A stretch of DNA of 64,000 bases from an uncultured Granulosicoccaceae bacterium (GTDB lineage: Bacteria; Pseudomonadota; Gammaproteobacteria; Granulosicoccales; Granulosicoccaceae). A program made the position numbers and the translations under genes. This document shows positions 1 through 64,000 of the stretch, in pieces. Within the stretch, counting starts at the first letter, position 1; every line of letters starts with the position of its first letter. The stretch covers positions 1-64,000 of the forward strand of contig CALAJN010000003.1 in the NCBI GenBank assembly GCA_937922675.1, given 5' to 3'. The notes below the pieces were generated by a model. The model was not told where the DNA came from, did not search any database, and saw only the letters and a program-made list of their open reading frames with translations.

Positions 1-192
1 AAACCACAACGTTCGCACTTCTTTGCAGGTCCGCGCAGGTGAATCCGACTGGATATGGGCATGTGTGATCCTCATCAAGCCTTGCCAACACGTTATCCTG
101 CGAGACTCGTCGACACTGATTGAGAGCCATCGCGAGTGAAAGCCGACAAGCCTTCCGCGGTGAACGAGTAAACGCAACTTCCTGGGTAAATC
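1..192. other. Left-edge intergenic region
   Basis: I see no convincing gene, terminator or RNA here. It should contain the promoter of the lipoprotein gene that follows, but I cannot pick a clear -35/-10 pair. Confidence 0.4.
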
Positions 193-777
193 ATGTTGAT
201 CGCATACAACCGCAGTTACTTCAAGCGACGCTCGGGTGGCTGTCACCAGAGGCTTCTTGCGATGATGCTGATTCTTGTTGCGGCAATCGTCAGTGGTTGC
301 GCATCGAGCAGACCGAATCTGAGTGACGCAGCCCTGTCCGGTGATCCGGTATCCATGGAGAGGGACGGAGCCAGGCTCAACAACCAGGGCGCGAAGCTAG
401 TCAAGGATGCCGAGCAAGAACTGATTGAGGGTCGAAAGCAGCTTCGCGATGGTGAAGCGATGGTTCAAGCCGGCAGCACCCGAGTCACCAACGCTCGCTT
501 TGAGTACAAGGACCTGGCGAACGCCAGTGGTGGTGCATCGACGCCAACCGCAGTGGCTGACGAAGCCAAGAAACTCAGGGCGATTGGTAGACGATGGGAA
601 GACGCTATCGACACCATTCGCGACGGCAATCAACTGGTCAACAAAGGTAACAAGACGATTGCCGAAGCCCAGGAGGAAATCCGTAGAGGCCGACAGATGA
701 TGGAACAAGGCAGCACCTTGGTCCGCAATAGCGCGCGAATCAGGAACAACGAGGCCTTGTTGCCCGTTCCTGAGTAG
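193..777 (+). CDS. Coiled-coil lipoprotein, unknown function
   Basis: The 194-residue product has a hydrophobic stretch at about residues 21-35 that ends in a lipobox, VSGC, with the lipidated cysteine at position 36. It is therefore predicted to be an envelope lipoprotein. The remainder is charged and helical, with repeating heptad-like segments rich in Gln, Glu and Lys (about residues 55-95 and 125-180), consistent with a coiled coil. I do not recognise the family. The ATG at 193 has only a weak Shine-Dalgarno; ATG codons at 262 and 265 would leave too short a signal N-region, so 193 is kept. It converges with the methyltransferase gene, leaving a 44-bp gap with no strong terminator. Confidence 0.7.
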   Translation: MLIAYNRSYFKRRSGGCHQRLLAMMLILVAAIVSGCASSRPNLSDAALSGDPVSMERDGARLNNQGAKLVKDAEQELIEGRKQLRDGEAMVQAGSTRVTNARFEYKDLANASGGASTPTAVADEAKKLRAIGRRWEDAIDTIRDGNQLVNKGNKTIAEAQEEIRRGRQMMEQGSTLVRNSARIRNNEALLPVPE

Positions 778-821
778 ATAGCGAAGAGGCGACCCGGACC
801 AGCAACGAGCTTCGCATACAG

Positions 822-1418
822 CTAGTCCACAAGCTCAACGTCGTAGTAGTGGTTGTTGCCCTCATCCTCGTGTCGTTGCAGCAGACCAAATCCTGCCGTC
901 TCGAGTACTGACACATACTGTCGATCGCCGAGTGATTGGCAAATGTGCCCGGTATTGATATCGGTCCAGCTGCCGGTCTGTATCGGTGCTGTAAAAAGCC
1001 ACCGCCCACCTGGCCTCAACACGTCTGCCACACGGTGGATCAGGGTGATTTGATCCTCTGTACTCAACAGAAAAATCAGGCCAACACAAACAACGGCATC
1101 GAAGCTGCGTTCAAAGAAGGCCGAGTCCTGAGCTCGCTCGCAGCGTACCGGAATATGCGGAAATCGCTGGCTGAAGGTATGCGTCAGGGTATGTGATGAG
1201 TCAATTGCCCAGAGATTGATGTCTGCACGCACAAGGCTGCGCGTGACAGGAAGGCCCCCTCCACAGCCAATCTCGAGCACATCGCTACTCGGTGTCAGCG
1301 ATGCGGCCCAGGCCGCTGCCACGTCCACCCCGATCGTGGATTGATCGCGCCTGGCAAGGAACGTGTGCGCGTGTGTCTCGTAGGCGGTGGTTGAGTCTGC
1401 GCTCATTGGCATGCTCAA
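822..1418 (-). CDS. Class I SAM-dependent methyltransferase
   Basis: The 198-residue protein has the glycine-rich SAM-binding motif I, VLEIGCGGG, at residues 47-55. Further on are an acidic strand-end region (LWAIDSS), a motif with DAVVCVG and a late LRPGGRWLF segment, the order seen in Methyltransf_11/25 enzymes. The substrate cannot be read from the sequence. It starts 15 bp after the stop of rhaI on the same strand, so it may be the last gene of the rhaD-rhaI transcript, although no rhamnose-related methylation step is known to me. Two in-frame ATGs follow within four codons, so the exact start is uncertain. Confidence 0.8.
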   Translation of the reverse strand: MSMPMSADSTTAYETHAHTFLARRDQSTIGVDVAAAWAASLTPSSDVLEIGCGGGLPVTRSLVRADINLWAIDSSHTLTHTFSQRFPHIPVRCERAQDSAFFERSFDAVVCVGLIFLLSTEDQITLIHRVADVLRPGGRWLFTAPIQTGSWTDINTGHICQSLGDRQYVSVLETAGFGLLQRHEDEGNNHYYDVELVD

Positions 1419-1433
1419 GACCGACAGGTCGGG

Positions 1434-2714
1434 CTACACGATACCGCCGCCCGCGCCACTGACTGCGGGTCGTTCCGCCGCAACCTGGTCTCGGTACCCG
1501 GATGCCCGGAACGTGCCGACAGGATCAATAGCGCCACCGGTGCGCTTTCGAGCCTCGGCCAGCAGTGGTCCGACATCGGTGCGAAAAGCCGCCTTCAAGG
1601 TCTCGCTGGCCATCAGCGCATCATTATCGTCACGGTAGCCTTGCAAGGCTTCACGGTCCACTAACAGTGCTTGCAAGCAGGCGCGTTGCACCTCGATTGC
1701 ACTGCTCATCAAGCTCTCTATCGGGTCGGTGACGTTGTGCGATTGGTCAAGCATGTAGGCCGGTGCAAAAGTGTCGACACGTCGCTCTGCTTCAATCAGT
1801 TCGTTGAACACGAGAAAAAGCCGGTAGGGGTCGACACTGCCCGAGTCAAGATCATCATCGCCGTACTTGGAGTCGTTGAAGTGAAAGCCGCCGAGTTTGC
1901 CAAAGCGGATCAGACGCGACACGATCATCTCGATATTGACTGTGGGTGCATGATGCCCGAGGTCGACCAGGCAGCTAGCCTTGGGGCCAAGCTCGGTTGC
2001 AATCAGATAGTTGGTTCCCCAGTCCTGAACCACGGTGGAGTAGAAGGCGGGCTCGTAGATCTTGTGCTCGCTGAACAGCTGCCAGTCATCCGGTAGAGCG
2101 TTGTAAATGGAGCGCATTGCGTCCAGATAACGATCAAACTGCGCGCCCATATCCGTTTGGCCCGGAAAGTTGGAGCCATCACCTACCCACACCGTCAAGG
2201 CTTTCGACCCGATTGCCTTGCCCACGTCAATACAGTGCAGGTTGTGCTCGATGGCCTGGTCACGCGTTGCGCCATCAACATGCGACAGGCTGCCGTGTTT
2301 GTAGGAATGCGCTTGATCGGGTTGATCCTGAAACGTGTTGGAGTTCATCGCATCAAAGCCCAGGCCAAGCGCATCGGCTTGTTCTCTGAGAGCCGTTGGG
2401 TCCTCATCATCCCAGGGGATGTGCAAGGACACGGTGGGTGTTGCACGTGTCAGTTGCTGGATCACACCACAATCGTTGAGCTTGTCGAACACGTGCCGTG
2501 GTTCACCGGCGCCCGGGAAGCGTGCGAAGCGCGTGCCGCCGGTGCCAACGCCCCATGAAGGAACGGCCACACCAAAGGCCTCGGCGCGATTCAGCAAGGC
2601 GTCAACGTCGTGCCCATCACGCGAAAGACGCGTAGCCAAAGCGTCAAAGTTGGCGTCATGATCAGCCGAGACGTTGTGCTCCTCGACCAGATTGCTGTCT
2701 ATTACGCTGCTCAT
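1434..2714 (-). CDS. rhaI: L-rhamnose isomerase (RhaI type)
   Basis: This 426-residue xylose-isomerase-like TIM barrel converts L-rhamnose to L-rhamnulose in the cytoplasm. Conserved stretches are HIPWDD near residue 98, the glutamate-containing LFSEHKIYEP, the metal-site region CLVDLGHHAP and GGFHFNDSKYGDDDLD, as found in the rhizobial/Pseudomonas type enzymes rather than the enterobacterial RhaA. Its ATG overlaps the TGA of the upstream aldolase/dehydrogenase gene by four bases, so the two are translationally coupled. The context of a full rhamnose transporter, regulator and kinase supports the assignment. It is probably controlled by the operator array between 4946 and 5013. Confidence 0.93.
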   Translation of the reverse strand: MSSVIDSNLVEEHNVSADHDANFDALATRLSRDGHDVDALLNRAEAFGVAVPSWGVGTGGTRFARFPGAGEPRHVFDKLNDCGVIQQLTRATPTVSLHIPWDDEDPTALREQADALGLGFDAMNSNTFQDQPDQAHSYKHGSLSHVDGATRDQAIEHNLHCIDVGKAIGSKALTVWVGDGSNFPGQTDMGAQFDRYLDAMRSIYNALPDDWQLFSEHKIYEPAFYSTVVQDWGTNYLIATELGPKASCLVDLGHHAPTVNIEMIVSRLIRFGKLGGFHFNDSKYGDDDLDSGSVDPYRLFLVFNELIEAERRVDTFAPAYMLDQSHNVTDPIESLMSSAIEVQRACLQALLVDREALQGYRDDNDALMASETLKAAFRTDVGPLLAEARKRTGGAIDPVGTFRASGYRDQVAAERPAVSGAGGGIV

Positions 2715-4888
2715 CGGGTAAATGCCTGCACGTTGCCGGCATCCACATTGAGGATGTTGCCGGTGGATTTGGCGGCGGCCTCCGAGGCAAGAAAGTAGGT
2801 CGCCTCGGCGATATCCTCTGGCAGTACCGAGCGCTTCAATAGTGAGCGATCACGGTAGTGAGCTTCGAGATCCTCGGTCTCCTTGCCATAGGCATCAGCT
2901 CGTTCCTTCAGCCAGTCGCCACTCCAGATCTTGGAGCCACGCAAGACCGCATCGGGGTTGACCACGTTCACTCGGATACCATCGGGCGCACCTTCAAGCG
3001 CCAGGCAACGGGCAAGATGCACTTCGCTGGCCTTGGCGGTGCAATAAGCCGAGGCGTTGGGAGAAGCTGCCAGCGCATTTTTCGATGCAATGAATACAAT
3101 CGCGCCGCCGGTCTGTTGTTGCTTCATCTGGCGAAAGGCCTCGCGTGAGACCAGAAAGTAGCCTTTGGACAACACGTCCATGTTGAGATCCCAAAGCGCG
3201 ACCGTTGTGTCCTCTATGGGAGCGGAGGAGGCGATGCCCGCGTTGGAGACCAGGATGTCGATACCGCCGTAGTGACGTGCGGCTTCAGCGAAGGCTGCAA
3301 CCACCGCATTTTCATTGGTGACATCCATCACGACACTGCGCACGACGTCTTTGCCGTGGCGTTCAGTCAGGTTTGCACAAGTCGATTCAAGCAGCTGTGC
3401 ATCAATATCGGCCAGCACCACGCAGGCGCCTTCGGTCAGCATTCGTTCGGCGGTGGCGGAACCGATTCCGCCGGCTCCACCGGTGATCAGTGCAATCTGG
3501 CCAGCCAGTGATTTTGGTTTTGGCATGCGCTGCAATTTTGCCTCTTCGAGCAACCAATACTCGATGTCAAAGGCTTCCTGCTCTGGCAGACCCTGGTAGG
3601 TGGATACCGCCGAGGAGCCGCGCATGACGTTGATCGCATTGGTATAGAACTCGGCGGATACACGAGCGGTGGCCTTGTCGTTGGCAAAGGTCAACATCCC
3701 GACCCCCGGGATCAGCCAGACCACGGCATTGGGGTCGCGCATGGGCGGGCTGTTGTCGTGTTTGCAGCGTTCGTAATACGCGGCGTAGTCATCGCGGTAG
3801 GCTGCGACCACCTCGGGCAGGCGAGCCAGTGCGTTGTCTATGGCTGTATCGATGGGCGCGGCTTTGTCATCTTCAGTTGCTTTGCCCTTGGCAAGCTCGG
3901 CATCAAATTCAACTATGAGCGGTCGAATCTTGGTGCGTAGAAAATGATCCGGGCAACTTGTGCCCAATGCGGCAAGTGCAGGCATGTCCCTGGCGCAGAC
4001 AAACTCGAGTACCGTGTCCGAATCATCAAAGTGGCCTGGCTTCTTGCGTTGTTGTCCGACCAGGCCACGAATCACAGGCATCATTCTTGAGGCCACATGG
4101 CGACGTTCATCAACACCCAGAGGCGCAACAGACTCACCGCCAAATGCCGGGGTGCCTGCCGTGCGTTCGGCGAGCCAGCTGATGGCCTTGTTGATGATTT
4201 CAAGAGTGAGGGCATGGCAGTCTTGCGCTGTTTCTGCCCAGGTAAACAAGCCGTGGCTTCCAAGGATGACGCCACGGGCATTCGGGTTGTCTCGGCAGAA
4301 GGCTTCGAGCCACAGGCCAAGCTCGTAGCCTGGGCGCTTCCAGGGCAACCAGCCGATGTCCTCGCCAAAGATCTCGCGTGTCAGAGCCTCCCCATCTTTT
4401 GCGGCAGCTATTGCGATGATGGCATCCGGATGCACATGATCAACATGGACGTGTGGCACATAGGCGTGCAGTGGTGTGTCAATTGAGGCCGCTCGCGTGT
4501 TCAAATTGAACGTGCAGTGGGGCAGATAGCCAACCATCTCGTCCTCGTGTGCCTCGCCCCGGTAGAGCCCCTTGAGAGCGTCAAGCTTGTCTTGATAGAG
4601 CGTGGCAAAGCCGTCGCGCTGCATGGAGCCTATGTCCCCACCTGACCCCTTTACCCACAACACCGTGACCACCTCGCCGGTCAGTGGATCAGGCGTCTGC
4701 ACTTTCGCTGAGGTATTGCCACCGCCATAGTTGGTGACCCGTTTGTCAGCACCGAGCAGGTTGGATCGATACAACAATCGTCCGGGCTCATCGAGCGCTG
4801 CTGCGTGCGACTCATCCCAGGCGTTGGGGATCAGTGAGCCCGCTCCGGCGGGGCCTTTTGCGGGCGAGTCTGGGTGACGATCGGTCAT
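2711..4888 (-). CDS. rhaD: Bifunctional rhamnulose-1-phosphate aldolase / lactaldehyde dehydrogenase
   Basis: This 725-residue fusion is also called RhaEW. The N-terminal half is a class II aldolase; the zinc-site histidines lie in HVHVDHVHPD at residues 146-155. The C-terminal half, from about residue 460, is a short-chain dehydrogenase with the nucleotide motif TGGAGGIG (469-476), SNAG (548-551) and the catalytic YCTAK (615-619). The aldolase splits rhamnulose 1-phosphate into dihydroxyacetone phosphate and L-lactaldehyde. In characterised relatives the dehydrogenase half oxidises the lactaldehyde, which would explain why no separate lactaldehyde dehydrogenase is seen here. It is the first gene of the leftward arm, directly downstream of the half-site array. 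Confidence 0.93.
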   Translation of the reverse strand: MTDRHPDSPAKGPAGAGSLIPNAWDESHAAALDEPGRLLYRSNLLGADKRVTNYGGGNTSAKVQTPDPLTGEVVTVLWVKGSGGDIGSMQRDGFATLYQDKLDALKGLYRGEAHEDEMVGYLPHCTFNLNTRAASIDTPLHAYVPHVHVDHVHPDAIIAIAAAKDGEALTREIFGEDIGWLPWKRPGYELGLWLEAFCRDNPNARGVILGSHGLFTWAETAQDCHALTLEIINKAISWLAERTAGTPAFGGESVAPLGVDERRHVASRMMPVIRGLVGQQRKKPGHFDDSDTVLEFVCARDMPALAALGTSCPDHFLRTKIRPLIVEFDAELAKGKATEDDKAAPIDTAIDNALARLPEVVAAYRDDYAAYYERCKHDNSPPMRDPNAVVWLIPGVGMLTFANDKATARVSAEFYTNAINVMRGSSAVSTYQGLPEQEAFDIEYWLLEEAKLQRMPKPKSLAGQIALITGGAGGIGSATAERMLTEGACVVLADIDAQLLESTCANLTERHGKDVVRSVVMDVTNENAVVAAFAEAARHYGGIDILVSNAGIASSAPIEDTTVALWDLNMDVLSKGYFLVSREAFRQMKQQQTGGAIVFIASKNALAASPNASAYCTAKASEVHLARCLALEGAPDGIRVNVVNPDAVLRGSKIWSGDWLKERADAYGKETEDLEAHYRDRSLLKRSVLPEDIAEATYFLASEAAAKSTGNILNVDAGNVQAFTR

Positions 4889-4945
4889 GGCTTCTTTTCC
4901 CTGAGGGCGTGGGTCGCGCTAGGATCGCTCGAAACACGCTGTTGG

Positions 4946-5013
4946 TCAATCGGTTTCAATCAATTTCAATCAAAAATAGAAAAATATGATTGGATCTGAT
5001 TAATAGTGATTGA
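4946..5013. promoter_or_regulatory. Six-half-site operator array between rhaD and rhaR
   Basis: TCAATC occurs at 4946, 4956 and 4966. The opposite orientation (GATTGG, GATTAA, GATTGA) follows at 4988, 4998 and 5008. Each trio is spaced at exactly 10 bp, so all copies in a trio fall on the same face of the helix, and the two trios mirror each other around an A/T-rich centre near 4979. This lies in the 171-bp gap between the divergent rhaD and rhaR genes. It is most likely the binding site of the DeoR-family regulator and the promoter region for both arms; binding by RhaR is inferred. Confidence 0.7.
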
Positions 5014-5059
5014 CAAGCCTCTGAAGCTCAGTATCATCACCTGTGCCGAGGGAGAGCTA

Positions 5060-5860
5060 ATGCACGAGCGAGAACGACACCGAATCATCCTGTCAGCAGT
5101 ACAGGGCAAGCCTGTGGCCACGGTTGCCGAGCTGATCGAGCTGACCGGTGTGTCGGAGGCAACGGTACGGCGCGACATCGCGGCACTGCATGTGGAGAAG
5201 CGCCTGCGGCGGGTGCGCGGTGGTGCGGAGTCACTACACCCCCCGCAGCGCGGCGTACTCGCCGGGCGACCGTTTTCGGTCAACGATTCGATGCATGTGG
5301 TTGAGAAGACAGCCATTGCGCGCGAGGCGGCCGCCCTGTGCGAGGACAACGACGACATCATCGTCAATGGCGGTACCACCACGTTTCGCATGGTGCCGTT
5401 GCTCGCTCAGCGTCGGCTGCATGTCTTGACCAACTCGTTTCCGGTTGCAACGCATTTGCTGGAGCATTCGCAAAACGATGTCGCCATCGTCGGTGGTGCG
5501 ATCTACCGCGAGCACGGCATTGTGCTCAGTGCCGGGCGCGATGATGCGACTGATGCCTTTTGCGCGCGTCGCATGTTCATGGGGGCGCACAGTGTTGGAC
5601 GCCATGGAATCATGGAGTCGGACCCACTGATTCTGCAGAGCGAGCGGCGTTTGATGGATCGTGCCGACGAATTGATTGTGCTGGCTGATTCATCCAAGTT
5701 CGAGCGTCGCTCGGCGCTGGTTCTTTGCCCTTTGCACCGTATTGACGTGCTCGTGACTGACGAGGGCATCAGTGATGAGGCGCTGAAGATGCTGGAGGTG
5801 GCGGACGTACGCGTGGTGGTAGCGCGCACTACAGACACAGAACTTCGTTCGACTGGTTAA
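5060..5860 (+). CDS. rhaR: DeoR-family transcriptional regulator of rhamnose genes
   Basis: The 266-residue protein has an N-terminal DeoR winged helix-turn-helix (VAELIELTGVSEATVRRDI, then the ARG-G-like segment RRVRGGAESL). A sugar-phosphate-isomerase-like sensor domain follows, with NGGTTT and VGGAIYREHG. The start at ATG 5060 is preceded by GGGAGAG at a good distance. An in-frame GTG at 5006 is rejected because it falls inside the operator array. The gene is transcribed away from rhaD and precedes the transporter genes by 90 bp. By analogy with DeoR regulators of sugar catabolism it probably represses both arms until a phosphorylated rhamnose intermediate binds; that effector is inferred. 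Confidence 0.87.
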   Translation: MHERERHRIILSAVQGKPVATVAELIELTGVSEATVRRDIAALHVEKRLRRVRGGAESLHPPQRGVLAGRPFSVNDSMHVVEKTAIAREAAALCEDNDDIIVNGGTTTFRMVPLLAQRRLHVLTNSFPVATHLLEHSQNDVAIVGGAIYREHGIVLSAGRDDATDAFCARRMFMGAHSVGRHGIMESDPLILQSERRLMDRADELIVLADSSKFERRSALVLCPLHRIDVLVTDEGISDEALKMLEVADVRVVVARTTDTELRSTG

Positions 5861-5865
5861 GCCGG

Positions 5866-5894
5866 TTGACGAGCAGGGGTAACACCCGACATTC
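5866..5894 (+). promoter_or_regulatory. Weak candidate promoter ahead of rhaS
   Basis: TTGACG at 5866-5871 and ACATTC at 5889-5894 are separated by 17 bp in the 90-bp gap between rhaR and rhaS. The -10 match is poor, so the transporter genes may instead be read mainly from the rhaR promoter. A strong Shine-Dalgarno, AGAGGAG at 5935-5941, precedes the rhaS ATG. Confidence 0.25.
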
Positions 5895-5950
5895 GCAGGG
5901 CTTGAGAACACAAGACCCGCTAAATCTAGAGAGAAGAGGAGCACAACAGA

Positions 5951-6943
5951 ATGAAAACGACACGAAGACTATGGCTGGCGGCAGCAGTGTCTGCTGGGTT
6001 GATTGCCAGTGGCTCGGCACAAGCCGAAGACGTACGGATTGCCTTGGTCGTCAAGGCACTCGGCATCGGTTTTTTTGAAGCCGCAGCCAAAGGAGCTGAA
6101 GAGGCAGCGGCTGAGCTCGGTGATGTAGAAATCATCTATACCGGACCGACAGACACCACAGCAGAAGGTCAGATTGAAGTCATCAACTCACTGATTGCCC
6201 AACGCGTTGATGCCATTGCGATTTCCGCCAACGATCCGGACGCATTGGTTCCGGCTCTGAAAAAAGCACAGGATCGGGGCATCAAGGTCATCTCCTGGGA
6301 CTCCGGTGTTGGAGCTGAGGGACGTTCATTGCACCTGAACCCCTCATCAAATCCCTTGATCGGCAACATGATCATCAAGCTCGCTGCAGATCATCTGCCC
6401 GATGGTGGAGAAGTTGCGGTGTTGTCCGCAACCACGACCTCAACCAACCAGAACATCTGGATCGAAGAGATGAACAAGGTGATGGGCGACTACCCCGGAA
6501 TCGAGGTGGTTTCTACTGTATACGGCGATGACCTGGCGGATAAGAGCTATCGAGAGGCACAAGGCCTCATGACATCACACCCGAACCTTGCGGCGATCAT
6601 CGCACCGACATCAGTCGGTATTGTTGCGGCAGCACAAGCGGTATCGGATGCTGGAAAAGCAGGTGAAGTGAACGTGACAGGTCTCGGGCTGCCGTCCGAG
6701 ATGGCAGGGCATATCGAGTCCGGTGCTTCCAAGTCCTTTGCGATCTGGAATCCGATCGACCTTGGCTACTCGGCCACCATGATCGCCTATGAGTTGGTGA
6801 AAGGCGCGGAAGCAACCGCTGGTGGAACAATCTCCATGGGCCGTATGGGCGAGCTGACGCTCGACGATGCGCTCGAAGGTGCAATGGCGGATCCGTTTGT
6901 CTATGACGCCTCCAATATCGACGACTTCAAGGACATTTTCTGA
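5951..6943 (+). CDS. rhaS: Rhamnose ABC transporter, substrate-binding protein
   Basis: This 330-residue periplasmic-binding protein has a Sec signal peptide with a likely cut after SAQA near residue 25. It then has the PBP1/ribose-binding fold of class I sugar-binding proteins, with VVKALGIGFFEAAAKGAEEA, DAIAISANDPDALVP and SWDSGVG. These features and its place at the head of a four-gene CUT2-type importer beside rhamnose enzymes identify it as RhaS. It captures rhamnose in the periplasm and hands it to RhaP/RhaQ. The gene has a strong ribosome-binding site and is followed after 23 bp by the ATPase gene. Confidence 0.92.
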   Translation: MKTTRRLWLAAAVSAGLIASGSAQAEDVRIALVVKALGIGFFEAAAKGAEEAAAELGDVEIIYTGPTDTTAEGQIEVINSLIAQRVDAIAISANDPDALVPALKKAQDRGIKVISWDSGVGAEGRSLHLNPSSNPLIGNMIIKLAADHLPDGGEVAVLSATTTSTNQNIWIEEMNKVMGDYPGIEVVSTVYGDDLADKSYREAQGLMTSHPNLAAIIAPTSVGIVAAAQAVSDAGKAGEVNVTGLGLPSEMAGHIESGASKSFAIWNPIDLGYSATMIAYELVKGAEATAGGTISMGRMGELTLDDALEGAMADPFVYDASNIDDFKDIF

Positions 6944-6966
6944 AGCTTATCTGGAGGATTTGACCC

Positions 6967-8487
6967 ATGGACAACGCACTGCTCAGCCTGCAAGGCATCA
7001 CCAAGGTCTTTCCGGGTGTGCGTGCGTTGTCCGAGGTTGCTCTCGAATTGTATAGCGGCGAAGTCACTGCCCTGGTCGGTGAAAACGGTGCAGGAAAATC
7101 GACTTTGGTCAAGGTGCTGACCGGCATCCACTCACCGGATGGCGGTCAGATCCTGTTGGATGGCAAGACCGTCAAGTTCGCCAATCCTCACGACGCGGCC
7201 AGCGCAGGCATTACAGCTATACATCAAGAGACCGTCCTCTTTGATGACCTGTCAGTGGCCGAGAATATTTTCATTGGGCATGCACCGCGAGGGCGGTTTG
7301 GCCTGATAGACAGGGGCGCCATGCGCCGAGAGGCGGCGGTTTTGCTCGAGAAGGTCGGTGCCCGCATTGATCCCTCTACACGCTTGCGTAACCTCGGCAT
7401 TGCCAGCAAGCATCAGGTAGCGATAGCGCGCGCCTTGTCCATTGATGCACGTATCGTGATCATGGACGAGCCAACAGCCGCGTTGTCTCAGCAGGAAATC
7501 GAGGAGCTCTATGCCCTGGTAGAAACGCTGAAGCGCGATGGCAAGGCGATTTTGTTCATCAGCCACAAGTTCGATGAGATCTTCCGCATTGCGGATCGCT
7601 ACACGGTCTTTCGCGATGGAGAGTTTGTTGGCCGGGGGCGCATAAAGGAAACAGACTCGGCCAGTCTGGTGCGCATGATGGTGGGGCGTGATGTTGAAGG
7701 CGTGTTTCCGCCGCGCACCAGCGAGATCGGTGAGCCTGTTGTTGAGGTAAGCGGTTACGCACATCCAACAGAGTTTGATGATCTGTCTTTTACCTTGTGT
7801 CGGGGTGAAATCCTCGGTTTCTATGGGCTGGTTGGTGCCGGGCGCAGTGAGCTGATGCAATCACTGTTTGGTATGACCAGGCCAAGTAGTGGAGTACTGG
7901 TTATCGACGGGGTGACAGTGACCTCGTCATCACCGGCGGACGCAATAGCGGCGGGCCTGGTTTATGTGCCAGAGGACAGGGGTGGGCAGGGCGCGATCAC
8001 GGGATTACCCATCTTTCGCAATGTGTCCTTGCCGTCCTTGTCTGCGGTGTCGCATGAGGGGATCAGGGGTGGTTTCGTCAGTATGGCGAAAGAATTTGCT
8101 TTGACGCAGAAGTACGTGTCCCGTCTTGAGCTGAAAGCCTCGGCGCTTGATCAACAAGTAGGGCAATTGTCCGGTGGCAATCAACAAAAGGTGGTGATAG
8201 CCAAATGGCTGGCAACACAGCCGAAGGTGATTATTCTTGATGAGCCTACCAAGGGCATTGATATCGGATCCAAGGCCGCGGTGCATGCCTTCATGCGTGA
8301 GTTGGCTGCAGAGGGGCTTGCTGTGATCATGGTCAGCTCGGAAATACCGGAAGTGCTTGGTATGTCTGATCGAATATTTGTCATGCGGGCCGGGCGCAAG
8401 GTGGCAGAGTATGATCGCGACAGCGCAACGCCTGAGCTATTGGTCCGCGCGGCTGCAGGCATCGACGGGTCAGCACAAGCCGCATGA
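6967..8487 (+). CDS. rhaT: Rhamnose ABC transporter, ATP-binding protein (two ABC domains)
   Basis: This 506-residue protein has two fused nucleotide-binding domains, as usual for CUT2 sugar importers. The first has Walker A GENGAGKS at residues 38-45 and Walker B IVIMDEPT. Its signature region is degenerate (GIASKHQ). The second has a degenerate Walker A (GLVGAGRSE) but a good signature LSGGNQQK and Walker B VIILDEPT. It energises the RhaP/RhaQ channel on the cytoplasmic face. Its stop overlaps the start of the next gene by four bases, indicating coupled translation. This RhaT is unrelated to the E. coli rhamnose-proton symporter of the same name. Confidence 0.92.
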   Translation: MDNALLSLQGITKVFPGVRALSEVALELYSGEVTALVGENGAGKSTLVKVLTGIHSPDGGQILLDGKTVKFANPHDAASAGITAIHQETVLFDDLSVAENIFIGHAPRGRFGLIDRGAMRREAAVLLEKVGARIDPSTRLRNLGIASKHQVAIARALSIDARIVIMDEPTAALSQQEIEELYALVETLKRDGKAILFISHKFDEIFRIADRYTVFRDGEFVGRGRIKETDSASLVRMMVGRDVEGVFPPRTSEIGEPVVEVSGYAHPTEFDDLSFTLCRGEILGFYGLVGAGRSELMQSLFGMTRPSSGVLVIDGVTVTSSSPADAIAAGLVYVPEDRGGQGAITGLPIFRNVSLPSLSAVSHEGIRGGFVSMAKEFALTQKYVSRLELKASALDQQVGQLSGGNQQKVVIAKWLATQPKVIILDEPTKGIDIGSKAAVHAFMRELAAEGLAVIMVSSEIPEVLGMSDRIFVMRAGRKVAEYDRDSATPELLVRAAAGIDGSAQAA

Positions 8488-9506
8488 GCCACTCACGCGA
8501 TGTATTACTCGGTCTTGCCGTCATTGTGTTGGTGGGCGTTGTGTCGCTGCGATTCCCGGGCTTTGCAGCGCCGGGATCGCTTGCGGGTGTATTCAACGAC
8601 AGTGCGATATTGATCATTCTTGCTCTCGGTCAGATGGCTGTGATCCTGACGCGCTGTATTGACCTCTCGATGGCCTCCAATCTGGCCCTGGTCGGAATGA
8701 TCACAGCGATGATCAATGCATCCTTTCCTGCATTTCCAATAGCCGGTTTGATCGTATTGGCGATCCTCATCGGCGGCTTGTTGGGAGGAATAAACGGGCT
8801 GCTGGTATGGAAAGCAGGTATCCCGCCTATTGTTGTCACCCTCGGTACCTTGACCATTTTTCGCGGACTGATCTTTGTACTTACCGACGGTCAGTGGGTC
8901 AATGCCCATGAGATGAGTGCCAGCTACAAGGCGTTTCCGCGTGCAGAATTCTTGTCTACACCGGTGTTGTCCTGGTTTGCAGTGCTGACGATCATCGGCA
9001 TGGCTGTTTTTTTGACCCGTGCCCCTGCCGGTCGTGCCATGTACGCCGCCGGTGGCAATCCAAATGCAGCCGTTTATGCGGGTATCGATACCGGCAAGAC
9101 GCGAGCGCTGGCCTTCGTCATCGCGGGTGGTTTGGCGGGTCTTTCCGGTTACTTGTGGGTGTCCCGCTACGCTGTCGCTTATGTGGACGTAGCCGGCGGA
9201 TTTGAGCTGGACGTCATTGCTGCTTGTGTCATAGGCGGGATATCCATTGCGGGCGGCGTGGGCACTGTTGTGGGTTGCGTACTCGGAGCCTTGTTTCTTG
9301 GTGTGATCAAGAACGCGTTGCCGGTCGTGAATATCTCGCCGTTCTGGCAGCTGGCAATTTCAGGGGCGGCTATCATCATCGCGGTCATACTCAACGCGCG
9401 GGCTGAAAAGCGTCCGGGCCGGCTGATCCTTGAGCGTGCTGTTGCAGCGCCGGTGGCTAATGTGTCGCGCAGCTCTGCAGCGCAAAGAGGAGCAGACTCT
9501 GCATGA
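8484..9506 (+). CDS. rhaP: Rhamnose ABC transporter permease RhaP
   Basis: The 340-residue integral membrane protein has about eight to ten hydrophobic helices and the CUT2 (BPD_transp_2) signatures LALGQMAVILTRCIDLSMAS near the N-terminus and a GG-rich segment (VIGGISIAGGVGTVVG) near the C-terminus. It forms one half of the inner-membrane channel for rhamnose. ATGA overlaps on both sides couple it to the ATPase gene and the second permease gene. The last 35 or so residues, after RAEKRPGR, are hydrophilic and less conserved. Confidence 0.9.
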   Translation: MSHSRDVLLGLAVIVLVGVVSLRFPGFAAPGSLAGVFNDSAILIILALGQMAVILTRCIDLSMASNLALVGMITAMINASFPAFPIAGLIVLAILIGGLLGGINGLLVWKAGIPPIVVTLGTLTIFRGLIFVLTDGQWVNAHEMSASYKAFPRAEFLSTPVLSWFAVLTIIGMAVFLTRAPAGRAMYAAGGNPNAAVYAGIDTGKTRALAFVIAGGLAGLSGYLWVSRYAVAYVDVAGGFELDVIAACVIGGISIAGGVGTVVGCVLGALFLGVIKNALPVVNISPFWQLAISGAAIIIAVILNARAEKRPGRLILERAVAAPVANVSRSSAAQRGADSA

Positions 9507-10513
9507 ACGAACCTGTAGTGAATGAATCAGTGCAAAGGATGATTCCGCAGCGTTCGCAGGGCAGCTTTCGTCGCCTTGCAGGTAGCTGGGAAACACTGCT
9601 GATTTTCATCGCTGTTGCCATTTTCTTCATCAACGTGCAGGCGTCGCCGTATTTTCTGGATCCCTGGAACCTGTCAGACGCCACCTTCAACTTCACCGAG
9701 AAGGCGATGATTGCCTTTGCCATGGCGTTGTTGATCGTGTCTGGAGAGATTGATCTGTCGGTCGCCTCGATCATTGCCCTGGCCTCGACCGCCATGGGGT
9801 TTGCGTTGCAGCTGGGGGCGGATACTCCCCTGTTGGTATTGGTGGGCCTGGGGACGGGCTTGTTGTGTGGTGCCTTCAATGGCCTTCTGGTTGCCAGCCT
9901 TGGCTTGCCCTCGATCGTGGTGACAATCGGAACGCTGTCCCTGTTCCGGGGTATCGCCTATATCGTCCTGGGCGATCAGGCCTACTCGGGTTACCCCGAC
10001 TCGTTTGCCTTTTTTGGTCAGGGTTATGTGTGGTGGGTGATCACCTTCGAAATGGTCTTGTTTGCCGTGGCTGCCCTGGTGTTTGGTCTGCTGCTGCACC
10101 GGACAGGTTTTGGGCGCGCTGTGTACGCCATTGGTAACAACCCAACCGCAGCACTGTTCTCGGGCATTCGTGTGCCGAGAGTAAAGTTTCTGTTGTTCTT
10201 GATGACCGGGGTCATGGCGGGCGTGGCTGCGGTCTGTCTGACCTCGCGTCTCGGCTCTACTCGCCCCTCAATTGCCTTTGGTTGGGAGCTCGAGATTGTG
10301 ACCATGGTCGTGTTGGGTGGCGTCAACATTCTCGGTGGGGCAGGGACGATTCCGGGTGTCGTGCTCGCGGCAATCATCATGGGTATGGTGACCTTTGGTT
10401 TCGGCCTGTTGAACGTGCCCGGTATTGTCATGTCCATTTTTATCGGACTCTTGCTGATACTGGTCATCGCCTTGCCAAAAGTGCTCGCCGCCGCTGCTGC
10501 GCGGCTGAAATAG
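9503..10513 (+). CDS. rhaQ: Rhamnose ABC transporter permease RhaQ
   Basis: This is the second CUT2 permease, 336 residues, with the family features ALLIVSGEIDLSVASIIAL and VVLGGVNILGGAGTIPG. It pairs with RhaP to form the membrane channel. The gene begins inside the last codon of rhaP (ATGA overlap) and is followed after 10 bp by the kinase gene, so transport and phosphorylation genes are one transcription unit. Confidence 0.9.
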   Translation: MNEPVVNESVQRMIPQRSQGSFRRLAGSWETLLIFIAVAIFFINVQASPYFLDPWNLSDATFNFTEKAMIAFAMALLIVSGEIDLSVASIIALASTAMGFALQLGADTPLLVLVGLGTGLLCGAFNGLLVASLGLPSIVVTIGTLSLFRGIAYIVLGDQAYSGYPDSFAFFGQGYVWWVITFEMVLFAVAALVFGLLLHRTGFGRAVYAIGNNPTAALFSGIRVPRVKFLLFLMTGVMAGVAAVCLTSRLGSTRPSIAFGWELEIVTMVVLGGVNILGGAGTIPGVVLAAIIMGMVTFGFGLLNVPGIVMSIFIGLLLILVIALPKVLAAAAARLK

Positions 10514-10523
10514 GTTCCCGGTG

Positions 10524-11948
10524 ATGCACGTTGCCGTACTCGATATTGGTAAAACCAACATCAAGCTGGCGCTTGTTGACATCAGAGCAGGTAAAGAGCA
10601 CACCGTGCTTACCCAGCCAACACCGATGGCTGCAGATCCAGTGCCGTATCCGCACGCGGACATTGATGTGATCGAGCACTTCCTTGTCGAGAGCCTGAAG
10701 CAACTCGCGACCAAGGTGGTGATCGATGCAATCACGGTAACCACCCATGGCGCCTGTGTCGTTCTGATCGATGCTGCTGGAGAGCCAGTGCTACCCGTAC
10801 TGGACTACGAGCACGCAGGTCCAGATGAGTTGGCTGAAGACTATGCTGCCATGCGACCGAGCTTTGCCGAGACGGGTTCACCACGCCTGCCAGGGGGGCT
10901 GAATATCGGCGCTCAAGTGTATTGGCAGCAGAAGCGCTTTCCAGAATCTTTTGCCAGAGCTGCTGTGCTACTCACCTGGCCCCAGTTCTGGGTGTACCGA
11001 TTGTGTGGTGTGATGCGCAATGATCTGAGTTCACTCGGCTGTCACTCGGATCTTTACAGGCCACGAGAACAGGTGGTGTCTTCTCTGGCTGATACGGCTG
11101 GGTGGACGCACCTCATGCCAGCACATTGCAAGTCTGGGGAGTTGATGGGCACGTTGACTCCGGAGCTCGCAGAGCGGACCAACCTGCCGCCAGGGACACC
11201 AGTGCATGCCGGAATTCATGACTCCAATGCCTCACTGGTTCCCTACCTGGTAGGTCGCCAGGAGCCTTTTACCGTGGTATCTACCGGTACGTGGTTTGTC
11301 AGTATGGCGGTGGGGTCGGCAATGCCTGATCTTGATCCTGATCGTGACACCTTGATCAATGTTGATGCCTATGGTCGGCCGGTGCCATCGGCGCGCTTCA
11401 TGGGCGGGCGCGAATGGGAGTTGCTGACTGAGGTCGGTACGGGTGAGCTCGATCAGCCTCGTGTGTCCGAAGCGCTTGAGAGCGATGCGTTTCTGATGCC
11501 GTCCAAAGTGCCCGGTACTGGCCCTTTCCCTGGCGCCAGCTCTCGCTGGACACAGAATATTGATCTGCTGGACAAGGGCGTGCGTGAAACGCTGATTGCC
11601 TTCTATCTTGCGATGATGACGGCAGAGAGTGTGTCTCTGATAGCCACCGAGGGCCCCACGATCATCGAGGGTCCCCTGAGTGCGAATACCGCTTTTCTTC
11701 AGATGCTGGCCGCCGCTACAGGGCGGGCAGTGGAGATCAGCACATCACGTACAGGCACCAGTATCGGTGCGGCAATGTTGGTTGCCGCCGAAAGTGGACG
11801 GCTCGCTACCGAGGCGTGGGCGGTGCCGCAAAGGGTCGTCGTTGATGACGCTACGTATGCTCGCCTGCAGCAGTACGCAGAGCGTTGGCGCGAGGTGCTC
11901 GCACTGCACCTCAATCCAGATGGAAGACCGGCATCAGCGGACGCGTAA
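10524..11948 (+). CDS. rhaK: Rhamnulokinase, FGGY family
   Basis: The product (474 residues) is an FGGY carbohydrate kinase with the phosphate-1 motif [15 protein letters not shown] at the N-terminus and VVSTGTWF in the second half. It should phosphorylate L-rhamnulose at O-1, producing the substrate of RhaD. It resembles rhizobial RhaK more than enterobacterial RhaB, judging by its place in a rhaRSTPQ-K order. A GTG at 10521 directly precedes the ATG and could be used instead. The last 38 bases overlap, in the opposite direction, the end of the mutarotase gene. Confidence 0.88.
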
Positions 11949-12225
11949 CAGGCTCGAGGTCGTCCCTGGTCTCCATGATGTCTGCCATGTGTGCCCACCA
12001 ACGCTGCATCACAGGCTGCAGCGGCAGCGTGTCCATGCTGTGATCGGCACGGCGACGGAGCACGGCAAAGAGCACGTGTGTCTCAGGATCCAGAAAAATC
12101 GAGTAGTCGGATACACCCGCCTGTCGAAGCAGGTCCGCAAGCTCCGGCCAGATGTCGTCGTGCCGAGCCCGATACTCGGCTTCCATGCCGGGGTTGAGTT
12201 GCATGGTAAAGGCAATCTGATCCAC
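11911..12225 (-). CDS. rhaM: L-rhamnose mutarotase
   Basis: This 104-residue protein of the RhaM/RhaU (YiiL) family interconverts the alpha and beta anomers of L-rhamnose. Recognisable are the ferredoxin-like RhaM stretches [28 protein letters not shown] and [12 protein letters not shown]. The start is GTG at 12225. It is separated from the rest of the locus: it converges on rhaK with a 38-bp 3' overlap, so it needs its own promoter in 12226-12365. That region is shared back-to-back with the DUF302 gene. Confidence 0.92.
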
Positions 12226-12365
12226 TCAAGACTCCGATCAACAGGATGATGGGGGAGTGTACTTCGCTGCCTGCCTTGCTGCTGTCCACTACCGCGCCCG
12301 GGAATCAAGCTTGCCGAGAGATCAGGCGCTATCATGTGCGCAACATCCACGCGAAGTCAGACACT

Positions 12366-12815
12366 ATGAAACGCATTTTTCTGGGGGCTGTGGCCCTGGC
12401 TGCAAGCACACTGGTTTCAGCTCAGGACGGCATGATCGCCCTGCCTAGTGCGCACGATGTGCACACCACTCTCGACAAGCTTGAGGATGTGCTGAAAGAG
12501 AAAGGCATGACGGTGTTCACCCGTATCGATCATGCCGCAGGAGCTGCGGGTGCTGATCTGGAGCTTCGCCCAACGGCTGTGGTGATTTTTGGTAACCCCA
12601 AAGTAGGCACCCCACTGATGAGCTGTGCTCAGAGTGTTGCTATTGATTTGCCGCAGAAGATGTTGGCCTGGGAGAATGCCGATGGTCAGGTATTCCTGGC
12701 TTACAACGATCCGGGCTACCTGCAATCGCGTCACTTGATCGAGGGTTGTGATCAGGTGCTGGAGACTGTTTCCGGAGCACTGGCAGCGTTTGCAGCCGCT
12801 GCAACCAAGGAATAG
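12366..12815 (+). CDS. DUF302 family protein with signal peptide
   Basis: The 149-residue product starts with a Sec signal (MKRIFLGAVALAASTLVSAQ) and continues as a DUF302 domain: a conserved TxxKLExxLxxKGMTVFTRIDHA-like segment, a central RPTAVVIFGNPKVGTPLM and a LPQKMLAWE stretch. DUF302 proteins are small and often periplasmic; their biochemical role is unknown to me. The frame is open upstream to 12246, but the ATG at 12366 is chosen because it gives a clean signal peptide. The following gene is yaaA, 21 bp downstream. Confidence 0.82.
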   Translation: MKRIFLGAVALAASTLVSAQDGMIALPSAHDVHTTLDKLEDVLKEKGMTVFTRIDHAAGAAGADLELRPTAVVIFGNPKVGTPLMSCAQSVAIDLPQKMLAWENADGQVFLAYNDPGYLQSRHLIEGCDQVLETVSGALAAFAAAATKE

Positions 12816-12836
12816 CGCGTCAGTCTGCCGCCTCTG

Positions 12837-13637
12837 ATGCTTATCCTCCTGTCCCCTGCCAAGACGCTGGATCTCGAAACGCCAACGCGAACAGCGAGCA
12901 CCTCTGAGCCCGTGTTTCTTGAGGAAGCACAGGCCCTGGTGAAAACGGCGAGTCGTTTGTCTGCTCCAAAGCTTGCTGAGTTGATGAAACTCAGTGATTC
13001 GCTCGCAACACTGAACCGGGATCGATTCCGTGAGTGGGAGCTGAAGCACTCAGGCGAGGGTGTACGTCCGGCTATTCAGGCGTTTCGCGGTGATGTGTAT
13101 GTCGGTCTCGACGCTGACAGCCTGGATGATGACGATCTCGCCTTTGCCCAGAATCACCTGCGGATTTTGTCCGGGCTGTATGGTGTGCTCAAGCCTCTGG
13201 ATGTCATGCGTGCCTATCGACTGGAGATGGGCACACGCCTGGCCACACGCCGTGGCAAATCGCTGTATGACTTCTGGGGAGACCGGGTAGCCAAAGCACT
13301 GGACGAGGAGGCGAGCGCAATGGGTGATGCCACGATGGTGAACCTTGCGTCAAACGAGTACTTCAGTGTGATCAGCAAGCCAGGTGTTACCTCAGAGGTT
13401 GTATCGCCCGTTTTCAAGGACGAAAAAAACGGCGAGTACAAGATCATTTCGTTCTTTGCCAAGCGCGCTCGCGGTGCACTGGCTCGACATCTGATCACCG
13501 AGCGAGCTCAATCAGCTGAAGCGCTCAAGGACTTCACAAGCCTTGGCTATCGTTACAGCAAGCGAGAGTCGACCGAGACTGCTCCGGTCTTCAGAAGAAG
13601 CGAGAAAGCGGCGCGACCGTTTCTCGCCAACGCCTGA
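12837..13637 (+). CDS. yaaA: Peroxide stress protein YaaA
   Basis: The 266-residue protein matches the YaaA/DUF328 family from its first residues (MLILLSPAKTLD). It also has the conserved YVGLDADSL, LRILSGLYGVLKPLD and NLASNEYF segments. In E. coli YaaA limits damage by hydrogen peroxide, reportedly by lowering free iron. Length is normal for the family. It lies 21 bp behind the DUF302 gene and is followed by a strong hairpin. Confidence 0.92.
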   Translation: MLILLSPAKTLDLETPTRTASTSEPVFLEEAQALVKTASRLSAPKLAELMKLSDSLATLNRDRFREWELKHSGEGVRPAIQAFRGDVYVGLDADSLDDDDLAFAQNHLRILSGLYGVLKPLDVMRAYRLEMGTRLATRRGKSLYDFWGDRVAKALDEEASAMGDATMVNLASNEYFSVISKPGVTSEVVSPVFKDEKNGEYKIISFFAKRARGALARHLITERAQSAEALKDFTSLGYRYSKRESTETAPVFRRSEKAARPFLANA

Positions 13638-13673
13638 AGGTCAGGCCTCTGGATCTGATGACCCCTGAATGAG

Positions 13674-13703
13674 AAAAGGCGCCACGTGGGCGCCTTTTGC
13701 TTT
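13674..13703. terminator. Bidirectional intrinsic terminator between yaaA and amtB
   Basis: The arms AAAAGGCGCC and GGCGCCTTTT pair around a short loop. The right arm ends in a T-rich run for yaaA, and the A run at the left arm gives T residues on the other strand for amtB. It lies in the 118-bp gap between the convergent genes. Confidence 0.8.
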
Positions 13704-13755
13704 TCTGTTTTGAGCTGTGTCGAGCCGTCCCTGGCTCTGTACTGACGGGCTGTAA

Positions 13756-15027
13756 TCAGTTGCGTCCGGTGAACTCCGGATAAGCCTCGAGTCCGCACTC
13801 GGCGATGTCTACGCCTTCGTACTCTTCCTGCTCGCTGACACGGATTCCCATGACGACTCTGAGAATGCCCCAAAGTACGAGACTGGTGATGAATACCCAG
13901 ACGAAGATACCGGCAACACCCGTTGCCTGAGCAACGAAGTTGGCGTCCGAGTTGGTCAACGGTACTACCATGACGCCGAGAATACCGGCAACACCGTGCA
14001 CGGAAATGGCGCCGACAGGATCATCGATACGCAGCTTGTCGAGCGTGATGATCGAGAAGACAACCAGCACACCGCCTGCAGCACCGATCAATGTTGCCTG
14101 CAAAGGCTCAGGCGACAAGGGGCTGGCCGTAACCGCCACAAGGCCTGCGAGAGCACCGTTCAAAGCCATGGTCAAATCGGCCTTGCCCCACAACAGTCGT
14201 ACGGTAAGCAGCGCAGCGACAACACCACCACAGGCCGCCATATTTGTGTTCACGAATACTTTGGCAACTGCATTGGCACTGCCAAAGCTTGCGACCGCCA
14301 GTTCAGAGCCACCGTTAAAGCCGAACCAGCCAAACCACAGGATAAAGGTACCGAGTGTTGCCAAGGGCAGGTTGGCACCAGGCATGGGGTTGACCTGTCC
14401 GTTGGGGCCGTACTTGCCCTTGCGTGCACCGAGCATGATGACGCCGGCCAGCGCGGCCACTGCACCTGCCAGGTGAACCGTACCCGATCCCGCATAGTCG
14501 CTGTAACCTGCTTCAGAGAGCCAGCCACCACCCCAGTTCCAGTACCCCTGGACAGGGTAGATGATGGCGGTAAACACGACCGCGAAAGTAAGGAAGGAAA
14601 ACAGCTTCATGCGTTCGGCAACCGCACCCGAGACGATAGACATCGCTGTTGCAACAAACACGACCTGGAAGAAGAAGTCGGCCATGCCGGAGTAGTAAGA
14701 CGCGCCTTCTTCACCGGCAGCGAGTGCTGCGAAGGCCGCTTCGTCAACCGACTCACTGACCCAGAACGCAATCTCCGGAATGAAGCCTGTGCCCCCGCCG
14801 GGGTACATGAGGTTGTAGCCGATGACCATGAACATGACGCAGGCAACCGAGAACAGAGCGATGTTCTTGGTCAGGATTTCTGCGGTGTTCTTGGCGCGTA
14901 CCAGGCCGGCTTCGAGCATGGCAAAGCCAGCCGCCATGAGCATGACGAATGCGCCGGCAATGAGAAAGTAAAAGGTGTCCAGGGCATAGGCCAGATTGGC
15001 CAGGCCCTCCGCAACATTGCTATCCAT
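13756..15027 (-). CDS. amtB: Ammonium transporter AmtB
   Basis: The 423-residue protein has about eleven membrane helices of the Amt/Mep/Rh family. The two pore histidines can be placed in GTVHLAGAVAAL and SVHGVAGILG, and an aspartate (SDYAGSG) sits just ahead of the first, as in other Amt channels. It imports ammonium at low external concentration. It follows glnK on the same strand after about 65 bp, the classic glnK-amtB arrangement in which GlnK plugs the channel when nitrogen is plentiful. Expression is probably driven by the sigma-54 promoter upstream of glnK. Confidence 0.95.
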   Translation of the reverse strand: MDSNVAEGLANLAYALDTFYFLIAGAFVMLMAAGFAMLEAGLVRAKNTAEILTKNIALFSVACVMFMVIGYNLMYPGGGTGFIPEIAFWVSESVDEAAFAALAAGEEGASYYSGMADFFFQVVFVATAMSIVSGAVAERMKLFSFLTFAVVFTAIIYPVQGYWNWGGGWLSEAGYSDYAGSGTVHLAGAVAALAGVIMLGARKGKYGPNGQVNPMPGANLPLATLGTFILWFGWFGFNGGSELAVASFGSANAVAKVFVNTNMAACGGVVAALLTVRLLWGKADLTMALNGALAGLVAVTASPLSPEPLQATLIGAAGGVLVVFSIITLDKLRIDDPVGAISVHGVAGILGVMVVPLTNSDANFVAQATGVAGIFVWVFITSLVLWGILRVVMGIRVSEQEEYEGVDIAECGLEAYPEFTGRN

Positions 15028-15092
15028 CGTGTGTGTGTTCTCTCTGTGTTTTCTTGAATTCAGTGTTGTTATGTGCGCGCAAGCATTGCTGC

Positions 15093-15431
15093 TCAGAGCG
15101 CTGTGGGGCCGGACTCGTTGGTGCGGATACGAACGGCCCGCTCCATGTCGGTGACAAAGATCTTTCCGTCGCCGATCTTCCCGGAACCTGCTGCCGTCGT
15201 GATTGCGTCAATGACAGAGTCGAGCTGTCCGTCGTCCACACCAATCTCGAGCTTGGTCTTCGGAATGAAGTCGACAACGTATTCAGCGCCGCGATACAGC
15301 TCGGTGTGCCCCTTTTGGCGGCCAAAGCCCTTGACTTCAGTGACGGTCATGCCCTGGACGCCGATTTGCGAGAGCGCTTCTCGTACTTCGTCGAGCTTGA
15401 ACGGCTTGATAATCGCCGTGACTAGCTTCAT
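15093..15431 (-). CDS. glnK: Nitrogen regulatory protein P-II (GlnK)
   Basis: The 112-residue product is a canonical P-II signal protein: [16 protein letters not shown] at the start, the T-loop with the uridylylation tyrosine at position 51 ([12 protein letters not shown]) and the C-terminal GDGKIFV segment. It senses ATP/ADP and 2-oxoglutarate and controls AmtB and, probably, nitrogen regulation. The ATG at 15431 is chosen over an upstream one at 15488 because it gives the standard N-terminus and because the sigma-54 promoter lies between them. Confidence 0.95.
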
Positions 15432-15472
15432 GCGGAGTTCTCCTGTGATGAAAGCATGGTGAGGAGAGCCGC

Positions 15473-15487
15473 GCACTATTGGTGCCA
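15473..15487 (-). promoter_or_regulatory. Sigma-54 promoter for glnK-amtB
   Basis: Read on the minus strand the site is TGGCACCAATAGTGC. The -24 element TGGCAC is perfect, and GG and GC are 10 bp apart as required; the -12 element is TGC without the preceding T. Transcription would start about 30 bases ahead of the glnK ATG. Candidate activator half-sites TGCACCA (15550-15556) and TGGTGCG (15591-15597) lie upstream and resemble NtrC site halves, but they are 34 bp apart and unproven. Confidence 0.65.
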
Positions 15488-15674
15488 CGTCATTAATGGC
15501 AATAAAAACAACGTCTTGAGTCGAAGCGAGACATTGTCAGGCCGCAATTTGCACCATACGGGGGCGCTTGCGTCCCTGTATGCGAGCTATTGGTGCGTGT
15601 TTGGCGTCAGATGCGTCTGCAGCGCTGTGCCGTTATGCTTTGGGGCTCAACTAAACGCTGCCTGAGCAGAAACC

Positions 15675-15926
15675 ATGCTTGACGCTACTGTGTTTGACGA
15701 CCTCTCACGACGACTCGGCGCGCTCTTGCCGCCAGGGCTTGCTGATGCCAAGGCAGACTTTGAGCGCAACGCCCGGTCTGCTGTACAGAGTGCCCTTGGC
15801 AATCTGGATCTGGTAACGCGTGAAGAGTTTGATGTCCAGACCGCCGTGCTGGCGCGGACCCGCGCTCGGATGGAGGCACTGGAGGAACGCCTGGCTGTTC
15901 TCGAGCGAGACGCCGGCGCAGGGTAG
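15675..15926 (+). CDS. ubiK: Ubiquinone biosynthesis accessory factor UbiK (BMFP family)
   Basis: This 83-residue protein matches the UbiK/YqiC family: an amphipathic N-terminal helix with LPPGLADAKADFERNARSAV, the linker LDLVTREEFDVQTAVLARTR and a C-terminal trimeric coiled coil (MEALEERLAVLE). In E. coli it helps the Ubi enzyme complex at the membrane in aerobic ubiquinone synthesis. It is divergent from glnK with a 243-bp gap between the two starts. Confidence 0.9.
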   Translation: MLDATVFDDLSRRLGALLPPGLADAKADFERNARSAVQSALGNLDLVTREEFDVQTAVLARTRARMEALEERLAVLERDAGAG

Positions 15927-16053
15927 TCACCTGCTCCAGCCCTCTGCACTGCCTGGCTCATCTGTCCGGCTCCTCTGTGCTGCGTACTGTCTCATTTGCG
16001 ACAGGGTGTGTTCGGCGCTACCGGTATACGTGAACTCGTTCCTGCGCTGCTTT

Positions 16054-16082
16054 TTGACCTGTGGCAGAAGCTGGTACATTAA
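16054..16082 (+). promoter_or_regulatory. Candidate sigma-70 promoter for the TauABC-like operon
   Basis: TTGACC at 16054-16059 and CATTAA at 16077-16082 are separated by 17 bp, about 85 bp ahead of the binding-protein start. The match is fair and unconfirmed. The rest of the 15927-16166 gap shows nothing else I can name. Confidence 0.35.
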
Positions 16083-16166
16083 GCCGGGCAAGGCGGGCGA
16101 GTAGCCCGTCGTAAGTGAGCGTCAGCGATATCCACTGACGCCACCCTTATCCTTGGAGAATTGTGG

Positions 16167-17168
16167 ATGATCGTTAGAAACAAGCTGGTTTGCGCCATGG
16201 CAGGTGTGGCGATGATGGCTGGAGCTCAGGCTGTCAGCGCGGATGACCACGCGCTCAACGTGGGTTACTTCCTCGAGTGGCCAATGCCGTTCCAGGCGGC
16301 CAAGGTCGCCGGAACCTACGACGAGGCGCTCGGAGCGCCTGTCAATTGGGTTGCCTTTGACACCGGGACTGCCATGTCTGCTGCCATGGCCTCGGGCGAT
16401 ATCGATCTGTCGGTATCTCAAGGTGTACCTCCTTTCGTTGTTGCCACATCGGCAGGTCAGGATCTGCAGATCGTTGATGTCGCGGTTTCTTATTCTGAAA
16501 ACGACAACTGTGTGGTTCGTGCGGACCTCGAGATCGACAAGGACTCAGCCGGTGAGCTTGCCGGCAAGAAGGTCGCTGTACCGCTCGGTACAGCAGCGCA
16601 CTACGGTTTTCTCAAGCAGATGAGCCACTTTGGCGTCGCTGTGGACAGCCTGACCGTTGTCGACATGGCGCCCGCTGAGGGCCAGGCAGCGCTTGCACAA
16701 GGCGCGGTTGACATGGCTTGTGGTTGGGGCGGTGCCCTGCGCCGTATGGTTGAGTCCGGCAACGTGCTGCTGACAGGTGCAGAGAAGGAAGAGCTGGGTA
16801 TTCTGGTGTTTGACGTCACATCGGGCCCGTCGTCGTTTATCGCTGAAAACCCTGACGTGGTTTCCAAGTTCCTTGCGGTAACAGCCGCTGCCAACGAAGA
16901 GTGGAACGCCTCTCAGCCTGCAGAGATGTTGGCAGCGATCGCCACCGACGCTGGTATGTCCGAGGAAGACACAGCATCAACCATGTCTACCTTCATCTTC
17001 CCGGGCGTGGATGATCAGATGTCAGAGAAGTGGCTCGGTGGCGGTGCGCAAGAGTTCATGAAAGGTGTGGCAGACGTGTTTGTCGAGGCTGGTTCTATCG
17101 GTGCTTCAAAAGACAGCTACGAAGACAATGTCAATGTTGGTCCTCTGAAAGCTGTCGGCAGCATGTAA
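16167..17168 (+). CDS. ABC transporter substrate-binding protein, taurine/nitrate/sulfonate family
   Basis: The 333-residue product has a Sec signal peptide ending near residue 25 (AQAVSA then DDHA). Its body resembles TauA: LNVGYFLEW, WVAFDTGTAMSAAMASGDIDLS and GQAALAQGAVDMACGWGGAL. It is presumably periplasmic and feeds the ATPase and permease encoded next. The substrate may be taurine or another small organic anion; no taurine dioxygenase or Tpa/Xsc gene is nearby, so I leave it open. ATG 16167 has GGAGAA upstream; a TTG at 16161 is less likely. A strong terminator-like hairpin follows, which would keep this gene more highly expressed than its partners. Confidence 0.85.
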   Translation: MIVRNKLVCAMAGVAMMAGAQAVSADDHALNVGYFLEWPMPFQAAKVAGTYDEALGAPVNWVAFDTGTAMSAAMASGDIDLSVSQGVPPFVVATSAGQDLQIVDVAVSYSENDNCVVRADLEIDKDSAGELAGKKVAVPLGTAAHYGFLKQMSHFGVAVDSLTVVDMAPAEGQAALAQGAVDMACGWGGALRRMVESGNVLLTGAEKEELGILVFDVTSGPSSFIAENPDVVSKFLAVTAAANEEWNASQPAEMLAAIATDAGMSEEDTASTMSTFIFPGVDDQMSEKWLGGGAQEFMKGVADVFVEAGSIGASKDSYEDNVNVGPLKAVGSM

Positions 17169-17201
17169 GTAGTTGCTTTTGCGCACAAGGCGCAATTGAG
17201 C

Positions 17202-17242
17202 GGGCGATCTCGACAGGCTCTGTCGGGATCGCCCTTTTTTTT
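17202..17242 (+). terminator. Intrinsic terminator/attenuator after the binding-protein gene
   Basis: The 14-base arms GGGCGATCTCGACA (17202-17215) and TGTCGGGATCGCCC (17221-17234) pair with one mismatch around a five-base loop and are followed by eight T residues. It sits between the binding-protein gene and the ATPase gene of one transporter, so partial read-through is likely. Confidence 0.82.
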
Positions 17243-17313
17243 GTCTGACGTTAAGTTGTCGGGCACCATTTGACAGGCTATGGCCTGTCGCCAGAAACGT
17301 GCGGAGCTGCCGA

Positions 17314-18120
17314 GTGTCCGAGTTACTGATAGAAAATTTGTCCATGCGCTTTGAGCTACCCAATGGGGGGGCTGTGCAGGCATTGAAGAACGTCAGCCTC
17401 GAGCTGAAATCCGGTGAGTTGCTCAGTGTTCTCGGACCGTCCGGTTGCGGTAAAACCACGCTGCTGAACATTGTTGCAGGCTTTTTGGCACCGACAGAGG
17501 GCCAGGTCGTTCTCAATGGCGCACCGGTTACCGGTCCGGCGCCTGAGCGCGGAATGGTGTTTCAGCAAGGGGCACTGTTTGAGTGGATGAGCGTGCGCAA
17601 GAACGTCTCTTTTGGGCCTGACATGAAGGGCGTGCCGAAAGTTGAAAGCGCCAGGACAGTGGATCGTTTGCTGGATATCGTTGGTCTGCAAGACTTCAAG
17701 GAAAAGATGGTCTACGAGCTGTCCGGCGGGATGCAACAACGTGTGGCGCTGGCACGATGCCTGGCTAACGAACCGGACGTCATCTTGATGGATGAGCCGC
17801 TGGGTGCTCTGGATGCGCTGACCCGCGAGAAGATGCAATCACTGGTGCTTGATCTCTGGAAGGAGACCGGCAAGACCATCATCCTGATCACGCATTCTGT
17901 TGAGGAGGCCTTGTTGCTCGGCGAGCGACTAGTGGTAATGGCACCCCGTCCCGGGCGCATACACAAGGAATACCGTTTGCCCTTTGCAGATCTTGGCGTA
18001 GGTAACGATTTACGCGAGGTCAAGAAGCATCCGGATTACGCCACCACCCGCGAGCAGATCCTGTCGATGATCTGGGAGATGGAAGAGGAGATCATGGGCC
18101 GAACCGAGGACGAGTCATGA
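17314..18120 (+). CDS. ABC transporter ATP-binding protein, TauB-like
   Basis: The 268-residue ATPase has Walker A GPSGCGKT, signature LSGGMQQR, Walker B VILMDEPLGALDALTREKMQ and a H-loop (ITHSVEEAL), matching the nitrate/sulfonate/taurine ATPases. GTG 17314 is preferred because GGAG lies seven bases ahead; an in-frame GTG at 17299 has no such site. The C-terminal 40 residues, with a DLREVKKHPDYATTREQI stretch, are typical of this family. Its stop overlaps the permease start by four bases. Confidence 0.87.
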   Translation: MSELLIENLSMRFELPNGGAVQALKNVSLELKSGELLSVLGPSGCGKTTLLNIVAGFLAPTEGQVVLNGAPVTGPAPERGMVFQQGALFEWMSVRKNVSFGPDMKGVPKVESARTVDRLLDIVGLQDFKEKMVYELSGGMQQRVALARCLANEPDVILMDEPLGALDALTREKMQSLVLDLWKETGKTIILITHSVEEALLLGERLVVMAPRPGRIHKEYRLPFADLGVGNDLREVKKHPDYATTREQILSMIWEMEEEIMGRTEDES

Positions 18121-19427
18121 CAGGTTTTCTGGTACTCGCTGTCTACATTGCGTTGTTTGCAGCCAGCTTGCTGATTGTCAATTGGGTTACGCGCAGCTTT
18201 TTCAACAAGTCTGACTACACGGCACTCAAGACCGTCACCTTTGGCGATGAGAGTGCGGTACGTGCCAACCGCGTTGCCAGCGTCCTGTCGGTACTCGCCA
18301 TACTTGCGCTGTGGATCGCTTTCACCAATTCGACCTTGCCCTTTCCGCAAGCGAAGGGGCCGTACGACGGTCAATTTTCGTTCACCTACACCTCAACTCT
18401 TGAAGACGGCCGCAGGGATGATGCCGAGGTAGTCGTGTTGGTGCACAAGGAAGACTTGCAGTTGAGCCGCGATGAAGAGGGCAAACCCTTGCGGTTGCCG
18501 TCCAAGCCCGAGGTAGAGGCGGGTGATGGCTTTGCCAGGAACGATAGCTTGATCATCCCACGCTATGGCTCAAAGATCATCAGCGTCTTCGGCAACGACG
18601 AGTTCAAGCGCGGCGACGGCGCCAAGGTGACGCACCTCAACGGTCAGGCTGTCGATCCGGGCGATCGATTGGAGCTGGAACAGGGCGTCTTGTCACTCAC
18701 GCCGAAGGGCGGCGTGTTTTTCGAGCCTGCCACAGGCTTTCGTATGGCACGTTTGTACTTGCCAGCACCGGAGGTCACCACCAACCGCTTTCTTGAGCTC
18801 AATGCCGACGGCTACCGCAATTTCACCCTGCTGGAGCACACCTGGGCGTCGCTGCAGCGTGTGCTTTTCGGGTTCTTCTTCGGCGCGCTGCTGGGTATCC
18901 CGCTCGGCTACGCCATGGGCTTGACCAATTGGGCGCGTGGCTGGTTTGACCCGATCGTTGAGTTCATGCGTCCGGTGCCGCCCTTGGCATTGATCCCGCT
19001 GATGATTATCTGGTTCGGGATTGGCGAGGAGTCCAAGGTCATCCTGCTGTTTCTCGCAGCGCTCTGGATCATGGCAATTGCTGCGCGGGCTGGCGTGTCC
19101 GGCGTGGCCATCGCCAAGGTGCATGCCGCTTATTCACTGGGTGCCAGCAAGTCGCAGATTCTGCGCAAGGTCATCATTCCAAACTCACTACCTGAGATCT
19201 TCACCGGTGCACGAGTTGCCATGGGTGTGTGCTGGGGAACGGTAGTCGCCGCTGAATTGGTAGCTGCCGAGAAGGGCCTCGGCATGATGATCATGGTTGC
19301 CTCAAAGTTTCAGCTGACCGATATCGTTATCGTCGGCATCATCCTGATCGGTATTATCGGGTTCCTCATTGATGTCGTCATCCGATCACTTGAGATGTGG
19401 TTGGTCCCGTGGAAGGGCAAGGTCTGA
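18117..19427 (+). CDS. ABC transporter permease, TauC-like, with a large periplasmic insert
   Basis: The 436-residue protein is much longer than usual TauC/SsuC permeases (about 250-280). Residues 4-24 and 53-70 are membrane helices. Residues about 71-240 form a soluble, beta-rich segment predicted to face the periplasm. From about 241 on is a normal BPD_transp_1 permease, with the EAA loop LGASKSQILRKVIIP at 341-355. The insert has no family I recognise. The gene is coupled to the ATPase gene by an ATGA overlap and ends the operon. Confidence 0.83.
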   Translation: MTGFLVLAVYIALFAASLLIVNWVTRSFFNKSDYTALKTVTFGDESAVRANRVASVLSVLAILALWIAFTNSTLPFPQAKGPYDGQFSFTYTSTLEDGRRDDAEVVVLVHKEDLQLSRDEEGKPLRLPSKPEVEAGDGFARNDSLIIPRYGSKIISVFGNDEFKRGDGAKVTHLNGQAVDPGDRLELEQGVLSLTPKGGVFFEPATGFRMARLYLPAPEVTTNRFLELNADGYRNFTLLEHTWASLQRVLFGFFFGALLGIPLGYAMGLTNWARGWFDPIVEFMRPVPPLALIPLMIIWFGIGEESKVILLFLAALWIMAIAARAGVSGVAIAKVHAAYSLGASKSQILRKVIIPNSLPEIFTGARVAMGVCWGTVVAAELVAAEKGLGMMIMVASKFQLTDIVIVGIILIGIIGFLIDVVIRSLEMWLVPWKGKV

Positions 19428-19541
19428 TCGCTCGCCGTGCGAGGCTGGCAGGTCATACGTTATTGACATGATCTGATTGCACTTTGACTGCGGTGGCGCG
19501 TAGAGTGTTGCCTGGTCGCTAGTCGGAACAAGGAGGTTCCC

Positions 19542-21059
19542 ATGTCGTTATCAGTCGTGCGCACCTGCGCGCTGGATGGTGTCTTTCCACGTCAGGTGGA
19601 TGTGGAAGTGCACATCGGGCGCGGTCTGCCGTCGATGTCCATCGTCGGTCTGCCTCGATCCGAGGTGCGTGAGAGTCGTGACAGGGTGCGCGCCGCCCTG
19701 GATCATCTGGGCTTTGCAATGCCCCAGGTTCGGGTGACAGTCAATCTTGCCCCAGCCGATGTGCCCAAGCGCGGAGGCTCCTTCGATCTACCGATCGCTA
19801 TCGGTTTGCTGGCAGCGAGTGGTCAGATAGAGCAGCGAGTGCTCAAGCGGCGAGTATTTCTCGGCGAGCTGGGTCTGGGCGGCGAGCTGCGCGCCATTCG
19901 CGGTGCCTTGCCAGTAGCCTTGTCTCTTGCTGATAGCCCGTCGGCTCTGGTGCTACCGAATGACAACTACGAAGAGGCGCGCCTGTCCGCACGCACGCGG
20001 CTGTTGACGGCAAGCACGCTTGCTGAGCTGCACGACCTGTTGTGTCAGGATGTCGAGGCCAGTCCCGGGGTCGCGATGCCAGATGAGGCCGGCTGGGAGC
20101 CAGGGCCGGATCTTGAGGATGTCGAGGGTCAGTTGATGGCTCGTCGCGCACTGGAAATCGCCGCAGCGGGTGAGCATTCACTGCTGATGACGGGCCCCCC
20201 CGGGTCTGGTAAGTCCATGCTGGCACATCGGCTACCAGGACTCAGGCCGCCTCTGACCGAAAGCGAAGCGATGGAGACAGCGGCTATTGCCTCGGTCTCT
20301 CACGGGGGGTTCTCGATGCAGCGCTGGCGACAACGGCCGCTGCGCGCGCCACATCACACAGCCTCCGCTGTGGCCTTGGTTGGCGGTGGTGCTGGCCCCT
20401 CTCCGGGCGAGATATCGCTGGCGCACAACGGCGTGTTGTTTCTTGACGAGATCGCAGAGTTTTCCAGAACAGTGCTGGATGTTCTGCGTGAGCCGTTGGA
20501 GACAGGGCGTATTCAGGTCTCGCGTGCAGCACGACAGGCAGAATTTCCTGCTCGATTCCAATTGGTGGCCGCCATGAATCCCTGTCCCTGCGGGCACGCG
20601 CTGGATCCAACACGTTGTCGATGTCGGGCCGAGGACGTTCGTCGGTATCAGGCGCGCTTGTCGGGCCCCTTGCTGGACAGAATCGACATGGTGGTTGCCA
20701 TGCAGCCCTGCGCGCTTGATTCTGTGAGTGTGGCCGCGCCGCCAGAATCATCTGCCGTGGTGCGCAAGCGTGTGCTGGCAGCCATCGAGCGGCGACAGCA
20801 ACGCATGGCTCGGACCGCGCCTATGGCCGATCCAGGTCGCGCCGGCGCTGATCCCGGTGGGTCCTGGTTGCGGCTTGATCGCTCGGCCGAGGACTGCCTG
20901 AGGGCGACAGTTGCACGGCTGCAGCTTTCGCGTCGTGCGCGGCATCGTGTTTTGAGCGTGGCCCGAACCATCGCAGATCTAGCCGAGTGTGCAACGGTCT
21001 CGGACGTGCACATGAATGAAGCCCTCGCGTATCGGGTGGCACCGGGCGCCGTTGTCTGA
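19542..21059 (+). CDS. comM: YifB/ComM family Mg-chelatase-like AAA+ ATPase
   Basis: The 505-residue protein has an N-terminal ChlI-type domain (GLPSMSIVGLPRSEVRESRDRV without break in the family pattern). It then has Walker A GPPGSGKS at 218-225, Walker B LFLDEI near 299-304, a cysteine-rich NPCPCG...CRC segment near 346-362 and the C-terminal Mg_chelatase_C domain. In Vibrio and Haemophilus ComM is a hexameric helicase that promotes branch migration during natural transformation. Transformation genes elsewhere in this genome cannot be judged. The start has AGGAGG upstream; the gene seems to stand alone. Confidence 0.9.
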   Translation: MSLSVVRTCALDGVFPRQVDVEVHIGRGLPSMSIVGLPRSEVRESRDRVRAALDHLGFAMPQVRVTVNLAPADVPKRGGSFDLPIAIGLLAASGQIEQRVLKRRVFLGELGLGGELRAIRGALPVALSLADSPSALVLPNDNYEEARLSARTRLLTASTLAELHDLLCQDVEASPGVAMPDEAGWEPGPDLEDVEGQLMARRALEIAAAGEHSLLMTGPPGSGKSMLAHRLPGLRPPLTESEAMETAAIASVSHGGFSMQRWRQRPLRAPHHTASAVALVGGGAGPSPGEISLAHNGVLFLDEIAEFSRTVLDVLREPLETGRIQVSRAARQAEFPARFQLVAAMNPCPCGHALDPTRCRCRAEDVRRYQARLSGPLLDRIDMVVAMQPCALDSVSVAAPPESSAVVRKRVLAAIERRQQRMARTAPMADPGRAGADPGGSWLRLDRSAEDCLRATVARLQLSRRARHRVLSVARTIADLAECATVSDVHMNEALAYRVAPGAVV

Positions 21060-21208
21060 AGGTAGAGATCAGTCGGCGGTTGTGACGTAGCGCACGGTAT
21101 CGAGCCGCATTGCCCGTGCCGGTTAAATGACGCTTTGGTAGCGTGCCGTGTTTCCCCAACGCCTTGCGTTTTGTGGAGCTATCATCAGGAGATGATGAGG
21201 AACGGCGC

Positions 21209-23089
21209 GTGCGCGTAGCAACCTACACAGAATCGACAGCGGTGACGCGCAGCTCCATTGCCGGTCTGCTCCTGTTGGTCGTCACGATACTGCTGGGCAG
21301 TACCGCTGTGCTGCAGCTCGTACAGCAACTGGCACCAGCGCTCAGTAGCGCAGTCACGCTGATGTGGCTGAGTGCCTATTCAGCCGCCTTCGTCGGTCTC
21401 ATGGTGGGGCACGGGATCAACTGGATATTCTGGCTGACGCGATACCGAATCCTTTTGGTCGTGCTGATGTTTGGAACCATGGCCTCCATTGCCTGGGCCT
21501 ACGACACACAACTGTCGATTGAGCGAACCGTGCATCTGGTGGGTTCAACCCTGATCGCTTTCTACATCGGTTTTACGGTACCTCTGCTGAATACACTGCG
21601 TACGCTCGCTGTTGTACTGGGAGTCCTTTTCCTCGCAAGCGTTGCGGCTGCCTTGTTCATGCCTGCTCTGGGTCTTGAACCCTACGAAGGCAGGCAAGTG
21701 TGGCGTGGCATCCTGAATTCAAAAAATGCGCTCGGCTTCTGGTCGGCTGTTGGTGTGCTGCTCTATCTGACGCTTAGCGATTCAGTGCGCACAGCCAGTA
21801 TGCGCATGCTTTGCTATCTGATGGCAGCGGTGAGTCTTGTGCTGCTCGTGTTCAGCCAATCGGCAACCTCCTTGCTCGTCATGATCGTCGCCGGTGGTGT
21901 TTCCCTGTACCTGTTTATCGCTGCCCGTTTCAGGTTGGGTTTCATCGCGATGATGATGCTTGCAATACTGATGGTCGGTCTGATTGTGCTCATCGGTAGC
22001 AACATCAACTCGGCCGAGCTGGTTGGGCGCTCTGATGATCTGACCGGTCGAGGTGAAGTCTGGCGTCAGACATGGCAGTTGATCATGCAGCGCCCCATGA
22101 CTGGTTTTGGCTACGGTGTGCTGTGGTTTCCCTCAGAGGAGACCAGTTGGATTCAGGAGTCGCTGACCGACTTTACCTGGACGGTGCACCACGCACACAA
22201 TGGTTTTTTGCAGGTTGCATCAGAGATCGGATTGCCGTTGGCAGTGGTTGCCTTGTTATGGGTTGTGCAACAGCTGATCGAAATTCTGTATTGCCAGTAT
22301 CAACGGCAGCAAGTAGGCGTGTTGTTCGTGTTGGCCTTCGCGATTTCCTACTTGTTGAGCAATTTCTCTGAAGCTCGTTTTCTAGTCAACCGTGAGCTGT
22401 TCTGGATACTGTTCATTGCATTGCCAATCAGCATGTTGCGCCAGATCAATATTCAGGCCCCGATATCGGCGTCGCATGGGCCAGGCGTACTGCCGGGTTC
22501 GGCGACGGCTGTACCTGTTGCAGGTGTGCCAGCTGTCGGTTTGCAGGCCGGCGGTATGAGCGCCGCTACCACTTCCGCTGCCACAAGTCCTGCGCCAGCT
22601 ACCTTGTCTGCTGAGGATCACAGTGCGCAGGACACGGCGCCACCGGCCGCTTCAGCAGCGAATCACACCGATACTGATGCGGCTTATGCCCAGCTAGATC
22701 AGCAGCCAGAACGCGACGCCAGCCAATGGTCTGAGGAAGACTTTGATTCCACCATCAGTACCTTGACCATTGCAGATGCCGATATCGATCTCGGTGAGCC
22801 CACGGGCTTGTTCGGCTCTACCGATGGCTTGCCGGATGGTCCTTTGCGCGCACCGATGAACCAGGTGCACGACGTGTCGACTGGTACAGACTGGAGCTCG
22901 CCGCTGAAGGGGGACAACGTGGCAGCAGAGCCTTTGGCTCCGGCCTTTACCGATGACTTTGACATGCTCGAAGACAAGGGGGAGCAGCTGATGAAAGCAC
23001 TTGATTTTGCTGATCCTGACTCATCAGACCCTGACATGCCGGATGAGATCGCTGAGCGATACAAGCGTCGTGGCATTGGTGGGTCCTAG
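21209..23089 (+). CDS. O-antigen-ligase-like (Wzy_C/WaaL) membrane protein with long tail
   Basis: From GTG 21209 the product is 626 residues. The first 410 or so contain about ten to twelve membrane helices and a large periplasmic loop with DDLTGRGEVWRQTWQ and TVHHAHNGFLQVASEIGLPL, the pattern of the O-antigen ligase/polymerase family. Such enzymes join or polymerise glycans at the periplasmic face. The last 215 residues are soluble, first rich in Ala, Pro, Ser and Thr, then acidic, and end in a basic RYKRRGIGGS. GTG 21209 is chosen because GAGG lies eight bases ahead; the frame is open to 21143. The glycan substrate is unknown, and no polysaccharide genes are adjacent. Confidence 0.75.
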   Translation: MRVATYTESTAVTRSSIAGLLLLVVTILLGSTAVLQLVQQLAPALSSAVTLMWLSAYSAAFVGLMVGHGINWIFWLTRYRILLVVLMFGTMASIAWAYDTQLSIERTVHLVGSTLIAFYIGFTVPLLNTLRTLAVVLGVLFLASVAAALFMPALGLEPYEGRQVWRGILNSKNALGFWSAVGVLLYLTLSDSVRTASMRMLCYLMAAVSLVLLVFSQSATSLLVMIVAGGVSLYLFIAARFRLGFIAMMMLAILMVGLIVLIGSNINSAELVGRSDDLTGRGEVWRQTWQLIMQRPMTGFGYGVLWFPSEETSWIQESLTDFTWTVHHAHNGFLQVASEIGLPLAVVALLWVVQQLIEILYCQYQRQQVGVLFVLAFAISYLLSNFSEARFLVNRELFWILFIALPISMLRQINIQAPISASHGPGVLPGSATAVPVAGVPAVGLQAGGMSAATTSAATSPAPATLSAEDHSAQDTAPPAASAANHTDTDAAYAQLDQQPERDASQWSEEDFDSTISTLTIADADIDLGEPTGLFGSTDGLPDGPLRAPMNQVHDVSTGTDWSSPLKGDNVAAEPLAPAFTDDFDMLEDKGEQLMKALDFADPDSSDPDMPDEIAERYKRRGIGGS

Positions 23090-23122
23090 CGACCGTTGTG
23101 GTGGCGTGAGGCGTCGTCGCGC

Positions 23123-24406
23123 ATGACTGAAAACGCCTACTTTGACAACGCAGCGACGACTTGGCCCAAACCCGAGTTGGTCTACACACTGATGGATCGC
23201 TTTGCGCGAGACATTGGTGTCAACGCTGGTAGAGGCTCTCATGCCTTGGCCGCTGATGCCGAAAGTCTGGTGCGCCAGACGCGCTCCATGCTGGGTGCCT
23301 TTGTCGGGTACGCAGGGCCTGCAGAGCGCGTGATCTTTGCGTCCAATGGTACGGATGCGCTCAATACAGCAATCAGCGGACTGGTCCCTGATGGTGCTCA
23401 TGTTGTCACCACAAGTCTGGAACACAATGCCGTCGCACGAGTTCTCAATCATGCGGTGAAAGAACGTTCCCTGCTCACAAGCGTTGCGAGAAGTGATCCG
23501 GCAGGATATGTGTCAGCCGGTGCCATAGCCGAAGCGCTACGGGACGATACGCGAGCGCTCATCGTCAATCATGCTTCCAATGTCGTTGGAACTGTGCAGC
23601 CGCTTGATGAGATTGCAGCCCTCGCACGACGGGCTGGTGTGCCGATCATCCTTGACGCCGCCCAGACTGTCGGAGTCGTGCCCATCGACATGGACCAAAG
23701 GGGGTTGGCTGTGGTTGCCTTTGCGGGTCATAAAGGCCTGTTTGGGCCTATGGGTAGTGCTGCCTTGGTAGTGGCCGAAGGTGTTGAGTTGCAGCCAAAG
23801 CGCTTTGGCGGAACGGGCGTGGATTCCGCATCGCCCTTGCAGCCCCATCCACTTCCGTGGCGCTTGGAACCCGGTACTCTCGGTATGCCTGCCATAGCGG
23901 GCTTGCATGCGGCACAGCTCTGGTTTCGATCTCTGGGTGAGCACCTTCTGGCTGGCAGTGATGCACACGAGTGGCAACCGCCACAATACGCAAACATGGA
24001 TCAAGCACTGGACGCTGCTGAAAGCGTGCCTCGCGCAGAACACGCCATGGCGTGCGAGCGTGCAATCCGGCACGTGCATGCTGTTGAGCTCAGGCACATC
24101 CAGGCTATCGAGCAGATGCTGGATCGTTCACGTGGGGTGCGCGTTCTGGGTGGTGCTCGCGATCGAGATCGTGTGGCAACCTTGTCTCTGGTGCATGACC
24201 AGATGGATTCTCAACAGATGGCAGATCGACTGGATGCCGATCATCACGTGTGCTGTCGGGCAGGCCTGCAGTGCGCGCCTTGGGCACACGAGACGATGGG
24301 CACACATGAGTCTGGCGGGAGCGTGAGATTGTCGCCGGGCTACTTCACTACAGAGTCAGACCTTGCCCGGCTTGCTGCTGGCCTGGCTGATGTATTTGGC
24401 GATTAA
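23123..24406 (+). CDS. Cysteine-desulfurase-like PLP enzyme (aminotransferase class V)
   Basis: The 427-residue protein begins YFDNAATTWPKPE and has the cofactor lysine in AFAGHKGLFGP, a histidine in TSLEHNAVAR and a late cysteine in CRAGLQCAPWAHE. These match the SufS-like group (EF2568 type) that can release sulfur from cysteine. It carries about 45 extra residues near positions 275-318 compared with what I expect for the family. No sufBCD, sufE or iscU gene is next to it, so its sulfur acceptor is unknown. ATG 23123 gives the conserved N-terminus. The stop touches the stop of the convergent CAP-domain gene. Confidence 0.83.
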   Translation: MTENAYFDNAATTWPKPELVYTLMDRFARDIGVNAGRGSHALAADAESLVRQTRSMLGAFVGYAGPAERVIFASNGTDALNTAISGLVPDGAHVVTTSLEHNAVARVLNHAVKERSLLTSVARSDPAGYVSAGAIAEALRDDTRALIVNHASNVVGTVQPLDEIAALARRAGVPIILDAAQTVGVVPIDMDQRGLAVVAFAGHKGLFGPMGSAALVVAEGVELQPKRFGGTGVDSASPLQPHPLPWRLEPGTLGMPAIAGLHAAQLWFRSLGEHLLAGSDAHEWQPPQYANMDQALDAAESVPRAEHAMACERAIRHVHAVELRHIQAIEQMLDRSRGVRVLGGARDRDRVATLSLVHDQMDSQQMADRLDADHHVCCRAGLQCAPWAHETMGTHESGGSVRLSPGYFTTESDLARLAAGLADVFGD

Positions 24407-25144
24407 TCATCGCTCGTTGCCAAACACCTGCGTCCAATAGGTGCCATACGAGCTGTCTGTCTCGGTCACGCAGGCAACAGCGACATCGCTGTAGTCAGCT
24501 TGCATCAGATTGCGACAATGCCCCGGACTGTCTATCCAGCCTTGCATGGCAACGCGAAACGAGGGCTGACCGGCTGCGATGTTCTCGCCTACCAGGTTCC
24601 ATTCATAGCCTTGTGTGGTCGCTCGATCGCTGACACTGCTGCCATCGGTGCCGGTATGGCTGAAGATATCGTGAGTGGCAAGATCTTGCGAGTGAACAAC
24701 TGCTGCGGCTTCAAGCTGATCATTCCAGCTCAACGATGTAGTTGCCGGGTACCACTCACTGCCGCACTGCCGTCCAGTAGCGCGGGTTTCGTTGATCAGC
24801 TCGAGGATGCTCAGCCTGTCCTCGAGGTCTACAGCACCACAAGTGACAGTTTGGCTCGCACTGATTGAGCCTGTGGCCAATGACTCATTGTCAGCTGTCC
24901 CGGCATCGGTAGAGTTGGCAGTGTGTGCAGGCGCGGCTTGAACGGAATTGTTCTGATCAGCGGCTGCACCGATTTCAGGGCCGGCCGCTGTGCCTGAGGT
25001 GTTGGCGTCTGTCGAGGCTTGATTGTCAAACACCGGTGAGCTGGCACTGCAGCCTGCGCCCAGTATGGCTGCCATGCTCAGGCCAGCCGCAATCCCGGCA
25101 CGGCGACTTGCATATGACCAACAAGAGTTGTGTGGTGAACGCAT
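24407..25144 (-). CDS. CAP (SCP/PR1)-domain lipoprotein
   Basis: The 245-residue product has a signal peptide with lipobox LGAGC (cysteine 32). A low-complexity Ala/Ser/Thr/Asn linker runs to about residue 115. The CAP domain follows: LELINETRATGRQCG, HSQDLATHDIFSHTGTDG, NLVGENIAAGQ and WIDSPGHCRNLM, ending in YGTYWTQVFG. Two pairs of cysteines may form disulfides. Bacterial CAP proteins are secreted; their activity is mostly unknown. ATG 25144 is chosen because the upstream extension to 25285 has no signal character. It is the last gene of the leftward group that begins at 28221. Confidence 0.85.
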   Translation of the reverse strand: MRSPHNSCWSYASRRAGIAAGLSMAAILGAGCSASSPVFDNQASTDANTSGTAAGPEIGAAADQNNSVQAAPAHTANSTDAGTADNESLATGSISASQTVTCGAVDLEDRLSILELINETRATGRQCGSEWYPATTSLSWNDQLEAAAVVHSQDLATHDIFSHTGTDGSSVSDRATTQGYEWNLVGENIAAGQPSFRVAMQGWIDSPGHCRNLMQADYSDVAVACVTETDSSYGTYWTQVFGNER

Positions 25145-25226
25145 GGTCTCGTTTTGTTTGTCCCTGCTGTTGTGGCGACAGCTGATGAGCTGAGCTTTAA
25201 TCTGCAGCGTGATTATTGCCATCGCG

Positions 25227-26138
25227 TCAGGTGAAACCATTGGCGCGTAGCAGGGCAAGGCCGGCTGTGTAGGTAAACACACCAAACAGGGCGGTCACTG
25301 CGATAATTTCGGCGGCGAGCTTGCCGTGACGGGTCAATCGGCTGGCGATGACATAACTTGCGGTCGCTGTAGGTGATGCGGCGAGACAAAACAGGATGCC
25401 GATACGTTCATCTCGCAAACCCGCTGCGAGCCCGAGCCCGACCAACAGCGCAGGAGAGATGACCAGCTTGAAGATCGAGGCCAAAGCCAGTGAGAGGCGA
25501 TGCTCTGACAAGCTCTTGAGCTCCAGGCTGGCGCCAATGCATATCAGTGCTACCGGTAGTGCCAGCGCAGTCAGGTAATCAGCCGTACTGACCATGATCG
25601 CAGGTGTTGGAACGCCCAGTAGCGATCCGGCAGAACCTGCAGCGATGCCAATCAATATCGGGTTGCGCACAATCTGCCCCACAGCGCCCGAGGAATCCAG
25701 CAACCAGATGGCAACAAGGTTGTACACCGTAGTCACGATAGCGATATACACGGCAATCATCGGTAGCGTCTTTGTACCGTAGGTGGCAAGCGCCAACGCG
25801 ATACCCAGAATGGCAAGATTGCCGCGGTAACTACCTTGCACAAACACACCGCGTTGATCCTCTGGCAAGAGGCGCCCAACGAGCAAGGCCGTGGCGATGA
25901 TAATGAGTGTGCCGCCGACGCCAATGGCTGCCATCACAGGGTCGAATGCGGCAGAGATAGGGCGGGTTACGATGGCAAAGTAGAGCATCACAGGCAGTGC
26001 CACCGTGTAGACCAGTGCATTCGCCTGACGTATGAATTCCTGATCGATCAGGCCAACCCGTCGCACTAAAGTGCCCAAGGCGAGCAGCAGTAGAATAGGG
26101 CCGGTAATACCAAATGCGAAGCTGAGTTGATCGATCAC
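25227..26138 (-). CDS. AEC-family (auxin efflux carrier-like) transporter
   Basis: The 303-residue protein has about ten membrane helices of the AEC/MleP permease family. Recognisable parts are LLLALGTLVRRVGLI at the first helix, FVQGSYRGNLAILGIALA in the middle and RNPILIGIAAG plus ALICIGASLELKSL further on. Relatives export or import organic acids such as malate or malonate; the substrate here is unknown. GTG 26138 is chosen because it gives the normal length and lies 11 bp past the stop of the PqiA-like gene; the frame is open further upstream to 26372. Confidence 0.85.
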   Translation of the reverse strand: MIDQLSFAFGITGPILLLLALGTLVRRVGLIDQEFIRQANALVYTVALPVMLYFAIVTRPISAAFDPVMAAIGVGGTLIIIATALLVGRLLPEDQRGVFVQGSYRGNLAILGIALALATYGTKTLPMIAVYIAIVTTVYNLVAIWLLDSSGAVGQIVRNPILIGIAAGSAGSLLGVPTPAIMVSTADYLTALALPVALICIGASLELKSLSEHRLSLALASIFKLVISPALLVGLGLAAGLRDERIGILFCLAASPTATASYVIASRLTRHGKLAAEIIAVTALFGVFTYTAGLALLRANGFT

Positions 26139-26149
26139 CGGGTTCAGGC

Positions 26150-26920
26150 TCAACGGCTGCGGCTTGTGCTTGTGCGTTTGCCGGTAGGTCTGCCTGTGAG
26201 CTTGCCCTTGCTGCCAGCCCTTTTGACTTGCGAGGCTGTCTTGCGCACCGCGCCTTTTTTCTTGGTAGCCGGTCTGGCCCTTGTAGTGCGCGCAGTCGCA
26301 CGCACAGGATTGCGGGAAGCTGCGAGGAGTTGGCTCCCGAGAATCGACACAAGGCAGTAGCCAAGAAACCACCAGAAGCCGACCCCGATTGTGGCTGAGA
26401 AGTCCACAAGTCCTTTGGTCTCCGACATGCCGCTACCGGCGAGGAAGGCTATGAAGATGGCGATCACGAACACATCAGCCATTGACCACTTGCCACTGGC
26501 ATTGGCGATAGCGGATAGACGTGCCGCAGTCGCGGTGTTTAGTGGCATCAAGGTGACGAGAATCAGCAGCGCCTTGATGGCTGGAACAATGACACTGAAA
26601 GTGACAATCAACACGGCAACGAATCGGCTTTGTCCACGCCATAACTCGGCCGCTGTTCCCAGGATACTGTTGGTTTTGTCGAAGGCCTCGATACTCCCGC
26701 TAGTGTCCAGTCCAGCGATGAAGCGGTCGGCAATCGAGCGTACAAGGCTCGAGGTTGAGTTGCTCTCGCGCAGAATTTCTCGCCCGATGTCCACAAGCTT
26801 GGACTTCTCCACTGTGCCGGTGAGGCTTAGCATGGGTTCGGTCAAGCCTGGCCACAACATCAGGTATGCCAGTATCAACAGCGCCATGCCCGTCAGTGCC
26901 ATTGGGCGTGAATTGATCAT
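26150..26920 (-). CDS. PqiA-like membrane protein with a basic, histone-H1-like tail
   Basis: The 256-residue protein has four predicted helices: one near residues 7-25, then a soluble loop, and three between about 100 and 200. The segment GKWSMADVFVIAIFIAFLA is characteristic of the PqiA (paraquat-inducible protein A) family, which acts with MCE proteins in envelope lipid transfer. No pqiB or pqiC partner is here. The last 55 or so residues are extremely basic (about a third Lys/Arg, no acidic residue) with Ala, Thr, Ser, Gly and Pro, like histone H1 or AlgP tails. Its start overlaps the MFS stop by four bases. Confidence 0.78.
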   Translation of the reverse strand: MINSRPMALTGMALLILAYLMLWPGLTEPMLSLTGTVEKSKLVDIGREILRESNSTSSLVRSIADRFIAGLDTSGSIEAFDKTNSILGTAAELWRGQSRFVAVLIVTFSVIVPAIKALLILVTLMPLNTATAARLSAIANASGKWSMADVFVIAIFIAFLAGSGMSETKGLVDFSATIGVGFWWFLGYCLVSILGSQLLAASRNPVRATARTTRARPATKKKGAVRKTASQVKRAGSKGKLTGRPTGKRTSTSRSR

Positions 26921-28221
26921 GTAGTGACAGCCGAATCCACGGGTTCCTCTACTTGCGCCAGCAGCAGCATGCCTACGGCAAACAGCACGACAATCGACAG
27001 AATGCCGATCCTCGGGCTACCTGTTGTGGCAGCCACTACACCTACCATAGCCGGGCCGATGACAGCTGCGGATTTGCCTAACATATTGAGAAATCCAAAA
27101 TATTCACCGGCACGCCCCACCGGTATCAAGCTGCTGAACATTGAGCGGCTCAAGGCCTGAACAGCTCCCTGCACCAGACCGAGTACGACCGCGAGCGCGT
27201 AGAAGTGCAAGGCTGATGTCATCGCTGCTGCTGCCATGGTTGCAACCAGATAGGCGCTCAACGCGATTAGCAGGGACACACGAGCTCCGATGCGCTCGCC
27301 GATCCTGCCAAACAACAGTGTTGAGGGAAAGCCAACAAACTGCACCAGCAGCAAGGCAATGATCAGGCTGTTTGAGGGCAGCCCGATGGACACACCGTAG
27401 TCAACCGCCATGCGAATGATGGTCGCAACACCATCGATATAGAACCAGTATCCGACCAGAAACAAGGCAAGGTTTCGGTTGCCTTTGATGCTGCGTGCGG
27501 TGCCGGCGAGTCCGCGCATGACATCTGCTACGCGATTCCCAAAGGGCTTCAGCTCGTTTGCTGAGGTCAGACCTGCGGCCCCGTCAGCAACCCGGTATGC
27601 GATCGCGTGGTGTCGGCTCAACAGCAGTGGCAGGGCAAATACGGCCCACCACACGGCGACGCTGAGAAAGGCATAGCGCACCGCCTCACCCGCATCAGCA
27701 AGGCCAAACCAGGCAGGCTTCAAGGTCATCACTACATTGACCAGAAACAACAAGCCGCCGCCCAGGTATCCGAGAGCGAATCCATAGGCCGATAGACGAT
27801 GGCGTTGCTGCGGTGCTGCCAATGTGGGCAACATCGCGTCGTAGAACACGTTGGCACCGCTCCAGCCGATCACGGCAATGGCGTATACCGCCGCCGCCAC
27901 TTGCCAATGACCCTGGCCGATCAGAAAGAAACCGACGGTCGCGACAATGCCGACGCATGCAAACAGCCCAAGCCAGCGCTGGTGGGAGCGATCGACGTCT
28001 GCGAGTGCGCCCAACATCGGCGCCATGAGAAGAACCGTCAGGCTGGCGCTGGAGTTGGCGATTCCCAACCAGAACGTGCTGGTAGTCGGCTCAAGCTCGC
28101 CTGCCCAATACTGCTTGAAAAAAAGCGGGAAAAATCCCGCGATGACTGTGGTCGAAAACGCGGAATTGGCCCAGTCGTACAGGGCCCAGTCGCGTTGAGC
28201 GCGGGACGTGGATTGAGCCAT
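26917..28221 (-). CDS. MFS transporter, UMF1/Atg22-like family
   Basis: The 434-residue protein has twelve predicted helices. The start QRDWALYDWANSAFSTTVIA and the segments LADVDRSHQRWL, SGANVFYDAMLPTLA and RIGERIGAR match the UMF1 (Atg22-like) branch of the major facilitator superfamily. Relatives include yeast vacuolar amino-acid exporters; substrates of bacterial members are not known to me. It begins the leftward set MFS, PqiA-like, AEC carrier, CAP lipoprotein, with an ATGA overlap into the PqiA-like gene. Confidence 0.88.
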   Translation of the reverse strand: MAQSTSRAQRDWALYDWANSAFSTTVIAGFFPLFFKQYWAGELEPTTSTFWLGIANSSASLTVLLMAPMLGALADVDRSHQRWLGLFACVGIVATVGFFLIGQGHWQVAAAVYAIAVIGWSGANVFYDAMLPTLAAPQQRHRLSAYGFALGYLGGGLLFLVNVVMTLKPAWFGLADAGEAVRYAFLSVAVWWAVFALPLLLSRHHAIAYRVADGAAGLTSANELKPFGNRVADVMRGLAGTARSIKGNRNLALFLVGYWFYIDGVATIIRMAVDYGVSIGLPSNSLIIALLLVQFVGFPSTLLFGRIGERIGARVSLLIALSAYLVATMAAAAMTSALHFYALAVVLGLVQGAVQALSRSMFSSLIPVGRAGEYFGFLNMLGKSAAVIGPAMVGVVAATTGSPRIGILSIVVLFAVGMLLLAQVEEPVDSAVTT

Positions 28222-28659
28222 GCGGGGCGGCCTTCGGGGGAGGACCGCATGCTAACAAGTCAGGCGTGTTGCCGGGCGCTACGGAGCCCGAAGTCGCTCA
28301 GGATTCAATAGACGGAGAGCAACTCGGCCGAGCCCATTTCCGCGCCCGCCGAGCGCACCATCGCATCGGAGATGGGCAGGTGAGCCGCCTGGCGCGAGAG
28401 GATCGCTGAAAAGGTCAGCCTCTCACCCTCAGGCTGGACCAGTGCTGTGTCAGCGAGGCTTGCTGCGCTGAAGTCGGCCGACATCTCTACGACATAGTCC
28501 GGTGGTGGATTCATGATGATGAGTCTGCAAACGTCTGCCGTTGTTTTAACGCCAAATCACGACAGGCACATGACTCAGAATCTACCAATGTTCACAAGTG
28601 AGATGAAGTTCACGCATTGACCCCCGTCGGCTGACACGTGCAGGCCACACGCTTGTGTG
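28222..28659. other. 438-bp gap with one possible small gene
   Basis: Between the MFS gene and the FtsX-like gene, both leftward, lies a stretch that must hold the MFS promoter. The only coding candidate is the 69-codon frame at 28305-28514. The remainder shows no tRNA, repeat or clear promoter. An inverted repeat at its right end is listed separately. Confidence 0.5.
28305..28514 (-). CDS. Possible small protein, 69 residues
   Basis: The ATG frame encodes a 69-residue soluble polypeptide, rich in Ala, Ser and Glu, without a signal peptide or known motif. It lies alone in an otherwise empty gap, upstream of and on the same strand as the MFS gene. No good Shine-Dalgarno is visible. It may be a real small gene or a chance frame in GC-rich sequence. 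Confidence 0.35.
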   Translation of the reverse strand: MNPPPDYVVEMSADFSAASLADTALVQPEGERLTFSAILSRQAAHLPISDAMVRSAGAEMGSAELLSVY

Positions 28660-28663
28660 TCAG
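28631..28663 (-). repeat. Inverted repeat at the end of the FtsX-like gene
   Basis: CTGACAC (28631-28637) and GTGTCAG (28657-28663) are perfect inverted copies, the right one covering the FtsX-like stop codon. RNA from the minus strand could fold a hairpin, but no T run follows, so it is at best an atypical terminator. Confidence 0.35.
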
Positions 28664-31215
28664 TCGTCACGAAGTTGTTGCGCAATACCACCACGGCTCA
28701 GGCGTATCGCAGGCCACAGGCCGGCCAGCAGTGCCGCCAGCAGTGCAAGCGCCAGGGCGGCTAACAGGGCCTGGGGAGCCACGTCGGCGTGCATGCGCCA
28801 GCCGAACGAGCGCACATTGATCACGTGTATCAGCAGCAATGACATGATGTAGCCAAGCGGTAGGGCCAGCAAGCCCGCCAGCAGCCCCATGAAGCTGCTC
28901 TGCAGCACCACCAGCGTCGCTGTCTGGGCGCGGGTGGCGCCACTGGCTCGTAGTACCGCGAATTCCTTTGCGCGCTCAAGATGCAGCGCGAGCAAGGCGC
29001 TGAAAATGCCGATGAAGGCGACGCCGACCGTGAGCCAGCGAAGCACTCCGGTGACCTCGAAAGTGCGATCAAAGATCGCCAGTGATTGCTCATGTATAGA
29101 GCGTCCTGATCTGATCTCAAGCGCTCGGCCAGCGGCTTGAGCCAAGCGCTGGCGCAGGGTCTCGATGACTGCAGCTTGCTCGTTCTGGGGCGCGTTATCG
29201 AGCAGGATGCCAAGTGTATTGATGCGTTCGTCGTCCCAATACGTGTCGAACACAGCTCGCGAGAGCATCAATTTCCCGTGGCTCGAGCCATAGTCACGAA
29301 ATACGCCGGCCACAGAAAACTCCTGATCTCCAACAGAGGCGGTAAACAAGCTCATGCGTGAGCCGACGTCCAGGCCGTGTTTGGTGGCCAGTGGCTCGCT
29401 GATCAGCACCGCCCCCTCATCGCGCCACTGTTGCCATGCGCTATCCGGATCCCCGGACACGAACTCGAAGCTTTCGGCACTGGTGTCATGGGGCTCCAGA
29501 ATCAGGGTATCCAGGCGTCCTGCTGACGTGCTGAGATCGAGTGCGCGGCCGCTGCTGACCTTGTGCACTCCCGGTGTTGCCGCAGCCACCTCCATCAACG
29601 CAGGCTCGAGCAGCGCGCCGTCACTGGCGCGCACTGATGGTGCGGACACGTAAACGTCGCTGGCGAGTGTCGTCCCCAACCACTCATCCACGCTGCTACG
29701 AAAACTGCCTGTCATGACATCTACGCCCAACGTGGCAGACACAGCGACTGCGAGTGCCGCTATGGCAACGCTTGTCCGACTGATGTCGCGCTCGATGCCA
29801 CCGAGTGCGAGACCGGCGAGTACGCCAATATGACCCCACAGGCTGACGGCTGCGCGCGCGAGTCTGTGAATCAGCCACGGCAGGGTCAGGCCGTAGCCGA
29901 GAATCAGGAGCATCAATGCTGCAAATCCGACGAGCAACGACAAGCTTGGTAACAATGCAAGCACGCCCCCTGCGAATATCAATACAAGACCCACTGCCGC
30001 AAGTGGTGCGATCAGCCTGCGCGTGCGCTCCTCGGTTGATGAGCGCTGTCGAGCGGCCAGTGGGCTCGTTGCTGCGGCGTCCAGTGCGCTGGCAAGTGCT
30101 GCTATCAGACTGGTGGATACACCCAGGGTAATCCCCAGCAGGATGGTGGCGAGGCTCATCTGCACGTCTTGCACGTGCAATACGAAATACAAGTCGTTGA
30201 TGGTACGTGTTGTCAGTGCTATCAGGCCCTCGCTGATGATGCGCCCGAGTAACACGCCGAGTGCTGCCGCCACCAGGCTGACAACCGCAGCCTCCGCCAG
30301 GACGGTATACATGATTTGTCGCGCTGTGACGCCACTGATACGCAGGCTTGCAAAGAGTTCGCGACGTTGCAGTACCGCAAAGCTCATTGTGTTGTGTATC
30401 AGGAAGCCACCAACGACCAGGGCCAGCAGGCTCATGGCAGTGAGATTGATTTGAAAGCCACGAGTCATCGCTTGCATCGTGGCGCGCCGGTTTTCAGCGG
30501 CTTCGAGTTTCAAGGTCGGCGGTAGTGAGGCAACAAAGCGATCGACGTCGCGGTCTTCGAGTACCACTTCGATTCGATCCAGTCGACCGCTGCGGCCAAG
30601 CCATGTTTGTGCACGACTGATATCGGTGAGCAAAACACCATCGACTGCTGCGGGATTGCTTGCGTCCAGCCGCCCCGCGTGTAATACCTCGATCATCCCC
30701 GTCGGCGTTTGAACCTTCAGAGTGGTACCGATCTCGAGCTCTTGCCTGTCGGCAACTGCTGTGGCAATCAAAACACCTCGCGGATCGGACAACAGCTCAG
30801 TTGTCACAGGCAGGCCTTCGTCATCGACGCCGGCATTGCCAAAGCGTGCAAACACCGCTTCAGCGAAAGGATCCACTCCAATCAGCGTCAGTACCGAGTT
30901 GTCGTAGGCCACGTAGCCTTCGATGATCGGTGCCATTGGTACCTCTGGCCATGCCAGACGAAGCTCTGCATAGGATGCATCCTCAATTCCGTCGGCGGCA
31001 ACCAGATGGTGGCTGCTACGTCCGTACAGCGCCTCTGTCGATAATGAAAATGCGGCAGTAGCGCTGCTGTTGGTAATCAACACGGCAGTGACGATGCCAA
31101 CCCCGAGAATGATGCCCAGAACAGACAACATCAGTTGTGCTGGATGACGCCGGTAGAACCGGATGCTGGATCGCGCCAACAAGGGCGCAGCACCGGTCAC
31201 CATCAAATGGATCAT
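28660..31215 (-). CDS. ABC transporter permease, FtsX-like, two-domain (YbbP/MacB type)
   Basis: The 851-residue protein has an N-terminal helix followed by a large periplasmic domain, a three-helix FtsX module (from about residue 250), a second periplasmic domain and a second FtsX module at the C-terminus (with KEFAVLRASGATRAQTATLVV). This duplicated topology is that of YbbP/LolC-like permeases of the type VII (mechanotransmission) ABC group. Such systems move lipids or lipoproteins or drive periplasmic work rather than classic transport. It directly follows its ATPase gene, with an 11-bp gap. Confidence 0.88.
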   Translation of the reverse strand: MIHLMVTGAAPLLARSSIRFYRRHPAQLMLSVLGIILGVGIVTAVLITNSSATAAFSLSTEALYGRSSHHLVAADGIEDASYAELRLAWPEVPMAPIIEGYVAYDNSVLTLIGVDPFAEAVFARFGNAGVDDEGLPVTTELLSDPRGVLIATAVADRQELEIGTTLKVQTPTGMIEVLHAGRLDASNPAAVDGVLLTDISRAQTWLGRSGRLDRIEVVLEDRDVDRFVASLPPTLKLEAAENRRATMQAMTRGFQINLTAMSLLALVVGGFLIHNTMSFAVLQRRELFASLRISGVTARQIMYTVLAEAAVVSLVAAALGVLLGRIISEGLIALTTRTINDLYFVLHVQDVQMSLATILLGITLGVSTSLIAALASALDAAATSPLAARQRSSTEERTRRLIAPLAAVGLVLIFAGGVLALLPSLSLLVGFAALMLLILGYGLTLPWLIHRLARAAVSLWGHIGVLAGLALGGIERDISRTSVAIAALAVAVSATLGVDVMTGSFRSSVDEWLGTTLASDVYVSAPSVRASDGALLEPALMEVAAATPGVHKVSSGRALDLSTSAGRLDTLILEPHDTSAESFEFVSGDPDSAWQQWRDEGAVLISEPLATKHGLDVGSRMSLFTASVGDQEFSVAGVFRDYGSSHGKLMLSRAVFDTYWDDERINTLGILLDNAPQNEQAAVIETLRQRLAQAAGRALEIRSGRSIHEQSLAIFDRTFEVTGVLRWLTVGVAFIGIFSALLALHLERAKEFAVLRASGATRAQTATLVVLQSSFMGLLAGLLALPLGYIMSLLLIHVINVRSFGWRMHADVAPQALLAALALALLAALLAGLWPAIRLSRGGIAQQLRDD

Positions 31216-31226
31216 GGGAGGCGCTC

Positions 31227-31940
31227 TTACCAGGCGCCTGCCGCACCGGCGGCAGTCGTATCCACGGCCCTCAGGCCAGCCGCCGACAATGCAAAGCTGC
31301 GGTCAGCAATGCTTGCCACATCAAGGCTATGCGTAACCACCACGAGACTGGACGAGTTCTCGGCCACCAGGCGTGCCAACAAGTGCATCACGCGTTGACC
31401 ATTGTCGGCATCCAGATTGCCAGTGGGTTCGTCAGCGAGGATCAGCGGAGGCTTTGCGGCAAGAGCGCGTGCTATGGCAACACGTTGTTGCTCGCCACCG
31501 GACAGCCGGTCAGGCCAATCTGAGCCTCGCCCGGCAAGACCGACCGCTTCGAGAAGCTCTTGTCGGCGATGATCGCTCTGCAAGCGCGGTATGCCGGCCA
31601 GTGCCAGGGGCAGGCTGACGTTGTCCGCAACCGACAGTGTCGGTATCAGATTGAACGCCTGATGCACAAAGCCGATGGATTCACGCCGTAGCAGCGTGCG
31701 ATGACGGTCGTCCATGCGCGCCAGCGATTGGCCAAACAGCTGGATGTCGCCTCGCTGTATCGGCTCCATGCCAGCCATCAAATTGAGCAGGGTTGATTTG
31801 CCTGATCCACTGGCACCGAGCAGTACGATGGTTTCGCCCCGCGCGACGCTCAGGTTGATGTTGTTCAGTACACGGTAGCTTTGTTGGCCGTGCGCATAGT
31901 CGTGACACAAGTCTGAGGTAGCGATGACCGCTTCGATCAT
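31227..31940 (-). CDS. ABC transporter ATP-binding protein, LolD/YbbA-like
   Basis: The 237-residue ATPase has Walker A GASGSGKS, the LolD/MacB-type [22 protein letters not shown], signature LSGGEQQR, Walker [13 protein letters not shown] and an H-loop VVVTHSLD. It should energise the FtsX-like permease encoded next. ATG 31940 overlaps the stop of the upstream hypothetical gene by four bases (ATGA); an in-frame start at 31973 would lengthen the overlap and lacks support. Confidence 0.9.
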
Positions 31941-32365
31941 GCGCTTTGTGCAAACCGTTTGAGTGATTCCCACAGGGTGGCGGCGTCTGCCTTGCCTAGA
32001 ATCTTTTCAAAGTGACGAGGGTGTACGTAGGCAAGGTCGTGCAGGTCGCGCGCGTGGTAGCGCGTCTGCAGGGTATCGATCCCGTGCTCGGGTACGCAAC
32101 GATTGAGCTCGGCGCCCATGAAGGCTGCGTTCCAACCCACGCGGTTGTAAAAGGCGAGCATGCCCTCGGTACGGGCTATCGCAATACCCTGCAGCGCGGC
32201 GGGCAACTCGGCAAAGAAGTTACCCTTGAGCACGTCAGATTCAAAATCAACGTCCGCAATCGTTGCGGGCTTGATCCGTCCGATACTCGTAAAGGCATCC
32301 AGTTTGATACGACGCTCAAGTGCATCGGAGTCATGCTCGGCAATGAGCTGCGCTGCCTGTCTCAA
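31937..32365 (-). CDS. Conserved-looking hypothetical protein with unclear start
   Basis: The frame from TTG 32365 encodes 142 residues, soluble and mostly helical, with no motif I recognise (features: FTSIGRIKPATIADVDFESD, MLAFYNRVGWNAAFMGAEL). It is coupled to the ABC ATPase by an ATGA overlap, so it is probably translated. The open frame continues upstream to 32452 with protein-like sequence (AEDKINTRALDPLRQAAQ) but without ATG, GTG or TTG. No Shine-Dalgarno precedes the TTG; an ATC at 32389 is preceded by AGAGGA, a little too close. A rare start or a sequence error is possible. Confidence 0.6.
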   Translation of the reverse strand: MRQAAQLIAEHDSDALERRIKLDAFTSIGRIKPATIADVDFESDVLKGNFFAELPAALQGIAIARTEGMLAFYNRVGWNAAFMGAELNRCVPEHGIDTLQTRYHARDLHDLAYVHPRHFEKILGKADAATLWESLKRFAQSA

Positions 32366-32437
32366 GGGGTCAAGGGCTCGCGTGTTGATCTTGTCCTCTG
32401 CGGGGCGTAACCGGGTTTTGAGTAGTATACGAAGTCG

Positions 32438-32950
32438 ATGCCGGAACAGTCGCTAGAGAATTCCTCACCCAGGCCCGCTCCGTCGGTCTGGAGCCCATTG
32501 CAGCGCCGCCTGCACTGGCTTGTTGCCGCGGTGGTGCTGGTCCAGTTTCTGACACAGGACGTGATGCGCGAGGCGCTGAGGCAAGTAGAGGCCAACCAGG
32601 CGCCAGGATTCGCCACCTTCGTGATCTTGACCCTGCATGTCTGGGGCGGGGCTGCCGCAGGGTGTCTTGTGTTGTGGCGGATACGGCTGCGGCTCTCCGG
32701 GCGATTGCAAATCAGGCCATTGGCTGCACATATCAACCACGCGGTGCTATACCTCTTGCTGACTATCATGGCCGTCAGTGGCGCTTTGCACTACGGGGCG
32801 GGTCTTGGCTGGGCAGCTCGCTGGCACGTGGTCGGCAAGTGGCTACTTGTTGGCGCTGTTGGGCTGCACATCGCGGGTAGCCTGTGGCACGCCGTGGTCA
32901 AACGGGATCGCGTCCTTGGCTCCATGCTGGGTCGCGATAGTGACCATTGA
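32438..32950 (+). CDS. Cytochrome b561 family protein
   Basis: The 170-residue protein has four membrane helices with histidines placed to bind two haems b: RRLHWLVA in helix 1, LTLHVWGG in helix 2, HINHAVLYLLL in helix 3 and GLHIAGSLWH in helix 4. This is the bacterial b561 (YodB/CybB-like) family, which passes electrons from quinol to acceptors such as periplasmic cytochromes. The two-haem cytochrome c encoded 110 bp downstream could be the partner. The gene is divergent from the hypothetical gene with only about 70 bp between. Confidence 0.88.
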   Translation: MPEQSLENSSPRPAPSVWSPLQRRLHWLVAAVVLVQFLTQDVMREALRQVEANQAPGFATFVILTLHVWGGAAAGCLVLWRIRLRLSGRLQIRPLAAHINHAVLYLLLTIMAVSGALHYGAGLGWAARWHVVGKWLLVGAVGLHIAGSLWHAVVKRDRVLGSMLGRDSDH

Positions 32951-33060
32951 GTAACAGCGCTGATAGACTTACAGGGTTGCAGGCGGTGCGTATGGCACCG
33001 TCTTCGCTTGCCCTTTTCTGAAACAGGCCGTCCGGCCCACATCGAGACGTCACAACCCGA

Positions 33061-33999
33061 ATGAGCAGCACAGAGGAGATCACAGACGACCGCAATATGG
33101 CAATGGTGATGGTAATCGTCATCCTTTCGCTATTGGTTCTGGCGCTGTGTATCGGTGGAGCAGCCCGCCTCCTGGGCGGCGTTGAGACACATGAGAACGA
33201 CACCCTGATGCGCAACGCCTTGTTGCAGCGAATCCAGCCAGTTGGCGGTGTGCGAACCTCGGCAGACGAATTGCCGGTTGCCGCCCCGATGGCTGTGGCC
33301 GACGCCAGCACTGCTCCAAGAAGCGGTGAGGAGCTTGTGGGTGGAGTCTGCGCCGCCTGCCATCAGGCCGGTGTCGGAGGCGCTCCGTTGCTCGGTGACG
33401 AGGAGGCATGGGCTGAGCGTCGTGAGCTGGGACTTGACGCTCTGGTGGCGAGCGTCATCAACGGTAAGGGGTCGATGCCTGCGCGCGGTGGCAGTGACTA
33501 TACCGACGAGGAAATTCGTCTATCCGTGCAACATATCGCCCTGTTTGAAACCGATGCGGCCGCAGCTCCCGAGGCAGCTCCCGAGGCAGTTTCTGAAGAC
33601 GCAAGCGAGGCGACAACCGAGCCTGAGGCGACTCCAGAGGCCGACGCTGAATCCGCAGAGGCTGCTGCACCTGTCGAGGACACCACCGCCACCACCGCAG
33701 TGGCTGAAGAATCGACGTCCGCACCTGAGACAGAGTGGGTTGTGGGTCAGGCGCCAGCCAATCTGCCAGCGCATGTCAAGACGACCGTAGACGGTGTGTG
33801 CTCTGGATGCCACATCGCAGGTGTTGCCGGTGCACACAAGATCGGTGACACAGCCGCATGGGAAGCTGTGGCCGAGGTCGGGCTGGAAGCGCTCACAGCA
33901 TCAGTCATCGCAGGCAAGGGCGTGATGCCACCGCGAGGAGGATCGGCCCTGACCGATAGTGAAATCGCCATTGCAATTCAGTATCTGGTGAGCAAATAG
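33061..33999 (+). CDS. Membrane-anchored cytochrome c with two c5-type haem domains
   Basis: The 312-residue protein has an N-terminal membrane helix (about residues 14-38), so it is anchored with its body in the periplasm. Two cytochrome c5-like domains follow, with haem sites CAACH (97-101) and CSGCH (247-251) and methionine ligand regions GKGSMPARGG and GKGVMPPRGG. The two are joined by a 60-residue Ala/Glu/Thr/Pro linker (about 165-225) encoded by short DNA repeats. It probably carries electrons between a quinol oxidising complex and a terminal acceptor. It follows cytochrome b561. Confidence 0.88.
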   Translation: MSSTEEITDDRNMAMVMVIVILSLLVLALCIGGAARLLGGVETHENDTLMRNALLQRIQPVGGVRTSADELPVAAPMAVADASTAPRSGEELVGGVCAACHQAGVGGAPLLGDEEAWAERRELGLDALVASVINGKGSMPARGGSDYTDEEIRLSVQHIALFETDAAAAPEAAPEAVSEDASEATTEPEATPEADAESAEAAAPVEDTTATTAVAEESTSAPETEWVVGQAPANLPAHVKTTVDGVCSGCHIAGVAGAHKIGDTAAWEAVAEVGLEALTASVIAGKGVMPPRGGSALTDSEIAIAIQYLVSK

Positions 34000-34029
34000 T
34001 TGTAAAGCCTCACGAGATTGAGTATCACC

Positions 34030-34455
34030 ATGGGTCAGATCGTCGAGTTCATCAGTAACAACCCGCTGCTGTTCGTCGCTTTTTTCGCGGTATTGGGCAT
34101 GATCCTGTACACCGAATGGGCGCGCATCAGAGGCTCTGGCACAGTGCTGTCACCCTTCGCAGCTACACGCCTTGTCAATAGCGGGGACGCGTTGCTCCTT
34201 GATGTGCGTGGAGCGGCGGAGTACAAAACCGGCCATGTGTTGAACGCGATGAACGTCCCGGTGGGCGACATCGACAAGCGCTTGCATGAATTGACCAAAT
34301 TCAAGCAGAAGGATGTCCTGGTCTACTGTGACAATGGCATGCGCACATCACGGGCTGTCGCTCGGCTCAAGAAAGAAGGTTTTGAACAGTTGAATACTCT
34401 CGCCGGCGGCCTTGTCGCGTGGGAAAAGGCAAGCTTGCCGGTGGTAAAACAATGA
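34030..34455 (+). CDS. yibN: Rhodanese-like protein, YibN type, membrane anchored
   Basis: The 141-residue product has one N-terminal membrane helix (LLFVAFFAVLGMILY) and a rhodanese domain with the active-site loop YCDNGMRTSRA, whose cysteine can carry a persulfide. The order yibN-grxC-secB-trmL region is common in gammaproteobacteria. E. coli YibN has been linked to membrane-protein insertion; its sulfur substrate is unknown. ATG 34030 is used; a TTG at 34018 in the same frame is possible. It overlaps grxC by four bases. Confidence 0.87.
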   Translation: MGQIVEFISNNPLLFVAFFAVLGMILYTEWARIRGSGTVLSPFAATRLVNSGDALLLDVRGAAEYKTGHVLNAMNVPVGDIDKRLHELTKFKQKDVLVYCDNGMRTSRAVARLKKEGFEQLNTLAGGLVAWEKASLPVVKQ

Positions 34456-34721
34456 CTATCGTGATGTACGAATCTTCCTTGTGTGGCTTTTGTCGAGCCG
34501 CCAACCGAATGCTCAAGAGCAAGGGATGGAGCTACGAAAGTAGAAACGTCGACGGAGACGCGGCATTACGGGCAGAGATGACCGAACGTGCTGGTCGGAC
34601 CTCGGTGCCCCAGATCTGGATCGGCGATACTCATGTTGGAGGGTACGACGACCTTGCAGCACTCGAGGCTGATGGTCGACTCGATGCGCTTTATGACAGT
34701 GCATCAAAAAGCGCGCAGTAA
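34452..34721 (+). CDS. grxC: Glutaredoxin 3
   Basis: The 89-residue protein is a class I glutaredoxin with active site CGFC (usual CPYC), the TSVPQIWIG cis-proline segment and the GGYDDLAALE glutathione-binding stretch. It reduces disulfides or glutathionylated proteins with glutathione. The second active-site residue pair differs (Gly-Phe in place of Pro-Tyr), which may shift its redox potential. The ATG overlaps the yibN stop, showing translational coupling, and secB follows after 39 bp. Confidence 0.92.
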   Translation: MTIVMYESSLCGFCRAANRMLKSKGWSYESRNVDGDAALRAEMTERAGRTSVPQIWIGDTHVGGYDDLAALEADGRLDALYDSASKSAQ

Positions 34722-34760
34722 TCCTGACGATATCGTCGAATACAACATGAGTAATTCCTG

Positions 34761-35270
34761 ATGGCCGATAACGACGGTGATGCAGCAGCAACCCCGGCAG
34801 CTGCAGCCGACTCACAACAACCGGTGTTCCGTATTCAACGTGTCTATCTCAAGGATGTCTCTTTTGAGTCCCCGCAGACGCCAAAAGTGTTCATTGGCAA
34901 CAAGTCCTGGAAGCCGAATGTCGCGCTGCATCTGAACACCGAGAGCTCACGTCTTGAAAATGACTTGTTTGAGTGTGTGCTGGTAGTGACAGCAACTGTC
35001 AGTGTGGACGAGGAGACGGTTTATTTGTGTGAGGTCAAGCAGGCAGGCTTGTTCACTATGAAAGGCTTCCCTGAAGCGGAACTTGGCAAGATGCTTGGTA
35101 GTTTTTGCCCGAATATCCTGTTTCCGTTTGCGCGTGAAGAGGTTGGATCAATGGTGCAAAAAGGTGGCTTCCCTCAGTTGCTGCTTGATCCGGTGAATTT
35201 TGATGCGTTATACGCGCAGCATCTGCAGCAAGCGCGTCAAAATGCGCCAGCTCCAGAAACTCCGCAGTGA
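34761..35270 (+). CDS. secB: Protein-export chaperone SecB
   Basis: The 169-residue protein has the SecB core: FRIQRVYLKDVSFESP, LNTESSRLENDLFECVLVVTATV, VKQAGLF and the C-terminal FCPNILFPFAREEVGSMVQKGGFPQLLLDPVNFDALY. It holds preproteins unfolded and delivers them to SecA. SecB is mainly found in proteobacteria, which supports the taxonomic reading. The first 20 residues are a disordered Ala/Asp extension. Confidence 0.96.
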   Translation: MADNDGDAAATPAAAADSQQPVFRIQRVYLKDVSFESPQTPKVFIGNKSWKPNVALHLNTESSRLENDLFECVLVVTATVSVDEETVYLCEVKQAGLFTMKGFPEAELGKMLGSFCPNILFPFAREEVGSMVQKGGFPQLLLDPVNFDALYAQHLQQARQNAPAPETPQ

Positions 35271-35329
35271 CTCATACCTGACCGTAGCGGCAATGCCGGA
35301 TCGGCACCTGTGCCTGTTGCGGATGGGTT

Positions 35330-35815
35330 TCATGTATCAAGCGCTCCTTTGAAGTCCTGTTGTCGCCACGCCTCGTAGGCGACTACAGCCACTGCATTTG
35401 ACAGATTCAGGCTGCGATTGCCTGGGCGCATTGGCAATCGCAGGCTCCCCGTCACCAGCGGACTTTCATGTATGTGTTCGGGCAGTCCACTGGACTCAGC
35501 ACCGAATACGGCGACGTCGCCTTGACACCAATTGACATCGGCGTGACTGCTGGTACCGCGCGTAGTGACAAGAAACACGCGTGGTTGTTGTTGTCTTTCA
35601 CTCTCTATGGCCTGAACACAAGCATCAAAGTGTGCGTGTACGTGAACTGACGCCATCTCCTGGTAGTCAAGTCCTGCACGCCGGACTGCTTTTGCTTCCA
35701 GTGTGAATCCGAGGGGTTCGATCAAATGAAGACGAGCGCCGGTGTTAGCCGCAAGCCGAATGGCGTTTCCTGTGTTTGGAGCGATTTCAGGTGAATGAAG
35801 TACAAGATCGATCAT
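35330..35815 (-). CDS. trmL: tRNA (cytidine/uridine-34-2'-O)-methyltransferase TrmL
   Basis: The 161-residue SPOUT methyltransferase has the conserved PEIAPNTGNAIRLAANTGA start, LIEPLGF and the C-terminal knot segment LRLPMRPGNRSLNLSNAVAV. It methylates the wobble nucleotide of tRNA-Leu species. It converges with secB (59-bp gap without a clear terminator) and is divergent from the pilus-like locus. Confidence 0.94.
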   Translation of the reverse strand: MIDLVLHSPEIAPNTGNAIRLAANTGARLHLIEPLGFTLEAKAVRRAGLDYQEMASVHVHAHFDACVQAIESERQQQPRVFLVTTRGTSSHADVNWCQGDVAVFGAESSGLPEHIHESPLVTGSLRLPMRPGNRSLNLSNAVAVVAYEAWRQQDFKGALDT

Positions 35816-35880
35816 TTATGCGGCAATTTGTTGTCGTTGAATGCTGCGTTAACACGTTATTGCGCAATGAGTGCACATCA

Positions 35881-35893
35881 ATATGTGACATAT
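35881..35893. promoter_or_regulatory. 13-bp perfect palindrome ahead of the pilus-like locus
   Basis: ATATGTGACATAT reads the same on both strands around a central G. It lies mid-way in the 225-bp gap between trmL and the first gene of the locus. It could be a regulator site; no known consensus is claimed. A TTGACT at 35961 is the best -35-like element nearby, but its -10 is unclear. Confidence 0.3.
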
Positions 35894-36040
35894 ACGCGTA
35901 AGTGCTTGCCGTTAGGTGCGTAGCACTCTATGGTCGTATTACCAGACAGTGTTTCGATTGTTGACTGATCGGGGTATGCAGGCAGTACAACGAAAAGAAT
36001 CACTGGAAAATGGGTGGTCGAACAGTGGGGTTAGCCACAC

Positions 36041-37060
36041 GTGAATGAGAGTATCAGTAGCATCGACGGAATAGGCGCAGCGCTTGATCATCGGCTCGAC
36101 CACGTGCCCAGTGAGGTACCGTTTGCGCCGGTAAGCAGTGTGTTCCAGTTTTTCGGCGGGGGTGGCCGTGCGTTGATTCTTCAAGGCATCAGCAGTGCCC
36201 TTGAGAATGACGAGGCGTGTGTGCACGTCAGTGGTGAGCGAGGAAGTGGCAAGACCATGCTGGCGGCGGTGGTTGCCGAGCGGACATCGCACTCACACCA
36301 GATCATTCGGTTTGATGCTGACGAGCTAAGTGCTGCTGCCTTGCTGCATCAATTGGTCATCGAGTTGTGTCCGGGCGAGCTACCACAACCGAGATCGGTT
36401 GGTCGCAAGGACATTTCGGGTGCCAATTTGCAGGCAGACCCACTGATAAACTCGATCGACCATTCACTTGCCGCAGTACTTGAACAGCTTGCAAATGGCA
36501 CGGCTGCTCAACGTCCCGTGTTGTTGTTGATTGATTCTGCGAGTGTGTTGCGCCCAACTGTCAGGCGTTTGCTTGAGCAGATGAGCGAAGTTCGTCATCG
36601 CGGGCAACGCATGCTTCAATGTGTAGTGTTCGAGCGAGTAGAGCACGACTCAAAGGCAGCGTCAGACGTGCAACTCTACAGCGACGGCTCGTTACACCAT
36701 CATCGGCTAAGACGTTTGACGCTTGCAGAAATCGGTCAATATCTGGAGCATCAAATGCTGTTGCTCGACTTCAACAAGCGTGATGTGTTCACACGTGAGA
36801 TGGTGTATTTCATCGCTGATCGTTCGGCGGGTGTCATTGGGTCTGTCAAGTCGATCGCCCGTAATGCTTTCACCATCGCAAGGCTCGAGAAATCAGACCG
36901 GCCAAGCCTGTCTCACTTGTTGGTAGCAGAGCTGCCTCAACGTGAAGATCCTGTACCCAAGCGTGGTTTTATCGCTCGTCACCGCAAGGTAGTGTTTGCT
37001 TTGTTGGGGTCGAGTGTTGTAGCCTCAACGGCAACGGTGGTGTTGTTGTCAGTGCGTTAG
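36041..37060 (+). CDS. ExeA/MshM-like AAA ATPase of a pilus or secretion locus
   Basis: The 339-residue protein has Walker A GERGSGKT at 65-72 and a Walker B-like VLLLIDSA. The ExeA/MshM pattern of a FFGGGGR segment precedes the ATP site, and a C-terminal membrane helix is at about 315-337 with a short end outside. MshM and ExeA help assemble or place the secretin. The Walker B here ends in D-S rather than D-E, so ATP hydrolysis may be weakened. It is the first gene of the locus. The annotated start is a GTG. Confidence 0.75.
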   Translation: MNESISSIDGIGAALDHRLDHVPSEVPFAPVSSVFQFFGGGGRALILQGISSALENDEACVHVSGERGSGKTMLAAVVAERTSHSHQIIRFDADELSAAALLHQLVIELCPGELPQPRSVGRKDISGANLQADPLINSIDHSLAAVLEQLANGTAAQRPVLLLIDSASVLRPTVRRLLEQMSEVRHRGQRMLQCVVFERVEHDSKAASDVQLYSDGSLHHHRLRRLTLAEIGQYLEHQMLLLDFNKRDVFTREMVYFIADRSAGVIGSVKSIARNAFTIARLEKSDRPSLSHLLVAELPQREDPVPKRGFIARHRKVVFALLGSSVVASTATVVLLSVR

Positions 37061-37145
37061 GCGCATCACGCTCGTTGTTTTAGAGGGCAAGAGGCTCTCT
37101 TGAGACCACACCCGAGTATGATCGGGTTCAAGGACATGGATTGTC

Positions 37146-38906
37146 ATGAGATTGATCGCTGCAGGGCTGCAGTCGTCCCGTCACCGGTATTGTTGTCAGT
37201 ACAGGGCGCGCGTTTCGAGAACGCGGTCAGGCTTCTGTAGTCCTCTAACCTGCCTTTGCACCAGGCTGAGCGTTGTCGTGTGCGCGGGTTTGCTTGCAGC
37301 TTGTCAAACAGCCTCGTCGCCACCGTCTACTGCTGGCTCAGAGCAGGACGGTATGGCCGTCTCGCAAGACGAGGCTGATTCCAGCACTCTCGCACCGACA
37401 CAACCGAATGTTGCAATAGAGCCCGATCAATTGGCGCCGCAACCTTCGCCGCCGTCCTTACCCCGGCAAGAGCTTAAACCAGACGCATCACTCCATCGTG
37501 TCAGCGTCGACGCCGCTCGCGTGTCGCTCTCTTCCTTGTTGTTTCTGCTCGCTCAAGAGGCGCAACTTGATCTGTTGCTGCTTTCATCACTGGATCAGCC
37601 GGTCACCTATCGTGCAACTGACTTGCCGCTGCGTGACGTGCTGGACGTACTGGCTCAACAAGTAGCGTTTGACTGGCGCATAGAGGGGAGTTCCTTGCGA
37701 ATAAGGGATGGGTCTCTGTTTACTGAAAGCTATGCAGTCGACTATCTCGATATGGACCGCAGCACTCAAAGCCGAGTCGGTCTGGCAACGCGGGTGGGGA
37801 CGTTGAGCTCTACCGACGTCTCCTCGCCTTCATCGCCAAGCGTAGCCAATGGATCAGAAACCCTGATCGAGAACGAAAGCAGTCATCGCTTCTGGGAATC
37901 GTTGGCAGACGATGTTGAGGGTCTGTTGCAATCGGATCGCAACCACGGATCTGTGTCAGCGCACTTCTCGCTGAATCGTGAGGCGGGGCTGCTAACGGTG
38001 CATGCGGGGCCGCGTGCACATGCAAGCGTGCGGCGCTACCTCGAACATGTGCAGGAAAGCGTTGGCAGGCAGGTATTGATCGAAGCCAGCGTGGTCGAGA
38101 TCACCTTGTCTGATAGCTATGAGACAGGCATAGACTGGCAGTTGCTGGCTAATGGGATCAATGGGGTCAGTGCAGCTCAGGTGCTCGGCGGGATACCTGC
38201 TGTCAACGCCGCAACGGTTACGCGCTTAGGTGCGCCAGCTGCACTGGTGAGTGTGGTGCAGCAAACTGATGTCGGGGATGTGACTGCGACCTTGTCGCTA
38301 CTCGAGGAGTTTGGAGATGTGCGCATCCTGTCGCGTCCGCGCATCATTGCACTGAACAATCAGGCCTCGGTACTCAAGGTGGTGGATAACCGCGTCTATT
38401 TCACGGTAAACATTGAGCGGCGCTCTGGTGAGGATAGTGACGAGATCCGCACCGAGTCGGAGATTCATACCGTACCCGTGGGTCTGGTGATGAACGTGAC
38501 ACCGCAGATTGGTCATGATGATCAAGTCATGTTGAATGTGCGCCCTACCTTGTCGCGTATTCTCGGCTTTGTTGATGATCCGAATCCGGAGCTTGCTGTT
38601 GCGGATGTGCGCAACAGTGTCCCTGAGATTCAGGTGCGTGAGCTCGAGTCCATGCTGAGTGTGCAGAGTGGCAAGGTAGCGATCATCGGGGGGTTGATGC
38701 AAAACGCCAGTCGTGCACGCGAAAGAGGTGTTGCCGGGCTCGCTGGCTTGCCTTTCATCGGTCCCTTGTTCTCACAGCGCACTCGAGAGCAGCAGCGCAG
38801 TGAGTTGTTGATCGTGTTGCGTCCAACGGTACTGCGCCGCAAAGAGACAACAGCCAATCTCACAGCAAATGCTGACATGAGTGCGGGCGGAGTGTCGGCA
38901 AAGTGA
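37146..38906 (+). CDS. Secretin, MshL/PilQ/GspD superfamily, lipoprotein
   Basis: The 586-residue protein has a lipobox LLAAC with the cysteine at about 53. A Pro/Ser/Gln-rich linker and an N0/STN-like domain (about 125-185) follow. From about 300 come an N-domain with VGRQVLIEASVVEITLSD and the secretin channel domain (ILSRPRIIALNNQASVLKV, VPEIQVRELESMLSVQSGKV and GLPFIGPLFSQ). It should form the outer-membrane ring. Its architecture is nearest to MshL. The long, Arg- and Cys-rich N-region before the signal suggests the true start could be a few codons later. The stop overlaps the next gene. Confidence 0.87.
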   Translation: MRLIAAGLQSSRHRYCCQYRARVSRTRSGFCSPLTCLCTRLSVVVCAGLLAACQTASSPPSTAGSEQDGMAVSQDEADSSTLAPTQPNVAIEPDQLAPQPSPPSLPRQELKPDASLHRVSVDAARVSLSSLLFLLAQEAQLDLLLLSSLDQPVTYRATDLPLRDVLDVLAQQVAFDWRIEGSSLRIRDGSLFTESYAVDYLDMDRSTQSRVGLATRVGTLSSTDVSSPSSPSVANGSETLIENESSHRFWESLADDVEGLLQSDRNHGSVSAHFSLNREAGLLTVHAGPRAHASVRRYLEHVQESVGRQVLIEASVVEITLSDSYETGIDWQLLANGINGVSAAQVLGGIPAVNAATVTRLGAPAALVSVVQQTDVGDVTATLSLLEEFGDVRILSRPRIIALNNQASVLKVVDNRVYFTVNIERRSGEDSDEIRTESEIHTVPVGLVMNVTPQIGHDDQVMLNVRPTLSRILGFVDDPNPELAVADVRNSVPEIQVRELESMLSVQSGKVAIIGGLMQNASRARERGVAGLAGLPFIGPLFSQRTREQQRSELLIVLRPTVLRRKETTANLTANADMSAGGVSAK

Positions 38907-40384
38907 GGGGTGGCGCCGTAAACCAGACACAGGGGGCAGGCCAGCTACTCGCTACTCCTGAGGCTTGGGTGGTAGACCCGGTGGCTGTTGCCATGGTCGA
39001 TGCAGGGCTCGCCTGTCAGCATGCAGTACTCCCCTTGGGGTTTGATACCAGAACGAGGCAGCTGCACCTGGCTTTGACCCGCCCCCAGGATCGTCTCAGG
39101 CGCGAAGCCCTGTGTTCCGGCTTGAAGGTCGAATGCGAGCTCGTCTGGCATGCCGCCACCGAAGCCGTTGTGCAGGAAGGTTTGTATCGCTGCTATGGCC
39201 ACTCGACAGGATCAGTGCAAGGGGTCGCCTTCAGGCATGGGCAGACTCAAGCTCCTGATGATGAAGATACCTATATCGTTCAATTGGTGGACAGCCTGCT
39301 TCATCAAGCTGTCGCCGCTGGCGCATCGGATGTGCACATCACACCGCAGTGTGGCGAGCTTTGTATACGCATTCGTCGTGATGGGCACATGGAGTCTCTC
39401 GCAAGCGTTGATGCGCAATGGGCTGATTCACTTGCCATACGTTTGAAGGTCATGGCGAACCTTGATGTGGCCGAGACCCGGCGTCCACAAGATGGACGGT
39501 TCGAGCGACTTGTTTGTGCTCGCCGGGTTGACTTGAGACTGTCGAGCTTCCCGATCATGTACGGAGAAAACATCGTCATTCGTCTGCATGATCATGAGCG
39601 CTGCCCCGCCAATCTTGCATCGCTAGGCCTTGATTCGGCAACCGTGGACGAGTTTCAGGTCTTGTTGGAGGCGCCGCCAGGTTTGACCGTGGTGTGTGGT
39701 CCCACAGGATCGGGCAAGACGACCACGCTATATGCGCTTCTGGATGCGCTGGACGATGGCACTCGTTCATTGATGACACTTGAAGATCCTGTCGAGTATC
39801 CGCTGCCAGGCATTGTGCAGGCCTCGGTAGACCCCTCTCGTGCGATTGATTTTGCAAGCGGTGCCCGCGCCTTGCTCCGGCAGGATCCGGATGTGCTCAT
39901 GCTCGGAGAAATTCGCGACCAGGCAAGTTGCCGCGTGGCTGTCAGAGCAGCGCTCTCTGGCGTTCGTGTGCTTGCGACCTTGCACGCCTCGGATAGCTGC
40001 ATCGCCATAGAACGTTTATTTGAGCTTGGGGCAACAGCGGGAGAACTGGCCGCAACTCTGACTGGCGTGATAGCGCAACGCTTGTTGCGTTTGCAAGATG
40101 GGACCGGTCGGCGAGCCGTGTTCGAGGTCCTGACCGGTAGCTCTGAAGTGCGAGCAGGCATTGTTGAAGGACTCACGCCGGCGCAGATGTCTGCTATCGC
40201 GTTTCCCGAAACGATGCGGCTCTGGCAGCAGGCGGCCGAATCCGCACTTGGCGGCAGAATCGACAACAGCGAAGTCAAACGCGTGCTCGGCGTAGTGCCG
40301 GGACAGTCTGTCGATGATTCAACAACAACCAGGAGATGCAAGGATGCGCTCTACGCCAAGCGTGCTGCCATTGGCAGACCATGA
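38903..40384 (+). CDS. GspE/PilB/MshE-type assembly ATPase lacking the zinc segment
   Basis: The 493-residue protein has Walker A GPTGSGKT (266-273), the aspartate box MTLEDPVEY, Walker B-like VLMLGEIRD (331-339) and the histidine box LATLHASDS (358-366). An N-terminal MshEN/T2SSE_N-like domain covers about 20-110. In most GspE, PilB and MshE proteins a segment with two CxxC pairs follows the QRLxR motif. Here QRLLRLQDGTGRRAVFEVL runs straight through, so that segment is absent. The enzyme should power pilus or pseudopilus growth. It begins at GTG 38903, overlapping the secretin stop. Confidence 0.85.
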   Translation: MRGGAVNQTQGAGQLLATPEAWVVDPVAVAMVDAGLACQHAVLPLGFDTRTRQLHLALTRPQDRLRREALCSGLKVECELVWHAATEAVVQEGLYRCYGHSTGSVQGVAFRHGQTQAPDDEDTYIVQLVDSLLHQAVAAGASDVHITPQCGELCIRIRRDGHMESLASVDAQWADSLAIRLKVMANLDVAETRRPQDGRFERLVCARRVDLRLSSFPIMYGENIVIRLHDHERCPANLASLGLDSATVDEFQVLLEAPPGLTVVCGPTGSGKTTTLYALLDALDDGTRSLMTLEDPVEYPLPGIVQASVDPSRAIDFASGARALLRQDPDVLMLGEIRDQASCRVAVRAALSGVRVLATLHASDSCIAIERLFELGATAGELAATLTGVIAQRLLRLQDGTGRRAVFEVLTGSSEVRAGIVEGLTPAQMSAIAFPETMRLWQQAAESALGGRIDNSEVKRVLGVVPGQSVDDSTTTRRCKDALYAKRAAIGRP

Positions 40385-41423
40385 ACGTACGATCAAACTG
40401 CTTGTTCGCCCGCTATCGGATACGGATCTGGCGCTCGCCTTTAGATATCTCTCGGTATTGCTTGATGGGGGGTTATCGCTTGTCGGTGCGCTGGCAGATA
40501 TAGCGCGTATTGATCCACGCGCGCGCCTCCACCAGCGTTGGTCGGCAGTCGCTAGCCAGGTGGAACAAGGGCACTCTCTGTCATCAGCGGTACAGATCCT
40601 CGGTCTGACGCGCCACTCAGACGTGATCGCCACTTTGGCTGCTGCCGAGATTGATGGATCACTTGCGCAGGCTTGCTCTGCATTGGAGAGAAGTTTGCGT
40701 GCCCGGGCAGAGCATCGACGTCGTCTGCGTATGGCGCTGATCTACCCGGCGTTTGCCGGGGTCAGCCTGATCTTCGCCAGTGGGTTCCTGTTGCTGAGAG
40801 TTGTGCCGACGTTAACCACGATCGCTCCCGGTGAACAGACTCTTCCGGCACATGCGATACCGCTGTTGTGGCTTTCCGAGGTCTTGCAAGGCGGCTCCAT
40901 GGTGCATGTGCTCTTACCGCTTCTGTTAGCGACATCGGTGGCTGTGCTGTTGAGGCGGTGGTTTCCAGTGTTCGGCACGGGTAACCCCTTTGAGCTTGCC
41001 GCCTACTCACGCATTGTGTGTCGCCTGCGAATTCACGGCTCCACCCTTGTCGATGCCATGCGGGTTGCTGAGGATGTCATCAGCTCATCACGTTTGCGGG
41101 CGGAGCTGGTGCAAGCGCGGTACAGCGTGGTCGTTGGTCGCCGGTTGGCGCAGAGTCTTTCTGCGGCCCGACATATACCCCCCCTGGTGGTAAGCCTGGT
41201 ATCCGTTGGCGAGAACTCGGGGTCATTGGATGCATCGCTCGAGCGGGCGGCTCAGGTGCTCGAGGACGACGCCCGACATCGACTGGAACGCATGGAACTC
41301 ATCGCTCCGCATATCATGCTGGCAGTGGTAGGGGGCTTGCTTCTCTGGATCGTGGTGTCGATCGTGTTGCCCCTCTACGACAGAGCCCTGACCGGCGGTC
41401 TGGCAGGAGCAATGGGCACATGA
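40344..41423 (+). CDS. GspF/PilC/MshG-type inner-membrane platform protein
   Basis: The 359-residue protein has the duplicated T2SSF architecture: a first cytoplasmic domain (FRYLSVLLDGGLSLVGAL), two membrane helices near residues 135-160 and 185-205, a second cytoplasmic domain and a last helix near 315-340 (ending VLPLYDRALTG). It is the platform that couples the ATPase to the pilin rod. ATG 40344 is used because AGGAG lies nine bases ahead; it therefore starts inside the 3' end of the ATPase gene, a 41-bp overlap. Confidence 0.85.
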   Translation: MRSTPSVLPLADHERTIKLLVRPLSDTDLALAFRYLSVLLDGGLSLVGALADIARIDPRARLHQRWSAVASQVEQGHSLSSAVQILGLTRHSDVIATLAAAEIDGSLAQACSALERSLRARAEHRRRLRMALIYPAFAGVSLIFASGFLLLRVVPTLTTIAPGEQTLPAHAIPLLWLSEVLQGGSMVHVLLPLLLATSVAVLLRRWFPVFGTGNPFELAAYSRIVCRLRIHGSTLVDAMRVAEDVISSSRLRAELVQARYSVVVGRRLAQSLSAARHIPPLVVSLVSVGENSGSLDASLERAAQVLEDDARHRLERMELIAPHIMLAVVGGLLLWIVVSIVLPLYDRALTGGLAGAMGT

Positions 41424-43078
41424 CCAGTCAGCGAACGTGCGTCTGGCTATCGTCCGAACAGGTTGTCTGGAGTCTCTGGTCGAACGAGACACTCGTGGAC
41501 TGTGTTGTGGTTTGTGTTGATGAGCGAGCGCGCTGTCCATGGGATGTGCGTGGGGCTGTCAGGATGGTCGTAGACGCCGGTCATGAAGATGTCGAGCGGA
41601 TTGCATCGACAGGTTTTGGGTCCGATGTGATCGGCAGGTGGCAGCGCCTGTTGTTTGCACATCGTCGCCGACTTGCAATCGCACGGGGCCGCGATTTGGA
41701 GCAGGCGGCAGAAAGTGCGACGGAGCCAGGTCCGCCTCTCAGCCAGCAGGCCTTGACACCTGCCTGGCCGTTGAGCTGGTTATCGCGCAATGGATCAGAA
41801 ACCGCTCGTGGTGCCAGTGTGATCGAGTGTTGGTCGGATCCCATACACGCCTGGCTTCGAGCTGCTCTACACAACGGTCTTGTGGTTGCCGAGGTCTATT
41901 CGGCAGCTCGTTTACTGGCGCGTTGTGCCACGAGTGATTCAACGCCGCAGCTCCTGGTGTTTGATGTGGCCGGTGTCTCCCGTCATCTGGTTTGCGCCGA
42001 TGGAGTGGTATGCCTTACACGGACAGTTGCCGAGAATGAGGATCAGCTCGAGGCGGTAGCTGCAGCTATAGAGCACGTTGCCGAACGTTGGGGCTTTCAC
42101 AGATTGAATGTCAGCCTGCCATTCAACACGCAAATCTGGACACCGAACGTTGTTGCAAACGTGCAAACACTTTGCAAGGGCATGGCCAGCGTGCGCAGCG
42201 CTGTGCCAATTGATGTGCCAGCGTATCGCGCTGACACGCCCGTGCTCGATAGCCTGATCTTCGAGACTCTCAAGGCACTCAACACGCGTCATACGTCTAT
42301 TCGTTTCTCTGGCGCGATCAGCCACGTGGCCCAGGCTCGCGCTGCCAGTGAGCCGCGGCGTGCACACAGGACTCAGCTCGGACTCAGGTGCGCCATGATC
42401 GCCCTGGCGCTCCTGGCGTTGTCCTCTGCCAGCTACGCTGTCGCTGTTGGCGTTGCACATGCGCGTCTTGCAGCGGCTTCAATCCATGAGCGTGAATCCG
42501 TGTTCTCTGATGCCAGGCAAACGTGGCAAAGAGCATCTGACCTCACTATGGATCCGGTCCGTGCTACACGTCGCGTGCAAAGAGCGATCGAGTTGAACCG
42601 ATCCCAGCCCGCATCGCCCAACGATGTGCTGGTTCTGGTGGCCACTCATATCGACAGGCATCCGCACCTGTTGTTGCACCAGCTCGAATGGCGATCTCTT
42701 GCCGACGATGACAGTCAATTCGAGCAGGTTTTGGTAAGCGATGGTCCAGTACATGTTATGGAATCCCCTTGGCAAGCATCCTTGCTTGCCGAGTTTCCGG
42801 AGGCGAGTCCCGTACTTACGCTTGTGGAACTTGCCGGTGTGACGCAAGGCATACAAGCTGTGACAGAAGCTCAGAAAGCAGCTGACAGTCTGCAGCAGTC
42901 CTTGCAGGCTGTAACTCGCGTACGGTCGTGCAACATGCTTTTATCCCCCTTGATGATGGCTGCAGAGGGTCCAGAGCATCAATTGAATGAGAGCCCCCTT
43001 CCATGGCGAATGCGGTGCATTCTCAATGCGCCCGAGGTGCGCTCAGGTGCAGTAGACGACGGTGCTCAAAGGCCATGA
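41420..43078 (+). CDS. GspL-like assembly protein (PilM-type and PilN-type parts fused)
   Basis: The 552-residue protein has a cytoplasmic N-terminal region to about 315, one membrane helix at about 320-340 (MIALALLALSSASYAVAVGVA), then a periplasmic helical and alpha/beta region. This is the layout of GspL or MshI plus PilN: an actin-like cytoplasmic domain, a helix, and a ferredoxin-like periplasmic domain. Sequence similarity is low, so the call rests on topology and on its position between the platform gene and a PilO/GspM-like gene. ATGA overlaps occur at both ends. Confidence 0.6.
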   Translation: MTSQRTCVWLSSEQVVWSLWSNETLVDCVVVCVDERARCPWDVRGAVRMVVDAGHEDVERIASTGFGSDVIGRWQRLLFAHRRRLAIARGRDLEQAAESATEPGPPLSQQALTPAWPLSWLSRNGSETARGASVIECWSDPIHAWLRAALHNGLVVAEVYSAARLLARCATSDSTPQLLVFDVAGVSRHLVCADGVVCLTRTVAENEDQLEAVAAAIEHVAERWGFHRLNVSLPFNTQIWTPNVVANVQTLCKGMASVRSAVPIDVPAYRADTPVLDSLIFETLKALNTRHTSIRFSGAISHVAQARAASEPRRAHRTQLGLRCAMIALALLALSSASYAVAVGVAHARLAAASIHERESVFSDARQTWQRASDLTMDPVRATRRVQRAIELNRSQPASPNDVLVLVATHIDRHPHLLLHQLEWRSLADDDSQFEQVLVSDGPVHVMESPWQASLLAEFPEASPVLTLVELAGVTQGIQAVTEAQKAADSLQQSLQAVTRVRSCNMLLSPLMMAAEGPEHQLNESPLPWRMRCILNAPEVRSGAVDDGAQRP

Positions 43079-43653
43079 GCAATCCGCGTGTTGATCAGCT
43101 TAAACGGCGGGCATGTACAGCGCTTGTGTGCGCGCTACTGGTGGTATCGGCGTCTCTTGCCTCGATCTATCGGATGCAGCATGCAAGCGAGCGACTACAG
43201 CAACAGATGCGGGAGGCGCGTGTGGAGCTTCAGCGTTCATCTGAGGCGCTCCTGTGGTTGCAAAAGACTCGCGCACAGCAGCCTGCCTTGTCGCTTGAAG
43301 CTGATGAGCTTGCAACGATGCTCATTGATGCCTTGTCGCTGCTTTCAGCTGAAGATGGGGTTCTGGATTGGAAATTTGAGCAGACCAATGCCGATACCTA
43401 TCGGGTTCGAGCCTCATCCACGTTGTTGGATGTACGGACGCTGACGCTTGTTGTCGATGTAAACGTCAAGCACGGCCCTCACTTGCTGACCGTGCTGGAT
43501 CAATTGCGATCGATAGCTCTGCACCGCCCGGTTCAGGTAAGAAGCTGTCGTATCGAGCGTGTGCCCTCGGCCAGCAGGCTGTCTTCAACATCGTTCAATT
43601 GGCCACTGGCGGGCCGATGCGAGCTGGACTGGCCATGGTGGGCGGAAGTGTGA
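43075..43653 (+). CDS. PilO/GspM/MshJ-like assembly protein
   Basis: The 192-residue product has a short cytoplasmic N-terminus, one membrane helix (ALVCALLVVSASLASIY, about 15-32), a coiled coil and a small alpha/beta periplasmic domain. This is the plan of PilO, GspM and MshJ. The start ATG 43075 overlaps the preceding stop. The call is by topology and gene order. It likely pairs with the GspL-like protein in the inner-membrane ring. Confidence 0.6.
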   Translation: MSNPRVDQLKRRACTALVCALLVVSASLASIYRMQHASERLQQQMREARVELQRSSEALLWLQKTRAQQPALSLEADELATMLIDALSLLSAEDGVLDWKFEQTNADTYRVRASSTLLDVRTLTLVVDVNVKHGPHLLTVLDQLRSIALHRPVQVRSCRIERVPSASRLSSTSFNWPLAGRCELDWPWWAEV

Positions 43654-43964
43654 GCAAGACGTGTCGTGTGCCCATACTGCTTTTGGGGGTGGGCTTGCTT
43701 GTAGCCACTGTAGAGGCCAACTCTGAAGAAGGCGTGGTCGCACCATTGGAACAGCTGCGTCTGTTTCTTTCACCTGAGGAACGTGATGCATCAGCGTCAT
43801 CGGCTCATACGGAGGAGGTATTGCAGCCGCGCGGGCCCGCTGTTGAGAGGCCGGAAGCCGAGCTGCAAGAGGTTGAGCGGCAGCCGGCTGGCTATGCCGT
43901 CGTACAGGGCTCAGGCGGTGTGCACACCATTGTTGATGATGTGCCTCAGTCAAGTATCCGATGA
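43650..43964 (+). CDS. Small PilP/GspC/MshK-like periplasmic protein
   Basis: From GTG 43650 (GTGA overlap with the preceding stop) the product is 104 residues with a signal or anchor helix (VPILLLGVGLLVATVEA) and a Pro/Glu-rich linker. It ends with YAVVQGSGGVHTIVDDV, reminiscent of the short HR-like domain of PilP, MshK or GspC, which contacts the secretin. Similarity is weak; position and size support the call. Confidence 0.5.
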   Translation: MSKTCRVPILLLGVGLLVATVEANSEEGVVAPLEQLRLFLSPEERDASASSAHTEEVLQPRGPAVERPEAELQEVERQPAGYAVVQGSGGVHTIVDDVPQSSIR

Positions 43965-44926
43965 AGAGTCTTGCGCTGAGTCCAGGTGATTTGCAACAGC
44001 AGCGTTCAGCTGCGCGTCGGGCATCGGGTTTTGTTGCCTTGAGCATGTTGCTGATGCTGGTTTTTTGTGCAGCTGCATGGATGCATGTTCCGGATGCATT
44101 GCTCTTGAGCCGTGAAGACAGCAGGGCAGATCGAGCACTTCACAACATCAAACGTAGCGCAAGAGTCGTTGATGCACTGGCAGCACACTCGGTCATGTAC
44201 CACGATCACTACGGTCCGTCCGGAGCCGGACCTGGGCATGTGCCTTGCCCGGATACCGATGCACACATCGATCTGCCACCAGAACGTCGGGCACTGTCTC
44301 GTGCCGGACCCAATCCGCCATGCGCAAGCAGGCCTGAAGTGCACGGCGTGACACCGGCCCATATCAGCGTCGCAACGCTTCGAGCTGGTGTGGACGTCGA
44401 GGCTGGCGTGGGCTATCCCTTGTCGTATGCCGTTCTGTCAGATGTGGTCAACAATCCGACAGGGCGTATTGTGAATACAGAGCTGCTATCACAGGCCACA
44501 ACATTGGCCCGGATTGGGGTTGCCAGGCAGTCTGCGCACGTCGCCTCCCAAAGGCCTTTGTTGCCATTACCGCTGCGCTCTCATGTTGTGCACGCTCCAG
44601 TGAAGCGCCGTGTCACATCGTGGTTGATCAATCAGCTGGCAAGCTCGACGTTGCTGCCGAGTTCGGGTTGTCATCCGCCAACAGGCTGTGAGCTTTCAGC
44701 GCTCTATCCCCTGAAGAAAGCTCTGGTAGAAGGCGTGACAGCGGAGCGCCATTGGTTCTGGCGCAACCAGTGGGACCTTGGGTACTGGCTCATGGTGGAT
44801 GCGATCTGTGCGGACAGTTCGGCCTCCTGCCGATGGCACGTCGATCCTGCTGGGGTCGCGACCGTTGATGAACAGCCGGGCACGACACCTGTGTTGTTGA
44901 CCCTGCAGGACGTATCGGTGTTGTGA
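43961..44926 (+). CDS. Minor pilin-like protein, GspK/PilX type, without Glu5
   Basis: The 321-residue protein has a basic leader and then a prepilin-like segment, SGFVALSMLLMLVFCAAAW (about 22-40). If it is cut after the glycine, the mature residue 5 is Ser, not Glu, as in GspK-type tip pseudopilins that also lack Glu5. The large C-terminal domain contains GHVPCPDTD, a motif with a parallel (EFPCP) in the next gene. Large size with missing Glu5 suggests a tip subunit. It overlaps the neighbours on both sides by four bases. Confidence 0.6.
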   Translation: MKSLALSPGDLQQQRSAARRASGFVALSMLLMLVFCAAAWMHVPDALLLSREDSRADRALHNIKRSARVVDALAAHSVMYHDHYGPSGAGPGHVPCPDTDAHIDLPPERRALSRAGPNPPCASRPEVHGVTPAHISVATLRAGVDVEAGVGYPLSYAVLSDVVNNPTGRIVNTELLSQATTLARIGVARQSAHVASQRPLLPLPLRSHVVHAPVKRRVTSWLINQLASSTLLPSSGCHPPTGCELSALYPLKKALVEGVTAERHWFWRNQWDLGYWLMVDAICADSSASCRWHVDPAGVATVDEQPGTTPVLLTLQDVSVL

Positions 44927-45672
44927 GCAGCCAATCCAACACTGCGCTCAAGTGGCGATCAGGCGGGTTCAGTCTGGTGGAAATTGCGATTGTGCTGGTT
45001 GTACTCGGCGTTCTTGCCCAAGCCACGCTTATCCCTTTATCAGCACTGAATGAAACGAGAAAGGAGCGTCAGCTTGCACATGAGCTTGAGTTGATCCGTG
45101 ATGCACTGATCGCCCACCTGATCAGTTACGGTGAGTTCCCGTGCCCTCTGGCACGCTCTCGGGCACACACTGGCCGAGGTCTGCTTTATCGACCCGAGTC
45201 GGGTTCATGTCACCTTCGCGGATGGGTTCCAACTGCAAGCATGGCGCTGGACATTGCCAGCGATGCTGGCGGTGCTGCTCTGGACCCCTGGGGTAGGCCC
45301 TATGTCTATGGCCTCAGCGATGCGGATAACGCTGCAAGAGGCGCGCAAGGCAGGGCTGACTGGAGCTCGGCTGCAGAAATCTCGGCGGTCGGTATTGCTG
45401 ATCTGCGAGGTACGCTGACCATTTGCCGGGATAACAGCGACCCGTGCAATGCCACTGCCGTCAGTGCAAATGATCTGGTCTTTGTGGTGTTGTCACATGG
45501 TTCTGATGCGTCCGCAAGTGACCTTCAGTCCCTGAATACACGGGATAGTGGTGATGTCTTTACCCTTGCACCTCGCTCTGCCGTAGACGGCCACCGATTC
45601 GATGATGCGCTGGTGTGGGCTTCACGCAGCGAGGCCGTATGGTGGCTTTTGCGGGCGCATCGACTACCTTGA
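44923..45672 (+). CDS. Prepilin-type pseudopilin with GFSLVE motif
   Basis: The 249-residue protein has a canonical class III leader: a basic region then GFSLVEIAIVLVVLGVLAQA at about residues 15-34, with the cut expected after Gly and Glu at mature position 5. The globular part contains YGEFPCP and DPWGRPYVYG, the latter resembling the DPWG calcium-site region of GspG-type major pseudopilins, although this protein is about 100 residues longer. No prepilin peptidase is encoded in the window. It starts at GTG 44923 and is the last gene of the locus. Confidence 0.78.
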   Translation: MSSQSNTALKWRSGGFSLVEIAIVLVVLGVLAQATLIPLSALNETRKERQLAHELELIRDALIAHLISYGEFPCPLARSRAHTGRGLLYRPESGSCHLRGWVPTASMALDIASDAGGAALDPWGRPYVYGLSDADNAARGAQGRADWSSAAEISAVGIADLRGTLTICRDNSDPCNATAVSANDLVFVVLSHGSDASASDLQSLNTRDSGDVFTLAPRSAVDGHRFDDALVWASRSEAVWWLLRAHRLP

Positions 45673-45717
45673 AGCACAACTTGAAACCGCGCTCATGGTG
45701 TGGTGACACGCGTGGTA

Positions 45718-46548
45718 TCAGGCACCTTGTAGCGTGCGCGTTGGATCCGCTTTGGAAAACAGGCGAAAAAAGTTGGCGGTACTGGCCTCCATCAATGCCT
45801 CATAGGAGATGCCGCGAAGCTCTGCGACACACCGAGCTGTGTGGCTGACGTAGGCGGGTTCGTTGGTCTTGCCGCGCTTGGGTACAGGAGCAAGATAGGG
45901 GGAGTCGGTTTCTACCAGCAGTCGGTCGAGTGGTACGCGGCGGGCAACGTCCTGAACTGCCTGTGCGTTCTTGAAGGTCACAATGCCGCTGAACGAGATG
46001 TAGAAGCCGATAGCCAATGCGCGTTCTGCTACGGCCCAGTCTTCGGCAAAACAGTGCATTACGCCACTGGCTGCACTATCTGCGCGTGCCTCGAGGGTCA
46101 GCAAGGTATCTTCAGCCGCAGCACGTGTATGAATGATCAGAGGCAGGCCGGTGATCGCTGCACATTCAATGTGATGCCCAAAGCGTCGGTGTTGCCATGC
46201 CAGAGCACCGTCTCGGCGCGCCTCCAGATTCGGCTCCAGCTCGCCCTCAAAACGGAAGTAGTCAAGGCCGGTTTCACCGATGGCCACGACCAGTGGATCG
46301 GCAGCGGCCCTTACCAGTTCATCGGTATTCGGCTCATGCCCGCCTTCGGTAGTCGGGTGTACACCGATTGAAGCACTGAGGCCCGGATAGTGATGGACCA
46401 TGTTCAGCACGTGGTCGCGTTTTTCCCAGTGCGTTGTAATACACAGCGCGTGGGCCACATCGTGGTCGACCGCGTTCTGTAGAATCTCGGGGCGACGGTT
46501 ATCGAAGTCTGGAAAATCGAGATGGCAGTGGGAATCGACCAAGGGCAT
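45718..46548 (-). CDS. tatD: TatD-family metal-dependent DNase
   Basis: The 276-residue TIM-barrel hydrolase begins [12 protein letters not shown] and has GETGLDYF, a HTRAA metal-site histidine and [11 protein letters not shown] near the C-terminus, as in TatD/YcfH. It is probably a 3'-5' exonuclease or related nuclease. ATG 46548 gives the conserved start. It is divergent from proA, with their starts about 20 bp apart, and converges on the pilus-like locus. Confidence 0.92.
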
Positions 46549-46569
46549 ATCAATGCAGCAGGCAGTGCG

Positions 46570-47904
46570 ATGGCAGGCGGCGAGTCTACCTGCCCGAGCG
46601 CTGCTGTGAACACCCACCCGGCCACACAGATCACTGACCCGGCCGCACATGTGCAGGCGCTGGGACGTGCGGCGCGCGCCGCCTCAACCGAACTGGCTGC
46701 GGCTGAAACCAGCTTGCGTAATGCGGCCTTGTTGCAAGCTGCAGAGATCATTGATGCCTCGGAAGAGAAGATTCTTGCGGCCAATGCTCGAGATATGGCC
46801 TCAGCGCGGGAGCGTGCGCTTGCTCCGGCACTACTGGATCGACTTGAATTGACTGAGGCACGTGTTGCCTCCATGTCCGGGGGTCTGCGTGAGATTGCAG
46901 CTCAGCCCGATCCGGTAGGTTCTCTGTCTGCCGCCGAGCAACGCCCCTCAGGACTGCAGATCGCCCGCATGCGCGTGCCTATTGGCGTTATCGGTGTGAT
47001 CTATGAATCACGCCCGAACGTTACAGCGGATGCTGCCGGTATTTGTCTGAAATCCGGCAATGCGGTGATCCTTCGCGGTGGCTCGGAGGCGGCCTGTTCA
47101 AACCAGGTGATTCACGAGTGTATTGTGGCCGGGGTAGTCGGCGTGGGACTGCCTGCAAGCTGTGTGCAGCGAGTCAATACCACTGATCGTGCCGCTGTGG
47201 GTGCCTTGCTCGCTATGGATGATCATGTCGATGTCGTGATTCCCCGTGGTGGCAAGGGTCTTGTTGCGCGTATAGCCAGTGATGCCAAGGTGCCCGTCAT
47301 CAAGCATCTGGATGGCATCTGTCACGTGTACGTTGACAACAGCGCCGATGTTGAGCGTGCAGTGGCCGTCGCGGTGGATGCCAAGACATACCGTTACGGC
47401 ATTTGTGGCTCCATGGAGACCCTGTTGGTGCATGCATCAATAGCCGCTGAATTTTTGCCACGGGTCGGTGAAGTGCTGCAGACCAAGGGTGTGGAGTTAC
47501 GTGTGTGTACACGCGCAGTCGAGGTTTTCATGCAAGCAGGTATCGCTTGCCTGCCTGCCGTCGATGAGGACTGGGATACCGAATATCTGGGGCCAATACT
47601 TGCTGTGCGTGTTGTGGATTCACTTGACCAGGCAATTTCTCATATTGCAACTCATGGCTCCGGACATACCGATGCCATCGTGACTGATCATATCGGTCGG
47701 GCACGAGAGTTCACGCGGCGCGTGGACTCGAGTTCGGTGATGGTGAACGCAGCAACCTGCTTTGCGGATGGCGCAGAGTACGGCCTCGGCGCAGAGATCG
47801 GTATAAGCACCGATCGCTTGCATGTTCGTGGCCCGGTTGGGGTGCTCGGTTTGACCACGGAAAAATACGTCGTGACCGGCGACTACACCACGCGCGGAGG
47901 TTGA
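46570..47904 (+). CDS. proA: Gamma-glutamyl phosphate reductase
   Basis: The product (444 residues from ATG 46570) is the aldehyde-dehydrogenase-like enzyme of proline synthesis that makes glutamate-5-semialdehyde. Conserved parts are [22 protein letters not shown] without change of frame, [21 protein letters not shown] and the region around the catalytic cysteine [13 protein letters not shown]. The N-terminus is about 20-25 residues longer than usual; GTG 46606 could be the real start. An ATG at 46522 lies inside tatD and is less likely. proB is not in the window. It heads a long operon that runs to yhdP. Confidence 0.92.
47896..47900 (+). promoter_or_regulatory. Ribosome-binding site pointing to an ATC start for nadD
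   Basis: GGAGG lies at the end of proA, exactly eight bases ahead of ATC 47909, which is in the nadD frame. No ATG, GTG or TTG occurs in that frame between the stop at 47873 and the conserved NadD N-terminus. Confidence 0.55.
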
Positions 47905-47908
47905 GGGT

Positions 47909-48583
47909 ATCTGTCCTGCCGACGCCACCAAGCGTGAGCCCGCCAAGCGTATCGCGCTGCTCGGTGGCACGTTTGATCCTATCCATTTCGGGCATCTGCG
48001 TACTGCGCTGGAGCTCGTCAACAGCACCGGTGCTGATGTTCTGCACTTGTTGCCCAATCATCAGCCGGTTCATCGTGGGCCAACCTCGGCAAGCACGGCG
48101 GATCGGCTGCATATGCTGGAGTGCGCCGTCGCGGGAGTGGGTGCGCTCAAGGTAGACAGCCGCGAGGCCCTTCGCGATGGGCCCAGCTACACCGTCGATA
48201 CGCTCGAACAGATCCAGCGCGAGCAACCCGAGGCAACCCTGATCTTTTGTATGGGCCTCGATGCCTTCTCCGGGTTCCCGGATTGGCATCGACCAGAGCG
48301 GATTCTGGAGCTGGCTAATCTGGTTATCGTTGATCGACCGGGGGCCATCCTCTCGGACGCCGCCGAGGCGTTGCTCACACATCAGTGTGAACGGGTCGGC
48401 ACGCACATACGTAGCGGAATGACAGGAGTGATCGCCCGGCGTAGCGTCACGGCCCTGGCAATTTCTGCCACACGTCTCAGAGCGGACCTCGAAGCACAGC
48501 GATCGATCCGGTTTCTGGTCCCGGAGCCCGTTCGTGGGTATATTGAGCAGCAGGGGCTTTATCGAGAGGCGGCCCCCCGCTAG
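47909..48583 (+). CDS. nadD: Nicotinate-nucleotide adenylyltransferase, apparently with non-standard start
   Basis: The frame encodes RIALLGGTFDPIHFGHLR (nucleotide-binding motif) and, near the end, AISATRLR (the ISxTxxR motif), together with FCMGLDAFSGFPDWHR, all typical of NadD, which makes deamido-NAD. From ATC 47909 the product would be 224 residues, a normal length. The first usable standard start in frame, TTG 48047, lies after the active-site motif and cannot give a working enzyme. Alternatives are a one-base omission in the C run at 47939-47941, which would join GTG 47934 to give MSPAKRIALLGG. rsfS follows, as in many gammaproteobacteria. Confidence 0.85.
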   Translation: MCPADATKREPAKRIALLGGTFDPIHFGHLRTALELVNSTGADVLHLLPNHQPVHRGPTSASTADRLHMLECAVAGVGALKVDSREALRDGPSYTVDTLEQIQREQPEATLIFCMGLDAFSGFPDWHRPERILELANLVIVDRPGAILSDAAEALLTHQCERVGTHIRSGMTGVIARRSVTALAISATRLRADLEAQRSIRFLVPEPVRGYIEQQGLYREAAPR

Positions 48584-48679
48584 GCCTGAAACGTCTCTCG
48601 AGTCAGTGACACGGCCAATACGCCGATCTTTTGCGGCAGGAGAATTTCAATAGCTCGTTCCAAAACCCGCACATCCTCT

Positions 48680-49060
48680 ATGGAGAGTGCTGAAGTCATA
48701 TCGCTGGTCGTCGAGGCGCTCGACGATCTCAAGGGGGGTGATGTGGTCACCCTCGATATTCAGGGCAAGACCAGCATCGCTGATGCCATGGTCATTGCCA
48801 CCGGTACCAGTCAGCGGCATGTCAACGCCTTGGCAGAGAACGTGCGCCTGGCTGCGAAGGCCGCTGAGCACCCCCCGCTTGGCGTCGAGGGTGATTCAGG
48901 GAGTGACTGGGTGCTTGTGGATCTCGGCGATGTTATCGCTCATGTCATGACGGCCGAGAAACGGGAGTTCTACGATCTCGAGAAGCTGTGGTCGGTAGGA
49001 CCAAGCGACGACGATGGTGATGCGCCGGTGAGCCCGTCTCGTCGGCTCCACTCGGTCTGA
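48680..49060 (+). CDS. rsfS: Ribosome silencing factor RsfS
   Basis: The 126-residue protein matches RsfS (formerly YbeB): ALDDLKGGDVVTLDIQGKTS, MVIATGTSQRHVNALAENV, EGDSGSDWVLVDLGDVIAHV and REFYDLEKLW. It binds ribosomal protein uL14 and blocks subunit joining in starvation. Gene order nadD-rsfS-rlmH is conserved widely. The gap to nadD is 96 bp. Confidence 0.95.
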   Translation: MESAEVISLVVEALDDLKGGDVVTLDIQGKTSIADAMVIATGTSQRHVNALAENVRLAAKAAEHPPLGVEGDSGSDWVLVDLGDVIAHVMTAEKREFYDLEKLWSVGPSDDDGDAPVSPSRRLHSV

Positions 49061-49075
49061 ACACGGGTTTGAACC

Positions 49076-49537
49076 GTGCGCGTTGTACTGCACGCTGTGG
49101 GTCGGCGCATGCCGGCTTGGACGATCAGCGGTAGCGAAGACTACGTACGGCGGCTGCCCAAGGCCTGGGGCTGGCGCTTGGTTGAGCATGCCCAGGCCCG
49201 AGGCGATACGGCTGCGGTGCGCAAATCCCGGGAAGCAGATGTGCTGCTCGCAGCGCTCGACCCCCGTGCGCATGTGATTCTGCTCGATGAAGGAGGGCGC
49301 TCGCACACCACTGCTGCGCTCGCTGAGCGCCTGGAGCATTGGCAGACTCTGGGTAAGCCGCTGGCGTTTGTGATCGGCGGTCCGGATGGCACAGATGCAA
49401 GGCTCGGCCAACGTGCGGACGAAAGCTGGAGTCTGTCGCCTTTGACCTTTCCGCATCCCATGGTGCGTGTGTTGCTCGCCGAGCAGCTGTACCGCGCGTG
49501 GTCGCTGAATGTCGGACACCCTTACCACCGTGAATGA
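49076..49537 (+). CDS. rlmH: 23S rRNA (pseudouridine-1915-N3)-methyltransferase RlmH
   Basis: The 153-residue SPOUT methyltransferase has the family segments VILLDEGGR, FVIGGPDGTD and the C-terminal knot LSPLTFPHPMVRVLLAEQLYRAW. It modifies helix 69 of 23S rRNA. It starts with GTG 49076, 15 bp after rsfS, and its end overlaps maf by 29 bases. Confidence 0.94.
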   Translation: MRVVLHAVGRRMPAWTISGSEDYVRRLPKAWGWRLVEHAQARGDTAAVRKSREADVLLAALDPRAHVILLDEGGRSHTTAALAERLEHWQTLGKPLAFVIGGPDGTDARLGQRADESWSLSPLTFPHPMVRVLLAEQLYRAWSLNVGHPYHRE

Positions 49538-50171
49538 CAGGCGACAAGTGCCTTTGGTGCTGGCTTCCTCGTCGCCGAGGCGTCTCGAGTTGCTGGCCTC
49601 TATCGGGGTGACACCAATAGAGGTCTGTGCACCGGATGTGGATGAAACGCAGCACGCGGGCGAGTTGCCCGAAGCGCTGGTGTCACGTCTTGCATGCGCG
49701 AAGGCAGAGGCTGTCGGTCAGCTGCTTGACCAAAGATCGAGCGCCCGAGCGGCACGGGACTTCCGCACTGAAGGTGGTGAACCTGCGGCGGTACTCGCAG
49801 GCGATACGGTGGTGGTGCTGGACGGTCGAGTGTTGGGCAAGCCTGCGGGCCGGGAAGACTTCATGCACACCTTGCTCAGCTTGAGTTCACGTGAACATGA
49901 TGTGATGAGCAGTGTGGCGGTGCGGACGGCGGACGGTAGGCTAGACTCTGTGCTGGTGCGCACCCGAGTGTGCATGGGGCGTATCTCACGCGCCTGGGCA
50001 CTTGAGTACTGGGAGACCGGAGAGCCTGCCGACAAGGCGGGTGGTTATGCCATTCAAGGCATGGCTGGTCAATGTGTGAAATCTCTTGAAGGCAGTCATA
50101 GCAGTGTCGTGGGCTTGCCTCTGTATGAAACTGCCGAATTGTTGACAGCTGCCGGTGTGCTGCCCCCCTGA
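49509..50171 (+). CDS. maf: Maf-family nucleoside triphosphate pyrophosphatase
   Basis: The 220-residue protein has the Maf start LVLASSSPRRLELL, DVDETQ, the catalytic GDTVVVLDGRVLGKP and GGYAIQGMAGQ. Maf proteins hydrolyse dTTP/UTP or modified pyrimidine nucleotides. An insert of about 20 residues (RSSARAARDFRTEGGEP) precedes the GDT motif. ATG 49509 lies inside the end of rlmH, and the stop shares a base with the rng start. Confidence 0.92.
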   Translation: MSDTLTTVNDRRQVPLVLASSSPRRLELLASIGVTPIEVCAPDVDETQHAGELPEALVSRLACAKAEAVGQLLDQRSSARAARDFRTEGGEPAAVLAGDTVVVLDGRVLGKPAGREDFMHTLLSLSSREHDVMSSVAVRTADGRLDSVLVRTRVCMGRISRAWALEYWETGEPADKAGGYAIQGMAGQCVKSLEGSHSSVVGLPLYETAELLTAAGVLPP

Positions 50172-51658
50172 TGAGTGAAGAACTACTGATCAACGTGACT
50201 CCGCAGGAAACGCGCGTCGCGACGGTGGAAAACGGCATGTTGACCGAGATCTGGATCGAGCGTGTTCAGAAGATTGGTCTGGTCGGTACGATCTTTCAGG
50301 GCACTGTCAAACGCGTCTTGCCGGGCATGGAGGCAGCGTTTGTCGATATTGGTCTTGAAAAGGCGGCGTTTCTGCACGTCTCTGACGTGGTTGGTGCGAT
50401 GCACACCGACGAGCATGGCAACCGTGTGACACAACCGATTGCGCGTGTACTGCGTGAAGGACAGACACTGGCTGTTCAGGTGGTCAAGGATGCTTTGGGC
50501 ACCAAGGGTGCTCGTGTGAGTACCGGCTTGACCGCTCCGTCGCGCTACCTTGTGCTGATGCCCTATGAATCCTCGATTGGTGTGTCTGTGCGAATTGAAG
50601 GTGAGGAGGAGCGAGAACGTCTTCGTGGAACCATCGCAAGTCTTCGAGATCAAAGCTCTGCTGGCCACGATCAGGCGGCTCAATTTGGCTACATCGTGCG
50701 CACAGCCGCCGAAGGCGCTGAGCCGGAGGCACTGGCTGCAGACATGCGTTATCTGGAGAAGGTATGGACGCGCATCAGTGAGCAGCGAGCAAAGGCGGCG
50801 CCTGGTAGTGTGATTTTTCGTGATCTGCCGTTGGTTCAGCGCATGTTGCGTGATGCATCCCGACGCGGCATTGAGCGAATTCGTATCGACTCAAGAGAGA
50901 CCTGTCAGCGTTGCAAGATCTTCTGTGACGAGTTTGTGCCGGAGTTGACCCGGTGTATCGAGCACTACCCGGGAGAGCGGCCGATATTTGATTTGCATGG
51001 TGTTGAGGACGAGCTTGGTCGTGCGCTTAATCGCCGTGTTGATCTGAAGTCGGGTGGCTATCTGATCCTTGATCAGACCGAGTCCATGACAACCATCGAT
51101 GTGAATACCGGAGCCTTTGTAGGGCGTCGTAACCTTGAAGAGACCATCTTCAAGACCAATCTTGAAGCGGCTCAGGCGATTGTGCGCCAGCTGAGACTGA
51201 GAAACCTGGGCGGTATCATCATCATCGACTTCATCGACATGAGCATTGATGAGCACCGGCGACAAGTCATGCGTGCGTTCGAGAAGGCGCTTGAGCGGGA
51301 TCCGACGCGTACCCAGGTAAGCGAAGTCAGCTCTCTTGGGTTGGTCGAAATGACTCGGAAACGCACGCGTGAAAGCCTTGAGCAAGTGCTTTGTGGAGAG
51401 TGCCCCACGTGTAGCGGGCGCGGCATGATCAAGACTATTGATACGGTCGGTTTCGAGATTACGCGCGAGATCATCCGTCAAGTACGCCAATTCGAGATCG
51501 AGTCTGTCACCGTGCTGGCTGCTATCGAGGTAGTGGACTGGTTTACCGAAGAGCGTTCGGATGATCTGGCTGAACTGGAAGTCTTCGTCGGTGTGCCTAT
51601 TCGCGTGCAAAGTGAGCAGTTCTATGGCCGCGAACAGTACGACGTGGTCTTGCAGTGA
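50171..51658 (+). CDS. rng: Ribonuclease G
   Basis: The 495-residue endoribonuclease has an N-terminal S1 RNA-binding domain and the RNase E/G catalytic part with MTTIDVNTGAFVGRR and IIIIDFIDM (the two metal-binding aspartates). The zinc-link cysteines lie in CGECPTCSGRG. It trims 16S rRNA 5' ends and degrades mRNA. Its length fits RNase G, not the longer RNase E. The gene overlaps maf and yhdP at its two ends. Confidence 0.95.
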   Translation: MSEELLINVTPQETRVATVENGMLTEIWIERVQKIGLVGTIFQGTVKRVLPGMEAAFVDIGLEKAAFLHVSDVVGAMHTDEHGNRVTQPIARVLREGQTLAVQVVKDALGTKGARVSTGLTAPSRYLVLMPYESSIGVSVRIEGEEERERLRGTIASLRDQSSAGHDQAAQFGYIVRTAAEGAEPEALAADMRYLEKVWTRISEQRAKAAPGSVIFRDLPLVQRMLRDASRRGIERIRIDSRETCQRCKIFCDEFVPELTRCIEHYPGERPIFDLHGVEDELGRALNRRVDLKSGGYLILDQTESMTTIDVNTGAFVGRRNLEETIFKTNLEAAQAIVRQLRLRNLGGIIIIDFIDMSIDEHRRQVMRAFEKALERDPTRTQVSEVSSLGLVEMTRKRTRESLEQVLCGECPTCSGRGMIKTIDTVGFEITREIIRQVRQFEIESVTVLAAIEVVDWFTEERSDDLAELEVFVGVPIRVQSEQFYGREQYDVVLQ

Positions 51659-54600
51659 TGGTCGCCCCACCGACACAGAGCGCTGACACGGAGTCCACAG
51701 GCGAGACACGGTCTCGTCGGCGTGCTACCGAAGTCGCCAATGCCGCCTTGCAAAGCACGGTGCGCATTCTGCTGACGGTGCTTGCCATTCTGGTCATCGT
51801 TTATGCGGTGCTTACCTTGATCGTTCGATTGGGCTTGCCGCTGGTAGCAAGTTACAAAAGCGAGATCGAGGCCGGTCTGGGTGACTTCCTGGGTCATCCT
51901 GTGACGATTGAGGAACTCGATTTACGTTGGAGGCGTACGGGTCCCGAGTTGAAGGCAAATGGTCTTCAGGTTGCCGAGAGCAGTGAGCGACTCGTCGCCA
52001 TCGACCAGGCACTTCTTGACGTCAATCTACTCGCCTCTGCACTTCGCAGAACGCTGGTCATCAATGAGCTGACCTTTGTGGGTGCAGACCTTGCCATAGA
52101 GCGAGCAAAGGATGGTTCATTGAGCGTGCATGGCCTGTCGACGTCAGGGGCACGCCAAAGCGAGTCAGCGACCCAAGGGCGTGGACTGAATGCGGTCGCC
52201 TGGTTGTTCAATGCGCGCCGCGTGGGTTTACTCGATACGCAGCTGCGATTCATTGATCACGCCGGTGGGGCCAGCGGTGAAGCCATCGTTCTTGAGCGTG
52301 CTGATCTGCGTGCCGAAAATGTCGATGGTGATCATCGATTGCGAATTGCTGTTGATTTGCCAGACGAACTCGGAGAACAGCTTGATCTGGCGATAGATCT
52401 GGACTCCTTGTCGGCAACTTCCCTGGCGCGTGGAGCGAGTGGACAATTTCAAATCAGTGGTGCCGGACTCAATGTGCAGCGTATCCTGGATCGGCTTGAG
52501 TCGGGTCTTGGCGGTGATGCGACAGCACGGATTACTGCAGCACGCTCAGCAATTGGCATTGCCGAGGGGCGGTTGTCATTCGAGCTTCGCGGACAGTTGC
52601 AAGACAACAACGTTGTGGCGGCGTCTACTCGTCTGGAACTGATAGAGATCAATCGAAGGGATGGCGTGCGCCTCGTTGATGCCGCGACGGCGCGTTTGCA
52701 ATGGAGCAATCAGCTCGACGATGCCTGGTCGCTCAGCGGTAGTGGCGTTGAGCTGCGCCGGGATGACGAGCTTTTCCAGGTTGATACCTTTCAGGTTGAG
52801 CCAACCGATGACGGCATCGCTGTACAAGCTTCTGGTAATGAAGGGTCGGTAAGTATTGCGGCTCTGCTTGCCACAGCTGTTCCTTCACTGAATGCTGGCG
52901 CCTGGGTGGATGCTGCCGCTCCCTCGGGGCGTATTGCTGGATGGCGAGCGTCGGTTGATGCTGGCGTTGGGCAGCCGCAGGTAGACGTGGTTGTATCGAT
53001 ACCAGAGTTGTCGTTTGGTTCAGCACTTGGGGCGCCGGGAGTATCGTCACTGGCTGTGAGTGCTGTGCTTGAGGACAGCGCAGGACGTATTGACCTGCGT
53101 TCATTGACCAGCGATGACATCAGCGTTGATTGGCCAGGTTTGTATTCATCGCCTTTACGGTTCAAGAGCGTTAATGCAGAGCTTGAGGTCATGGCGGGTG
53201 CTGACAATGTGCGCATTGTCGGGCCTGTGCAACTCGGTAGTGGCACTCTTGATGTGAGTACCCAGCTGGCCGTCACACTGGAATCCGACCGTTCTCCCTT
53301 CATTGACTTGCGCGGACGGTATTCACTCGGTGACGCGACCGAGGTGGCGGGGTTTCTACCCGACCAGTTGCTGGGCAAGAGGACGGTGGCCTGGTTTGAC
53401 AATGGTCTTCGCAATGGAAAGATCAGTGACGGTCAATTGCGCTTTTTTGGTCATGCTGCGGACTTTCCGTTTGATGAGGAAGACGGAACATTTACCGCAA
53501 CCATGCAAGCCAGGGATGTGGACTTGATGTGGCTGGAGGGGTGGCCGACGGCCAGGTCCATGGATGGCACTGTGAGTTTTGATGGAGCTGGATTCAAGGC
53601 TGTTACGCAACGTGGTCGTATCAGCAGCATGGATTTCAGTCGGGGGGTTGTCGCGATCGATGACCTCACCGTGCCACAGTTGTCGATTGATGCTTCGGGT
53701 GTTGACGACATATCTGCGATGTTGGAGTTTGCCAATACAGGCCCCTTGCGTAGCCTTCTTGAGCCTGCACTAACCGATGTTGTTGCAACAGGTTCCGCTG
53801 GTATGGACTTGCAAGTGCAAGTCCCGCTGACCAAGCGCGCTGCAAGCCGCAATGGCCCGCTGTCGGTAGAGGGGCAGCTCTATTTGCGTGATACACCGGT
53901 GAGTTTTGAGCGTGCCGAGTTGGAGCTTGAATCAGTCACCGGTGCTATTGGCTTTGATCTCGATGGTATGTCGATTCGGTCCTTGAGAGGCCGTTGGCTC
54001 GATCGCCCCGTATCGGTTGCTGCCAGCATGGCCGGTGCAGAGGATGATCGGCGCTTGCGTATTCGCATGGATGGAGCGTTTGAGGGTGCGGATGTGTTGG
54101 CGCACTACGGCTTGCCACTTGATCGCTTTGTGGGCGGAGCATCGAGTTGGTTGGCAACGCTTGATATTCCGTTTAACGCAGCGGTGCGGGAAGCGGAAGG
54201 TTTTCTGCTGACGGCTAGCAGTGATCTGGTGGGGAGCGAGCTGCGCTTGCCTGCCCCTCTGTATAAACCATCGACATCCGCACGCCCGATGACGGTGTCG
54301 ACTCGTATTCGTCCGGACGAGTCAGTGGCTCGTTGGACGGTTGCTCAAACAGGATATGCCGATGTGGTAGTCGACATTGCCGATGGGCAAATGAGCTCAT
54401 TGGCGCTCGGTCTGGGGGAAGCTGACGCGAGCCTCAGTGGCACTGAGGGTATTCGTGTTGACGGAAACGTCGATGTGCTGAACCTGGACGGGTGGATCGA
54501 CACGCTTGCGACTCTCATAACTGACATCGAGTCTACTGCCGAGAGCGACGGCGCGCAGGCTGCGCTCATGCCTGCTATCTCAGGCGATCTTGTGGCGCAA

Positions 54601-55713
54601 CAGGCCGTATTGCGAAGTATGCCGCTTGGTAAGTTACAGGTGGCACTCAACAGCGACGACCGGTACTTGAATGTCGTCGTCGAGAATCGATATCTACGAG
54701 GCAATGCGCGCTACCCGCGTGGACATGAACGAGGCGATACCACCGCCATGAAGGTACGTTTGGCGCTGGTGGACGAGCGCATTGTCGATGCCTTGTTAGG
54801 TGAGGCAGAACCGGATGAGGGCGATACCGCCAAGCTGGCAGACGGGTCGCAAAGCGGCCTTGATCCGCGAGAGCTTCCGCCGATCGAGGCGCGGATTTCC
54901 AGGTTGCGCTGGCAGAGCCTGGATATTTCGGGCCTCGCGTTGAGCACTGAGCCCGATATTGCCGGGCTCAATATTGTCACCCTGGGTTTTTCACACGACA
55001 ACTTGACGCTGATTGGTGAGGGCTACTGGCGCCTGGTAGATCCGCAGGGCGTCTCACTTGCGGGTAGCACAAGGCATGAAACCAACTTGTCACTGATACT
55101 GCAGAGCGGTGACTTTGGCCGTGGCTTTGCCGGTATCGGACTGGATAATCTCATCGGTGCAGGCGCAGGACGTGCGAGGGCTGTTGCTGGCTGGTCCGGC
55201 CCGGCCTGGCAGCCTGATGTGGAGCAACTGGACGGCAACGTCTGGATTGATCTGGAGCGCGGACGCATTCCTCAATTGGAGCCTGGCGCTGGTCGCTTGA
55301 TCGGTCTGTTTGCGTTTCAGGCCTTGCCACAACGTCTGGGTCTGGATTTCTCTGATGTTGTCAACGATGGGCTTGCGTTCTCGACCCTTACAGGAGAGGC
55401 GGCTATAAGAGGCGGCGTTATTGATGCAAGTCTGGTACGCATGGAGGGGCCAATAGGTGTCGTTGACGTCGTCGGGCAGACAGATCTCGCGGCACAAACG
55501 TTTGATCAGCGCATCACCGTGTTGCCGCGTGTGAGTGCGGCGCTGCCGGTTATCGGTGTTATCTCCGGAGGGGCGAGTGCCGGTATTGGCGTATTGGTGG
55601 CCGGTGGACTGCTCAAGGCCCTCGGTGTTGACCTGGACCGGATTGGCCTGCGTGAGTATCGCCTGCGAGGCAGTTGGGACGACCCGGTCATCGAGCCTTG
55701 GCGCGGTCGCTAG
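51658..55713 (+). CDS. yhdP: YhdP-family AsmA-like envelope protein
   Basis: The 1351-residue protein has a single N-terminal membrane helix (about 38-62) followed by more than 1200 residues of repetitive beta-strand sequence. The C-terminal part has PRVSAALPVIGVISGG and LREYRLRGSWDDPVIEPWR, the TIGR02099/YhdP pattern. Such proteins form long periplasmic hydrophobic grooves that carry phospholipids to the outer membrane. A GTG at 51655 just ahead could be the start. It ends the operon that begins at proA and converges on the next gene 11 bp away. Confidence 0.92.
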   Translation: MVAPPTQSADTESTGETRSRRRATEVANAALQSTVRILLTVLAILVIVYAVLTLIVRLGLPLVASYKSEIEAGLGDFLGHPVTIEELDLRWRRTGPELKANGLQVAESSERLVAIDQALLDVNLLASALRRTLVINELTFVGADLAIERAKDGSLSVHGLSTSGARQSESATQGRGLNAVAWLFNARRVGLLDTQLRFIDHAGGASGEAIVLERADLRAENVDGDHRLRIAVDLPDELGEQLDLAIDLDSLSATSLARGASGQFQISGAGLNVQRILDRLESGLGGDATARITAARSAIGIAEGRLSFELRGQLQDNNVVAASTRLELIEINRRDGVRLVDAATARLQWSNQLDDAWSLSGSGVELRRDDELFQVDTFQVEPTDDGIAVQASGNEGSVSIAALLATAVPSLNAGAWVDAAAPSGRIAGWRASVDAGVGQPQVDVVVSIPELSFGSALGAPGVSSLAVSAVLEDSAGRIDLRSLTSDDISVDWPGLYSSPLRFKSVNAELEVMAGADNVRIVGPVQLGSGTLDVSTQLAVTLESDRSPFIDLRGRYSLGDATEVAGFLPDQLLGKRTVAWFDNGLRNGKISDGQLRFFGHAADFPFDEEDGTFTATMQARDVDLMWLEGWPTARSMDGTVSFDGAGFKAVTQRGRISSMDFSRGVVAIDDLTVPQLSIDASGVDDISAMLEFANTGPLRSLLEPALTDVVATGSAGMDLQVQVPLTKRAASRNGPLSVEGQLYLRDTPVSFERAELELESVTGAIGFDLDGMSIRSLRGRWLDRPVSVAASMAGAEDDRRLRIRMDGAFEGADVLAHYGLPLDRFVGGASSWLATLDIPFNAAVREAEGFLLTASSDLVGSELRLPAPLYKPSTSARPMTVSTRIRPDESVARWTVAQTGYADVVVDIADGQMSSLALGLGEADASLSGTEGIRVDGNVDVLNLDGWIDTLATLITDIESTAESDGAQAALMPAISGDLVAQQAVLRSMPLGKLQVALNSDDRYLNVVVENRYLRGNARYPRGHERGDTTAMKVRLALVDERIVDALLGEAEPDEGDTAKLADGSQSGLDPRELPPIEARISRLRWQSLDISGLALSTEPDIAGLNIVTLGFSHDNLTLIGEGYWRLVDPQGVSLAGSTRHETNLSLILQSGDFGRGFAGIGLDNLIGAGAGRARAVAGWSGPAWQPDVEQLDGNVWIDLERGRIPQLEPGAGRLIGLFAFQALPQRLGLDFSDVVNDGLAFSTLTGEAAIRGGVIDASLVRMEGPIGVVDVVGQTDLAAQTFDQRITVLPRVSAALPVIGVISGGASAGIGVLVAGGLLKALGVDLDRIGLREYRLRGSWDDPVIEPWRGR

Positions 55714-55724
55714 AGGGCTTGGCG

Positions 55725-56822
55725 CTATTCGGCGTCCCTGCCGGTAGCTCCCCAATTGGGTGGTAAGGCATCCAGTGGAGCAGCGCTACCTTCCGAGGTA
55801 AAGACAACGAGTCCGCTGTTGGTCACAGCGAGAGCTTCAGCCTGATCCAGTCCGTGTGTGTAGGTGGCGACGGGCTCGCGTGCGAGTGTTGTGGACCAAG
55901 CTTCCTCGCCCACACGCTCAAAACGCCGTACCTGCCGATAGGTAAGCACCCAGGCAACGCCTCTGGCTTCATCTATGTCGAGCGCAGTTGGTTGGTTCAG
56001 ATCGATACTGGCAAGCGAGGCGGCCAGACGTGACACGAAATCTGCCGGTGGAATCTTGAGCGTGGCCACATGCTGCGCGACCGGTCGCTCCTTGTTCGCC
56101 GTATCAATCGCGCTGAGATCCAGACGATAGACCCGTGCCGGTGTCTGGCCTGCAGAGGTCAATGGTTCCTTGCTCAAAAACCAGATGCTGTCATCGGCCA
56201 GAGCCATGGCCTCTACATCGTGGGGCCCGTCTTCATAGGTGAACCAGATTTCTGTCGCGATGAGAGCTGTCGTGTTGCCTGGGGTGCTCGAAACATCAGG
56301 CTCAGGCACCAGCCACAGTCGAGCGCGTGGTCGGCGACGACGATTGTTTCCGGTATCCGCGATGACGAGCATGGGCTCGCCGTGGAGATATCCACTGTCC
56401 AGATCTTCCCAGTCGATGTTTTTGGCAGCAAGCGGCCATCGCCCTCGGGAGGCGCCGGTGAGGTCAATCGCGGCCAGTTCAGGCGCTTGACCGCTGTCAT
56501 TTATTGCCCAGATCAGCCGATCGTCTTGCAGGGAAGCCGCAAGGCCGCTTGTTTCTATCAAGCTGGCATCGCCGAGCTTGCCAAGTCGTGTCGGCCGTTC
56601 AGGCAGTGGGTCAGGCAGCGCCGGTAGTAGTTTACGGGGCTCGGGCTCGGGCTCGAGCGCTAGCGATGCATCTTCGGGCAACCGCGCGTGGCGCGTGTCG
56701 AGTGTCGGTGGCGACTCGGCAGCAGGATTCTGGGTCGCGGGTGCCGTGCATGCGCACAGACCGGTCATCACGACACCGACGCCGATGAGGCGCAAGACAC
56801 TGAGCATGCGGGCGCAGCTCAT
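55725..56822 (-). CDS. Lipoprotein with beta-propeller-like domain, unknown function
   Basis: The 365-residue product has a signal peptide ending in lipobox LCAC (cysteine near 25), then a Pro/Glu linker with the repeated EPEPEP, then about 290 residues with repeated strand patterns (IETSGLAASLQDDRLIWAIN, IDWEDLDSG, HDVEAMALADDSIWFLS, TALDIDEARGVAWVLTY). This resembles esterase-like or SdiA-regulated-like propellers, but I cannot name a family. ATG 56822 is chosen for the clean signal. It lies 16 bp after darP on the same strand, so they are probably cotranscribed. Confidence 0.72.
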   Translation of the reverse strand: MSCARMLSVLRLIGVGVVMTGLCACTAPATQNPAAESPPTLDTRHARLPEDASLALEPEPEPRKLLPALPDPLPERPTRLGKLGDASLIETSGLAASLQDDRLIWAINDSGQAPELAAIDLTGASRGRWPLAAKNIDWEDLDSGYLHGEPMLVIADTGNNRRRRPRARLWLVPEPDVSSTPGNTTALIATEIWFTYEDGPHDVEAMALADDSIWFLSKEPLTSAGQTPARVYRLDLSAIDTANKERPVAQHVATLKIPPADFVSRLAASLASIDLNQPTALDIDEARGVAWVLTYRQVRRFERVGEEAWSTTLAREPVATYTHGLDQAEALAVTNSGLVVFTSEGSAAPLDALPPNWGATGRDAE

Positions 56823-56838
56823 GCGTGTGCAGAGCCTG

Positions 56839-57423
56839 TCAATCCGGGTTGCGCTCGGCCGCAAGTGCGTCACGTACGAGTCGAAACAGCTTGCGTGCCG
56901 CGGCCGGTGGCTTGTCGGCCTTGCGTTCTGCGAGCGCTCGCTTTTGCAACTGTCGTAGCTCTTGTCGATCACAGGATGCGTGTTCGTTCAGAAAGGCTGT
57001 GAGTGCCTCAGCGGGTGATTCTGCCGGGCCATCTCCCAGCAGTCGATCACGCCAGGCTTCGACAAGATGCAGATCGGCCGCGGCCGAGCGTGCACGTTGT
57101 CTGATCGCCTCGACGGCTTGCTGAACCGGATCAATGTCCACTTGGCGCAGGCGTTTGGCAAGGAAGCCGAGTTGGCGCTTGCGCGCCCCGTTGGCTCCTG
57201 GCCGAATTCGGTTGAGCTCATCAATGGCCGCAACGATATCGTCGTCGAGTGGAATGCGGCTGCGTTCCGCAGCACTCAGAGCGGCTAGAGCGGCGCCAAG
57301 GTCACGGATCTCGTGCGCATCTCGCTTTGCCTGGCTTTTGCTCGGATCAGTGTCAATGGTGGCCTGTTCATCGTCGTCTGGCTGAGTTTTGACGCTGAAC
57401 TCGTTCGGTGATTCAGGACTCAC
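56839..57423 (-). CDS. darP: Ribosome biogenesis factor DarP (YjgA, DUF615)
   Basis: The 194-residue, helical, charged protein has the family segments SQAKRDAHEIRDLGAALAAL, RIPLDDDIVAAIDELNRIR and ARKRQLGFLAKRLR. DarP associates with 50S precursors and aids maturation of the peptidyl-transferase centre. It has an acidic N-terminal tail of about 30 residues. It is divergent from the outer-membrane protein gene, across the palindrome-bearing region. Confidence 0.92.
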   Translation of the reverse strand: MSPESPNEFSVKTQPDDDEQATIDTDPSKSQAKRDAHEIRDLGAALAALSAAERSRIPLDDDIVAAIDELNRIRPGANGARKRQLGFLAKRLRQVDIDPVQQAVEAIRQRARSAAADLHLVEAWRDRLLGDGPAESPAEALTAFLNEHASCDRQELRQLQKRALAERKADKPPAAARKLFRLVRDALAAERNPD

Positions 57424-57480
57424 AAGTACGTCTTTCCAAAAGTCGAGTGCGGAATATGGGTGCGATATTCATCTGCAATT

Positions 57481-57569
57481 CATACTCGAATACCGGAAAC
57501 CAAACTGTTGCAGCAATTTGACAACGCAGCGTTGTATTTTCGCGACAACAGGGGTTTAATTCGAGTATG
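57481..57569. promoter_or_regulatory. Control region with long inverted repeat and central palindrome
   Basis: CATACTCGAAT at 57481-57491 is repeated in inverse as ATTCGAGTATG at 57559-57569, the second copy covering the ATG at 57567. Between them is a perfect 15-bp palindrome, ACAACGCAGCGTTGT (57521-57535). A TTGCAG (57508) and TTGTAT (57532) pair 18 bp apart is a fair promoter for the rightward gene, and the palindrome would sit on it. The function is inferred. Confidence 0.5.
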
Positions 57570-58397
57570 CCAAGTCTTATCACGCCAATCGCCATCATAG
57601 CGCCGCTGCTTGCAGTCGCGGTGAGTGATGCTGTGGCAGATGACCTGGTCACGCCGTTGCTGGTTGGCGATTACATCGGTAACCCTTTCGAGCTGGATGC
57701 CCGCTCGCTTGATCCCATTCAATACACACGGCTGCCTGACGCCCCGGAAGACATACGCACAACATCAGAGACATCGACAGAGGTGTCTTTTGAGCTCAAG
57801 CCGCAACGCCCTGATTTCTCGGCCGAGGGCTACTTTGGTCTTGGCTTGCTAGGCAGGCCGCAGCTCCAGGTCCAGAGCACGCGATCACGCCTTGATGAGG
57901 CTCGCACCGGGCTTAATGAAGGCTTCTCTTATTCTGCCGGGCTTCGCGTTGAACATGAGGATGCCGTTATCGACGGCACAGCCTATGTCAGCTCCAGTTT
58001 ATTGGGTGTGTCCTACGGCCGCCTGGGCCGTCTTTGGTACGGCGGTATCGATGTCAACGTGGAGCATTTTCGTGACGGGGTGGATGGCGAAGCGCCAGCC
58101 GAGGTTGTATCGCTTGACCTGACCACAGGACGCCGCCTTGGCATCACCGGCCTGGACTCGACCTCGCCCCTCTGGTTGGTGAGTTTGCAGGGTAATGTGG
58201 ATCTGCAAGACACCGAAGAAGGCACCGAAGCGAGCTTGCAACCCAACTGGTTTTTGAACCCTAGCCTGTTCTGGGAGCAGCCCGGGTTCACCTTCTCGGC
58301 AGAAATGCAGGTGCCGTTCTCACCGCTGCTTGATGGTGATGCTGTCGACCAACCTGATTACCGTTTGCGCGCTGTTTTCGAAAAGCACTTTCGGTAG
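57567..58397 (+). CDS. Predicted outer-membrane beta-barrel protein, unknown
   Basis: The 276-residue protein has a Sec signal with a likely cut after DAVA (about residue 24). After a short linker come alternating strands with aromatic girdles (FSAEGYFGLGLLGRPQLQVQ, GFSYSAGLRVEH, WYGGIDVNVEHF, WLVSLQGNVDLQ). It ends with LRAVFEKHFR, close to the C-terminal aromatic signature of barrels. I do not recognise the family. It stands alone, converging on the DUF3108 gene. Confidence 0.7.
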   Translation: MPSLITPIAIIAPLLAVAVSDAVADDLVTPLLVGDYIGNPFELDARSLDPIQYTRLPDAPEDIRTTSETSTEVSFELKPQRPDFSAEGYFGLGLLGRPQLQVQSTRSRLDEARTGLNEGFSYSAGLRVEHEDAVIDGTAYVSSSLLGVSYGRLGRLWYGGIDVNVEHFRDGVDGEAPAEVVSLDLTTGRRLGITGLDSTSPLWLVSLQGNVDLQDTEEGTEASLQPNWFLNPSLFWEQPGFTFSAEMQVPFSPLLDGDAVDQPDYRLRAVFEKHFR

Positions 58398-58451
58398 CAC
58401 GCAGGCGGGTCTTGCGCGCTGGTCTTGATCGCTGGAACTGGTTTTGCCAGC

Positions 58452-59303
58452 CTAGTCTGCAACTGGCGCTTCGGGTTCTATCAACGGCTCTTCAAGCTCT
58501 GCTGCGCGATTGGTCAGGCTTTTGAGGGTCAGCCGCGCGACCAGCTCCCCGCGCTTGAGCTGCTCGATCTTTACCGGGACAAAATCCAGCGTTGGTGCAA
58601 ACCAGGTAACCGTCGTGCGGCTTGAGCCGTCAACATTCCTTCTGAGCACGCGCAAGGTGTCGAGTTCTCCGATAGAGGTTTCAAGGCGCTCCACACCCTC
58701 GACTTCAAAAACCACGTTCTTGAGTCGGCCGTTATCGAACACAAGATAGTCACTGGAGTCGATGTCCTGGCGCAGAGCGCTCATCACGGCGAGGGTTACG
58801 GACAAGCGGTCCATGACCGGTTGCTCTGTCAGTGAGGCGGTGTTTGTCTCGCCTCGTCGGGACCACCCGAGCACCCCGTTGTTCCAATCGAAGGCTGCGT
58901 CAACCGCTCGGCGTCTCTCGTTGTCCTGACGGTAGGAGTAGCTATCGGTTCGCAGAAGAAGCCCGCCTTCAGGCGCTTCAACAAAACGCAGCACGCTGGT
59001 TTCTGTGATGTTGCCCTTGCCCGTTAGTTTGAACACGCCGGTAGGCTGAGTCTTGAGTTGGTAAGTCCATAGATCCCCCTCGCTCTGCTCCAGAGTGAGC
59101 GTGGCGTTACCCGCGCTCAGCAGATTGTTGCCTACCGTATAGGTGGCGCTGAAGGGCAGGGTATCTTCTGCGCGCAACACGGTCTCGGCCTGAGCGAGGC
59201 TGCTCAAGCCAATCGCGGCGATCGCGGCGACGAGCGCAGTCGAGATAGGTTGCACGCTACGCTGGCCAAGACGCAGGAAGTCGAGCTTGCTTGGCAGAGT
59301 CAT
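58452..59303 (-). CDS. DUF3108 family exported protein
   Basis: The 283-residue protein has an N-terminal signal (ISTALVAAIAAIGLSSLAQA, cut near 39) and the DUF3108 pattern LPFSATYTVGNNLLSAGNATL, with later YLVFDNGRLKNVVFEV and TTVTWFAPTLDFVPVKIEQ. The family is periplasmic, related in fold to LolA-like or lipid-binding proteins by some accounts; its role is unknown. It lies 20 bp behind purN in the same operon, a common gammaproteobacterial arrangement. Confidence 0.85.
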   Translation of the reverse strand: MTLPSKLDFLRLGQRSVQPISTALVAAIAAIGLSSLAQAETVLRAEDTLPFSATYTVGNNLLSAGNATLTLEQSEGDLWTYQLKTQPTGVFKLTGKGNITETSVLRFVEAPEGGLLLRTDSYSYRQDNERRRAVDAAFDWNNGVLGWSRRGETNTASLTEQPVMDRLSVTLAVMSALRQDIDSSDYLVFDNGRLKNVVFEVEGVERLETSIGELDTLRVLRRNVDGSSRTTVTWFAPTLDFVPVKIEQLKRGELVARLTLKSLTNRAAELEEPLIEPEAPVAD

Positions 59304-59323
59304 CTGTAGTCTCGCTGTTCGGT

Positions 59324-59971
59324 TCAGTCTGCTGATGTTGCAAGGCGTGCGCCGTGCGTAGCCCGGTCTGCTGCCACGTCTGTTAGCTGGTCTGCCGGCG
59401 CATCACCTGACAGGCAGTGCGCCAGTGCGTCGACGTACAGCGCGTGCTCTACGGGCAGCAGCCGTTCGGAAAGGGTAGTTGCAGTATCGCCGGAAAGCAC
59501 GGGAATCCTGCTTTGAGCGACTATGGGTCCGGCGTCCAGCTCCGGTGTGACCAGGTGCACGCTGGCCCCGTGTTCTGTATCTCCAGCGTCCAATACCTTC
59601 TGGTGAGTATCCAGCCCAGGGTGGCGCGGCAATAGTGACGGGTGGATGTTGAGCATGCGGCCCGACCACTGGCTGACCAGCTCGGCGCCCAGTACGCGCA
59701 TGAAGCCAGCCAATACGATCCAATCCGGCGATGCGGCGAGCAGGGACTTGCCGATAGCGCGGTCGAAAGCCGGCCTTTCAGCAAACGCGCGGTGATCGAC
59801 TACCTCTGTGGGTATCCCTCTTTCAGCAGCAATTTCGAGCCCGGCTGCGTCCGGCCTGTTGGACAGCACGAGAACAACCTCGGCATCCAACCTGCCATCC
59901 CTGCACGCATCGTGAATTGCGAGTAGGTTGGAGCCCCGACCGGAAATGAGGGCCGCAATACGCGCGCTCAC
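59324..59971 (-). CDS. purN: Phosphoribosylglycinamide formyltransferase
   Basis: The 215-residue enzyme adds the formyl group from 10-formyl-THF to GAR in purine synthesis. It has the start [18 protein letters not shown] and the catalytic stretch [20 protein letters not shown] with the Asn and His, then [15 protein letters not shown] with the Asp. The C-terminal 15 residues are an extra tail. It starts at GTG 59971, overlapping the purM stop by four bases. Confidence 0.95.
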
Positions 59972-61101
59972 GGGCTTGCGACTATTTCACCGATCACGCT
60001 TGCCTGCTGCCCTTCGCTCGTCAATCGAGCAACGATGGCGTCAGCTTGATCTGCTGCGACCACGAGTACAAATCCGATACCGTCGTTGAATGTACGTCGC
60101 ATCTCAGCATCAGAAATGCTGCCACTGCGTTGCAACCAGCGAAAGAGCGGTGGGCGTTGCAGGGCATGTTCATCGTAGTGCGGTGCAAGACCTTGTGGCA
60201 GGACACGAGGCAGGTTTTCAGTCAACCCTCCACCAGTGATATGGGCCATGGCATGTACGGCTGAGCCGAGTGCGGCATCGCCCAGCACGGCGCGCACCGG
60301 GCGAACATACAAGCTTGTGGGTTGCAGAAGTGCGTCGGCAAGGGTGGCGTCCGGCGCCAAGGCGTCGGCCTGTCCCATTGGCCTGCTGTGCGCAAGGTCC
60401 TCGGCCATACTCTCCAACACCTGTTCAAGTGGGCGATCCAGTATATCGGCGGGCTCGCGCTCCAACACCTTGCGTATCAGCGAATATCCGTTGGAATGCG
60501 GTCCGCTGGAGCTGATGCCGACGAGTAGATCTCCTGTCGACACTTTGCTGCCGTCGATGATTTCGTCATGTTCGACAATGCCTACCGCAAAGCCTGCCAG
60601 ATCATAGTCCCCTGGTGCGTAGTGTCCGGGCATCTCTGCTGTTTCGCCGCCCAACAAGGCCATGTCGGAGCGAACGCAGCCTTCGGCAATGCCTGCAATG
60701 ACCTGTTCGGCAACGTCCACATCCAGACTCGCGCTGGCGTAGTAATCGAGAAACCACAGGGGTTCTGCACCACACACCAGGATGTCATTGGCACACATGG
60801 CCACCAGATCTATGCCGATGGTGTTGTGGCGTCCCACGGTAGTGGCCAGGCGCAGCTTGGTGCCAACACCATCGGCACCGGACACCATGACCGGGCGACG
60901 GTATCGTTCAACCGGGATCTCGAACAGGCCGCCGAAGCCGCCAATCCCGCCGAGTACGCCTGCCCGTCGCGTCCGAGAGACGTGTGGGCCAATGCGATCA
61001 ACCAGGGCGTTGCCGGCGGATATGTCTACCCCGGCCGCGGCGTAACTCAAGCTGTCACCAGCTGGGCCCTTGGCCGGGTCGAGGGTTCTGGATTCGTCCA
61101 T
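59968..61101 (-). CDS. purM: Phosphoribosylformylglycinamidine cyclo-ligase
   Basis: The 377-residue AIR synthetase has [18 protein letters not shown] at the N-terminus, [14 protein letters not shown] (ATP/phosphate loop), [12 protein letters not shown] and [14 protein letters not shown]. Length is about 25-30 residues above the usual form because of the N-terminus and a small insert near [23 protein letters not shown] 61101 is chosen over an upstream one at 61161. It is the first gene of the leftward operon and faces DUF2066-hda across a 77-bp gap. Confidence 0.95.
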
Positions 61102-61178
61102 CGTCACTGGAGCAAGGTAGGAGGTCGGCGCCAACGCATCAGCAGCGTCGCAAGCGTGCAACGTGAGATGATACTCGG

Positions 61179-62495
61179 ATGGACGCAGAGCGAAGCCAAC
61201 AAAACACCCCTGACATCGCAGGCCAGATCCGCTTTTGTGGATTACGTGTATTTGCAGCGTTGGCGGTGCTCGCCTTTGCGGCGCTGATCAGCGGGCCTGT
61301 GGCAGCGCAGTCCGATGCTTTCAGCGTCGAGGTGGCAGTCGCTGACCGCAGTCCGGAAGAGCGTCAGGGGGCCTATGTGCAGGCCTTGCGGCGGGTATTG
61401 GTGTCCAACAGCGGCGACAAGACGGTCATGAACCGCGACGAGATTCGCGCAGCGCTGGCCGCCGCTGAGGACTACGTGGAGACCTATCGCTTTCGTACTC
61501 CCGAGCCCGGCACACTGATCCCTGCAGACACCCTGGTCAGCGAGCAGGTGCGTGAGTCGGGCGAGGCGACTGACCTGTTGCTGGTGCGCTTCAATCGTGA
61601 GAGCGTGCTGACACTGATAGCAGGTGGACGCTCTGATCGAGAGGTTGATAATGCGGCTGTTGGTGTGAGCCCGCTGGATAATGTCGATAGAGCTCTGGTG
61701 TGGCTTTTGATCGAGGACACCGAGCGCACGGTAAGAGGAACAGACCCTGCCGCATCAAAGGTGCGCGAGCGTCTGCGTGAGATTGCCGGTGGCGGTGGTA
61801 TTGCACTTGTCTTTCCTGAGGTGCAGGCCGACAGCGATCCACTGGATGATGACGTGCTGCGTTCTCAGAACGTGCCCGCGGTGCGCGCAGCCTCTGTGCG
61901 CTACGCCATTGATGTTGTACTGACCGGTCATTTGACCCGAGCTGTACAGCCGGCTCTTGATGTGCCGCAAGACCCGACAGCCGCTACGTCTCGAGTCCGC
62001 CGTCAAAGCAGCCCCGGACGAGCGCCTCGAACCGACAGCCGAGAGGCTGCGGCCGGTTGGGTCGGCAACTGGACGCGCTCGGCGGGTGATGTGTCAGAGA
62101 CCACCCGTACCAGTGGCACCTCACTCGACGATGTCTTGCGTGCCGGAATCTCCTGGCTGGTGTCTGACGTGTCAGTAGGGCTGCCTGCCAGTTACGAATA
62201 CGGCGGCACAGGATCAAGCGCTGAGGGTCTGGTCAGAATTGATGGCTTGAATGCCATCGACGATTACGCAGAACTCAGCCGTCTGCTAGCCGGTGTGCCG
62301 GGCGTCGCCAACAGTTGGCCTCGTGAACTCTCCGGTGATTCTGCGATCTTCTCGGTGGTGCCTCGCAACGCGCTGGGCGCCGTGTCGGTTGCCCTGGATG
62401 GTGTCGATTGGTTGCGTCGAGGTGTACTGTCTTCGGATGCCGAGCGTGGCGCCATTGATCGTGGCATCGGTCTGGTCTACGACGTCATTCGTTGA
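61179..62495 (+). CDS. DUF2066 family exported protein
   Basis: The 438-residue protein has an N-terminal signal or anchor ([20 protein letters not shown], about 24-43). The DUF2066 pattern follows: [52 protein letters not shown] and WLLIEDT. Its function is unknown. It is next to hda and divergent from purM in many gammaproteobacteria, as here. The TGA overlaps the TTG start of hda. Confidence 0.85.
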
Positions 62496-63219
62496 GCACA
62501 GGCAACACGACACTACTGACTGTGCCCATTGATAATGATCCGCCAGCTCAATTGACGCTTGCGCTGGACACTGCCCCGGCCACATCATTCGATACCTTTC
62601 ACTGCGACGATGGCCTGAATTCAGGGCGCTTGCTGGCAAGCCGCAGTATCGAGTCCTTCGCGCGTGGCGAACTTGATGAAAAGCAGTTGTATCTCTGGGG
62701 TGAGGCCGGTTCGGGCAAGTCGCATCTGTTGACTGCTGCCTGCCGCAGTGTTACCGAGGCGGGGTTGCGCGTCGCCTATGTGCCGGGTGAGCTTGCCAAT
62801 CAGCCAAGTGCCCTGGAGGGTCTGGAAGCCTGCAGCCTCGTCTGTATCGATGATCTGCAGCGACTGGATCATGGTTCAGAGGCAGATCTGTTTCACTGCA
62901 TCAATCGTTGCCGGGCCGCTGATACTCGTTTGTTATTTGCAGCTGACCGCGCGGTCGAGCGCCTCGGCCTGATGTTGCCTGATCTGGCGACGCGACTGAA
63001 CTGGGGGCCGGTATTTCATATAGAGCCGTTGGCCGGGGTGGAGATTCTTGACGCCCTGCGGCGCGAGTTTGAACAACGGTCATTGCTCGCCAGCGATGAA
63101 GTCTTGAGCTGGATCGTCCGGCGTTTTCCTCGCGACATGCGCGCGATGAAGGAATTGGTTGACCAGCTGGATCAGGCATCACTGAGCGAGCAGCGCAGGC
63201 TCACTGTGCCCTTTGTACG

Positions 63220-64000
<781 letters not shown>

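Follow-up and report, generated by a model that had tools for sequence, protein, structure and literature searches.

A nine-gene secretin and prepilin locus in Granulosicoccaceae as a candidate type IV filament machine related to MSHA

Nine adjoining genes in the genome of an uncultured, marine member of the Granulosicoccaceae (GenBank assembly GCA_937922675.1) raise the question of which machine they encode, as annotation by models spreads them across MSHA and type II secretion (T2SS) and leaves four of the nine unnamed. They lie in the window, i.e. the stretch of 64,000 nucleotides of contig CALAJN010000003.1 that was analyzed. A sequence-only reading had described the cluster as a compact machine of mixed MSHA and type II character, possibly a reduced pilus or a dedicated secretion system. 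Here, the gene products, the distribution of the gene order and a pilin encoded elsewhere in the genome are considered together, and a c-di-GMP-independent type IV filament is proposed as the most probable product.

The nine genes and their products

The ORFs g1-g9 are co-oriented, with intact, open frames at the following coordinates:

g1, 36041..37060, + strand: AAA ATPase with a terminal TM-like segment (AAA_16, 42.4 bits; AAA_22, 27.8 bits)
g2, 37146..38906, + strand: outer-membrane secretin, MshL-like (Secretin, 122.7 bits)
g3, 38903..40384, + strand: assembly ATPase, MshE/GspE-type (T2SSE, 294.1 bits, model positions 3-284 of 370 only)
g4, 40314..41423, + strand: inner-membrane platform protein of the GspF/MshG/PilC family (T2SSF, 127.0 bits)
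g5, 41420..43078, + strand: GspL-like protein, PilM and PilN in a single chain (predicted fold from an AF2 model, hhalign)
g6, 43075..43653, + strand: single-TM protein at the PilO/GspM position (position, iterative profile)
g7, 43650..43964, + strand: short periplasmic protein at the PilP/GspC/MshK position (family alignment, hhalign)
g8, 43961..44926, + strand: pilin-like protein with a GspK/PilX-like N terminus without Glu5 (alignment, AF2 model)
g9, 44923..45672, + strand: prepilin with a GFSLVE processing site (IV_pilin_GFxxxE, 19.8 bits, cut-off 16.3)

The nine-gene set was borne out by the open frames and by profiles for the AAA, secretin, T2SSE, T2SSF and prepilin members. Four-base overlaps, which had been seen at almost every junction, are present at six of the eight (g2/g3, g4/g5, g5/g6, g6/g7, g7/g8 and g8/g9); the exceptions are g1/g2, separated by 85 bases, and g3/g4, which overlap by 71 bases (41 if g4 starts at the next ATG). 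Neither a prepilin peptidase nor PilT was seen within the locus, in agreement with the earlier description, and no effector-like gene was noticed adjoining it. Searches with Pfam and NCBIfam profiles gave no model above cut-off for g5, g6, g7 and g8, and a PHROGs search gave weak matches only. These four genes are fast-evolving (identity to genome G003: g5 36%, g6 37%, g8 44%). In all nine genes and in the unlinked pilin described below, pN was lower than pS (pN/pS 0.08-0.63); the ratio is reported instead of a formal dN/dS because synonymous sites are near or at saturation.

The g1 protein (339 aa; 455 aa in the distant relative L062 and 510 aa in L061) has its AAA domain at the place expected for MshM, and the libraries searched gave no MshM match. 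The AAA model of the XrtA system (TIGR03015) scored 23.2 bits for g1 vs 192.5 for L061. Based on position and domain, we take g1 to be MshM/ExeA-like. The best NCBIfam model for g2 was MshL (TIGR02519), with 244.5 bits for the whole protein and 246.8 in the genome search; the cut-off of 250.2 was passed by two relatives, the family member G031 (270.3 bits) and L061 (261 bits). The GspD and PilQ models scored 136.2 and 119.5 bits, below their cut-offs of 351.35 and 284.35, and Cys53 of g2 was invariant across 10 relatives. For g3 and g4, the T2SSE and T2SSF scores clearly exceeded their cut-offs, and the GspF model gave 142.0 bits for g4 (cut-off 424).

The AF2 model of g5 (pLDDT 72.7) consists of an actin-like cytoplasmic domain, a long membrane-crossing helix and a periplasmic part. 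Its best Foldseek match was cyto-EpsL (1yf5, E 4.4e-9), which in the VIA alignment (Z 15.2, rmsd 3.3, 227 aligned) was tied with FtsA/PilM, so the predicted fold is GspL/PilM-like and the match fails to separate GspL from PilM or FtsA. Because of this fold, found in one locus with an MshL-like secretin and an AAA protein, the description as mixed MSHA/type II in character is a fair one. Profile searches of the PDB with g5 and g6 gave chance-like matches only. In hhalign comparisons with canonical-order loci, g5 matched the MshI-position protein at 93.5% and g7 matched MshK-position proteins at 87.0% (controls 4.2% and 0.2%), indicating distant homology in both cases; the corresponding value for g6 and MshJ-position proteins was 6.5%, and PilN-position profiles gave no clear match to g6 either. 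An iterative g6 profile found a match in 65 of 104 loci, the window and three same-species repeats among them. The C-terminal half of g7 is reduced in the family alignment.

The two pilin-type genes of the locus, g8 and g9, are paralogous (hhalign 99.7%, E 6.5e-27). In alignments, g9 keeps Glu5 within GFSLVE and has a PCP motif, and g8 lacks Glu5 and carries a PCPD motif in its globular domain; we liken this Glu5-less N terminus to that of GspK. The sole N_methyl match on contig C3 was g9 (19.3 bits, cut-off 21.2), which scored 28.5 bits with the GspG model (cut-off 88.85) and in a PDB profile search retrieved pilin N termini. The AF2 model of g8 (pLDDT 74.7) shows a long N-terminal helix, and no PDB match to its fold was found by profile, Foldseek or VIA-align; since the model is moderate, a new fold is not claimed. 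Profiles of g8 and g9 for the locus surveys were built from curated alignments because the iterative ones matched each other.

Distribution of the gene order and the unlinked pilin

The same gene order recurs in the family beside trmL, as far as the stretches run, and many other Gamma- and Betaproteobacteria share it with an extra TPR gene downstream of the secretin. Loci ordered AAA-secretin-(TPR)-E-F-g5-g6-g7-g8-g9 are here called type B. The g5 profile matched 38 of the 185 sampled genomes of the class; the set is therefore not peculiar to this genome, as might have been supposed. For comparison, canonical-order msh loci were delimited by what we take to be the Vibrio-type order, with I-J-K before L, and the pilins and O-Q after G. 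In a tree of secretins, the type B loci formed a clade of 36 tips (support 0.999), sister to that of the canonical-order loci (27 tips, 0.812), and the two together were set apart from the GspD and PilQ of the window genome (0.999). The claim that the order is unlike msh or gsp thus held in the survey, and canonical MSHA forms a clade of its own instead of absorbing all members into ordinary loci of known order. In the ATPase tree, canonical and type B loci formed one clade (support 1.0) apart from the GspE, PilB and C3 ATPase of the window genome; support for type B was weak (0.395), and Granulosicoccaceae were not monophyletic. No description of this gene order was found in the open-access literature; loci of this kind may have been included under MSH by Denise et al.

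A third pilin was found on another contig (G000:C10:210986-211759), with 53% identity to the pilin directly after g9 in G031, and its PDB profile search also retrieved pilin N termini. G031, G034 and G029 carry this pilin with g9 on one side and an NtrC-like gene on the other. One ORF separates the unlinked pilin of the window genome from a nearby NtrC-like gene, and this shared neighborhood suggests that an operon was broken up there, with g9 and the pilin parted. Among 57 genomes, 32 had both g9 and the pilin, 20 had neither, five had the pilin only and none had g9 only (agreement 52/57); g9 was present in 29 of the 36 family genomes. Of the five pilin-only genomes (G001, G004, G006, G007 and G009), G006 (97% complete) and G009 (92%) are not strongly incomplete; in G004, G007 and G009 a close secretin match was missing as well. 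The unlinked-pilin profile scored at most 24.9 bits against canonical-order loci, apart from L194, part of which is a type B tail. The unlinked pilin is likely the major subunit of the g1-g9 machine. It is 90% identical to its counterpart in G003, far above the machine genes, a difference that may reflect an additional role of the pilin in another machine. The count of two pilins holds for the locus itself and not for the system, whose third and probably major pilin is encoded elsewhere; given this gene and its co-occurrence with g9, the two-pilin count was rejected as evidence proving a pseudopilus.

Reuse of the secretin for glycan export was also considered. In the genus labelled g4 (L057 and L059; not the gene g4), the secretin lies beside SIS-CBS, ABC2-transporter and SLBB/Poly_export genes (Pfam run on L057). 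In G029, E, F, g5, g6, g8, g9 and the pilin stand together by the NtrC-like gene on a separate contig, and therefore represent the same operon, split at a different point. The idea was rejected for G029, and the rejection does not extend to G030 and G033.

Loss of c-di-GMP motifs and the predicted filament

The motor ATPase of the V. cholerae MSH system contains two RLGxx.. c-di-GMP motifs (PMC5013675). In alignment, g3 retains Walker A, Walker B (GEIRD) and the His box, and under the relaxed pattern of PMC5013675 both c-di-GMP motifs are absent, as is the CxxC..CxxC four-Cys module. Across loci, c-di-GMP-binding motifs were found in 0 of 19 Granulosicoccaceae ATPases vs 48 of 53 others; the motif counts left out ORFs without Walker A or with fewer than 100 residues before it, as well as L073, L074 and L077 (same species as L047, L048 and L052), and L079 and L096 were grouped with Granulosicoccaceae. 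With both 24-residue motifs lost, c-di-GMP should therefore no longer gate assembly at the motor. The TPR gene, both c-di-GMP motifs and the four-Cys module are real losses at this locus, so the earlier idea of a reduced pilus is correct in this respect and not in pilin number. MshN was reported to have a homologue in TadD (PMC6668835); a single search for MshN elsewhere in the genome, with the G029 TPR protein as query and without a positive control, gave nothing at E 0.01.

Elsewhere, the window genome has a separate T2SS-like locus, loci resembling pilMNOPQ and pilA-B-C-D, and a Tad-looking secretin/ATPase pair on contig C8 (judged by position only), and g1-g9 are thus a distinct machine. 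The genome has a single Peptidase_A24 match (C9:252906) and PilT/U-like ATPases at C10:31083 and C10:32235.

We propose, with a probability of about 0.65, that g1-g9 code for the membrane machinery of a c-di-GMP-independent type IV filament of an MSHA-sister family (type B), which would use the unlinked pilin as its likely major subunit and share the genome's peptidase. This peptidase would mature g9, the unlinked pilin and probably g8. The ATPase g3, acting on the platform g4, would push subunits out via the secretin g2, the assembly of which g1 would help; g5, with its cytoplasmic actin-like domain and periplasmic arm, would align the subunits together with g6 and g7, and g8 and g9 would form a two-pilin initiation or tip complex. 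Assembly would escape c-di-GMP gating at the motor, unlike that of V. cholerae MSHA, and retraction, if any, would rely on the two PilT/U-like ATPases. The predicted role, surface or host attachment, is probable.

The dedicated secretion system is a weaker reading than the pilus and an unlikely one. Here g8 and g9 would build a short T2SS-like pseudopilus that moves one or a few substrates through g2, and the unlinked pilin would serve another machine, e.g. T4aP. The presence of only two pilin-type genes, with g8 lacking Glu5 as GspK does, the fused GspL-like g5 and the lost c-di-GMP input fit such a system, as does a pilin that is conserved to a different degree than the machine genes and occurs in five genomes without detected g9. 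However, relatives carry the same pilin family inside the locus, directly after g9, and the pilin tracks g9 and not other secretins, since G030 and G033 lack both and yet keep further secretins; moreover, a T2SS-like locus already exists in the genome and an effector-like neighbor was not noticed. That the locus is an ordinary MSHA pilus, merely rearranged, is improbable, although MshL is the best secretin model and is passed in G031, g5 and g7 are distantly related to MshI- and MshK-position proteins, and the MSH model of Denise et al. (2019, PMC6668835) has mshA, E, G, L and M as mandatory genes and lets mshA be a loner. The type B secretins group apart in their tree; profiles of g5, g6 and g7 matched 12, 12 and 11 of the 12 type B loci and none of 28 others; g5 is fused in place of two separate genes; and both kinds of loci coexist in at least nine genomes, once in tandem (L193/L194). 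Very improbable is a functionless, decaying MSHA-type remnant, to which the three losses, the shortened g1 and g7 and the rapid evolution of g5-g8 could be ascribed: the nine ORFs are intact and mostly overlapping, the catalytic motifs of g3 are kept, g9 persists in most family genomes, and pN is below pS throughout, with the saturation noted above.

Beyond the single locus, we tentatively suggest, at slightly less than even odds, that type B is a separate, undescribed type IV filament family, sister to MSHA and with its own components (fused g5, g6, g7, the PCP-domain pair g8/g9 and a distinct major pilin), which would occur in about one fifth of the sampled class genomes, often beside canonical MSHA, and in Granulosicoccaceae would serve these algal epiphytes as an attachment pilus independent of c-di-GMP. 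Recognition of the gene set would open a filament family to testing across many genomes, and the c-di-GMP switch of its motor ATPase is lost throughout one bacterial family and kept by the same system elsewhere. For Granulosicoccus, which lives on kelp surfaces, the machine is a candidate organelle of attachment.

Comparison with known systems

The locus resembles MSHA in its MshL-like secretin and AAA protein, in a motor and platform of the MshE/MshG type, and in that no peptidase gene was seen in it, which Denise et al. (2019, PMC6668835) report as normal for MSH loci; most type B members outside Granulosicoccaceae also have the TPR protein. It differs from MSHA in the type B gene order, the fusion of PilM- and PilN-like parts in g5 and the paralogous g8/g9 pair, and in this genome also in having neither a TPR gene nor a c-di-GMP motif and in its unlinked pilin. 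Likeness to T2SS is found in the GspE/GspF-type motor and platform, the g5 fold near GspL and the K-like pilin without Glu5, whereas the GspD model is not reached and two pilin-type genes stand in place of GspG, H, I, J and K. T4aP shares the logic of an alignment complex (PilM/N/O/P), ATPase, platform and secretin; here, unlike in T4aP, the PilQ model is not reached, and the actin-like and periplasmic parts are joined in a single ORF instead of separate PilM and PilN. With Tad, the locus shares the combination of a secretin and an ATPase.

The nine-gene cluster and its unnamed proteins

All nine open reading frames of the cluster (g1-g9) are present where the sequence-only reading had placed them, every one on the plus strand. 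Six of the eight junctions are 4-base overlaps, g1 and g2 are separated by 85 bases, and g3 and g4 overlap by 71 bases (41 with the second ATG as start). Five of the nine were named by Pfam and NCBIfam, as AAA ATPase (g1), secretin (g2), T2SSE ATPase (g3), T2SSF platform protein (g4) and prepilin (g9), and g5, g6, g7 and g8 had no match above cut-off in either library. The best secretin model for g2 was NCBIfam MshL (244.5 bits, cut-off 250.2), and g2 scored far under the GspD and PilQ cut-offs.

The AF2 model of g5 (36 sequences, pLDDT 72.7, pTM 0.51) has an EpsL-like domain that leads via a long helix into an alpha/beta region. It matched the EpsL cytoplasmic domain in Foldseek (E 4.4e-9) and in a second comparison (VIA: Z 15.2, rmsd 3.3, 227 aligned), in which FtsA and PilM tied with EpsL. 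The g5 profile also matched the MshI-position protein of canonical MSHA loci, whose gene order we take to be that of Vibrio msh (93.5%, E 2.2e-7; control 5.4%), and the PilN-position protein (57.5%, confined to the membrane helix). Based on this model and these profile matches, g5 looks like PilM and PilN in a single chain, like GspL. The C-terminal domain of g7 matched MshK-position proteins (87.0%; controls 4.2% and 0.2%), and this MshK-like domain is shortened in the window. Comparison of g6 with MshJ- and PilN-position profiles gave no clear match (6.5% for the MshJ position). g8 and g9 are paralogous across the globular domain (99.7%, E 6.5e-27); Glu5 is kept in g9 and missing from g8, and g8 had no PDB matches.

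Two kinds of MshL loci and their distribution

In a class-wide search, 76 of 185 genomes contained an MshL match above cut-off. Forty loci were picked from this list, mostly near its top, together with second loci of the same genomes, and in this non-random sample gene order assigned 12 to the window's kind (type B), 27 to the canonical kind and one (L208) to a third kind. Genes of the expected lengths (~320, 205, 225 and 115 aa) were located upstream of the secretin in 13 of 18 canonical loci inspected. At E 1e-3, the g5 and g6 profiles each matched all 12 type B loci and the g7 profile 11 of them; the 28 other loci gave no match to any of the three. The g8 profile matched all 12 and three others, namely L208 (50.5 bits), L195 (16.4 bits) and L194, whose stretch includes the last part of a type B locus; matches of the g9 profile to 20 of the 28 non-type-B loci reached at most 30.6 bits except in L194 and L208. 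L208 itself (G196:C7:68300-88200) has AAA, F and E genes together with several g9-like pilins, arranged unlike either of the two main kinds.

Because these labels were assigned by gene order, the independent test was the tree. In the secretin tree (65 tips), support was 0.999 for type B (36 tips), 0.812 for canonical loci (27 tips) and 0.999 for both jointly against the GspD and PilQ of the window genome. The ATPase tree also joined both kinds (1.0) and supported the canonical one (22 tips, 0.998); type B received just 0.395, and the Granulosicoccaceae were not grouped together. Both kinds were seen in nine genomes (G046, G115, G121, G126, G136, G168, G175, G189 and G191), and in G115 (L193/L194, G115:C1:77200-110000) a type B locus is followed directly, in tandem, by a canonical-order MSHA locus. 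The g5 profile was positive in 38 of 185 genomes (E 1e-10), likely a lower bound since it misses the relatives G027, G028, G031 and G043, all with g9 detected. The MSH class, as presented in the consulted part of Denise et al. (PMC6668835), may include type B-like loci; a separate description of the type B gene order was not found in the open-access literature searched.

By secretin similarity, the closest named records are MAGs of Granulosicoccus or Granulosicoccaceae. Within the family Granulosicoccaceae, 20 loci were fetched around the secretin (L043-L059, L070-L072). trmL adjoins the locus in all 20, secB was seen in 17 and tatD in five (neighbour names by eye), and the window's gene order is kept in 18, up to the stretch end; L057 and L059 hold the secretin without other machine genes in the fetched stretch. 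g9 was detected in 29 of 36 family genomes. Iterative profiles found g5 in 70 and g6 in 65 of 104 loci, counting the window and three same-species repeats. The usual order outside the family is AAA, secretin, TPR protein, E, F, g5, g6, g7, g8 and g9, often with a third pilin next.

In some family members (L057 and L158 of G029, L059 of G033, L081 and L085), SIS-CBS, ABC2-transporter and SLBB polysaccharide-export genes lie next to the secretin, as judged from a Pfam run for L057 and similar gene lengths in L059, L081 and L085; the L057 secretin is accompanied by a TPR gene. Since searches for g9 and the pilin gave no match in G033 and G030, the secretin there may serve some other purpose. Outside the family, a ~480-aa gene upstream of the cluster and an antisense 560-590-aa gene downstream recur in several type B loci. 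In L061 these two genes code for a response regulator of sigma-54 type (15111-16550) and a kinase-like HATPase protein (359-2098), which suggests two-component control. A type B locus also occurs in L146 (CAMCQE010000024.1), titled Klebsiella pneumoniae MAG and probably mislabelled.

The unlinked pilin and other machines of the genome

The window genome (3.63 Mb, 20 contigs) contains four secretins and nine T2SSE-type ATPases. Its other machines were assigned by eye, on the sole basis of where they lie and how their sequences start:
Contig C10: T2SS core and PilMNOPQ locus
Contig C9: pilins-PilB-PilC-PilD
Contig C8: Tad-type pair
Contig C10: two PilT/U-like ATPases
A single prepilin peptidase was detected, on C9. 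Among 20 N_methyl matches, 19 of them above cut-off, the sole one on the window's contig (C3) is g9. Two ATPase genes of PilB/GspE type, with products of 599 and 644 aa, were observed at L063:4395-6194 (G000:C3:64394-66193, just beyond the window end) and L066:8375-10309, and no other pilus genes were recognised around them by eye. In L069:7858-12565 (G000:C14), a 488-aa PilT-like ATPase ORF adjoins a 1064-aa ORF with a vWFA/PilY1-like FVLDYSGSMN segment.

The third pilin of the G031 cluster retrieved a 53% identical protein on C10 of the window genome (E 2.3e-74). Across 57 genomes, 32 have both this pilin and g9, 20 neither, five the pilin only and none g9 only (Fisher p 4e-11, shared ancestry ignored). 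Among the five (G001, G004, G006, G007 and G009), the G006 locus reaches the contig end, G001 retains g5, and in G004, G007 and G009 a close secretin match was likewise not found. In G031, G034 and G029 the pilin has g9 on one side and an NtrC-like gene on the other. In the window genome it lies apart from the cluster, separated by one ORF from a nearby gene of this NtrC-like kind and with asnS on its opposite side; among 29 short pilin stretches of relatives, 15 contain the NtrC-like gene and 23 asnS, by similarity to the window genome copies, themselves named by eye. We infer that the operon was broken at the junction of g9 with the pilin, whereas in G029 the break parted secretin/TPR from the remaining genes. 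Outside the family, the fetched stretch includes the pilin family in 24 of 48 type B loci with g9, and in 16 of these 24 the pilin follows g9 at a distance of no more than 250 bases; nine of those 16 also gave rows to the pilin profile, and many stretches stop shortly after g9. The pilin is the best-conserved part of the system, with 90% identity to G003 versus 36-71% for the nine locus genes.

Losses in the family and a proposed mechanism

The c-di-GMP motif, searched in the first 140 ATPase residues with the relaxed 24-residue pattern given by Wang et al. 2016 (PMC5013675), was found in 0 of 19 Granulosicoccaceae versus 48 of 53 other loci (Fisher p 4e-13, shared ancestry ignored). In the alignment the window ATPase begins downstream of the motif region, and other family ATPases (e.g., L056, L058 and L070) retain a degenerate copy. 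CxxC-x(25-32)-CxxC occurs in 49 of 53 non-family ATPases; 14 of 19 family ATPases have a four-Cys pattern, 10 of these with just 6 residues between pairs, and by the pattern used it is missing from L043, L054, L058, L072 and the window. The window ATPase retains Walker A, GEIRD and the His box. Secretin-ATPase spacing, a gauge of room for the TPR gene, is at most 109 bases in 22 of 24 family loci, L079 and L096 included (exceptions L058, 685, and L096, 1614), and at least 536 bases in 51 of 52 non-family loci (exception L137, ATPase ORF 1084 aa).

The gene set, its conservation, the secretin clade and these losses are the demonstrated part; read from its genes, the system would be a pilus machine of a family sister to MSHA. 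PilD would process g9 and the unlinked pilin, and probably also g8; the g8/g9 pair would prime the filament, and g3, acting on g4, would drive its extension through g2, coupled via g5-g6-g7, with the unlinked pilin as main subunit. Against this reading count the fast evolution of the machine beside a slow pilin, the five genomes with the pilin but no g9, the weak type B support in the ATPase tree and the family member G031, which exceeds the MshL cut-off, so that the curators' models would name its system MSHA. In the part consulted, a MAG study describes genes for type IV pili in each of 8 MAGs and does not set the present system apart.

According to the consulted part of PMC9815625, PilT is needed for both extension and retraction of the V. 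cholerae MSHA pilus; by analogy, the PilT/U-like ATPases of the window genome may therefore act on the present system. MshE responds to c-di-GMP, whereas the g3 motor is predicted to be unresponsive, since the motifs are missing.
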